A DNA stretch of 64,000 bases from Ulota crispa (Eukaryota > Streptophyta > Bryopsida > Orthotrichales > Orthotrichaceae): contig OY987244.1 of assembly GCA_963920765.1 (NCBI GenBank), positions 18,456,358 to 18,520,357 of the forward strand. The letters are read 5' to 3'. Shown in pieces: positions 1 to 64,000 of this stretch. Under the pieces are notes generated by a model that ran no database searches, was not told the DNA's origin, and saw only the letters and a list, made by a program, of their open reading frames with translations. Each line of letters opens with the position of its first letter. Within the stretch, counting starts at the first letter, position 1. The translations under genes were made by a program, and so were the position numbers.

Positions 1-66
1 CTTCTCCCAAGGTCTCCTCTTCAAGAGAATCTTGTCTATTCCGTAACTGGTCAGAGCAGAAGTATT

Positions 67-1248
67 TTAAAAAACATCCATCGCAAAATATTGCAGCAGT
101 TTGAGCAAACCTAGGGTTTCCAGAAAATTACTTTTGTAGGGACAGGTGCTAGGAAAGTAGTATTTTGGACGACTACGTTTGCTTCGAATTGGTTCTGGAG
201 TTCCGACTTCAACGATGACGTGCTCTGCTTCTCGAGGTTCACCTCCTTCGACGATGAATCCGTGACGGCGCTTTCGGCTGACTCTCCACAATCCGAACTT
301 GCCCTATTGCTGACATCCTTCAAAAGCAGCATCCTCTTAGAGATTCTACGTGCTCCTACTAGATCTCAGAACTGACATAGAAATCCCTACGGCGCATGCA
401 ATCACTCAAGGCCGCAATCTGCTCTGTACCTCAGACGGGTCCGATGATTGGCTCTCTTCCTCACACGCCGAGCTTCCGCTCGTACCTCGCCCAGAAGTAT
501 CGTCCTCCGGCTTAGCCTCCTGAAACGTGGAGCTTTGCATCCCTCCATCGTATCGGCTCTTGTTGTTTCGTCTCGGGCGATGCATATCCAGGTCGCATTT
601 TGACGTTCTGGATCTCGTCACCACGGCTTCATCAGTGTCCGTCTTGAAACTCCGTGTAGATATCTCGTTGTGCAAGCAGTAGGATTGCCACGAGCTCGCC
701 TGCACCAAAGAATTATTAGTCTCCGAAATCACGATGCGGTATACTTTATCGTTTCAAATTAGCAATAATGCAATTGCAGAGACTGATACTCACTGGTGAT
801 GATGAAATATCTCTACACATGCTAATGTTACTCAGCAGTCCCATGTTCTTATTCCACTCCGGCTCCAACCCTTCCATCAGATTTTTCATGTTCATATTCA
901 AGTACGCTCGTGCTTTCTTCAGTTTCTTATTGCTCGTCTCGTGTACACCTGTAGCAATGAATCATCCACTAATTTGATGCTATAATCGTTGTTGATTAAA
1001 CAAGAGTCATCTAACTTTGAAAATGAAAATATGAATTTAACAATAATGTAGGAAGAGTTGATCACTCTTCAGTAGATGCGAGACGAACCAGCGGAATGAA
1101 AAGACTTTCCTAAAGTCATAGGAAGCATGGAAAGAAGAGCTTCGCAGCGCTTTATGCTGCCTTCAATGCCGGACTCCAAGCTCATGTCAGATTCCATGTC
1201 ATCCCCGGAAATTGCATCTAGAGTTGAGGGAGGTGTAGAGACAACCAT
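67..1248 (-). CDS. Unrecognised four-exon gene, about 273 aa
   Basis: I do not recognise this protein. A continuous frame is obtained from ATG at 1248 with exons 1248-1089, 948-794, 699-430 and 303-67 (stop TAA at 69-67). The introns have GT-AG ends and the phases match, totalling 822 nt. The first exon encodes an acidic, serine-rich start followed by a probable helix (IEGSIKRCEALLSML). Exon 2 encodes a basic and leucine-rich stretch. Exon 3 is highly hydrophilic, rich in Ser, Arg and acidic residues. The last exon is basic (SRKRRHG, RSKRSRP), so nuclear location is conceivable. The donor of intron 1 (GTTCGT) and the acceptor of exon 4 (CAATAG) are only fair. An alternative frame in the last exon gives a Ser/Glu-rich tail. 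The gene may also continue beyond the left edge if the final exon is spliced again. The gene is moderately supported; its function is unknown. Confidence 0.45.
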
Positions 1249-2580
1249 TTTTACACTTCACACAGGCCTTTAAAAAGATTTATGAACGTGAATGCATTTC
1301 AGGCTTCCAAGGGGAACAAAGACCTGCACATCAACATCCGATTCAGTAACTAATTCACCGAATCCAGAGCATGTACAATAGAAATTAAAAGAAATGCACT
1401 GCAACACGTCTCCACATAAAACGTGCATCACTTAATCTACTGCAACAAAAATTTCACAAAAGCTCCTCTTCATAGTTTCCATTAAACTCTCAAGAAACTC
1501 GTCATAATTACATCCCTCTCATCTCAGCATCCTGGCTACATAGCTGAGCATGATCCTCTGTACATACTTTTCTCGCTCACCAATGGAAGAAAAATAGAAC
1601 CGTATAAATAAATTACATGGAAATTTTTGTAAGGCAGGCGGTACGAATATGCTTGAAGGAAAATCCAGTCAAACACTCATATCGAACTAGGTTGCGATCA
1701 TGCTAAATATTGCCAGGCTGCAGTGACTCCATTTCGTTTGCTTCTCATATTTAAAACGTGCACCATCCGATCCACTGAAAAAAGATCCAAACCGGCTCCT
1801 CGTTCACAATCTCCACTGAAATCTTAAGAAAGTCATAACGACACCATGATCCCTTTGATCTCAACCACCGGGCGATATCACCAATCCCGGTCCTCGCCAG
1901 TAGAAAATAACTCAACGTGGAGATTTCTCAAAAGGCTAAGTCCATTTAAAAACATGACGACTTAGCTGCGAGATTGAATGCTTAGGCTACGATGTAGTAA
2001 AAGATGTTTTGATCTGAGGAATGGATCACGGAGGTGGAAGGGGTGCTCGTTGTGGTGAATTCGTAACCGCAGCGGCGGGGGGAGCGATGGCGCCAAACTT
2101 CAAGGCGGGGTGGAGAGCGGAGAGAGACAGGGACAGGTACTGACTTGTCCAGGGACTAGGACTGGTCACTAGTGTATTCCTTCGGCAGTTATTTACCGGT
2201 TCAGCCGGTGAGTGGTTTTCCACACGAACGAGTTGAACCTTACGTGTCCGCATTCTCATTGGCCACGTTCGTTCTGTGGAGAGTTCCTGAGGTGGGGAAC
2301 CCATTCCCGTGGCTTTAATCGGGTATCCCATAACATTGTTAACCTTGGGGTTCCCTTTTGCTCCCCAAACATGAGGATCCCGACCAATGCCATTTGCTGG
2401 CTTTTGCCAAGGACCAATCGACTTTCAGGATTTATAACTAAAATGTCTCGGAGGTATAACGGGAGGAATATCTCGGGGAGGAATAAACCCAAGTGCATAA
2501 TGTTATGCCCATGCCCATCTGCAGAGGTACTGCATCTCTTATAGCATACTACACCTATGTACTTTACACATTTTTGTTAT
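1249..2580. other. Upstream region with a small GC-rich island
   Basis: No convincing coding exon was found. Around 2030-2160 the sequence turns GC-rich with CT-rich runs on the minus strand, which is typical of a 5' leader or promoter. It is oriented correctly to belong to the minus-strand gene ending at 67, but a 0.8-kb leader intron would have to be assumed. The rest is ordinary AT-rich spacer. Confidence 0.3.
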
Positions 2581-2998
2581 GGGAATTGATACATGTACCA
2601 CCCCTTCTTCACTATTCTACCACACCCTACTATATATGGTCAATAGTAACAATATTAAAATAGGTGTGGACCACAAGAAAAACATCACTAATTTGAATAT
2701 ACAACTTGACGCAAAAGATACCATTTTATTTTTACATTTTAGCTCTTACTCCCGGTCATAGTATCAATTTTGAAAAAATTGAATTAAATTAAACATAATT
2801 TTTAATTTTTATTAGATACTATGAGCAAGATTTGAAGCTAAAAAATAAAATGAAAGTTCCAACTTTAATGTCAAGTTGTATCTTCAAAATAGTGATGTTT
2901 TTCTTGTGGTCCAAGCCTATTTTAATGGTGTTAACATTGATCATATATAGTAGGGTGTGGTAGAATAGCAAGAATGGCTAGTATTTGTATCAAATCCC
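2581..2998. mobile_element. MULE-like fold-back element, GGGAATTGATAC family
   Basis: The two halves form an imperfect palindrome of 418 bp. The ends read GGGAATTGATAC on the left and GTATCAAATCCC on the right. An exact 9-bp direct repeat, TTTTGTTAT, flanks the element at 2572-2580 and 2999-3007. Nine-base target duplications are the hallmark of Mutator-like elements, so this is most likely a non-autonomous MULE. It contains no coding capacity. A related copy lies at 34634-35066. Confidence 0.85.
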
Positions 2999-3352
2999 TT
3001 TTGTTATTAGCCCTTAAATGTAGATATGTTCTCATGTATTTGGCATTTGCTACCAACAAGAAGTTTTAATTTGCAACTCACTATAACCACATTGATGTAT
3101 GTTCCAATTTTTTTGTTGATCTCAAACACAATAAAGGTGTAGATCCATTCCCAATATAACAAAAGCACCTTGTAGTGTACTGGTTGCAAAGGGGCTTTTA
3201 GTTGTTTAGGGGGTAAATCACCTTTGACAGGTCGAGGGACACATCTCCTATGTGCCTTAGAAGGCTTTTTATCCATAAGTGACTACATTAAATATTGTGT
3301 TTAGGTTGCCCCACACAAAATTCTTGACATTTTACACTGTATAGATACATTG

Positions 3353-3511
3353 ATAGAAAACTCTAGAATTTTTTCTTGTTTTGGTTGAGTTGATGAGTTC
3401 ACTTTTTTTGTTGATTTAGACAAAAATCTACTGATTATTGGCCAAAATCAACAAAAAAAAAGTGAATTCATCAACTCAACCAAAACAAGAAAAAATTCTA
3501 GAGTTTTCTAT
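3353..3511. repeat. Short near-perfect hairpin (MITE-like)
   Basis: The sequence folds into arms of about 60 bp starting ATAGAAAACTCTAG and ending CTAGAGTTTTCTAT, separated by a loop of about 35 bp. TA is present at both tips but is part of the arms, so the target duplication is not certain. The size and shape fit a small DNA-transposon derivative. Confidence 0.6.
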
Positions 3512-4355
3512 TAGTAATTTCCTCAATTACAATTGATTGTCATTCAGCATTTGGATCCTTGGAAAAACTTAACTAAATAAGACTTCTAAAAGTTGGTTCC
3601 AACAAAACATGCACAAACTGTAACAGTATCTTGTATCATAAACTTTATGAAATCATTTAGAAGGTTTGTTAAAATTTGTTGGCCTAGAAAATTAAATAAA
3701 AAGCTACCATTTGCAGTATTTTTTTCCTAGATACAAATATAATATTTGATGGAGAATTTTTTTTTTTGTCATCATGCAGTATTTAAAACTTAAAAACTCG
3801 ACAATGGCCGTCTATCACAGCTTTTCTAATTTCATAAAGAAAGAATTTTGATTTACAAAACTTTGTAAATTCCTCAAAAATTAAACCCCAAGTTTTGACT
3901 TTTTTACTTTTTATACCTATTTTCTGCACCACACTGTGTCCAAAAAAATAATTAGAATGCTCTAAGCAATACTGATTATATTGAATCAAATCATTAAAAG
4001 AAAAATGCTTTTACAAAAAATATTGTTGTTACACGCGTGCAGGTAACATCAATATGCCTTCAGCAAATTCCACACCACCATTACTTACTTCTTAACGAAA
4101 GATCTATGCCCATTTAGTTGCATATCAAAGTTCTTCATTTTGTATGCTCCCATTCAGCAACTACATGTGAATGTAATTTTAATTTTTGATTTTTAGAGAA
4201 GCAAACATCTTTTTTTTTGTAAATAAAATAAAATTTTAAGATTTTCTTTATGAAAATCTGAAGTTATCATGAATTTTTGAAAAAATGAAAATACTTTTTG
4301 TTGTACACAAAATAAACTAAATGTCTTTGGGTAGTTCATTATAGGCTTGCTTTGG

Positions 4356-4737
4356 GGTCTTGATATGGCCACCTCTATTTTTGATACTGTCACCCCCTTG
4401 TTTAACATCATTGTTCAATTATTACTTGTTTTGGGGATAAATTTTTATTATTTTAAATTTAGACTTAAACATGTATTAAATCAAGTGGTTTTTTGTTGGT
4501 GTTTTTTAAAATGATAAACTGCAATCAAACTTTTTGATAAAAATATAATAGAGTTTTATCTTTTCTCATCAAATTTTTTATTGCAATTTATCATTTTGAA
4601 AACACCAACAAAAAATCACTTGGTTTTATACATATTTAAGTTTTTTTTTTAAATCATTCCCACAAATAAGTAATAATTGAACAATGATGCAAAAATGGGG
4701 GTGGGGTATCAAAAAAGGGGGTGGCAGTATCAAGACC
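4356..4737. mobile_element. Fold-back element ending GGTCTTGATA / TATCAAGACC
   Basis: Inverted arms span about 382 bp. The outer part carries blocks such as TCAATTATTACTTGTTTTGG facing its complement, and inner arms contain AACACCAACAAAAAATCAC. The heptamer TTGCTTT occurs beside both ends (4347-4353 and 4739-4745), which could be a decayed 9-bp target duplication of MULE type. No coding capacity. Confidence 0.6.
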
Positions 4738-5243
4738 TTTGCTTTATGGTGTAGAGCATCATGGTGTGAATCAAATTTTTGTATCATTTGTATCATTTTA
4801 TAACTATGAATTTTGCAAACAATGATTTTAAACACAAACTTCAATTGGCAATGAGTGAGGTGTTCAAGTTTTGGAATTCTTAGCATTTTCAAATTGGAGT
4901 AACGACCAAAGTGGATAACCTTCAATTTTGAGTTGGTCTCAAATTTTAAAAATATGATTCCCATAAACTAAATACAAATCAAGAGCTAGAAGCTACAAGT
5001 TGCAAAAGTACACAAAAAATTAATTTCTTGTAACCCCTTTGTATAAATTTTTCTTGCATAAAAAATGCATCAGTATCACAGTTATTAGGCAATTTCCAAC
5101 ACCATCTAAGCAACTCCACTCAAAATCTTTCCAAAGTAAGGATTGACGTATGAAAACGTTGTTTCATCACAAATGAAAAATATTTAAAAATCATCCAATT
5201 GCCACGTACTAACGTTACTGGTATTAAGGAGTTAAAAAGCATC

Positions 5244-6141
5244 TTAACCCCTAAAGGACCAAAGTCCCTTCGGGGACTTTTGAGGTTTTTGGGTAGGTTT
5301 GTGTGACCTCAATTTTTTACATGATTTTTTAAAACTTTTTATGAGTGTGTAGGAATGTATAAGGTTTGTGGGATGCAAAAAATCATGTGATTATGTCACA
5401 CGGTTGAAAAGTTATGGGTTGTTTTTGGTCAAAAGTAGTTGGAGGGGCAGCTTAGGCAAGGGAGAAAATATTGACTTTGGAGGAGAGGGAGTAAGGAGGG
5501 GGTTGCCACATGTTGTTTTGGTGGTCCCCATTATTTCATTATTGCCCCCTTTCATTTCCAATTAGGAGGTCAAATTGGACTTTGGGAGCTTCTAAATTTT
5601 ACAAATTTTGAGTTTTTTAATTTTTTTAATTTTTTTTAACATTTGAAATATATGTTTATCTTCAAACATACCGTTTGGATTTTCCATATCTAAAAACATG
5701 TGGTGGAAAACTTCACTCAAAAATGTCATAGTGTATTTGCAAAACTTGTCATATAGTGGCTTTGCAATATTTTTTAGGATGTGTTCTGTGTCTTTGATTG
5801 CTTTGAAAATTGGTGTACGATGGTTTGACTTGATTACTTATAAGATAAAATTACAAATTCAAGGTCTGCAGTGCAAAAAAATCAGCAAATGGTGGACAAA
5901 GCCATCTAAAATTTTGGGCACAATGGAAAGAAAAACTTTTCCCTTCAGATGCTCATAATTTTCAATCCATACGGTCAAATGTCACGAAATTTGTAGTGAT
6001 TATTTTCCTACAAGTGCATTACAAGATCCTATGGTTGGATTTTCAAGAACAACATTTTGTTGAAACTTTTGATGAACGCTGCAATAGGGGCAGTTTTGAG
6101 TGGTTTTTGGCAGAAAATGGCCTTGGTAGTTTAGGGGTCAA
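5244..6141. mobile_element. TTAA-flanked element (piggyBac-like ends), 0.9 kb
   Basis: The left end reads TTAA followed by CCCCTAAAGGACC. The right end reads GGTAGTTTAGGGG followed by TCAA, a one-base decay of TTAA. Near the right end it shares AAGATCCTATGGTTGGATTT with the element at 49503-50452, so the two are copies of one family. Both also share a similar subterminal region just inside the left end. Short open frames inside show no recognisable transposase, so this is a non-autonomous or degraded copy. Confidence 0.6.
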
Positions 6142-6289
6142 TAAAAAGGCATTAGTACTCTTTGAAACATTTGTTACAATATATGCAATGTACACAATCA
6201 ACTTTGGTGATCTATTTTGTTCACCAACAATCCTTCAATCAAGTGGAGTTTTGAAACCAAATGGCAATCAAGTACACATGACATGAATA

Positions 6290-6616
6290 AGTTAGGAAGC
6301 TCATAAACCGCCCAAGCTCTAAAATTGCCCACCTTCTCAAATATATTTCATTTGTAAATGTTATTTTTCATATGTTTCAATAATGTACAAGTAGTGTACA
6401 CTTGAGGAGGTGGGCAATTTCAGATCTCTATGCCACTTCAACTTCAAAAGTTTGTAATTAATTCCCCCAAAACTTCAAAACATATGAAACAACTTGAATT
6501 AAATGCCAATTTCTCTTAACTTTCAAGAAAAAATTACTGAAAAATATTTCAAGAAGTTTCACCTCCCCAAAATTTAGTTTCAGCCCATAGATGGTTGATT
6601 TGTGAGCCTCCTACCT
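6290..6616. mobile_element. MITE, AGGTAGGAGGCTCATAAACC family, copy 1
   Basis: The ends read AGTTAGGAAGCTCATAAACC on the left and GAGCCTCCTACCT on the right. The inner sequence, including CACTTCAACTTCAAAA and CACCTCCCCAAAATT, is shared with the copy at 33053-33367. TA precedes the left end; the right flank is AA, so the target duplication is decayed here. Other copies show TA on both sides, pointing to a Tc1/mariner-like family. Confidence 0.75.
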
Positions 6617-7351
6617 AAGCAATATTTGAGTTAGTTATAAGCAAATGCCACTGCAGCTTCTTCTATTCAATCTGCTTATCAAAAGACGACTCAAATTGCG
6701 TAGCAATCTAGTGAGACTCATAGAATCAAAGCACACTACTTTTTTCAAGTGTGAGTTGTTATAGCAAAAAAAGTTTCAAAAAAGTTAAATCAAAAATTGC
6801 TAAAATCAGAGTGATGCTTCGAATGATTTTTTTTTGCATTGTCATTAAATCAACCTTGCCTTAATCCTATTTAATCCAGTTTTTGTGAATCATAGCAAAT
6901 CTCCATGTTCTTGTATTTTTTTTGTAATTAACAAACAAGGCTTTGGTATCTTCTTCCAAGTCTTCCATTCAACATCTCTTGAAGCATTTTGTAGTGTGTT
7001 ATTGCATAATCCCACTTTTCTATTTACTTTTAAAACTTTTGATGCCTTTGTTGTACATGTCATTTCCAACCCCAATAGACAATGACTAAGTGCATGCATG
7101 CTGTATTTCCTAAGCAATAAATTCCTCTTCACAACCTTATCTTGAAAATTTTAAGATTGTAAAAAGTAAAATAAAATTGCAACCTCTATTGTGCTTTTAC
7201 ATTTTACAATAAGAAACATAATATCTATTTTCATCTTTGTCAAAATTGGCTTCACTATGCCACTTCTATCTCAAAAACTTCACTATACAAAAGCATAGAT
7301 AAGAGAATTTACATTTAATGTATTGAAAAATCTACAAACTTGCTAGGTTGT

Positions 7352-7582
7352 TTAACCCCTGAAGGGCCCATGGGCTCTAGAGATACGATACCAAATACGG
7401 TTGCAACCAATATTCAGAAGTTTGAATTAGTTGGAAATTAAATGTTACAACCATACATGTTGAAGGGTTGTACAATGGTGGGTGCATAATTTTTTTGGAA
7501 AGCCCTCACAGCAGCTCAAATACGGTTATACATACCGTCATACATACAACCACAGATGGCCAATGGGCCATTCAAGAGTTAA
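7352..7582. mobile_element. Small TTAA-flanked MITE
   Basis: The left end is TTAA-CCCCTGAAGGGCCCATGG and the right end is the imperfect complement CCAATGGGCCATTCAAGAG-TTAA. The interior is about 220 bp with no coding capacity. The intact TTAA on both sides and the CCC start match the group at 5244, 38387 and 49503. Confidence 0.6.
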
Positions 7583-9551
7583 ACTGTGCTGCAACAAATG
7601 TCTATACGGGTGCACTCACTTCTTCAATCCCAACTCAAACCTAGATGTTTTTGGTAGAAATTTACCCTTGATCAAATGATGTAAATCTATATTTTCATTT
7701 GGCCTTACACATCTTTGTTTTATGAATTTAGTTAATTTCTTTCATGCTTGCTTCTCCAAAGTTAACACTTGCATACGTTAAATCATTTGTTGAGGCCAAT
7801 GTACAAACTCAACGGCACATCAATAAATCATGAAAGCACTACATTGCATATTAAATATCTATATCATAAGTTCATAGCAAGATTGCCCAAAATTGTTTCC
7901 AAAATAGATGAAATAATTGGGAAATTATTTTTCAAAATCAAAATTATTTTTACATAAAAAAACAAAGAATTTCAAGTAAATTTCACAAAACTGAACTCAA
8001 TACTCGGAAAATTATTAATCATTTGTCTTGGTTGCGGTGAATTTACTATTCACCTATAGTGGTCACCCACCTACCAAATAAGTTCAATTCAAGTAGGCAG
8101 TTTGTGATTGCAATCAAGAGAACACAAGGAAAAATACCTACATCTATTGCAGATGAATGTAGCTCATGCAACTCAATAATAAAATCCAAACAATCTTTGA
8201 ATGCACAAGCACGTCTAAAACAATAAATAAAAGCTCACTCTTACATATTCTTTTTTATTTTGACCCCAAGTGAATGTTATTATATGCAAACAAAACCTCA
8301 ACAACTAGAATTGGTCATTGATCATTGGATTTGGCTACTGGTTACTTGTTAGTAGCATGATTGGTGGCATAAAATCTACCTTTTAGAGGAGACAATAAAA
8401 GGAGCTCTTAATATCCATGTCTTAGGTCCTCTTTACATTAGAGGCAAAAAAACAATCATGGAGAGTAAAACTTTGAACCCCGCAGAAGGCCCTTTCAAAG
8501 TCTCAAAAAGGATCCTAAAACATGTACTTATTGCAACAAACAAATCACTAATCCTCTAATTTTGTCCATCCTTTGAGTTCAATGCAATCACAAAAATTAT
8601 ACTAATGTGCCCTCAAATGTGCCATCTCAATAGGACAAAGATGTGGGTACAATAGAACCATTAATTACATTTTACTCTATTTGTATACATGAGTGAAGTA
8701 CTTGGATAGTAATTAGTGAGTTCATTTATGTATTTTATCAATGCAATGCCTTTTTGTATTATTTTAGATTGTGCATGTGGATAAGGTCCTTCATACAAGG
8801 ATTAGATTACCATTTTCTATTCATGGTTTTGGGATACACAATAGGAAGAACATAGGAGGTAGAGACACTTCACGTACACACTTTCTAATGTACCCAGCCT
8901 AAGCTCAATAAATGTTAAGAGTTTCAACCCCTCAAGGGCCTTGTGGATGGTTCATAATTTTGCTACTGTTTTAGTCAATGAAAACTATGGAAATTGAGAA
9001 GATCAAGTAATACCACTTTATATTTGAATTTCCTTTGAAGGACAAGAAAAATAAGAAATGAAGTGAATATCAATTTTGTCCTTTGTTTCATTGAAAGTGC
9101 TCAATTCTTGAATCCCTTGAATTATTGTCATGCCCATCAAAAGAGGTAGGCCTAATTAAAAATTTGGGACCTTTTGGCCAAAATCCTTACAACCTATCTA
9201 TTTCATTTTTTATATATTTTCTTAGGAGATATATTAAGAAAATAAAATATAGAATTGAGACCCATCTCACTTTACATTACAACCAATGGCCATTACCTCC
9301 AAAAGCCAACCTTTGAAGAAAAAGCCATAAGCTTAGCATGTGATGTAAATTTTTTTCATGGCTTCTCACCTAGTACAGTGTAAAGAGAGCCTTAGAAACA
9401 TGTGTAACAAAGGCATCCCCAACACATACTCCATTCACAATAAGCTTATCCCTTAGGGCAAACGTTGTTATTACTATGGGCTTTCCACATGTCAACCAAG
9501 TTCTGAAAAGGAGCTTTTCTTTGACATGCGCAATCTTCCCTAAAATTAAAA
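7583..9551. other. AT-rich spacer without a recognised gene
   Basis: I see no exon chain, RNA gene or complete element here. At 8928-8945 there is a solitary sequence TTCAACCCCTCAAGGGCC resembling a left end of the TTAA group, but no matching right end was found. Confidence 0.5.
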
Positions 9552-10255
9552 GGGAAAACTTGATGAATACCCCTGAAGTTTGTGATATTTGTACAAATGC
9601 CCCTAGCTATTCAAAAATTGCACAAATATCCTTGGACCATAATTTTGAGGTTTTTGTTTTTTGTGCATATCACTTTCTTCTCTCTTTGTATGCATGCATA
9701 ACATGAAAAAAGTAGGGAATGACTAGCGAGACCCTAGTTGCTAAGTGTACACCCTCTATAACCCAACCTATTAAATTTGAGATAATTATTATGTTGAAAT
9801 ATGAAATAAAATCAAAACAATATTTTAGCGCACATTTGCATCTACAAGCATTGCAAACATACAACAAATATGTTTAGTTTGTGACATGGTCAAGAGTTAA
9901 ACTTATAATGAAGGGAGTGACTCTAGTTTAACTCTTGATCATGTCACAAATGAGACATATTTGTTGTATGTTTGCAGCACTTGTAAATGCAAATGTGCAC
10001 TAAAATATTGTTTTGATTTTATTTCATATTTCAACATAATAATGATCTCAAATTTAATAGGTTGGGCTTTAGAGGGTGTACACTTAGCAACTGGAGTCTC
10101 CCTAGTCATTCCCAAAAAATAATGTGCACACAAAGAAAGAAGAAAGAGGATTGCACAACAAAACAAATGGTCCAAGGGTATATATGCAATTTCTGAAAAA
10201 CCAGGGACATTTGTACAAACACTGCAAATTTCCGAGGTATCCATCAAATTTTCTC
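9552..10255. mobile_element. MULE-like fold-back element, GGGAAAA-GATACCCC family, copy 1
   Basis: This is a palindrome of 704 bp with ends GGGAAAACTTGATGAATACC and the complement of GAGAAAATTTGATGGATACC. The flanks AAATTAAAA (9543-9551) and AAACTAAAA (10256-10264) agree at 8 of 9 positions, as expected for an aged MULE target duplication. Terminal sequences contain spaced repeats of an ACAAATRYCCC type. Short open frames at both ends (both reading MxTxEVC-like) are only the terminal repeats and are not genes. The element ends about 335 bp upstream of the ECA3 start codon. Confidence 0.85.
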
Positions 10256-10590
10256 AAACTAAAATACAACCAGCCATGAAAGCCTAGTACAGCTATACAG
10301 GCTCTTATTTTGAGGGAGTTTGGAATAAAGGTCCATCCAATCATCCACGCCATCCGGGGGCCCTAATTTTTTTTCCTTCACAGCTTCAGCCAAAGCCGTG
10401 GAACTGGAGCCTCAAAGCGTTCAAACCTTCGTCGTCGTCGTCGCAGAGCATCCGTCTTCGTCCGGGATCACCTGTCTGGCGCCCTCCCTCCGTCGCCTTT
10501 GCAAGATCTCCCATCGCCGAGCCCTCACTCAATCCTCTCGCCCCTTTCCTTTCCTTTGATGATGTGAGGGCGACGTCCACGAGCGACGCC

Positions 10591-20777
<10,187 letters not shown>

Positions 20778-21813
20778 CTGCTTCCTTTTAAAACTAGAAA
20801 TTTAATTAGCAGATAATGAAGCATGTTTTTTGCGAATTTCATACTCACGGCGTAGATTTTCAGCTCAGATCAGGCTTACGGTAGGTTTGTAACATCAGAA
20901 AAGCTCTTGAATATTAACCATTCTTTTCCTGCCAACATCGATAAGATTGTTGTCTGGAGCGCATCTTCGATTGCTTACACTTTGTAGAGTCTACGAGCTA
21001 CAGAGTCTTTGAAGATGATCTCTCATTCTTGGAAAGTCCTCTCTCATTTTTGTTTTCATCAGGGCCCGAACCAACCGAAATACCTTTGCAAGTATGTGGG
21101 CTGAAGGGTTTCCGATCTTTGATTCTTATGGGCGACATCCGTTGCGTTGGAAAAATGAATGTCACACCCAGGCTGAGTGAAAGAGCCACAAAGGTGGAGG
21201 TGATTATTCACAAGCCATTCAAAGAGGCAGTTGACACATTGTCTAAGTCTTGGTCCACTTAGAAATGTTTGACATGATAACACTTCTTGAAAAAATTGGC
21301 TTCAACAAAATGGAACCTTTTTAATTAATTGGGTACAACAAAAGTGTAATCCCAACTTGAGAGACTAAGTCCCAACAATTATCTATCTATCTATGCCTCC
21401 ATTGTCTCTATGTCACTCAATATAACTTTGTATATAACTTTTTATTAATACCAAAAGTTTGATGTTCTTTTACTATAAAGCATTGGATGTTAAGCATTAG
21501 GTGTCTATCCGTCACTCAAAATTTGTAATTCAAAAGGAGATGAAGGAAAGGAAGAGATAGGGAAAATGAAGGTGAAAATTACCTCAATAATCTACAGTAA
21601 TTAAATGAGATACGATGCAAAGCACGTGCAAGGCATATTTGTTTTACTTAAAAATTTCAAGTGCTTTTTTTCTTTTGACCCAATAGTTGGGATTTGGGAA
21701 CTCACATTGTTCTAGGACTTGGAGGGCTGGGACTTGGGACGTGGTGGGAAATATGAACCGCCCCAAAGCTTGCCGACTTAAGAGTGGGCCGGTGACTGAT
21801 TAAAGAAAGCTAA
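20778..21813. other. ECA3 3' region and spacer
   Basis: The first few hundred bases are probably the 3' untranslated part of ECA3. Open frames at 21029-21262 overlap on both strands without family resemblance or splice context, so I did not call a gene. A short ATCT repeat lies near 21383. Confidence 0.4.
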
Positions 21814-22255
21814 GAGCATCATCAATGTGTACACTCGGAAAGAGACGGCCTACATTTTGCTTGGTGAGAGCCACTTTAGCAAGAAGTTTAGGGATTTTTA
21901 GGGCTCCAATGTCGTTGCCACAATCGAACCTGACCCCAGTAAAACCACCTCTTGGAGCGGTATGTTGTCTCGTTTTCTTGTGCTCTAGGTAATTTTCTTA
22001 ATGCCCATTGCATTTGCTGACAGAATGACACGTTGCTTGTGATAACTTAAAATAGCTTGCAATAGCCTGCAATTTCCCAGCAACAACTTGCAAGTACTTA
22101 CATTCTTCTACTACCGTGCTTGAATCTGCAACGGGAGTTGCGTCAACATTGGAAAGATCCAGCCGGTGAAAAAAGTTGCATACTTAAGGGACAGGGAGCT
22201 ACGCAGGACCGGCTACTTCCAAGTCCCATTCCCAGTGTACACATTGATGATGCTC
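21814..22255. mobile_element. PIF/Harbinger-like MITE upstream of CRD1
   Basis: Terminal inverted repeats read GAGCATCATCAATGTG on the left and CACATTGATGATGCTC on the right, flanked on both sides by TAA (21811-21813 and 22256-22258). A 3-bp TAA/TTA duplication is the PIF/Harbinger signature. The 442-bp interior has no transposase. It lies about 600 bp upstream of the CRD1 start codon and may contribute to that gene's upstream region. Confidence 0.85.
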
Positions 22256-22852
22256 TAACGGAGCCCGGCAACTCCACCCGGCCATCAGTGCTGCAATCAA
22301 TATCCTCCAAATGAAGATGTCCTCACTAGAAATCTAGGAACTATGCTGAAATCCATGCTCTAAACTTCGACTTCCCAAGATGGCTAGAAATCTAGCCCCT
22401 CCTTCAAAATTCTTTCATCTATCGTCACTACTGTCGATTCTCCAGATTACTCCGTATTACTTCACATCTGCCAGTTGGATTGGTAGATATCGAAAATCAA
22501 CCAGATTATCTCGGAAGCATGTCAGGGAGAGACATGTTCGACTGTGAGCCACCAGCTCCGAGCAGAGTGCCGGGGCCCGTTCCGATCCCCGACCCTCGCC
22601 AAATCTCTTGCCCAATTGGCTGGCAAGTGATGCCGGATTCGCCTTATCCACACCCCCGCCTGCCCCCAAATCCCAAATCCTTACCTCGCCTCTCCGGCAC
22701 TCCCACTTTGAAAATCCCACCTCCCCAACCCAGCTGCTGAGATAGACAGACACAGCCTTGTTTGCTCCGCCTAGGGCGTCCTCACTCACATTCCCATCAG
22801 TCGGTGCAGCAACAGGCAATCGCACTCCTCGGAATTGGTGACGACGACGACA

Positions 22853-25624
22853 ATGGCAGCAACCATGGCGTGCTCGAGGGCCTCTCCTGCGGCGATGGCG
22901 GCTGCCTTGGATGCCACGCCCAAGGGCCTTGGAGGGAGCTCCTCCTCTCGAGTGAGCTTCGCATTGGCGAGCCGCAGGTCGTCGTCGTCGACGGCGGCGT
23001 TCGGCGTGAGCAATGGCAGTGCCAGGGTGAGCATGGCCGCCGCGGCGGAGGCACCGGCGCCCAAGGCGGGTAAGAAGCAGCAGAAGAAGGAAATCGACGA
23101 GACGCTGCTGACGCCGCGGTTCTACACGACGGACTTCGACGAGATGGAGCGCCTGTTCAACGTGGAGATCAACAAGAACTTGAACGAGGCGGAATTCGAG
23201 TCGCTGGCGGCGGAGTTCAAGACGGACTACAACCAGACCCACTTCGTTCGTAACCCCGAGTTCAAGGCCGCTGCTGATAAGCTGCAGGGACCGTTGCGGC
23301 AGATCTTTGTGGAGTTTCTGGAGCGCTCTTGCACTGCAGAGTTCTCAGGGTTTTTGTTGTACAAGGAGCTCGGAAGGAGGCTGAAGGTAATGTATTCAAT
23401 CATACTGGTCTTTTCCTTTTATTCCTTTTTCTGCTCTGTCTCGTGGTCTCTATGGCAAATGCATGGCCTCGAGTGCTGCTCTGGTCACAATCCCCCCTAT
23501 CCAATGCAAGTTTCTAGAACCTTTTCTCCATAGTACCGACACTGGGTGTATTCTAGGATGTTCTTCAATCCTGATTGTGCCATACATACGTTCCTTAGAC
23601 GAGTAATTCTTAGGGTCTGCATTTTTAAGACAATGGAAATGGGATAAGTTTTTGCTCAGAGGACGCTGCTCCTGAAATGTAGAGTACTGGTACAGTCTTA
23701 ACGTTGAATATTTACTCGGTTTAATCATGAGCCAATGCTGCTTTGGTGCTACATCAATAACAGTAATGCTGTTGGCTTATCCTTTAATCGACCTAAAAAA
23801 GTTTAAATGTTTCTTTCCCTCTTGCAGAAAACGAATCCAATTGTGGCTGAAATCTTCACCTTGATGTCGAGGGACGAAGCTCGACACGCCGGGTAAGTGG
23901 ACGAACAAGCATCATGAAATGTCTCACTGTAAATACATGAGCCGGTACACTGAGGTTGCTTTATAGCGTGGTTATTAAATCGTACTAAGTGAAATTGTGG
24001 ATTGTAACAATTAAGTTTAAGGAGCTTGTGAAGCCGTTTGTAGCTTCCAAGTTGGTGCACTAAAACCGAGATGGAAACTAGAAAAGCATCTCGTATTTTC
24101 ATAGTGTGGTGTGTTTGATGTACTGTTCTTATCACATGTTCTTGAATCATGCGATGATCGAGTTATGTGATCTTAGACCTGAAGGATGCTGCAGGTTTTT
24201 GAACAAAGGACTGTCAGATTTCAACTTGGCGTTGGACCTTGGGTTCCTGACCAAGGCAAGGAAGTACACTTTCTTCAAGCCCCAGTTTATCTTCTACGCC
24301 ACCTACCTTTCCGAGAAGATTGGATACTGGAGGTACATCAGCATCTTCAGGCACTTGAAGCAGAACCCTGAGTACCAGTGCTACCCAATCTTTAAGTATT
24401 TTGAGAACTGGTGCCAAGACGAGAACCGGCACGGTGATTTCTTCTCGGCTCTTATGAAGGCACAGCCGCAGTTCCTCAATGACTGGAAGGCTAAGCTCTG
24501 GGCCCGGTTCTTTTGCCTTTCCGTGAGTCTCTCTCTTTTTTCCGGCATATACCATTATGTTCAGTAACTTAAATTGCACTCTCTCGAATTCATTGTAAGA
24601 AACTCATGTAGATCATTGGATACCGTTGGCCTTGCAAATTATATTGTTCTTCATTGTGGCTTGCACCGAGAGAAGGAATCTAATTTGCGGGCATCTTTTT
24701 CCAGGTGTACGTGACAATGTACTTGAATGACGTCCAGAGAACCTCTTTCTACGAAGGAATTGGCCTGAATACCCGCGACTTTGACATGCACGTTATTGTT
24801 GAGGTACCGCTCTCTTTCTGAACGTTGAACACTAATCTTTGTATCATTATCTTACTACATCCACCTCAGACTGCACAGTTCGAAGCTTAAAACTTGGGAT
24901 TGCAGTAAATCCTTGGATCTTTTTTGGTACTAAATTTTCTAATTTTTGTTTGGTATCACTTAATGCCACCTCGCAATGCTTATCCTTAGGGTCTCTCACT
25001 GGCGTGATGCAAATTTGGAACAAAAATTTACATATGCTCTTTGTAGCATTTTAAAGCAATTTGAAATGCTGAGGTTAAGAAACCTTTCTTACGCGAAGCA
25101 GACACTTGCTTCTTCGAATGTGTGTTACTGTGACGTACATGCAATGGAACATCTTGAGCTTGTTAGTACGCCCTTATTTGTTTCAGACATTAAGCTTATT
25201 ATTGGAAGTTTGCTGCTTCACATTATGTAATTTATAACCGCATTTACCTGGTGGTTGTGTTAAAATACATGAAGATTTACATATTTGTAATTTGTAAAAG
25301 TTGCTATGGTCTGGAGCTTGAAGCACGTGTTAACTTTTGCAAACCTCCTGTATTGTGCAGACCAACAGAACAACGGCCAGGATCTTCCCGGCTGTGCTTG
25401 ATGTCGAGAACCCGGTGTTCCAAGACAGGCTGGACAAGTTGGTGGTGCTTAACCAGCAACTCATCGACCTTGGAAAATCCAACCTACCGAAGCCCATAAT
25501 AGCAATCCAGAGAATTCCAGCTATCCTGGGCTTTGTGAACCAGATCCTTGCGTTGTACTTGATGAAACCGGTGGATTCTGGGTCTTTGGACTTCGCAGAG
25601 CCAGAGGCACAGATTGTGTACTAG
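22853..25624 (+). CDS. CRD1: Mg-protoporphyrin IX monomethyl ester oxidative cyclase, diiron subunit
   Basis: This is the plastid diiron enzyme (CRD1/CHL27/AcsF) that forms the fifth ring of protochlorophyllide, an O2-dependent step of chlorophyll synthesis. Exons are 22853-23386, 23828-23892, 24195-24522, 24705-24803 and 25361-25624, in phase, giving 1290 nt and 429 aa. Arabidopsis CRD1 is about 409 aa. The N-terminus (about residues 1-70) is Ser/Ala-rich and basic, as a chloroplast transit peptide should be. Mature sequence begins near [20 protein letters not shown]. Iron-ligand segments are visible: [14 protein letters not shown] and [10 protein letters not shown] (helix pair 1), then [15 protein letters not shown] (helix pair 2). 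The start ATG at 22853 was preferred because the in-frame codon 18 nt upstream is TTG. Coding sequence is GC-rich compared with the flanks, typical of a highly expressed gene. No defects were seen. Confidence 0.97.
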
Positions 25625-27231
25625 AAAGCAAGATTTCTCAGATAGACGTAAGAAAGAATGGTGAGTCGATTTTTAGTGCCTGCCTTGAAGAGCTACAGTT
25701 CGTTGTATATCCGACTCAGTAGTTTGTAACATGGGAGAGTAGCAGCAGCAGCAGCGGTGCAGTTAGAACGAGGCAAATCTTGTGAATTGAAAGTGTGGAG
25801 CATTTCTGTATAAACGAGTGGCTCTGGACAGCTCAATGATAATAACGAAGTTTCTGTTAGCCTTATGCAGTACGAGCTCTATTCTTACAGAAATACTTGG
25901 CTCTTGCTTTCTCGGTAAATAAGCATTTTCACCGCCTTGCATGTGAATATCTCATTTCCGTTATTCGTTCCTGAATTGCTCTTTACGAAATACTATTCTT
26001 GGATGCGAGTACTGTAGTCTAATGGATGATATGCTCGCTGTAACGGCAAAGAAAACAGCAGAAAAGCTCGTTGAAAAAGCCGCCCTTTTCAGGTGTTACT
26101 GAGGTCCGCTATCAGGGAAGGCTAAATCGGACGAGAATGGAGTTGTACAAACACTAGCAAACGTGCTGGAAGTTTGCATTCTATAGTATTTTTTAAATCT
26201 TTCGTAGCTAAAATACTGAGGAATACAAGTTTAGTGAAATCAAATTAAGCACCGTGAAGGCCAAGTGAAGAAGGGGTGGTCAGGCAGCGGTGACTCCGCC
26301 AGTGGCTATGCCCTTGTTGTACACATGGCACCATTTTCCTGTTGTATAATGAATATCATGCTCCTTTGCTATCAACTGGTCAGTTTTTATTTGACTGCAC
26401 TCTCAGGAGGCGAGGAGGATACAAGGTATTTGGTTTAGTGTCAGTAGACATTGTACAAGCCATGGATCTAGTTTTTTTTTGCGTGTTTCTGCTGCAATTC
26501 ATTAAATCTCCTGGTCTGGTACTTTCCAACGAGCTCGTGCACAAGGATTTTGGCAATGTGTGTGGATATGGTGAATAGTTTAACAGTTTTCTAAAACTGT
26601 AAATCACGGAAGAATTTTGTTCTAACATATGCTTCAGTCTTCAACGTGCTACTGGTAATTTTCCTGATTTGTTGAAAAACAGGAGGTACACTTCTGTCTA
26701 CTTGAGTTCATGTTGTTGACGTTTGAAGCAAAACCCTTGAACAAAATAAGATTGATACTCCATATGTATTAATTAATAGCCGTAGACAAAAGGAAGGTAC
26801 AACTACTCTTTGGAAGCCTGCTAATTTCGCGAAAAAATACGTGGAGGCCATGTCTTCTAACTTTGCTATGTACATATTTGCCTTGGAATCTTTGGAACCT
26901 AACAAGCATCCTTAGGAGCAGTTCATGAGCAAGAAATGTCATTGTGTTGTCAGCCTGAACCCAACCTGCTTACACAGCCAACATCTTAAAAGTACTTCAG
27001 ATACGCATAATCCCGACAGTGAGATGACCCAAAAAACTAAGTATCTGGAAAGTCGGTACTTCTCTAACTAAAACCAGTTTCAGGTAATGCAACAAGTGCC
27101 CAATTTGCAATGAGGACTTTCGCAACGGAGGTCCTATTACCATTGCAAACATGCATACTTCTCATCAACAACTTCGGTCGTATATTCTACAATAAGGACA
27201 AAATATCGATCAGCGCCAAAAGGACATGGAG
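25625..27231. other. Convergent intergenic region, CRD1 and XRCC2 3' ends
   Basis: CRD1 reads in from the left and XRCC2 from the right. The near ends are probably 3' untranslated regions; a CAG-rich run (AGCAGCAGCAGCAGC) is at about 25740. No further exon or element was recognised. Confidence 0.5.
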
Positions 27232-30200
27232 TTAAAGAGGACTCACATCCTGTACGGTAAATTCATCGACGCCTGACATTGCAGGTTTTATCCACTCGGC
27301 TGTGAAGAGTGTCTCATTTCCGTCGACTGTATGACATGAAAAACGTTAAATTATAATCAGTAGATATCACGTTTAGAATCTAAGAACAAAAGTTTATTAA
27401 AGAGGATGAACAGCGTACTGCTCAAATATAGGCTGCAACTCTGAGCTGGAGATAGAAAAGTGATACTTTGGAGTCACAAAATGGCCAACAAGATGCACAT
27501 TCCAGAAAACACATTCACCAAAAAGAAAAGTCTGCATGACTTACCTATTTGCGACTTCAGCACCAAACGATGGGTTACGAAGTCCTGTTAACAGCAAAGA
27601 TCAAATTTGAAGACAGGAAGTAAAGACCAGCATCAAGCCAAGGAATACTTAAAAGCTCAAAAAGTACTAACAACGTGGTTAAGTAAAAGAGGACGTATCT
27701 GAAATCTGACTGGCAGAGACAAATAATTGCCCAGTAACTATACTAATATCATTTCTTCCTCGGTCCCCTTTTAACAATAATATTGAAATGATGCTCATGT
27801 AAGACACGGACCTGCCACACTGCAGGCATAAACTCTCGCTGCTGCTGCAGTCCTGATCTTTTGAAATCTCTCTCGTGCGTGGAATCCACCTGTGCGTTCT
27901 CCTTGTGAACACCACCAGTCCTGCCCAGAAAGACAGGTGTCAACAGTACTCATATACATGCAATCCTTATTCATCTAAAAGACGAATATCAGCAATTTAG
28001 TGCAGATACTTCACACTATTAGGTATTCACTATTCTTCGCTTAAAATCCAAAAAATGCAAATCTTGTGTGACCATGGCAGTTACTCCCTTGATAAGAGGG
28101 TTGACATGACAATCTAGCACGTGCTCTGAGGTAGACGGTTGGGAAATAAGCGTGAAGGACACATTACCAAGGGTGGGCCGTCCACCGACACTATTGATCT
28201 GCTCATGCTTTACTAAGATAGCAAGTGCACTTACAATCCATAATAAACTTCAAAATAAAAAAAGCTTTATTGTCGGTGGAAAGAAATCTCAAGAAGAGAG
28301 CCTACCAGTCATTTGAGTCGGTGAAATTCGAGGAATATATGTTACACTTGGACGCCATCACCAGTAATCCAGTTGGATGCGATAATTTACGTAGCTCTTT
28401 AAGCTCTCTCACGACTGCCTGCATGACTCCTTGAAGACTCCACGTTGTCTTCCCAGCACTCTCTCCTCCCTTTGAAGGTGCAGAACGGTCGAGCCAGTAA
28501 AATGCTGCAATGCTGCACCCACGCTCTTCTATTCACTCTCTATCAGAATGCTTCAACTTTTGTAACCTGTTTTTGTGATGGTCTTCATTATTTCATAACA
28601 GAGTCTTAGAACTCAGCTCATGGGAGTATTAAGAACATGATCGACATGAAATCAGCAATTCAGTACGTTCGGAAAGTTTTGAGCACCTAATTCACTTCCG
28701 ATTTTTTTGTTAATCCGAACTGCAACAGGAGAGGGAGGGGTTGAACCTGTCAACCACAAGAATCCGGACAGCTTTGCCGTAGCTTTGAGCTCTCAGCAAC
28801 TGGTTGCGGGAACTCTGCATTTGGCCATTGCCGAACAGAACCATAAATTTAGATGGCAAAGGGATACACTGAAGTGCAACATAACAGTTCCTCGTCAGGT
28901 TCACAACAAAAATACCTTCAATGCAGATATAAACTCCAAGCTGCTGTAGCAGCGGGTGTAATAGAAACGCTCCATACAAGCCTTCAGCACCTGTTCACCA
29001 TTCTCCATCGTCGTCTCCTGTTCGGCCTCCTGTTCTTCCTGCCCCTGCCGTGATTCACCTGCTTCCATATAAACGAGAAGATACTTGAACAGTTAGAGAT
29101 CTGATCTCGTCTTCAACACAGACCTCTGTTCCAGCAACGCATCTATTCATACATTTAGTTAGACTTGCTTGCAAGTAGTATCAGTGATCTAAATGTATGT
29201 AGTTACTGCTCTACAAATGAAAATGGGCTTGTCTACTGTCACTAATAGGGAGTTTACAACCTCCCACTTTGCATAAGAAAATAATCAGAAAGCAGTTACA
29301 ACTTTTGGTCTCAAAAGTTTTGGCTTTTGTATTCAAAGATCTCTTCACATGCTTTCTATTAATATCCCAAAATTTACACGCTTAGCGACCTATACCTTAA
29401 AGTGTAATGAGATTAGAGAGCTTACTACCTTGATATATGTGAGCTTGCAACAATCGCAGCAGCCGCATGACGTCGAAATGGCCATCCAGGTCAAACCACA
29501 CCACGCTTGCCTCCCAACCACCGAAGCCCTGCTTTGGAAGCAGACACTTCACAGCGGCCTTCACCATCACACCAATGCCAACTTAGGATATGTTCACACT
29601 TGGTGTTAAGAGTGATAGTAGCAAAGAAAAATTAGATGCATTTGGACACACCTTTAGATTGCATTCGTATTACTAAGGGAAAATTTCATGGATACCCCTG
29701 AAGTTTGCAATAATTTTGTAGATACCCCTGCTTTTTCAGAAATTTCACAAGTATCCTTGGACCAAAATTTTCAAGCGTTTTTTTTGTTGTGTATGGCACT
29801 TCCCTTCTCCGTTTGTGCGCACACTACTTCTTTCTTGTTATGCGTGTGCACAAAGGAAGAAGGGAAGTGGCGTGCACAACAAAAAAAAATGCCTGAAAAC
29901 ATTAGTCCAAGGGTATTTGTGAAATATCTGAAAAAGCAAGGGTATCTGTGAGATTATTGCAAACTTCAGGGGGCATCCATGAAAATTTCCCTATTGCTAA
30001 TACCCCTCCTAACATCAAGTGTGAACATACCCTTATTAGTCAATTAGAAATTGCCATGGGTACCCAATTGCAAAAACGTTTCCTGACGTGATTCAAAACC
30101 CCTAAAACCCACAATCAGGCTCGTCACTGTGCTTGTGAGTTGGAGCAGTAGAGACCTGAAGGAGGAACTCGGATTTGGCAGAGCCAGACGCGCCAGCGAC

Positions 30201-30341
30201 TTCCAGAACGTGACGTCCATTCAGGTTGACGGTCCGTTGCAAAGCAGGCACCAGCGGCGCCACAGCAGTAGTGCGAGGACCAATTCTCCGCAGCACGTTT
30301 TGCATTGTCTCATGGCCCACCACCCACTCCTCCACGTCCAT
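27232..30341 (-). CDS. XRCC2: RAD51 paralogue XRCC2, homologous recombination
   Basis: XRCC2 is a nuclear RAD51 paralogue (BCDX2 complex in other eukaryotes) that promotes RAD51 filament function in homologous recombination. Eight exons on the minus strand: 30341-30156, 29558-29429, 29058-28916, 28868-28747, 28512-28306, 27920-27812, 27584-27545 and 27326-27232. Phases match and total 1032 nt, 343 aa. Walker A reads GASGSAKSEFLLQ (about residues 50-62); the degenerate SAKS in place of SGKT also occurs in plant XRCC2. Other diagnostic blocks are FDLDGHFDVMRL, CMERFYYTRCYSSLEF, the Walker B region VRILVVDSIAAFYWLDR, and REFMPAVWQ. The acceptor of exon 2 (GGTGAAG at 29559) was chosen because it yields LLQ-AAVKCLLPKQ. 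Intron 1 holds a nested pair of transposons whose outer edge is 24 bp from this acceptor. The stop follows FTVQDVSPL directly; an unseen last exon after a possible GTGAGT donor is less likely. The gene is divergent from STN1. Confidence 0.92.
29586..30032. mobile_element. PIF/Harbinger-like MITE in XRCC2 intron 1
   Basis: The left end reads GGATATGTTCACACTTGGTG and the right end is the complement of GGGTATGTTCACACTTGATG. TTA stands on both sides (29583-29585 and 30033-30035), the Harbinger-type 3-bp target duplication. It is interrupted by the MULE-like element at 29677-29991. Without that insert it is about 130 bp long. Confidence 0.75.
29677..29991. mobile_element. MULE-like fold-back element, GGGAAAA-GATACCCC family, copy 2
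   Basis: The ends are GGGAAAATTTCATGGATACC and its complement. Flanks TATTACTAA (29668-29676) and TATTGCTAA (29992-30000) match at 8 of 9 positions. The terminal GATACCCCTGAAGTTTGC block is shared with the element at 9552-10255. It is 315 bp long and lies inside the Harbinger-like MITE, so it is the younger insertion of the two. Confidence 0.88.
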
Positions 30342-31008
30342 CGCTACCCAACCTCGCCGATCAAAAAAGCTTCACAAAACTCGCCATGCACCCACCACCT
30401 CCACCAAACATCGCGCTCATTTCTTCGACTTGAGCTGCAAATGCTAAACCCTAAACCCTAAACCCTAAACCCTAATTTCGCACTGCAACAAAGAGCGACC
30501 CAAAGGGCGAGATGCAACAGATTACAAACCCAAACAGATTGGGCGTGACAGAGGTCAAGACTTGAAGGTCAAGACTTGAACTCCCAATGTGCTCTAGAAT
30601 GGAGGCGGTTTAGCAACTCAATTTCAAGTACTTCCAAGGATGGGCAATTCTCTCATGACACTTGAAAGCTCTGCTTGAGGACTAAAATACTTTGCCGAGA
30701 ACTCGCAATACAAAACTTGTACGAGAAGCTTGCAGTACAAACTTGTACGAGAAGCTCGACGCCCTTATTGAGTCGTTAATTTCGGTGTCTTCCGGTAAAC
30801 TTGCAACTCCGACCAGGGGCCTATGACCGCCCTTGACACAACAACACCCTAGACGTGCATCGCCGTGGCATTGTAGAGGTCATTGCTGTAGTTCGGAGAA
30901 GGAGAAATCGCAGCCGCGATTGAAGTGAAATGAGTGGTTTAGGGTTAAGTGTCGTTGAAACGATGGTAGTATTGTTGCCATTTATGAGTTCGCTTGTATG
31001 AGACGGCG
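30342..31008. promoter_or_regulatory. Shared divergent upstream region of XRCC2 and STN1
   Basis: The start codons of XRCC2 (minus) and STN1 (plus) are 667 bp apart with no gene between, so both promoters must lie here or overlap. Visible motifs are the telomeric array at 30444-30475 and a further TTTAGGGTTA at about 30938-30948. In plants, telo-boxes (AAACCCTA) are established elements of promoters of cell-cycle and translation genes. No clear TATA box was seen for either gene. That the two genes are co-regulated is inference. Confidence 0.6.
30444..30475. repeat. Interstitial telomeric repeat, four CTAAACC units
   Basis: Four perfect heptamers of the plant telomere sequence (CTAAACC, equal to CCCTAAA) plus a partial fifth. 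The array begins 103 bp upstream of the XRCC2 start codon and is 534 bp upstream of STN1. It is the only perfect tandem array of this unit I found in the window. Confidence 0.97.
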
Positions 31009-32212
31009 ATGGCAGGAGAAGCATCGGGAGCTGCTCCCGTTCGCTCAGTTCGAGAATGGGGCCTGGATCCCATGTGTTTCACCCACGTTCATCTTCTGGC
31101 GTTCGATTTCCTCGCTCTCCGTCCAGTTCCTTACACGCAAGGTTCGTTTCTCTCTTGCAATGTCTAAACCCTAACACCAAATTCTTTCAGTAACAAGTTT
31201 AGGGATTAGTGTTTCTTGCTGTTATTGTGCCACCTGATAAGAGCGCTCTTGTTTGTGCAGGCAGCTTTTCACGAAAAGGTCGGCCAGTGAGGAAAGTGGA
31301 GGTCATGGGCATTGCGGTGACTGTGGACCGGAAAGAGCGATACCTTCGCTTCACATGTAGGGTTATCATATCTACTGTTGATTCTCCCTTTTTTTTTGCC
31401 TTAGCTCCAAACATATCACTCTCGAAGCTCGGTGCATGAGATTCTCTTGCTTCGAGAGATGCATTGAAATTGTACTGGTGTTTGTGTGGTAGTGGACGAT
31501 GGGACAGGTTGTATCCCGTGCATTTTGTGGACGAATCACACTTCATTCAAAGCAACGAGTGCAGTTAAAGCGATGGAGCTTAGTTCACGGCTGGAGCTGG
31601 CAAATGGAACGGCCTTGAAGGTACAATTAGGGTTTGTAACCCTAAATCCTGCGAATGATCAGGACTCCTTATGCTTACCCCAATTTTAGGGTTCGTTACC
31701 CTAAACTCTTTGAATGATCAGGACTAACTTAGTCATGCTTACCCCAATTTTAGGGTTTAATAGCTTCACCGGTGGTTTTGGCAGGTGAAGCTCGGTGAGG
31801 TATTGCGAGTGCAAGGCCGCGTGGGCACTTTTGCTAACCAGACTCAAGTCACAGTCTCGTCCCTCCGTGAGCACCCATCTCGCTGCACAACATTCCGTTA
31901 ATCTGTGGGTTTTAGTGAAATTTTAAACTCTTTTAGAAACTGTCAGAGAGCATGATAAACGGATAATTCATAAGGTTTCCTTACCTTGGTGCTACCATAG
32001 AGAAACCTCCCCATGAAATGTGCTGTTGCTAGGGTTGAAAAGCTCCTAAAACACTCTCATTTCACTTTTAACACACTATTTCCCGGTTTTTTTTGTCAGA
32101 GGTGGAGCGAGATCCAAATGCCGAGATGCTACACTGGCTGGAATGCATGAGGTTGGCTAAGTGCTGCTACGACTTGGATCCTCCCTCACAAATGCAACCT
32201 CCCAATCCGTGA
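31009..32212 (+). CDS. STN1: CST complex subunit STN1 (OB-fold telomere protein)
   Basis: STN1 is the small OB-fold subunit of the CTC1-STN1-TEN1 complex, which binds single-stranded telomeric DNA and recruits DNA polymerase alpha for C-strand fill-in. Exons 31009-31141, 31261-31356, 31493-31620, 31785-31866 and 32100-32212 are in phase: 552 nt, 183 aa (Arabidopsis about 160 aa). Family landmarks in order are THVHLLAFDFLAL near the start, SFSRKGRPVRKVEVMGIAV, the OB-fold core LDDGTGCIPCILW, GEVLRVQGRVGTF, and the C-terminal VERDPNAEMLHWLECMRLA. The start was set at the ATG whose frame leads into this pattern; an ATG 9 nt upstream opens a different frame. The N-terminus has about 20 extra residues and the C-terminus a Pro/Gln tail (DPPSQMQPPNP). 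Introns 1 and 3 and the upstream region contain many telomere-like motifs. Confidence 0.93.
31624..31760. repeat. Tandem telomere-like repeat in STN1 intron 3
   Basis: A unit of about 60 bp is present twice with the start of a third. Each begins CAATT(TT)AGGGTT and contains a short dyad (AGGGTT, spacer, AACCCTAAA or TACCCTAAA), then GAATGATCAGGACT and TATGCTTACCCC or CATGCTTACCCC. It lies entirely within the intron between exons 3 and 4. Confidence 0.85.
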
Positions 32213-32850
32213 CGATGGGGTCATGTTTTCTTATGAAGCTCTTGCAGAGTTTTTAGAAATCTTCAGCGATATGTACATAACATAGTTTCAAGAGATTACT
32301 TTGGCATGTAGTTTTTCCTTTATGTACAGTTGCGTGCCATAAATCTTTGTACCGTAACAAACATTTTTGAAAGAAGGATCCATTTTTATTCATCTTTGGT
32401 GTTAAGTATATAAAGCTCTTCTGATTTTAACACTACGATTAGAATTGGAGATTTTAGTGAAATCTTAAGTCATCATTTGTAAATAATCTTACAAGTACGA
32501 AATTTTTTTTTTCCTTTGAATCAAGGATTCTTAGAATTGTCATTACAAGATGATATATCAGTTTTCTTAGGTCAATGACAGAAATGGTTGGTGTTGTTTG
32601 GTAATAAATGTAGCAAACGTTATCTCCAACTTAGACTACAATAATCAATACACTAATTGTATTTGCTTTCTTTTCTCTTGTTTCAAATTCTACTTCTTAC
32701 AGAGGTTCTATCCAATACACTTTGTTGCTCAATTGCGATGAGACTATTCGCTTGTTCTACAAGAAAATTTTCCAACTTTTTCAAAAGGATACGAAATCTT
32801 GCTAATTCACTTTCATGTTGAATATATCGATACAAAATTGTTGCCACTTG
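32213..32850. other. STN1 3' region and spacer
   Basis: AT-rich sequence between STN1 and the minus-strand gene ending at 32851. It probably holds the 3' untranslated ends of both. No element or RNA gene was recognised. Confidence 0.4.
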
Positions 32851-33674
32851 TCACTTCTTCATCGAACTGCTAGCGTCTGAACCTCGAGCCTGTTTCATGA
32901 GGCTGTCTGTAGAATGTTGGCGATGGCGGATTGTGAGCACGCCATCCCCTTTATGCATCTCTGGATCAGCTTCAAGTTTCAGTTCAGTAACCGAACTCTG
33001 ACCAATGCCACTTATCAGTCCATCTGGATCAGAGCTGCTTTGTCCTTGAATAAGGTAGGAGGTTCATAAACCGCCCAGGCTCTAAAACCGCTCATCTTCT
33101 CAAATGTATTCCTTTTGTACATGTTATTTTTATAGGTTTTAACAATGTACAAGCAGCGGAGGTGGGTGGTTTTAGAGTCCTATGCCACTTCAACTTCAAA
33201 ATTTTATAACTAATTCCACAAAGCTTCAAAAAATATGAAACAACTTGGGTTAGATGCCAATTCCTCTTGTCTTTCAAGGAAAATTCATTGAAAAATATTT
33301 CAAGAAGTTTCACCTCCCCAAAATTCAGTTTCAGCCCTTAGATGGTCGATTTATGAGCGTCCTACCTTAGTACAGTCGGTGTTTTGCGGGCTCTCTTTGT
33401 GCGTGCTGTAGAGGTTGCTAGACTGAGCGACTCGGTTTTGCTGAGAAGCTGGAGTGGCAAAGGAGCTGCTGCCGCAGACGATTGTGCTCATCATGGACCC
33501 GTATTGGTCGAACTGTAAGGTCCCGGGGGATGCACAGTGTTGTGAGTCTCGCAGTTGTTGAAGCCGGATTAGAAAGGACGTGATGTTGAATGGCGTGGCA
33601 GGAGGTGTTGTACACACCTTTCTTCTTTTGAACCGGGTCGTCTGCACCATCGCCAATGGCGATTTGCGACCCAT
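32851..33674 (-). CDS. Small basic protein gene split by a MITE
   Basis: I do not recognise this gene with confidence. After a good acceptor (TTCTGCAG, exon from 33686) the frame opens with ATG at 33674 and begins MGRKSPLAMVQTTRFKRRK; it contains PFNITSFLIRL and YGSM. The reading frame then meets the MITE at 33053-33367 and stops inside it at 33351-33353, giving about 107 aa. Immediately beyond the MITE an open frame runs from 33050 to a TGA at 32851, without its own start (QGQSSSDPDGLISG). If the MITE and one TA are disregarded, the two frames are continuous, giving about 166 aa. This suggests an insertion into a coding exon. Splicing from the terminal repeat (AAG|GTAGGACG) to the nearest acceptor (TTCAAG at 33045) would leave the wrong frame. 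Whether a functional product is made here is open. Upstream non-coding exons are likely but not defined. Confidence 0.45.
33053..33367. mobile_element. MITE, AGGTAGGAGGCTCATAAACC family, copy 2 (in a gene)
   Basis: The ends are AGGTAGGAGGTTCATAAACC and TATGAGCGTCCTACCT. TA flanks both sides (33051-33052 and 33368-33369), fitting a Tc1/mariner-like target duplication. It is 315 bp long and about as long as its relative at 40525. The interior closely resembles copy 1 at 6290-6616 in the same orientation. Confidence 0.85.
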
Positions 33675-34007
33675 GGTGTCTGATCTCTGCAGAACGCACA
33701 ACACTCAATTTAGAGCTAGAATCTGAGAACCAGAAAAAATCTAGGAGAAAGACATTGTTGCATAATCAGGGTGTTGGAGCTCACGACCTGCGCTATGAGA
33801 TTTTTATTCAAACTTCGCTGTTTCTTACAGTTTTGCAAGCTTCGAAGCTTGGACAATGTCGTCGTTGTTTTCGGAACCGAAAACTTGCAATGTGACACGC
33901 CTTAATGCATCGTCGACCGCAAATGCCAGAGCTGACCCCCGAGCTGTCCGTCGTTCAACAGGAAAGTAGAAACAACCCGAAAGCAAGCTACAGAGATAGT
34001 CAACGCG

Positions 34008-34246
34008 TTATTCGTTAAATTGGGAAAAACAGAGGTACCATTTTGTACTCCACCTTAGACCCAAAAAGTCACCTAGATTCGAAGGTGTCAAATTTAGTCT
34101 GGACCACTAAGATTTTTTCCTCGCAAATTCCTCCTCTCAGGTGAGGGCACATGTACCCAAAAAAATGCTGTGGGCTCAGTCTCAGGTGGTCACCTGAAAT
34201 CTTCAAAAGTCCCAAAATGTAATAATTTTCCCAATTTAACGAATAA
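34008..34246. repeat. Inverted-repeat element of 239 bp
   Basis: The ends read TTATTCGTTAAATTGGGAAAA and its complement TTTTCCCAATTTAACGAATAA with about 200 bp between; the interior shows weaker pairing (GTCTCAGGTGG region). No direct flanking duplication was found. It lies upstream of the gene ending at 32851. Confidence 0.7.
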
Positions 34247-34633
34247 TGCACTAAGTGCTTATAGTTGGCAGAACTACCGACAATCTTCATAGAGACGCTA
34301 CTTGCTGACTGGATATTCTGTAGTACTGAGACCACCGACAGTGTGCACAATGCATGCCTTCGCGCTGATGTCGGTAGTGTTGTTGGGAAGTGTGTCGATT
34401 TACAGTTCTCCGCAGTGGTTTTCTTCTGGCTTAAGTTATGAGGGGCGGTTCACACTATGCACTGAGTCCTACTTTAAGAATCTGATTGGCATTAGCTGAC
34501 AATTTACTCGTAAGTCCCAAGTCTCACGTCCAAGTTCACTAAAACGTACCAGTCGGCTAGCACTTTCTGAAAGTTTTGGGGTCAAGGTGTGACTTTGTTC
34601 AAGAGTTGCCCCATATCTTACCAATTTTTCTAA

Positions 34634-35066
34634 GGGAATTGATATGCATACCACACCCTTTTAGCTATTCTAGCATACCCAAGGAAAATTTTAGATTTCT
34701 ACCATTAAATAGTTGAATATGAGAATTTGGAATTCAGATTTGGATTTAGTGACCTTGATTTTGTCTAGAACCATAAAAAAAAGTTGTAATTGAACAACAT
34801 CCAATGAATAAGCTTAGTTTGGAGAAAAAATATTACTTTTACTTTTGTTTATTAAAAAAGATAAGCTTTTTCATTGAATGTTGTTCAATTAGAATCTTTT
34901 TATGGTTCTAGACAAAATCAAGGTCTCTAAGTTCAAATTTGAATTCCAAATTCTCAAATTCAGCTTTTTGATGGTAGAAATCTAAAATTTACCCCAAGGG
35001 TGTGGTAGAATAGCTGAAAGGGTGTGGTAGAATAGCTGAAAGGGTGTGGTAGACATATCAATCCCC
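34634..35066. mobile_element. MULE-like fold-back element, GGGAATTGATA family
   Basis: The ends are GGGAATTGATATGCATACCAC and the complement of a GGGGATTGATATGTC-type sequence. Flanks TTTTTCTAA (34625-34633) and TTTTTTTAA (35067-35075) match at 8 of 9 positions. The arms are about 190 bp. Near the right end a 22-bp unit (AAGGGTGTGGTAGAATAGCTGA) is present twice with a partial third, making this arm longer. The inner arm is homologous to the inner arm of the large element at 53750-54890. Confidence 0.85.
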
Positions 35067-35966
35067 TTTTTTTAAGTGTCTGTACTTTGGTTTCCTTGTA
35101 TTCACATTTATATTAACGTCATGGTTGTTCTTACCAATCTTTAGATGCACTTGGAACAATTGACTCAGCACAGAAGCACCAATTCAAACCCCTATATGCC
35201 CAAGGGGACCCAAAAAAATTAGTTCCTTCACTGCCCAAAAAAATACCCTATAAGATGGTGAAAATTTATTTTTCACCTAATCTCTTTTTAGAAGTGGTCA
35301 TGAAGATGTGCTCCATTATAGAATGTCAAAAATAGCCTCATTGAATGCTCCCATTTTTTTTTTAATTTCAATTTGTGAAAAGATTCACAAGCATGGTGTT
35401 AGGTTGCAAGTTACCCTTCTTACAATTTTTGTGAGGGTAGCATGCATTATTGACTTGATTATTGATTCTTGCAACTTCTAGGAATAATACTATATTATGT
35501 GGGCACATGCCTCATTGCTGTAAAGCATTGTAGAGTGTAGAGTAATTGTACTGGGGCAATGAAGAGAACCAGCCAGGTGTTCAAGGGCTAGAACTTCATG
35601 CTCTTCTAGGATAAAGATTACAACAAGAGCAAGTTACAAACCCTTTGTGAACACAAAAGTTCCTTGCATGCTTGAATCACATACCCTTCTATTGAGGTTC
35701 TTAACAAAAGGATTTTGAGTCCCCTTATACCATGACCCCATTGTCGGTTCAATTTAAGACGGAGTAAATTAGGGCCACCTTATATTGGGGCCATGCTTGT
35801 TTTTCACTTGGTCCAATTCATAATTGGGTGAGTCATCAACTGGGCTAAAGTTTTGATTGGGTTTTAATATAAAGTCTTTGTGTCCAATTGATGGTTTGAT
35901 TAACGTATCATACTTAGTTTTTTATATTGAGTTGATGCAGTAGTGACTCAATATTTTTTGTTTAGA

Positions 35967-37058
35967 CCACGGGGAGTGCACCCTTTTTTTTGTATTGTAC
36001 ACGTGCAATTGAATGAAGGGTTATTATAATTGCCTTGGTCCTAAATTTTTGACATGGCTTTATAAAAAATAAGCATCATTGAAATGGGTGTGGGCTCTTT
36101 ATAAATAATGAAGGGTAGGGCATAATAATGAGAATTATAAATTTTTTAGTTGTACAATAGCCTTGCCAATATTCAGAAAACAAAATCTACATATTTATTA
36201 GATATATTTTAATTATTTAATGGTTAGCTAAAGTATCCCATGTTTTGAGTATGACAAAGTATCCCATGTTTGATCCTTGTTCAAGTATCCAATGTCAGAT
36301 GTATTCAGCAGTAGCTTAGGGTCATAGGGTTAATAAATGATGTACAGGTAATGATACAGGATTGGACACGTGGATGAAGCTTCCATTGCTGTTCATTTAC
36401 GAGCTTCTAGCTTGGGCTTAGGGTTAGCGTGGTGTTTGAGGGCTGGGTTGTGCTTTAGCAACTCCTGCTTGCATGCTTGCTTGTTTTGTGGTTTTTATTG
36501 CATGGTTTATCTCAAATTCTTCAACAACGCTTTCTGTTCACGATAGTTTCTCGACTTTGTAAAGGTTCAAGTGCAACTCTATCTTTGCGTGTGGATTCAT
36601 TTCCCACACTTTCTTTTATTTCTCTGCATGTTCAACTTAAAAGGGGTTTGTGTTTGAAGTGGAATGGATTTCACTACTTTTTCCTTCATCCTCTATTGAA
36701 TTCACAAATATGCTTTTATAAATATTATATGCTTTTCCATGCTTTCTATTTTCTCTCAAGTTCTTGTTTGAAGTATTATGTGATTGGTTAAAATTTATGT
36801 TTTGAAGTATTTGGTCTTTAATTACACATGTGTGATTTTGTTTGTGTCATTGTGTATTTATAATGAACTTAGGGTATACAAAAATATCACAAGAACTTAA
36901 TTCAAATGAAGCTTAGGGTACATGAAATTTTCAAAATTTAGAAATTTAGGTAAATATAGCCCTATAGAAATATTAAAAAATTACCTACATAGCCCCCATC
37001 TTATAAGGGCTTGAACGCACGTTGCTCACAAACATCATGTATAGTGCACTCCCCGTGG
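35967..37058. mobile_element. DNA transposon with short ends and a 6-bp duplication
   Basis: The 14-bp ends CCACGGGGAGTGCA and TGCACTCCCCGTGG are perfect inverted repeats. The hexamer TTTAGA stands directly outside both (35961-35966 and 37059-37064). The 1092-bp interior is not a palindrome and has no recognisable transposase; an open frame at 36477-36791 has no family resemblance. Superfamily is uncertain. Confidence 0.7.
36230..36296. repeat. Short tandem repeat, about 26-bp unit, three copies
   Basis: The motif AAGTATCCCATGTTT recurs at about 36231, 36257 and (as AAGTATCCAATGTC) 36283. It lies inside the element at 35967-37058. Confidence 0.75.
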
Positions 37059-37064
37059 TTTAGA

Positions 37065-38386
37065 CTTGATTTTTGGTCTCAAGTTTGAAATGCTCTTTCA
37101 AGACATCAACTTATCCTAGGATATACTTGGTTTCTTTTTTAAGCAAAGGTTGAGTTTCAATAGTAGCAAGTCTTGAACATAAGAACCTACTCAAACTTAA
37201 TTTCTCATTTTGTTGTCTAAGGAACTTGTAATCAATAATGTTTTCTTGAATATAGATAATAAGATGTTTTAACAACTCAATAAAGCAACATGATGTAAAG
37301 AGGTAATGTTCATTATACCACAATTTAGAATTCAAGTGAATGCTTATAATCTAAATTCAAAATTGTTGAAAAAGATAAAGAATAATACTAAAATCAACAC
37401 AAAATAGAACTAAACTTCAAAATAAGTGGTATAACTAATGCTTGATAAGTTCTAGTATTTTGATAGATTTATAGCATAAAAGAACTATATAAGCATAATC
37501 TATTTGAAGAATAATTTACCACAACAAAGACCATTCTATAAATCTATCAATGATTTACAATAAATACCCCAATTTACACTACCAAAAATAAGAAAGTTAC
37601 AAAAAAAAATAACACGGTTTGAGAAGAAGAAGTCAAGTTTAACAAAATCTTCATGAAAATCTAACTAAAGTTTTGTTATTGTATGTTATTTTTGTGCACA
37701 TAGATCTAAAAAATATATTAACATTTTAAACATTTTTAAAAAGTTATGGTTGTTTGAAATGATTTTTTAGTGATTTTGCTATGACATGAATCACCTAAGG
37801 ATCAAGGATACTTTGAATTTTCAAAAATGTGAAAATGTTTTTTAAAGCATTATCTAAAAGTTCAAATAAAAGATGAATTTCAAACAAAGTTTTGGACAAT
37901 GATCCATAAATCACTTCTATATCACAAGATTCACCATTTCATAGATGTACGTACATCCATAAAATCTAAATCAAATAATTCAAAATTGATCATAGATAAA
38001 AATGAAAGGTTTTTACAATATTTTTTTCCTCATATAATGTTGTACATCGTGTTTGTTGTAATTTATCAAAAAAAATTGTACCTAAACTTATGTCATGATC
38101 AAATGACCATTTTTGTACTGGAAAAGTGACTTGAGAAGGTGAAACATACTTGTGCCTTTTAAACTACAAAATGATTACAAAGAGGAGATATTAACCATAC
38201 AAATGTCACAAAAAATAGTACAATTATAATGTATTTAACTAATGAATGAATGAAAAAATTAAGTTCCCAAATTTTTAAAATCTAATTACATTTATTTTTT
38301 ATTTAAAATATGAATGCATACTCGTTAAGAAGATTGACATGTTTAAATATTCCTATACTATACTAAATAGAGTACCATAACTAGAA
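37065..38386. other. AT-rich spacer without a recognised gene
   Basis: Very AT-rich. No exon chain, RNA gene or complete inverted-repeat element was recognised. Confidence 0.5.
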
Positions 38387-38480
38387 TTAACCCCTAAACA
38401 TCTAGGAGGACGTTTTTTGTCCCGACAAATACATTGAACCCAATGTATTCACGGTGACCCGCCAAAAGTTTAGGGGTTAA
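38387..38480. mobile_element. Minimal TTAA-flanked hairpin, 94 bp
   Basis: Ends TTAA-CCCCTAAAC and GTTTAGGGG-TTAA enclose only 86 bp, with an inner dyad ACATTGAACCCAATGT. It matches the terminal pattern of the larger TTAA elements and looks like an extreme internal-deletion derivative. Confidence 0.6.
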
Positions 38481-38981
38481 GGTAAGGGAAAATTGCATAA
38501 CAATATTTAAGCCCAAGCTCGCAAGTATCGATTAGAGTTTTTTTAAGCTTAAGCCAAATAGCTACAAAAAAAAATCAAGCTTCAAGCCTATACATAAAAA
38601 TTAAGAAGAAATAGTGTCATGGATCCATATGTTGCTCAACATTCCAAATCTAAATGCTTGACACACATTAGAAAAGAGAATATGTTGTTGTTTGTAGCCA
38701 GTCAATTAGCTAGGATTAAGCTAAGAACTTAGGCAAAAAACAACATGATCTTCATGCCATGTGGAGACATTTTTTTTGAAAATCAAGCCACCCCTTTGAA
38801 ATAATGTCTTATTTGTTAAAAAATTGGGTTTTATTACTCACATTTTCATAAAAATCATTCTTGTAATACAAGTTTTTGATTTTAGGAAAATTTGGTCAAA
38901 ATCAACAAGCTCAAAGTGCTTGCAGTCTAATTTTGCACTTATGAAATATATCATGGAGCCATATTTGCACCATTAAAATTA

Positions 38982-39657
38982 GAGGAAATTACAAATAGGG
39001 GCATGAAATCATAAAATATTACAGATAGGGGCGCAATTTCAAAACAATTACAAATAGGGGCACGATTTCAAAAAAAGTTGTAAGATTTTGCTTTTTTGTT
39101 TTGTTTGAACATTGATTGATTTAGACACATCACATAAAATGTTAGCTAATTTCTAAAAAACTTGAAGGTCTCATTAGGAGAAATTTGAGCCCTCTAGAAG
39201 GCCCTTATGATTCCGTGCCCAATGTGCATATAGAGAAAATTTCAAAGGTCAGATTTGACCTCTGTCACGCAGTCAGGTTAGATGACACAATGTACTAACC
39301 AATATAAAATTTTAAAAAATATATATATATATATATATATTGTTTTTTTCTTACCTTCATTATGTAGCGGGCACACATTCATAAGGGCCTTCTGGAGGGC
39401 TCAAACTTTGCTAATGCTCCAAATCAAGCCTAAGAAATTTTAATAAGGAGGATGGTGATTTTTGAAAACTTTTAATTTTTTTGGGGGGTTAACTAACATT
39501 TAATGTGATGTATCTAAATCAACCAATGTCCAAACCAAAAAAAGTTCACAAAAAATCATTATTTTTTTTGGAATCATGCCCCTATATGTAATTATTTTGA
39601 AATTGTGCCCCTATTTGTAATATTTTACGTTTTCATACCCCTATTTGTAATTTCCCC
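38982..39657. mobile_element. MULE-like fold-back element, AAATTACAAATAGGGG family
   Basis: A 676-bp palindrome flanked by the exact 9-bp direct repeat TTAAAATTA (38973-38981 and 39658-39666). Ends are GAGGAAATTACAAATAGGGG and the complement of GGGGAAATTACAAATAGGGG. Each end carries three spaced copies of an ACAAATAGGGGC block. An AT dinucleotide run of about 22 bp lies at 39319-39340 near the centre. No coding capacity. Confidence 0.9.
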
Positions 39658-39796
39658 TTAAAATTACCATCTGGCCTGAGAAGCTGCCGGACCAAAAATA
39701 AATAAAAAATTCTGGTATCGATATAGGTAGAGTTCAGGGAACGGAGAGAACGTTAAGGGAACCTTAGACAAAAGGTTTGGGAACGTGTTGGGGGAA

Positions 39797-39822
39797 CTGA
39801 AACCCTAGAAGGGCATATATGC
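39797..39822 (+). promoter_or_regulatory. Telo-box and TATA-like motif before RPS13
   Basis: AAACCCTAG at about 39801 and CATATATGC at about 39814 lie just over 100 bp upstream of the RPS13 start. Telo-boxes are a known feature of plant ribosomal protein promoters. The exact transcription start is not known. Confidence 0.5.
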
Positions 39823-39919
39823 GCCTCCCTCTACCACTTCGAGCTCTCTTTCGCGTCGCACTGGACTTCGGTTTTGCCTCTCGCACCGGCGTCAGCCTCA
39901 CTTCTCGAAGTCCGCCACC

Positions 39920-41243
<1,324 letters not shown>

Positions 41244-42015
41244 GTGAAGTGACAGGACAAGAGATGTTTTGGTTAGAATGTCTCAGCATATATTTTGGGA
41301 TACATTCTCTTCATCATTGTACTCTTTGAGCATATATCTAATGTGAATGGTTGTTCGTTCCGCTGGACTTACTACCGTGGTACTTTAGACCTTTTTTTAT
41401 TGTGTGCTGGTGGTTGTCACTCTTTACACTGAGTTTGAACCTGGTCGAACTTATCAACATTTATGTTCGATCCTTTGATTTAATTTGATTTGATTTTGAT
41501 GTTGCATTGTCTCGTATGTGACAAGCTGATTTACTGTGTGTTCCTGTACCTGGCATCTTTCTGGATCGTGCTTGTGTGTTTCATACTCAGATATATTGAC
41601 GGCAATGATGGAAAAGAAACTCCTCCGAGACTTCTGGCCTAGGAACTCGGTGAAGCGGCTATCTATAACGTCGAAGCAAGTGAAATCTTTTCTTCGAACG
41701 TAATTCTCATTCGATTTTAAATTTGATTAATTTGGACATACCATCAATGCTGTTTTGGTTAATAACTAGCACCATGAAAGACAAAAATTGTTTTCTGAAT
41801 CATCGGGTGCGCTAAGGTTAACGATGTTAATAAATCCCTGAGAAGACAAGCTGTCATTTGCACATTATATAAAATTCGAATGTCAAGTGTATATGAAGTT
41901 ATTAAGTTTTTCACACGTAATTCACCCAATTAGGAAAGTATTGCATCTCGCATATTATTTGTATGAAATTTTAATTGAACACCCATCTGCATTTGAATCC
42001 ATCCTCAACCCTATA

Positions 42016-42405
42016 AGGTAGCAGCACCGCTTACCGTGACTGTCCCACCGTGACTGTCCCCATGGGCGTCACTGGCTAGTTGGGGCCTAATAAACACAAA
42101 AATCTAATAGTTATGGGTGATGGAGTGATGGTTATGGCTGACTAACATGATAATTTGAGTGTCCCATCTCACTATTTAAGAACCAACAAGTTTTGTTTTT
42201 AGCATCTCTTACTCATGGCTTGACATTTTCAATGATTTTAGATTTTGAAAATTCTTTGTGAACAAATGCTTGCAATTGAAATTTTGAAATTGATGCCAAT
42301 ATTTTTCATTCCTTCTTGTTAATCTAGCAATATTATTTTCAAGCTTGTTCGATTGGGCTACATACCCTAGAAACCTTAGATTCACGTTTATGGGTGTTCC
42401 TACCA
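42016..42405. mobile_element. MITE, AGGTAGCAGCACC subfamily
   Basis: Left end AGGTAGCAGCACC, right end TTATGGGTGTTCCTACC, flanked by TA on both sides (42014-42015 and 42406-42407). The ends resemble the MITE in RPS13 intron 2. Length 390 bp, no coding capacity. Confidence 0.65.
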
Positions 42406-42863
42406 TAGAGGGTGTGGTGTGAGCTTACTTGTGTTTTTTTCTGGCAAAATTTTGCTAGCTCTGACAAATTTTGGCCAGAGCATTATCTTCCCTCCAATTG
42501 TTCTCTAATGGGAGGATGAACAACAACAATTAGAAAAATACATTGTCTCATATCCTTTGGGTAATTCAAGGAGGTCTCACGGATGGATTGTCTTTTTTTA
42601 TCCAACTCTTTTTTTGGAGTAGTCAAACTTATTTTCAACAAATGGTGTTGGATGTTCCTTCAATCTTGCCTAGTGAAGTACACTACCATTGGCAAGTCTA
42701 CTAGTAGCAGGAGCCGTATTGGGGATTTCTGCAAATTTTTGTCCCTTTTCTGTTGTCTGAACTTTTGCCTAAAAAATGATCTTGTTTGAGTCCACCTACA
42801 TACTGAAATAGTGCTATTTTGCATCTCATGAAAAAATTGAACCTAGCGTAGGCAATCGTCATA

Positions 42864-43209
42864 AGGTAGTGTGCTCATAAACCATCCACCTAAGGGCCGC
42901 AACTGAATTTTGGGGAGGTGAAACTTCTTGAACTATTTTCAGTAAATTTTTCTTGAAAGACAAAAAGAATTGACATCTAACCCAAATTGTTTCATACTTT
43001 TTGGAACTTTTTGAAATTAGTTATGAGATTTTGAAGTAGAAAGGTCTAAGTCTCTAAAATCATCCATCTCCTCAAATTTACATTATTTGTACATTGTTGG
43101 ACATTATTTGTACATTGTTGAAAGGCTATGAAAATTAGCATGTACTAGCAAAGTACATTTGGTGAGACAATCAATTTTAGAGCGTGAGCAGAATATGAGC
43201 AGACTACCT
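42864..43209. mobile_element. MITE, AGGTAGGAGGCTCATAAACC family, copy 3
   Basis: Ends AGGTAGTGTGCTCATAAACC and GAGCAGACTACCT with TA on both sides (42862-42863 and 43210-43211). The interior is in the reverse direction compared with copies 1 and 2 (GGGGAGGTGAAACTTCTTG near the left). A 21-bp unit, ACATTATTTGTACATTGTTGG, is duplicated in tandem at about 43083-43123. Confidence 0.75.
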
Positions 43210-43617
43210 TATAGCTCATCAGGATTTTTAACTTCCAATGACTAAAACATAATTGGTAATGAAAACTCCCCACAAAATCATTTCACAAAACAAATTTAGA
43301 GTTTACATTTCAAGATTTGCACCCTTGATTGTTAAACCTCTCAAGATTTGTGAGTATAAACCAAATTTCGTACCATTCTTCCACAAAACGATGGCTTTCA
43401 GTAAGGCATGCTAAAAAACTTTGATTGATCCTTACTAACTAAAGCATATCATGCTTGTTAAATTCGTTATTATCATTGATACTAATGTTTTTGCTTAATG
43501 CAGTTTTGCGTCAAGGAAAACACCCATTTACCTATAGGCACAATAGCAAGAAATGAAGAAGGCAAGCAAAGGGACAAAAGTCAAGTAGTGTTGATGTGCT
43601 TTTGAGTTGTAATTCAC

Positions 43618-43802
43618 CCAATCTGCAGCATGGTCCTAATGTGGTGCATATGTACACAATTAGTACATTTCAGCTCTAAAATCTAGGCAATCCATAGATA
43701 GCTTATTTTCTATGTCACAAAAAATAAGCGATATATGACTTACCTAGATTTTAGAGCTAAAATGTACTCAAGGTGTACATTATGACCATGCTCCAAATTG
43801 GG
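43618..43802. repeat. Hairpin element ending CCCAATCTGCAGCATGG
   Basis: Arms of about 65 bp pair around a loop at 43690-43740; both arms contain CTCTAAAATCTAGG or its complement. Ends CCCAATCTGCAGCATGG and CCATGCTCCAAATTGGG are inverted. No direct flanking duplication was found. Confidence 0.7.
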
Positions 43803-44314
43803 TGTGTCTACCTTAGTACCACCCTAACAACACCCGTCCACCCTTACCCTCCCAAATGCATGGCAAACTTTTAAGTGTTTGCAAGCCAATAGACCACTTT
43901 AAATCCTAACTCATGGAAAGAGGATTAAATAAAAAAAATTCCAAGTAGGTATGAAGGATTCCAAGCTTCTACAAAAATAATTTATGTTTGAAGTGTTTTT
44001 GCAAGTGAAAACATTGATTTTTGCACAAAATTTGGGTAATCTCGTGGAAAAGTGAAGAAGATTTGCTCACGTAGCAAGGTGTACAAAAGTGATACACAGG
44101 GGCTCTCTTGTTTGAAAAATTAAGAATACTTTAAAGAACAAGCCTTGAAACCAACTTGATAAATCCAGATTTTCCTCTCAAGAAATAGGCCAAACAAATA
44201 AAACACATCTAGTAGAAGAGATGTTCAAAACCTTGGTAACCCTCTATATTTATATTTAGGTAGGAAAAGCTCTGCTGATTTTTTTTTGCAGCAATTCGGT
44301 AAGGTAGACACACC
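43800..44314. mobile_element. Element with ends GGGTGTGTCTACCTTA
   Basis: GGGTGTGTCTACCTTAG at the left and GTAAGGTAGACACACCC at the right are inverted, 515 bp apart, with ATT directly outside each. The left end abuts the preceding hairpin. A 3-bp duplication could indicate a Harbinger-like element, but this is a weak assignment. Confidence 0.5.
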
Positions 44315-44956
44315 CATTCCCAATTGGTCCCCCAAATTTTGCACTCTATTTTTGAAAATTTCACCACACACAATTGCAACTATGGTGGAGCAGTGAACTC
44401 TACTTGCACAAGCAAATCCTATTACATGTTAGTTGCTAAGCTAATTTGGGAGAATTGGGATTGGGATCGTCAAGTGCCATTATAGGAACACATCCAAGCA
44501 TTTTCAAGGTTAGTTTAGAATTTCTAATAGGGACCTATGAGATGCAACTTTGCACTTTAATATAAAATGATTTACAAAAAAAAAATCATAATAATGATGT
44601 CTTATTGATAGCTTGTTGACTAGCTAACCCTATAGATTTTTTCCTGAATTTTCTGAGACCATGAGGTACCCTAAATCCTTAACCCCTAAGCGCCTAGCCC
44701 ATATTCATCAAAATCTAAACTCACTCACAGTCAATCCAACCAAATTGTCATCGCAAACAAGATCCACATAATCTAACCGTACGGAATGGTAGATGAGACA
44801 AGCTCCAAAATGTAAGGAAAAGGACAAATGGTTTGACTGTACCAATAGAAAGATTATAACAAATCAAACAAAAACATTTTCATTTTTGAGTGCCCCATTT
44901 TGAGGTCTTGGGCCACTCAATGGTAAAAACAATTGGATATAGGTATGTCTACCTCA

Positions 44957-45262
44957 AGGTAGAAGGCTCATAAACCACGCATCTAAAAGCTATTTGTCAT
45001 TTTATGGAAGCTAAACTGCTTGAAACAATTTTCAATAACTTTTAGTAGGAAAAAAAATAGAATTCACATCCAACCTAAGTCATTTCATATTATTTGAACC
45101 TTCGTGGAATTAGTTATGAATTTTTAAAGTTCAAAACACAGTGATCATTAAAACCAATCACCCCTTAAAATGTACACTGTTACAACATGAAAAAAAAGCA
45201 AAATGTACCTCTAGGCCATGATCGGTTTTACAGCCCAGTCGTGGTTTATAAGCCTCTTACCT
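44957..45262. mobile_element. MITE, AGGTAGGAGGCTCATAAACC family, copy 4
   Basis: Ends AGGTAGAAGGCTCATAAACC and GGTTTATAAGCCTCTTACCT enclose 306 bp. The right flank is TA, the left CA. The interior shares the AAGCTATTTG and CATTTCATA-type blocks of the family only weakly, so this is an older or divergent copy. Confidence 0.7.
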
Positions 45263-45961
45263 TACAATCAAATTTTACTCTTGTTTTACATCCGTCACTT
45301 TCAAAATCCAACCTGCTAACCCAACCGGTTATTTGGCAACGCCCACCGGCCCACTGTAACAGACACTGTAAGCAGTCTATCCTGTACAGACAAAGTTCCT
45401 ATAACGTCTGACTCCGTCCACCGACAGGTCTCACACTTCCTCCTCCTCAATTACAGACAAAGATTTCTCCGCCCCTTCCAGACCTCGTTTCTACATGCAG
45501 ACTCATGTGTTCCTTGCTCAATTCGCCACTCAATCTTCTACGTTTCTCGCCAACATCAAGGCTTGCTTGGAAGGCTTGGAATCGATCATTTGGTGGCCGA
45601 TTCGGCGGAGAGCTCCCTTCTCTAGATCGTTTTGTTCTTCTCTGAGAGAACTGACAGACACTTCAACATCATTTTGGAGGACGGCAACACGGTACTAATC
45701 TTTTTCTCAACTGTGTTGTTTTAGCCCTTGCTTTCCTTTGTTGCTGGCACTCTGGCGTTAGGTTTTCTGTCTGGGACGTGCATCTGTGAGTTCTTGTGAG
45801 CATTTCTTAAATTTAACTGAATTTTACACTTCTAACTTCGATTGAGCAACCGGCGATGTTAGCGGCGTTTGACTTTTTTTCTTTTTTTCTTTTTCTTGCG
45901 TGCAGAAGATTTGCGGCGGAAGTGTTTATTAAAGGTTTATCGCGCCGGTGCTTTAAGCAAG

Positions 45962-47462
45962 ATGGCCAACTGCCAGGTTAGGTGTAATCCTTATTACGAG
46001 AAAAGCGAATAAACTCGCTTATTTCCACTTTCCGATGACTAATGTATTTTTAGTTTCATTGCTTTTCAATTTGCACTTATAACTGGAGAAGAGTCCTTGG
46101 AAAGGAGGATCGAGACAAATGTAGATTAAGGTAAATCAGAAATGTAATTAAAATAGTGGAATAAATCCTTGTATTTGCACTTATAACTGGAGAAGAGCCC
46201 TTGGAAAGGAGATTCGAAAACAAATGTAGATTAAGTTAATCTGAATTGTAATTAAAGTAGTGGAATAAGTCAGACGTTACCATTTTCTCGTAGCACAGGT
46301 TGTTTATATCTCAGTGGATTGCAGCGGTTTTTTGGTTTTTGTGATTCTCATGTGAGTGATCTTTTTTTGACCGTGTTTCTGACAATTTGCTGGCGTTCCT
46401 CCTCCCCAGGCAGAAAGGGAACAAGGTATGGCCGCTTTTTCTACCATGACAAGTTTGCATTATGGGAATGTTGTCTGTAGTTTACGGTATGTAGTTTTTA
46501 GGGTAAGTCCCTCGGGACTGGCTCTGGTATGTGTAATGGCGAAGTGTCAGTAGCAGGGCATGGTGATACTGTGCCTTTGTGTCATTTTAGTATATGCTTG
46601 TATGTGTTCTCTACGAAATATGTATGCGCTTTCAGAATCATTCATAAATGATTAGATTATAATTGAGCTAGTTTTCCAACATTTGTATGATTAGTATCTC
46701 TTCTTTGTAATCATTTTGTAGTAATCAGAGTATGCTTCTTATTAAGGTCGTGACAATTGGGAGCCATTGCAGATCTTGCGTTGGAAGTGCAGAATGAACT
46801 GATGAGTGCTGAAGAGGAAAGGAATCTCGTCTGGAGCAAGGTGAGTTTAACTGGGCAAGAATCACTTGACTTAAAGCACACATGGTTCTTTCAAGATGCT
46901 GTGAGAAATCGTCGTGCCAAATAACGTCCAATGCGAACTTCATATTGAATTGTGTGTGTTTTGATCCTGTAGCTTCAATCTCTGCGAGTCACATATCAAA
47001 CTGAAATGACCGAGCTATGCAGAATGCTCACGGCTCGAAGTAACCATGTGCGCATCCCTCTGCCAACTCTTTCTGCTTTTCTTTGATTAAACTTCCATTA
47101 TGAATCAGAACACGTTCGCCTCGAGAAATGTCTCTTTTTCGAGGAATGGTTTCCAATTTGTAATCCTGTAGTTTAGAATGCTATATCACGTTGATTGAAT
47201 TTATATCGACATTATTGGGTGACGATACTCAACCATTGATATATACTGATGTTGTCATGGTATCAATGTTCAGCCCATGCCAGCCGAGCAACTCCAAAAA
47301 CTTAAGCATTACAAGGATGTCCTGCATCGGATGCTACCTTATTTACGAGTGTCACAGGACCGGATACCGAAAGATTTCAATTTAGGAAAAGTGCAGGCAT
47401 TCGAGGAGCAGATTGTCAACATCATGGAAACCTTTCAAAGGAGACGCCCACGGGCTGCTTAG
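45962..47462 (+). CDS. Small MED15-like coiled protein, 120 aa
   Basis: Five coding exons, 45962-45976, 46410-46425, 46773-46840, 46973-47047 and 47274-47462, are in phase (363 nt). The second is a 16-nt micro-exon. The protein is helical and charged: AEREQDLALEVQNEL, then TYQTEMTELCRML, then EQLQKLKHYKDVLHRMLPYL, RIPKDF, and FEEQIVNIMETFQRRRPR. From memory, the sequence from ELxELY through EKLKxxKxxLERMIxFL to YEKQIVxxINxxRPR is a conserved middle segment of plant MED15 coactivators of Mediator. The match is by eye and to a segment only; the large Gln-rich and KIX parts of MED15 are absent. The ATG lies late in the exon starting at 45906, which is open upstream, so a longer N-terminus cannot be excluded. 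A role in transcription is inference. Confidence 0.62.
46070..46269. repeat. Tandem duplication, 103-bp period, within an intron
   Basis: Two imperfect copies beginning TTTGCACTTATAACTGGAGA at 46070 and 46173, each ending TAGTGGAATAA. They lie in the first coding intron of the MED15-like gene. Confidence 0.9.
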
Positions 47463-49502
47463 AGACAGAAACAAAACTCTACGTCATTAACCCCCAGTCC
47501 CAAATTCACCAATTTTGGACAATTCCATCCGGGGTGTAAGTGTTGTAGCTTGGCTTCTCCCTCTTTTTCATCCAAACCTTCCCAGGCATATGGTCAAGGT
47601 AAAAAACACGATTTAGAGAGAAAATTGCTGAGATTGCTCCTGCTCTTCCTCAAAGTGTTCAAAATTGTTTTTAGAACTACACAGAATTGCTGAAACACAA
47701 TGGAAGTTCGACTGGTTCCTCAAGTAGCAATTGTAAAGGCTAAAGTGGAAAAATAAAAAAAAGGCTAGTGTGGAAAAATAAATAAAGGCTAGTGTAGAAA
47801 AATAAATAATGTGGATTGGATGAACGAAGCACTTCATGTATCGAACTTACACTCTTATTGAAGCATCAACTGCGTTCGATTATGTGCTTATCAAAATGCA
47901 AGATCTATGGTTTGAGAACTTCTTCTTGAAGGGGCATTTCGTGAGAAAGAACTGCACTAAGATAGTGTTTAAAGATTTTAAGATTGTAGAAACAAATTTG
48001 CAACTGTGTTTCAGAACCGTCACAAATTCAAAAATAATTAAACATGGTTTTTTCTTAAACTTGTTTAGATCGACTCTGAACATGTTCATGAGTTCTTAAA
48101 ATTTTTGTGTATATATCATGCTTCAAGTATAGTGTCAAAACTCATTAATTCCAAGCATGATGGAGTGAAAGTATGGTTGATGCTTCATTTTTTTTACACA
48201 TTGGATCATATTTTATGTAAAATGTGCGTACCCAAACAAACATCTTTGAGTTTAAAAAATAAACATGTTTGGGACCATCAACTTGCTTTCGAATTGGTTA
48301 AATTAATAATCAATTAGTGGATAAAGTTGAAAGAAAAATCTTGTGGATATATTTAGCACTTCAATATCCATGCATGGTAGATCCTTCTATCCTAGCAATT
48401 TTTTTAATAATAGAAAATATTAGCTATATGATGTGAATAAAGCAACATATACATGGACAAGTAGCCAAGGTTAAAGGACAATATTGTATTACATGCATGA
48501 GCTACAAGGGTCCATGGAATGGATGGATAAAAAGAAGAAAAATAAGCTTTTATTAGATGGAGTCTACTTTTGGTTTTAGAATATCTTGATATTCTATACA
48601 ATGCTTAATAAAACTGAAAATTGTCAATGTGTAAGTATTGCAACTTTGAAAAGAGCTATGTGTATAGAGAATTGTATCAAACAAAAGCATCAAAACCATC
48701 TGACATCAAAATTGGAAAACAATGCAAGAGGTAATGGAAGGAACAAAGGACAAGTTTGAATCTAAATGAAGATCACTAATTTACAAAGTAATGCTTCAAA
48801 GTTTAAGTATCTATTTGCATATCTATGCATACTTACAAGGATAGTATCATAACCACTTGATAAACGTGACAATTTAGAACCCTAAAGTATGGTTTGTTTT
48901 CATTTTTTTATTGTCTATCTCATCTCAGACTTTGACAAGTTGGAAGGATCCTTTACCTTTGTATGGTGAATTGCTGTGTCATGTTTAAAAACCCCTGTGG
49001 GGGAAAAACAATTGGTTTTTGACAAGGTACATGGGGGGTTGTGATTCCAACTAATCCTATTACCATCTTGTAGACAAAATAGTTGTGGAGGTGCAGCCCA
49101 TTCTGCTCTAAATGCTACCTCTAATGCATTTTGTTGAATGTCTTCCATGGGAAACTGGTGAATAGCTCGCCATGTTGCTAAGCCCTGTGTATGGTTGCCA
49201 GCCACGCTTGATGAAGCACCCTGTCTCTGGATAATTGCTATGCCATATATGTTTCATACCAAAAACGCAACAAAACTAAATACTTTGCGTTTCAACCAAA
49301 AATATATATAACATCAAAAGATTTTATCCAACACAAAATCTGATATGAAAGCACAAGTTCCTAAACATTTTCTAAGGAAAAAATTAACCAAGAGATCATG
49401 ATTGAAAGGATGAAATTGATGACCATTGAGAAAAAAGAATGGGCGCATTCTTATTAGAGGGATGAAATTACAAAAAAATCAAATAAACTCATCAAAAGTT
49501 GC
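47463..49502. other. AT-rich spacer, no recognised gene
   Basis: A minus-strand open frame at 48915-49205 (starts MAGNHTQGLATWRAIHQ) is the longest here, but I see no family match or splice context. No complete inverted-repeat element was recognised. Confidence 0.45.
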
Positions 49503-50452
49503 TTAACCCCTAAAGGATCATTGTCTCTTTGGGGATAGGTTGGACTTTGGGCATGTACCTATGTCTAAACTACTTTACGTGATTTTTTGAAACTTTTCTT
49601 GAACATGAGGAATTCAAAGATTTGCGTGGGCATTTAAGTTTTCCTTCATTTTGACATTTAATGAAGAAGTTATGCAAGAATTTATGAAAATTTGGGAAAA
49701 GATTACTCGTACATGCTGCCCAAATTATTATTTTTTTGAATTACTTTTTTTTTTTAAGATAAAAAATTGGAATTGGTTCTTTAGACTTTTTTATACGTAG
49801 GAAGCTTTGAATCATTCAATTTCAATCAATGAGATGAAAGATATAAGGATTTTTTGTTTGTGGGCACTTATGGATTCTCTACTCTAAAATAAACTTTGAA
49901 ATCCTTTATTTTACTCAATTTTCAATATTTTGGAAAAAAATTAAACCAAAGGAAGAAGATTGTTTATTACAACATTATAACCATTGGGATTTGCATTTTT
50001 CATTTCAATAATGAATTTCTTAACAATTTAGTGTTTCAACTCATTCTCTACTCCTTTTTACTTACTATCTTTCCCATGTGTTGTGTAATTCCAATTGATT
50101 TGAAAATTCTCCCACATATACCTAATATGACCTCCTACATGGTAAATTAAAAGCAAAACTTTGGGTAGAGCAAATTTTTTTTCATGTAAGAGTAGTCAAA
50201 GGCTTTTGAAATTTACAAACAACACGGAAAAAATAAAATAAAAGAAAACTTTTGATGTAAAAATCTCCATCCTCTCCATTTAGAATTACCTAATTTTTTC
50301 CCACAAGTACCTCTTCTAGTCTAAGGCAAGATCCTATGGTTGGATTTTCAGAAGAAAAAAAAAAAAAAAAAAAAAAAAAAAACTACCTTCTTACTCATCC
50401 CCTGTATTCAATGATTTTGGTAGAAAAAAGGGCTTGGTCCTTTAAGGGTTAA
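49503..50452. mobile_element. TTAA-flanked element (piggyBac-like ends), 0.95 kb
   Basis: Ends TTAA-CCCCTAAAGGATC and GGTCCTTTAAGGG-TTAA, with intact TTAA on both sides. Subterminal sequence TGATTTTTTGAAACTTTT is shared with the fragment at 56535. A right-end block AAGATCCTATGGTTGGATTT is shared with the element at 5244. A run of 28 A residues lies at about 50355-50382. No transposase is recognisable. Confidence 0.7.
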
Positions 50453-51271
50453 TAGTGTTTGTAAAAGTTTATAAATGTGTCTAAACTAACAAATATTCAA
50501 TTAATTATTTTCACATCATACCACTAAAATCACAAGATCTTATATAATATCACATTTGACCTTTGTAATATTGCATCTTCAAGACTTACTAAAAAAATTA
50601 CTTTACATTCTATAGAATGTATGAAAACAGTAATAAAAACCTAATGATGAATGCATAGCGTACCAAGAGCCAGCCTCTCGTTATTACTAAAACTGCAATT
50701 GCCTATTCTACAGTGTGGGGATTTGGAATTTTAGCACAAATATAGCAGTATGTTTAGCCACTTGGGCAAAATATGAAAAATCGCATTTGAAATCATTGCT
50801 AACTTACTCATCATCTATTGAAGTGGACAATGCATGTTTTCAAATGCTTAAATGCTTATAATAGGAGCAATATGAACTGGATGAAGTACATCCAAGTATG
50901 CTCAGAAGACAATTATGGTCTGTTTTCCTTCAACCGTGTGACTAACTTGATCATTGGGTGCTTTAAGATTTTTGTGAAGGACTCATGACTCATATTGATG
51001 TTAAAAGGATAGAAGAAAAACTTCTAAATATGAAGATCTGGATTCCGAAATCTTTGCCAGCCATAACTTATTTTGCTCCAGATGTACATATCTCATCCCC
51101 TTTCCCTCTTCAATTCTCACAATGGCGGTTGACTTGTTGTAATTGCCTTGCCCCAGAAGTTCCAGTGCGGACATTCAATTGGACTGCAGCAAGCATGTTG
51201 CTTCAAATAGTCCACGTCACCGTCCTGTCCTTCTGCATCGATTGCAGCTCCTCATGTTTTCACACTTGGAC

Positions 51272-52183
51272 TTAACCCTTTAGAGACCACCGAACCATAT
51301 TTTGGTTCAGCAGAGTGTTTTTTGGCATATACAGTAAAATCACTCAACAATTTGGAAATTGGTCTTGAAGAACACTTGTGATCACAAGAATTTTGCATCC
51401 AATCAAAAAAACAACAATGGAATCGGGTATGTGAGTTCATAAATAATGATGTTTATACGGCATGGCCTCAAAATACATATTCATATTTAGTCAAAGATGG
51501 ATCAAAGCAACAACATAATACATCAAACATCCAAGAAGAATGCCACATTTCAATTATGCAATCCTAAATAATTCAAATTGATCAAGAAATACACTTGTAT
51601 TGGTTTCTTATATGGTAGTAATATAATTGTAGTATTTGAAAATCTATTGAAATGATGCTATCATTTCATCTTAAAAAAATTGTCCTACATTTAAGGCCAA
51701 TTCTTTACTGTTTTCACCAAATGGATTTTCCATAGCATTTATCAAGTTTCTTGTAAAAATGTTTTAGGGTAGCAAAGAAAGTGGGATCTTTGACCCTTTT
51801 TTTCTACTTAGCTACACCTTGTGATTGCTATTTTTGTCTATTTTGTGTGAAACTAATCTTATTGAAAAGGTGGGAAACCCAGCTTTCTAGAAATATAAGG
51901 CTCTTTTCAAGCAAAACTTGTATGAAGCAGTAAGATCCAAAACTACAAAAACATGAAAACTAAAGAATGCATGCCTACAACTGACTTAATCATTACAATA
52001 TTACATCTCCAAAGGTAGATCTAATTAAGAATTTGATGCTTTATAGTAAACAAGGTCTACATCTCATTTGTACAATTGGATTATTGAAATTGGGTCCATA
52101 ATTGATTCGAATGCAAATCCAAGTTTACTATCCCGATTTCTAATGGATTTTGTGAAAATGTGTGTGGTCTTTGAAGGGTTGAA
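51272..52183. mobile_element. TTAA-type element, 0.91 kb, divergent copy
   Basis: The left end is TTAA-CCCTTTAGAGACCAC; the right end is GTGGTCTTTGAAGGG followed by TTGA. Its size matches the copies at 5244 and 49503. One flank has lost the exact TTAA. No coding capacity. Confidence 0.5.
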
Positions 52184-53749
52184 CTCCTGCTTGGGCTGTA
52201 TTGTGGGGATTTCCAGACTTTCAATTTAACTGGATCTCTGACTGTTTATTCATTTGAAGGGGGGGATGGTTCACAGAATGTCCACGTCTCAACTCCACCA
52301 GTCTCAGGCCAAGCTTGAGTTTTGTAGTGCAAAAGATTCATATGTAAATACATATGTGTACATTAATTTTATTTTTAATCGGTTGGGTTTCCATTTTTGT
52401 TACACTCAATACTTGGAGCAAGTCTCACATCATATGCTTGGTGTAAATCTTTTTACAAAAGGTATTAGGTAGTGTGCTCGAACTGCGACTCTTGCATTTA
52501 AAGCTTCTTATAGGTAATTCAAGAACATTAGGAAAACTATGGGGTCCAATAAGGCCCTGAGTTTGGGGTCCTTAGTCATGGGAACCCAATTCCCAATAAA
52601 ATCATGCGTAGGTTGAGGTGGCATCATTGATGCCACCTTAGTTTTTTTGATTTTTTTGATTGAAAAAAAATCAAAAAAGTTTCTTATTTTTTTATAGGGG
52701 GTTTTTTTTTTTTGGGTTTTTTTGGATTTTTTTAATTAATTTTTTCTGGCCTTTTGCAGGGGCTAGTTCCCCACATTGGGAACAAAACATATGGAGGGCC
52801 AAATTTGATTATAAAGGCCTTATGGACCCCCATATTTTTCCTATGTGGATATGAAATGGTTTTTGAATGGACCCCTTTAGGTCATAGAAGAAAAGGTATA
52901 CTTTATTGCAAAAGCCAATCATAATTCTTGGTTTCATCACATCTCTTTATAGGTTGTATGGGACAGTTTACGGGAGACCTAGAGTTACAAACAAGTGCTT
53001 ACCATAGAAAATTTTGAAAATTCATCAACAATTCAATAATGCTTCAAAAATTATGAAAAAAATTGTGTTACATTTGAAATCCAGTTTTCTTTGCCTAAAC
53101 ATTAAATAAAAAAATCTTCTTATCTCAAAAAGATCATGAAAAGGCAAATCAGCCCTTAAAGTGATTCTTTTAGAGCATACTACTTTAAGTATATAATTTT
53201 TTTTGTGGATTGAGATTTGGAACTTGGGACACAGTTTGTACCCATCAAGATTGGAACTTACAAAAGAACATTGGACATCTTGGATAACCCCCTTGGTGTG
53301 AATTGTCGCAGCCACTTGACACAATCCCGTTTTCAGGTTTCGTTAAGACTTTAGGATTTAGAACTTAAAATTATCTATCTTGTGTCCTGATTTTTAACTT
53401 CTCCACCAATCAGTGGCACTTGGGACGTGAATAAACGTCCCAGCAGTGTGAAACTGTGAACTGTGAACTGCCCCCATCCCCCTTCAGGCCTTCACTGTCA
53501 AGGTAATAATTCAGCTTTCAGAGGCACCTTCTGTATGACAGATCATGTCATTTTTGTGCAAAATCCCTGACTTCCTACTCAGATTTTTGCCCTTTTTTTC
53601 CATGTCACAAATGGGCGTGGCCCTACAACGACCACGTCATATCATATTGTCATGCCCAGAAACTTAGATGGAGTGCAATTAAGCTTGCTGAAAAAGTCAT
53701 AAGGCATATGCTCATATACACTCTCCAAGATTCCTGCATTTTTATATTA
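52184..53749. other. Spacer with low-complexity T/A runs
   Basis: Poly-T and TTTGATTTTTT-type runs at 52640-52745. No gene or complete element was recognised. Confidence 0.5.
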
Positions 53750-54890
53750 GGGAAAATATCGAAACTAGGCCTGACAATTGGCCGTATTTCAAAAACAGTT
53801 CTCACAATTCAGAAATATCGAAAATAGGCCTTTGTCCTCAGGGTCTTGAGTTTTTGGGGTTGATTTCTTTCAACTCTCGAACAAGCTAGTCAAGGAACTT
53901 TTTTTTGTTAATTTCTCTATATTATATTATAAATATTGAAAAATTAGATTTTCAACTAGCTTTTTAGACAATGTTTACAAATTGCAAATGGTTTTTTCTC
54001 ATTTCAACGGGCTAGCTTTGAACTAGTTGTTGGTTTTTCCCGGACCGCCCCATCATATATCAAAAGTAGGCCTTGCAACTCAAGTGACCAAAATTTTATG
54101 CATGTTCATATATGGGAATTGATATGAGCATACCTGGGGTTTGATATATGCATACAAGGAGAGGGGTCAATTTTAGATGTTTACCATCAACAAGCTAGAT
54201 TTGGAAAGCTCAAATTTAGATTTGGGTTTGGAGGCCTTGATTTAGTTTAGAACCACAATGCAGGTTACAATTGAACTATGCCCAATGGAAAAGCTTAACT
54301 TTTTTTACAGACAAGGGCAAAAGTAAAAATTTGCCCCCTAGCTAAGCTTTTCCGATGAGCATAGTTCAATTGTAACTTGCATTGTGGTTCTAGACTAAAC
54401 CAAGGTCTCTAAACCCAAATCTAAATTTGCGCTTTCCAAATTTAACTTGTTGATGGTAAACATCTAAAATTGACCCCTCTCCTTGTATGCATATATCAAA
54501 CCCCGGGTGTGCTCATATTTATTTCCATATATAAACATGCACAAAATTTTGGTCACCTTAGTTGCAAGGCCTACTTTTGATATATGATGAGGCGGTTTGG
54601 GAAGAACCATCAGCTAGTTCAAATCTAGCCCGTTGAAATGAGAAAAAACTATTTGCAATTTGTAAACATTGGTTGAAAAGTCGGTTGAAAATCTAATTTT
54701 TCAATATTTATAATATAATATAGAGAAATTAACAAAAAAAAGTTCCTTGACTAACTTGTTCGGGAGTTGAAAGAAATCAACCCCAAAAACTCAAGACCCA
54801 GATGATAAAGGCCTATTTTCAATATTTTTGAATTGTGGTGACTGTTTTTGAAATACAGCCAATTGTCAGGCCTAGTTTTGATGTTTTCTC
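53750..54890. mobile_element. Large palindromic MULE-like element, 1141 bp
   Basis: The whole segment is a long imperfect palindrome. Its ends are GGGAAAATATCGAAACTAGG and the complement of GAGAAAACATCAAAACTAGG. An exact 9-bp direct repeat TTTATATTA flanks it (53741-53749 and 54891-54899). The central 54114-54526 begins GGGAATTGATATGAGCATAC and is homologous to the element at 34634, so it is either a nested copy or a composite; no separate target duplication is visible for this inner part. No coding capacity. Confidence 0.9.
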
Positions 54891-56534
54891 TTTATATTAT
54901 CTATCTATACAAGCAATTTACCTTATTATCATTGGGTCTTAATTCGAATATTAATTTTAACTTCTACAAAACATCAAAAGTCATGATTATGGTATCATCT
55001 AAAAGATAATCAAGTGAAGGTTTTGTATCAAGTTTCAAATTCCTAAATGAATGAAGTATGAGTTAGTTATCAAGGTTTCAATGAGGTAAGGTTAAGGTGA
55101 TGCTCAAATTTGAAATTGCACTATTATCACTTCCTTACATTAGAGGAAAAATGAGCTCAAGAGAAGGCCTCCCAATCTTAACACACTATCATATTTATTG
55201 AGGTACGTAGGAGAAGCACAGGTAAGGTACCTATACAAGGGTCTCTACCTTGTGTGAAATACTCAAATGTACCATGCTACATGACAAAAGGATTTGATGA
55301 TGCAAAGCAATATTATAAGATGACAATCTCTAACGCAAGGACCTTTAGTGCGACACAAGAATAAACTACAATTAGAATTCCCAATCAAACAAGGACACTC
55401 ATCAAACAAAAAGAATATGATTTTTTTTTTAAAGTATCCTCATGAAGTACTACATCGTGAGTTACAAGCAGGTATAGGGCATTAGTCTCTTTTTATTTAC
55501 AAAAGAACATTACATTTAAATGCTTTTGACCCCTCTAGCCACCTCCCTTGAGAGCCTTCTCAATCTTAGAGCTCATTTTTCCTCTAATGAAGGAAGTTTC
55601 ATACATGATCATATTTTTTCATTTTCATTTTTGGACTTTTTCTTCTTTTCCTAAGCCTCTGAAGTCATCCATAAGTGCTAACTTAGTTGACAAATTTTGT
55701 TTGTTTTTGGTATTTTGCAATTGACATTGCTATAGCTAAGGCATTGGGGTAGTAAATTGTATGTCCAGCTAAGGTCATCAAAGCTAATATGCTATATCTT
55801 TTGCAAATTTTGGTTCAATGAAACAATAATTGCAATCCTAGTAAAAGACTCTAAGACCTTTCTTGCAATACTTGCAAACTTGTATTTGAAACTAAACCCT
55901 AAAAGATATGAATTTTTGATAGAGAAGTACTAATAGGGGCACACTGATAATAGGATAAACTACTTGTACTACTAAATTGGAGGATTTGGACTCTGCACCC
56001 TTTTCTAGAAGCTTCTAGAACTTTTTGGTGTAAGTTGAAGCAACAAAGGACTCCCTAAATATAGAACACCAAGAGCCCTCCAACCATGTCTTTTTCCAAA
56101 ATCTTCTAAATCTTTTTGATGGAAGTTGAAATAATAAGGAAGCCCCAAAAATAAAACACCAAACCCCCTACAACCAAGTGCTAGAAAGTCAACAATTAAA
56201 TTACCAAATGCCCCCTAGCAAAGTATTAAAGAGTAGCATTGTAATGAAGAAAATTACTATTTTTGTTTTAAAAAAACAAAAATGACAGTGCATCATGGTT
56301 AGATTTTGAACCAATTGTGAGATATTGATTTTTTGTACAGTACATTCCAGATAAATTGATTCAAGTCTAGAAAGTTGAATGTTGTATCACCCATACGTAT
56401 CCAACTCAAGCAAAGCATGTGCTTGTATACTAGTATTATATCATTTTCAAGACAATGAGCAAACAAAAAGAGAGAAGGTTAATGAAAGACTAACATGAAT
56501 GAAGTATGTATTATCTAAGAATGATTCAACTATT
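54891..56534. other. AT-rich spacer without a recognised gene
   Basis: No exon chain or complete element was recognised. Confidence 0.5.
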
Positions 56535-56712
56535 TAAACCCTAAAGGACCAACTGTCCCCTCAAGGACAAGTGGTCCTTTGGGCATGCATATATAGCTAA
56601 ATTTATTTGTGTGATTTTTTGAAACTTTTATTGAAGGTGGAGAATTCAAAGGCTTGCATGGGCATCTAGTTTTTTCTTCATTTTGACATTTGACAAAGAA
56701 GTTATGTAAATA
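56535..56712. mobile_element. Left-end fragment of a TTAA-type element
   Basis: It begins TAAACCCTAAAGGACCAACTG and continues with TGATTTTTTGAAACTTTT and CATTTTGACATTTGACAAAG, matching the first 200 bp of the element at 49503. No right end was found before the next element. Confidence 0.6.
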
Positions 56713-56741
56713 TTCTTTTAAAGTGACAACCTAATTGTTAA

Positions 56742-57227
56742 GAGCATCTCTACCCTGCCTGCCAGGCCGAGCGCTGCAGCTTGCATGCAGCTGAGTGGGG
56801 AGGCATAGCAAGCTAGCAAGGTGACTTATGCCACCCACTTACTAGTAGAAAACTATGTTGAAGTCAACATAAACTACATGACGTTTTCATGCTTCTAACG
56901 CAGAAATTTGCGTTAGAAGCATGAAAACATCATGTAGTTTATGCTGACTTCAGCATAGTTTTCTACTGCACCTTGGTCGGAACCTTGGGCCGCTACCTCG
57001 CTCAATCACTCAACTATTGTCTCAAAGCGCACCACCTGTTTACACATGTCGCATTTTTATTGAATTTTTTGCTTGGCATTTCCCCTCCCCCACCAAAAGA
57101 AAGCAAAATGTTGGGGTTGCTTACCTCTAGCCTACTGTTGGAGGCGCCGGGTGAAGGAGGGCAAACTCTCGTGCCCCACTTGACCGGAGCTACATAGCCA
57201 AAGCTAGTGGGGGCGGTGGAGATGGTC
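56742..57227. mobile_element. PIF/Harbinger-like MITE upstream of the phospholipase gene
   Basis: Ends GAGCATCTCTACC and GGTGGAGATGGTC, flanked by TAA on both sides (56739-56741 and 57228-57230). It shares the GAGCATC start with the element at 21814. It is 486 bp long and contains a near-perfect hairpin at 56845-56966. Confidence 0.8.
56845..56966. repeat. Near-perfect 122-bp hairpin inside a MITE
   Basis: Two arms of about 60 bp, starting GTAGAAAACTATG and ending CATAGTTTTCTAC, differ at only about three positions, with a loop of a few bases (AAATT). This is far better preserved than the surrounding element, so it is probably a later insertion. Confidence 0.85.
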
Positions 57228-57230
57228 TAA

Positions 57231-58328
57231 GGCAACCTAAATGCACTGTTTGGTGTAAGTGAAGATTGGCAAGCTACCAGGCTCATGGCTGTGAACCAAG
57301 GTGGGATGCAGCTGGTTAGGTCAAGTAACCGACTCTCCCAGTCATCCAAACCCGTTGAGGTAATAGCTGGGATATAAATGCTGTCTGCAGATTTGCAGAG
57401 AGTGAAGGTTGTGAACTTGTGAGAGGCAGTGGAGCACTGGCAGGGGGGCCAGAGGGGGGACCCAGAAAGCAACCTCCCGGGATTAAGACAGTCAGGGATG
57501 AGCTCCTTCCCTGCCGTGAAGTGCATCTCTGCACACACTCACTCTCCCATCAAGCGTGAAGCTGCTTCAACCGCCACGCCACATTAAACCCCGCCATGGC
57601 ACTCTCGACGCGCATAAATTCTGGACTCCCGTATCTCCTCAACAGACTTCTGCTTCACAGTGCCACAACTGCAGCCACCTCTGCTCGCATCAGATTTGCA
57701 TGCGCATTTGCAGCAAACCCAACTCGTCAAGTAGACGCAGCTGGCAACAGACTCAATTGCAAGCCTCACAACTCCTCAGGAAACCCGTAACTTATTGAAG
57801 AAGCAGATTCTGACATCGGCAACGTGCGGCGCTGGTATTCTCGACTCTACTGCTAACTTTTGCACCCGCTTTTGCATTGACAAGAGACGATTTTTGACTT
57901 GTCGAGCAAGATCGTTCCTTTTGTGCAGTTCTGGGTTGTCGGACTAAGGGAGAGAAATCAGTGTGATTGAACGTTCGGTGGTTGAGGATAAGTCGTGGGC
58001 ATAGCCATCAGAGTTCTCAAGTGTGAGCTGCGTCTGACATCCGAGCAGATCCTTCGAGTTTTTGAAGGAGTTACTGAGCTGAAATTCGTTGAGTGGAATG
58101 ACCTGATTTGCTTCTCTGGCTTGAGTGTCGGAGTGTGAATTAGTGTGCTTGTTGAATGAGGGTTTTAGGGCTATGAACCTCGGCTGTATGTCGCAATGTG
58201 GCACCATTTGCAGTGTTGAGAATTTGAATCCAAGTCAGAGAATGTCGTGCTGTGTTATGGTTGCAACCGCAGATTTTGATTTCCTGCCGATCAAGTGATT
58301 GTGACGTTTGTTTTGGATGTGCAGAGCA
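57231..58328 (+). other. Upstream and 5' leader region of the phospholipase gene
   Basis: Overlapping short frames on both strands between 57550 and 57800 have no family match; the richer base composition suggests a promoter and 5' untranslated exon. A TGTGCAG acceptor directly before 58325 implies a leader intron. The donor was not fixed. Confidence 0.45.
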
Positions 58329-60314
58329 ATGGCGTTTCGGGCGCTGTGCATGTTGTTCCTCTTGCTGCATTTTTGGGAGCATTCGGTGAATTCGGCGCAT
58401 GTGATTGAAGGTCCGATTAAGACGATAGTGGTACTGGTGATGGAGAATCGCTCGTTTGATCACATGCTGGGGTACTTGAACAAGCGGAACAAGAACATAG
58501 ACGGGCTGAGCGGGGCGGAGTTCAACGTGGTGAACAACCGGACGTTGTACGTGTCCGACACGGCGGAGTTCGTGGATCCGGACCCGGGGCACTCGTACCA
58601 AGCAATTCTGGAGCAGGTCTTCGGGCCGGAGCTCCGGATGCAGGAGCCGCCATGCATGAGCGGGTTCGCCGCGAACGCGGAGAGCATCCAACCGGGCATG
58701 TCGGTGAACGTGATGCGCTCGTTTCGTCCGGAGGTGGTGCCCGTGACGACGGCGCTCGCCATGGAGTACACGGTGTTCGACCGCTGGTTTGCGTCCGTGC
58801 CGTCGTCCACGCAGCCCAACCGGTTCTTCGTGCACTCCGCCACCTCCCACGGCTTGATGGCGAACCAAAAGGATAAGCTCGCCGAGGGCTTCCCGCAGCG
58901 CACCATCATGGAGGACGTCACGGACGCAGGGCTGACGTTCGGAGTGTACTACCAAAACCTGCCCACGCTCTTGTTCTACACCAGCATGCGCCAGGCAAAA
59001 TACAACGACAAGTTCATTGCTTACGACCCCAATTTCAAAGCTCACGCGGCGGCGGGGACGTTGCCCAATTACGTCGTGGTCGAGCAGCGCTACTTCGACA
59101 TGGGCAGCGGCCCCGCGAATGACGACCACCCGTCGCACGACGTGTCGCAGGGGCAGGTGCTCATCAAGGAGGTCTACGAGACGCTGCGCGCGAGCCCGCA
59201 ATGGGAGTCGCTACTGCTTGTGATCACTTACGACGAGCACGGTGGATTCTACGACCACGTGCCCACGCCCGTCGCGGGCGTCCCGAGCCCCGATGGAATC
59301 GATGGCGTCGCGGACCCTTACATTTTCAAATTCGACCGCTTGGGCGTCCGCGTCCCCACCATCGCCATCTCGCCATGGATGCCCCAAGGGTTTGGTAAGT
59401 AAGCGCGCTCACTCTCTCCGTTGCCGCTCTTTTTTGGGCGCCATTCAAATTCAAATTCCCCTGCCTTGATGGTCAGGTAGCAATTTGAGCAACGGGCAGT
59501 CATTCAACAATGTCGTTGTGCAGCGTTGAATCCACACAAAGTACTGCCGTTGTATTGCGTTAGAAGGACATTAGAGCATTGGTATTAAATCGACAGTAAT
59601 GTTTAGAGAGTTGTGTTGTTTTTGATCTGTGTTGCATGATTTTGCTTCAGTGGAGCATAAAGCCGCAGGCCCCGTAGTGCCGTACTCGCAATACGAGCAT
59701 TCGTCGATTCCTGCCACGGTGAGAAAGTTGTTCAACTTGCCGTCACCCCCCTTGACAGCTCGGGAGGCGTGGGCAGGTACTTTTGAGCATTTGGTGACGC
59801 GCCAGGCTTCGCTCAGAATTGACACTCCCGGTTCGTCGATTTTGCCCTCCTTTCTGCACCTACCAAAATCGCTTGGAAAGCGCACATTTAGTCAATGCTT
59901 TTCAGGAATGTTGCTTACTGAAAAGAGATTGTTTAAGGTTTTTCTTTGAGAGTAAGTACTTTGGTGAGAATGTACCTGGTTCTTTTGGAATGCGCCATTT
60001 TTAACAAGGATATGTCTGGTTTTGTTGGAGCTGCAGTAACTGTGGCATCGCCGCCTTACTCGTTACGCCACACGCCTCTGAACGAAGCGGCCTTGCTGAC
60101 GGAGTTCCAGTCGGAGCTTGTGTTGTTAGCTACGTCGTTGAATGGCGGGAGAGCCATGAAAACTGCAGGGGAGGAGATGACTGTGGCGGAAGCTGATTTC
60201 TTCATCAAGTCTTCTGTCTCTCGGTTTTTGAGTGCAGGCCGCGCTCATGTCGAGGCCGGTGGCGATCCCAACGCCATGATCCAGGTCGATGGTATCGAGT
60301 ACTCACGTAGCTGA
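58329..60314 (+). CDS. NPC: Non-specific phospholipase C (NPC family), secreted type
   Basis: Plant NPC enzymes hydrolyse phosphatidylcholine and related lipids to diacylglycerol and belong to the phosphoesterase/acid phosphatase superfamily. Exons 58329-59394, 59651-59830 and 60037-60314 are in phase: 1524 nt, 507 aa (family about 510-540). A hydrophobic signal peptide (MAFRALCMLFLLLHF, cleavage near residue 25) precedes the catalytic region. Motifs in order: VMENRSFDHMLG (about 37-48), DPDPGHS, SSTQPNRFFVHSATSHG (about 153-169), FDMGSGPANDDHPSHDV, TYDEHGGFYDHV (about 301-312), GVRVPTIAISPW. Exon 2 continues YEHSSIPATVRKLFNL and REAWAGTFE. The start ATG lies 5 nt after a splice acceptor, so the leader is spliced. 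The intron 2 donor is a weak GTTCGT. Large antisense open frames over exon 1 reflect GC-rich codon use and are not genes. I cannot assign the NPC subtype. Confidence 0.95.
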
Positions 60315-61247
60315 AGGGTTGTATACATGACAACTCAGAAGGCCCTCCTCGTTTAGGTTTGATTGCAATAACTTCCGCTTGTTCAGGTCTGCTATTGCAG
60401 ATTTGCAGCCTATTGGAAAGTATGGTGTGACTGTCGTTTGTTGTAGATAGAAAAAGGTTTTTTGCGCTGGTAGCCATGTTGGTGCCATCTTATGTACAGT
60501 ACACGACTCATAACTTTCTATGGACACTGTTCAAGTCAAGGTCCACGAGAGATCAAGTTTCTCTTTGGACATGAGACTTTTACATTGATCCAACGCTCTT
60601 AGCCTGTCACATTAAGGCTCAAGCTCACTACGGAGGTTGGCTTCACCTCACGTTGCAGTAAAAACCTAGTAGTCGATTGTTGTAAAACTTCTCTGTTTTT
60701 TGAGGTTTCGATGTTGCTGAAATGGTAAATAGTTTGATATTTTATGCCGGGGCTGCTTTTGGAGTTGAATGTAGACGAAAAATTTATATTTTGGTACTTT
60801 CTTTTAAGGCTGTTTCAGCTTTGGTACATACTCGAGAATCGTTTCAGCTCAAAGTTAGAATTGTGAGTAGAGACATGTGAAGGTGAAGAGTGTGAGCGAT
60901 GCTAGGTGATTGTGTATGATTGTGTGGTCTTTGATATCTACTATTGCCATATGAAGAAATGGCCAAGCTGTTTAAAATTCTCACCTTTGCTGTAGAGTAA
61001 TTAGTTTTCGGTTCTGCATGCTTATGATGTTTGGCATGGAATCCCTGGTACAAAAAGACCTAAAAGTCTTGAAAGGGTTCGATTTCCTTGCAACGGTGTG
61101 GTTTGTTTTTTTCACAATTCCAACCCATGTATGTCAACTACTTTGTAAGGCGAAATCGTCCATTGTCAACACCTACCCAATGTTATAAGCTGGAGTGCTT
61201 CTTTGCATCTTAATGTTGTCAAAGATAAGTTGTGATGCTACCCATGA
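60315..61247. other. Phospholipase 3' region and spacer
   Basis: The first few hundred bases are presumably 3' untranslated. No further gene was recognised. Confidence 0.45.
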
Positions 61248-61550
61248 GGGGTACAACAAGCTTACAAACTGCCTATTTCAGGCATTCAGTTTTTGTAGTA
61301 AAATGTAAAATATGATTAGTACATTTTTGTCAAATTTTTTGTCATTGCATCCTTATGCAATCCCAATCAAGCATACCAAATTTCAGCTCCTAAAAATCAA
61401 AACTCCATTTTTGGTGAATTATTTTGTAAGAAATTCATGGTTTTTCATGATAATTGATTGGAAAATATTAGTGATGAATTTTTGAGATTTGATTCCATGG
61501 ATATGTAGGAAACATCCACACGCACATCATCCATGCTAAAAAGAACCCCC

Positions 61551-61807
61551 TTAAGTAACAAAAATTTGAGCTACAAAAGATTATGTGAAACTTGTGATAG
61601 GCCCAAAATTTGTAAAACATATAAATTTCTATGAAAATAAAATTTTGTTGTTTGACACAAATATTGTAATTAAGTTTGTATCTCTAAACATGACATTCTG
61701 TTTACTTGATGAAAATCAAGTTAAAAATTTTTTTAAAAAAAATTACAAAATTTAGGCCTACCACAAAATTCACATAATCTTTTGTAGCTCAAATTTTTGT
61801 TACTTAA
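61551..61807. mobile_element. TTAA-flanked palindrome A
   Basis: TTAA at 61551-61554 and 61804-61807 flank a palindrome of 249 bp with ends GTAACAAAAATTTGAGCTAC and its complement. It sits directly at the left TTAA of the next element. Its ends do not begin with CCC, so it is a different family with the same target. Confidence 0.8.
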
Positions 61808-62459
61808 CCGTAGACCGCCCAAGGGGACGGAATGTGGCCGCTATGCATTTTATTTTGAATTTTTTTGACTTTTATTGAAAATTAATTTAAGTCGTTATTT
61901 TTTTAAATTATTCTTATTAAAGTCTTGTTTTAGTATCAAAAATCCGATTTTGAAAATGAATGACTATGATTTGTCTATTCAAGATTTTGTGCAAGGGTGT
62001 CCATTGCAAATCTTCACTTTCTAGTGTTGAGAGCTCTTGGAGATGAGCCTCAAGTACACTAGAACTTGGTGCAACAATCACATTAGAAATTTAATTTAAA
62101 AAGTTGTAGAGTAGATTTTAAGAAGCCGTAAATTGATTAGGGTTAAACATGTTGTATTTTACATACTCATATTTTTTTTGACATCCTCAATTTTAAATTT
62201 GAGATGTGAAAAGAGGATTGAAAGACTTCAAATCACTTTCACAATTTTAACACCCTCTTCATCAAATGTTATAATTTTTCAATCCATAAGTGATATTGTT
62301 GTGTTTTCTTTTCATATGTGATCTCTAACATATCTAGTTTGAATTTGTACGGTTACAATTTATAAAAAAATGATGTAACTTATCAAAATGTTGCCATTTT
62401 GTTCATCCAAGAGCACATCTTGAGATATTGGAGAACGTCCGTGGGTGGTCTAAGGTTAA
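61804..62459. mobile_element. TTAA-flanked element B
   Basis: TTAA at 61804-61807 and 62456-62459. Ends CCGTAGACCGCCCA and the complement TGGGTGGTCTAAGG; 648 bp inside, with no recognisable transposase. The ends resemble, loosely, the CCCCTAAAGGACC type. Confidence 0.75.
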
Positions 62460-62907
62460 GGGGGTTCTTTTTAGCATGGATGTTTCCTACATATCCATGG
62501 AATCAAATTTCAAAAATTCATCACCAATGTTTTTCAATCAATTATCATGTAAAACCATGAATTTCTTACAAAATAATTCACCAAAAATGGAGTTTTGATT
62601 TTTAGGAGCTAAAATTTGGTATGCTTGATTGGGATTGTATAAGGATGCAATGACAAAAAATTTGACAAAAATGTACCAATCATACTCTACATTTTACTAC
62701 AAAATCTGAATGCCTAAAATAGGCAGTTTGTAAGCTTGTTGTACCCCTTTGTACAGTGCCTTGCATATCTTTACGCCCAAAACTCTCCTAGCCACACTCC
62801 AAAACAAGAAGCGGAAATCTTTGAGGCCCTATAGACACTCATTTTACATACCCAATCTTTGTTCCAACAATGAAGACACATGAGCTGCAGTTCTAGCATT
62901 GTTTTTT

Positions 62908-63190
62908 TTTTTTTGGCGATTTGGAGCAAAAAAGCACCAAATTTTTGTGACTGGCACCAAGCTTATAGAAAAAAAAACATGATTATTTGGATGAAATTGC
63001 CAAAAAGCTTCAAATTTTTTAAAAAAACTTGGATAAAATCGCCAAATTGTGGATGAAAACTAAATTATATACATGTATTATGTGCTAATATGATATTTTC
63101 TATCCAATATGTGGATGAATGTTGAAATTTGGAGCACCACTATAACATTTTAAATTGTCACTTTGGCACTTTTTAAAAAATGAAAAAAAA
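62908..63190. mobile_element. Damaged copy of the hAT-like element at 63231
   Basis: The segment from about 63003 to 63172 (AAATTGTGGATGAAAAC, CCAATATGTGGATGAATG, AGCACCACTATAACATTTTA) is repeated almost unchanged at 63330-63486 in the same direction. It is flanked by T- and A-rich tracts. Terminal CAGGG ends are not preserved, so the limits are approximate. Confidence 0.6.
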
Positions 63191-63199
63191 AAAACCCCC

Positions 63200-64000
63200 C
63201 TGAGTTTGAGAAGGGTATGGTGATTGGAATCAGGGCTTTTTATTTTGGCTTTTTGGTGCCAGATTGCACCCAAAAAAATCTGGCTAAAAAACATTTAAAA
63301 AAATGTCAAAAACCTTGGATGATTTTGCCACAAGCTTTCAATTTCTTTTTAAAAATTGGATGAAATCACCAAATTGTGGATGAAAACCAAATTATAAACA
63401 TATAATATGTACTTATGTGATATTTCCTATCCAATATGTGGATGAATGTAGAAATTTGGAGCACCACTATAACATTTTAAATAGCCACCTTCACACTTCT
63501 TAAAAAATAAAAATAAAAGCCCTGATTGGAATGTGGCGGTCGAGAAATTGCTGAAGAATTGGAGATGCCATGGCAGTCGGTGACAACTGTTATTGCAACT
63601 TATCACAATCGGAATAATGTTCTTTGCCTTACAACCCCCACCAAGCCGAGGAAAGTGTCAAAGCATGGTGTTTGATCCTTGGTTTGTTGTACAAAGTGCA
63701 ATTGTAGAGCTCCACTTGCAGAAATCACCCAAAATATTCCAGTTAAACTTAGCAAAGCTATTGTGCGTACGGTGCTTCATGGTGAGAAGATTTTAAGTTG
63801 TATTGCTGTGAAGATGCCATTCCTACTACTTATGTATCAAGAGAGACGTCTCAATTTTGAGTTAAAGAATTGGACAATCGACAACTAATCAAACATTATG
63901 TGGACCAATGAATTGTCTTTCAAAATTGGGTATAACTCCTACACAATTCAGGTATGGCAAAGTGCATATGAAACTTACAATTATGATTGCTTGGCACCAA
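63200..64000 (+). pseudogene. Tc1/mariner transposase relic, partial at window edge
   Basis: The frame from 63541 reads REIAEELEMPWQSVTTVI, a helix-turn-helix region typical of Tc1-like transposases. It continues through TKPRKVS, LAEITQNIPVKLSKAIVRT and YQERRLNFELKNWT. After the second stop it resumes with MWTNELSFKIG, corresponding to the WxDExxF catalytic motif with Asp replaced by Asn, and ends with SAYETYNYDCLAP at the window edge. In-frame stops occur at 63673-63675 (TGA) and 63886-63888 (TAA). The hAT-like MITE interrupts the start: EKGMVIG precedes it at about 63208, and a small frame difference remains after it. It is therefore not active. Confidence 0.8.
63231..63524. mobile_element. 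hAT-like MITE with 8-bp target duplication
   Basis: The ends CAGGGCTTTT and AAAAGCCCTG are inverted. The octamer ATTGGAAT stands on both sides (63223-63230 and 63525-63532), as expected for hAT transposons. It is 294 bp long and lies in the 5' part of the mariner transposase relic. Confidence 0.9.

Follow-up and report, generated by a model that had tools for sequence, protein, structure and literature searches.

A non-coding piggyBac-type MITE nested in a long-inverted-repeat element of a probable moss genome

The nested repeat described here very probably has two layers: an outer long-inverted-repeat element that was present first, and a non-coding piggyBac-type MITE (B) that then entered the TTAA on the right of the outer element's centre and duplicated that TTAA. 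It lies in a 64,000-nucleotide stretch of DNA (the window) on contig C3 of the 274.8-Mb assembly that was searched. Copies of the component parts, their boundaries, the duplication of TTAA by comparison with empty sites, and resident transposase loci with B-like ends were all observed directly. Copy counts given below refer to best-scoring subsets (for the 1,500-bp nested query, the best 40 of 8,116 first-look candidates were scored), pattern counts being exempt from this.

Organization of the nested element

The order of blocks, as read directly, is exactly that given in a preliminary description of the window: left arm, TTAA, A (249 bp), TTAA, B (648 bp), TTAA and right arm. The outer element as a whole, MITE-like and enlarged here by B, spans 61244-62751 with no strand assigned. 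Its left arm, which ends CCCCC (61248-61550, plus strand) and is defined by direct reading, complementarity and copies elsewhere, is followed by a TTAA (61551-61554, plus strand) that belongs to the outer inverted repeat and is no target-site duplication. The block termed A (GTAAC...GTTAC; 61555-61803, plus strand) occupies the centre of the outer element, with the inverted repeat entering it for about 60 bp before a loop, and does not represent an independent insertion. The next TTAA (61804-61807, plus strand), originally the junction of A with the right arm, is the left target-site duplication of B. B itself (CCGTAGACC...GGTCTAAGG; 61808-62455, plus strand) begins with the 5' terminal inverted repeat CCGTAGACCGCCCA (61808-61821, plus strand), for which many other copies have CCCTAGACCGCCCA, and ends with a 3' terminal inverted repeat that reads CCTTAGACCACCCA on the minus strand (62442-62455). 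Beyond it stand the right target-site duplication (TTAA, 62456-62459, plus strand) and the right arm, beginning GGGGG (62460-62747, minus strand).

Complementarity between the outer arms is 96% in a pair of 272 nt and 100% in a further 27 nt; a third inverted pair of 65 nt, which begins at the TTAAs and enters A, shows 92%. Since the arms, A and B are each present in many copies in the genome, the layout is beyond chance. There is no open frame of at least 150 aa in the nested region. Just downstream of it, at window positions 63005-63191 and 63332-63518, is a pair of 187-nt direct repeats that are 86% identical.

Position of A within the outer element

The preliminary description had taken both A and B for TTAA elements within a loop-less palindrome, and had A enter last, at a TTAA created by B. 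Such an order agrees with the succession of blocks in this single copy, but other copies reverse it. The query with A gave 945 candidates, of which 40 were scored and the best 30, the window copy included, were fetched with 1.5-kb flanks. Outer-arm sequence, sometimes partial or interrupted by an insert, flanks A on both sides in 30/30, and no free-standing A at an unrelated TTAA site was found among these 30 (from the 40 scored of 945 candidates). The window's B is absent from the right junction of A in all 29 of the others. Outer copies thus have A without B, which refutes the recency of A and makes B the later arrival. At the level of the genome, CCTTAA directly precedes 22 of 31 exact A ends; seven of the remaining nine are accounted for by the window, L019, L029, L035 and L040, all being between arms, and the last two (on C6 and C8) lie outside the copies read.

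The junctions themselves are also pertinent. In the fetched copies the commonest form is CCCCC-TTAA-GTAAC on the left with its mirror image on the right, and departures from it are mirrored likewise, with CCCTC/GAGGG in L019 and CCTCC/GGAGG in L021. The TTAAs that flank A are altered symmetrically in L015, L035 and L036, and the junctions of L035 (CCCCCTAGTAAC/GTTACTAGGGGG) are without TTAA on either side. A continuous inverted repeat explains mirrored variants of this type; two target duplications do not. Removal of A and B, each with one TTAA, was expected to leave a palindromic empty centre, yet the predicted sequence, CCCCCTTAAGGGGG plus five bases on each side, has no match in 275 Mb (24 bases, 12 from each arm, with up to 3 mismatches), though strongly diverged copies would escape this pattern and a long perfect palindrome is difficult both to maintain and to assemble. 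Entry of A as the last event is, from all of this, exceedingly improbable. With arms around A in 30/30 fetched copies and no match to the empty centre, the reading of A as a transposon in its own right is rejected; A makes up the middle of the outer long-inverted-repeat element and is not an insert.

A different possibility is that A was an ancient TTAA insert in an ancestral palindrome, with amplification of the combined unit then ensuring that every surviving copy has it. In many copies A does have a TTAA at either edge, and the ends of A form inverted repeats. However, the searched set yielded neither a free A nor an empty outer copy, the GTAAC ends of A differ from the CCC termini observed here in piggyBac-type elements, and a symmetric TTAA inside one continuous inverted repeat requires no insertion. 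An ancient insertion of A is highly unlikely, and A as an original part of the outer element is the reading followed below.

Ends and arms of the outer element

In four insert-free copies the outer element is approximately 872-875 bp long. The ends of the family read TGTA-YAGAGGGGTACAAC, with the left one eroded in the window copy. When 42 outer ends were counted, leaving out those with less than 88% identity or starting late, the T of the TA was kept in 40/42 and the A also in 40/42, with the preceding G in 39/42. Because the TA sits within TGTAC, TA and GTAC are indistinguishable as targets; the ends would fit either, and a Tc1/mariner-type origin is possible. MITEs with long inverted repeats, or of foldback-like type, that have a TA target are a known category, and the outer element has in common with them its long arms, short loop, TA at the edge and lack of any coding capacity seen, the difference being that its target could be either TA or GTAC. 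Outer-type ends with at most one mismatch number 32; their pairs are at most about 1.7 kb apart, and no coding partner was seen among them.

For 17 of 25 outer copies, the two arms resemble each other more closely than either resembles any other copy in the set (one was a tie and seven were the opposite), an extreme being L035 with 99.3% between its own arms versus 80.1% to another copy. This likeness, taken with the mirrored junction variants, suggests that arms may be homogenised within a copy. (L027 and L010 are listed with L035 among the outer copies in the arm comparison.)

Some outer copies have inserts of their own. In L024 (~1178-1500) an insert of about 320 bp, whose ends CAGTGGTGCC/GGCACTACTA adjoin TA, lies between the left arm and A, and from these ends it looks like a TA-target element within the same outer-family copy set. 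An insert of about 800 bp with ends GGCACAATAAGGGTACC/GGGGTACCTCAATTGTGCC is inside the left outer arm of L020 (~533-1334).

Insertion of B

The proposal of entry at TTAA with a four-base duplication, which did not survive for A, stands for B. At the right junction of A, the arm comes directly after a single TTAA in 23 of the 29 other copies (in 3 of them after a shift of 1-2 bases), whereas the window has TTAA-B-TTAA, so that occupied and empty sites differ by a duplication of four bases. Of the other six, one has a different insert (L026), and in five the junction is altered by base substitutions or a short deletion (L025, L031, L035, L036 and L037). The insert in the right junction of L026, TTAA-TCCCTAAACTCCCAA...TTGGGCGTTTAGGGG-TTAA, has ends TCCCTAAACTCCCAA/CCCCTAAACGCCCAA, and L029 has in its left junction a relative of B (82% over 586 bp) with one TTAA flank and one TTAC flank. 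Both are independent piggyBac-type insertions at outer-element junction TTAAs. Given that TTAA occurs 3, 6, 3 and 3 times in the ~875 bp of the four insert-free outer copies, three insertions in junction TTAAs do not by themselves indicate a special preference.

The flanks of B elsewhere are in keeping with this. Among 27 other copies read, TTAA is present on both sides in 23 (20 placed exactly and 3 after allowing an edge shift of 1-2 bases), on one side in 3 and on neither in 1, with the bases outside the TTAA varying from copy to copy. With all four bases retained on both sides in 23/27, a non-TTAA target for B is ruled out. Examination of flanks in other copies, which the preliminary description had put forward as a check for both blocks, thus found B mostly bounded by TTAA and, among the 30 copies fetched, A never apart from the outer arms. 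Most of the 27 copies have inverted-repeat ends of the CCCTAGACC type on both sides; those of the window's own B read CCG and CCT. The exact 14-base end CCCTAGACCGCCCA occurs at 68 places in the genome, 59 of them after TTAA, with a backwards-read control giving 1. TTAA plus CCCTAGACCGCCCA with up to 3 mismatches occurs at 3,965 places (versus 86 for the backwards-read pattern), a number that is not the copy number of B since it includes ends of related families.

Resident transposases and the assignment of B

B has in common with the piggyBac superfamily its TTAA target and four-base duplication, and the B family shares with it ends that begin CCC, as piggyBac-family inverted repeats do. TTAA duplication alone is no proof of piggyBac, as Kolobok and Sola3 likewise produce it, and B might on that ground be a TTAA-targeting element of another superfamily. 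Such an affiliation is very unlikely, however, in view of B-like ends at loci whose PF13843 transposase is a relative of piggyBac and piggyBat.

With the PF13843 (DDE_Tnp_1_7) profile there were 120 matches, all above the curated cut-off (116 of 527 candidates were scored), and 10 of the 120 are in stop-free stretches. Exact B ends were not found near a transposase, the closest pair between the 59 exact ends and the 116 transposase positions being 20 kb apart. For TTAA plus the B end in its less exact forms, 1 of the first 100 listed places (of the 3,965) has a transposase within 10 kb, namely TTAACCCTTGACCGCCCA at C2:15046195, which is 2.5 kb upstream of a match at C2:15048720. This locus, L076, was reached from the one-mismatch list of B ends. 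It has TTAA-bounded ends, CCCTTGACCGCCCAAGGGAC upstream and CCCTTCACCGCCTAGCCATG downstream (read inward), that are 5.1 kb apart. The transposase match contains 2 internal stop codons. The locus has an open stretch of 361 aa, for which the PF13843 match is at 2.3e-64. The acidic motifs TCDE, VDNFF and GVDLVDQ, which presumably carry the catalytic aspartates, align with those of piggyBat, a member of the same family. Against solved proteins, the 361-aa stretch gives 2.4e-25 with piggyBat (9c0f) and 6.4e-24 with piggyBac (6x67).

The likeness of B to L076 is limited to the ends, comparison of the interiors not being convincing. In the best case, a B copy at C4:1240314 that is without one G present in the window's B, 24 of 25 bases agree with the L076 end, TTAA included; for the window's B the match to the L076 5' end is weak (83% over 30 bases, E 0.015). 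The L076 end occurs at 82 places, 2 of which have a transposase within 10 kb. The second, on C6, has TTAACCCTTGAGCGCCCAAGGGGCA upstream of a PF13843 match at 12304000-12305067 (minus strand) and TTAA with CCCTTGAGCGC on both sides, with most of the intervening stretch being outside the fetched sequence. A side observation is that 33 of the 82 places have a second TTAA-bounded end, TTAACCCTTGAGCGCCCAAGGGGCC (e.g. C1:2809299 and C2:4618647), which probably marks another piggyBac-type MITE family.

At five further transposase loci, TTAA-bounded CCC ends are plausible for three: CCCTTTAGGGACC/CCCTTTAATGACC on C8, CCCCTCATCGCC/CCCTTCATTGCC on C3 and CCCCTAAAAGCCCA/CCCCTAAAGGCCCA on C7, where there is more than one candidate for the left end. 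No convincing TTAA-bounded end pair was present at the loci on C4 (L069, L071) and C5 (L073). For two divergent PF13843 loci with open frames, L097 (C1:1180709-1181995) and L098 (C8:19570986-19572215), the sequence fetched contains no convincing inverted repeats next to TTAA; these loci may be either domesticated piggyBac genes or copies that have degraded. Where bounded, the transposase loci of this genome measure approximately 5-9 kb, in contrast to the original piggyBac at about 2.5 kb.

The TTAA target, the four-base duplication, the CCC... inverted repeats and the occurrence of transposase genes inside elements whose ends resemble those of B together assign B to piggyBac. The earlier suggestion to this effect is upheld, and the transposase search proposed with it has given two loci (L076 and that on C6) with B-like ends at TTAA. 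On these sequence features B is a non-autonomous piggyBac-type MITE which, lacking the coding capacity of piggyBac, would need transposase in trans. In the sequence of events envisaged, the outer element (arm, TTAA, A, TTAA, arm) would have been present first. B would then have entered the TTAA that joined A to the right arm, duplicating TTAA only, with a piggyBac-superfamily transposase from one of the many resident copies recognizing CCCTAGACCGCCCA ends and joining them to TTAA. The identity of the transposase that mobilised B, and activity of any copy whether present or past, are matters of inference.

piggyBac in land plants

Two open stretches in the window match magnesium-protoporphyrin ester cyclase, one above and one below the curated cut-off, and these matches support a photosynthetic host. 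PiggyBac-type MITEs of insects are short, non-coding and multicopy, with TTAA duplication. B has all of these features in common with them and with the angiosperm counterparts, PiggyBac being one of seven MITE superfamilies in an angiosperm MITE review (PMC10004981). The host of B is, in contrast to the insect and angiosperm hosts of those MITEs, apparently a seedless plant.

The preliminary description placed piggyBac outside the cut-and-paste superfamilies normally annotated in plants. This accords with at least one land-plant transposon review, of 2022, which has six plant TIR superfamilies and never mentions piggyBac (PMC9033089). It does not accord with the angiosperm MITE review, with another review that counts PiggyBac as one of the class II superfamilies of plants (PMC10794571), or with a table for the genome of the fern Ceratopteris that gives 1,230 PiggyBac repeats (PMC6890710). 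Among open-licence papers, none was recognisable from its title or abstract as dealing with piggyBac in the genome of a moss. For a land plant, in this case probably a moss, an abundance of piggyBac is unusual, though it has precedents in print, and from this comparison the membership of B in a known superfamily is well supported, in what is probably an unusual host group.

A single nested copy can give the wrong insertion order unless it is compared with other copies. The occupied site and the many empty ones, the two further independent inserts and the transposase loci with similar ends are clear sequence evidence for past mobility and for abundance of piggyBac-type elements in what is probably a plant genome. 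Given the 120 transposase matches, the several kinds of TTAA-bounded CCC ends and the thousands of ends from one MITE group, it is moderately probable that there has been a large piggyBac expansion in a land plant, probably a moss, and that piggyBac may be a major cut-and-paste lineage in some bryophytes which the usual list of superfamilies overlooks.
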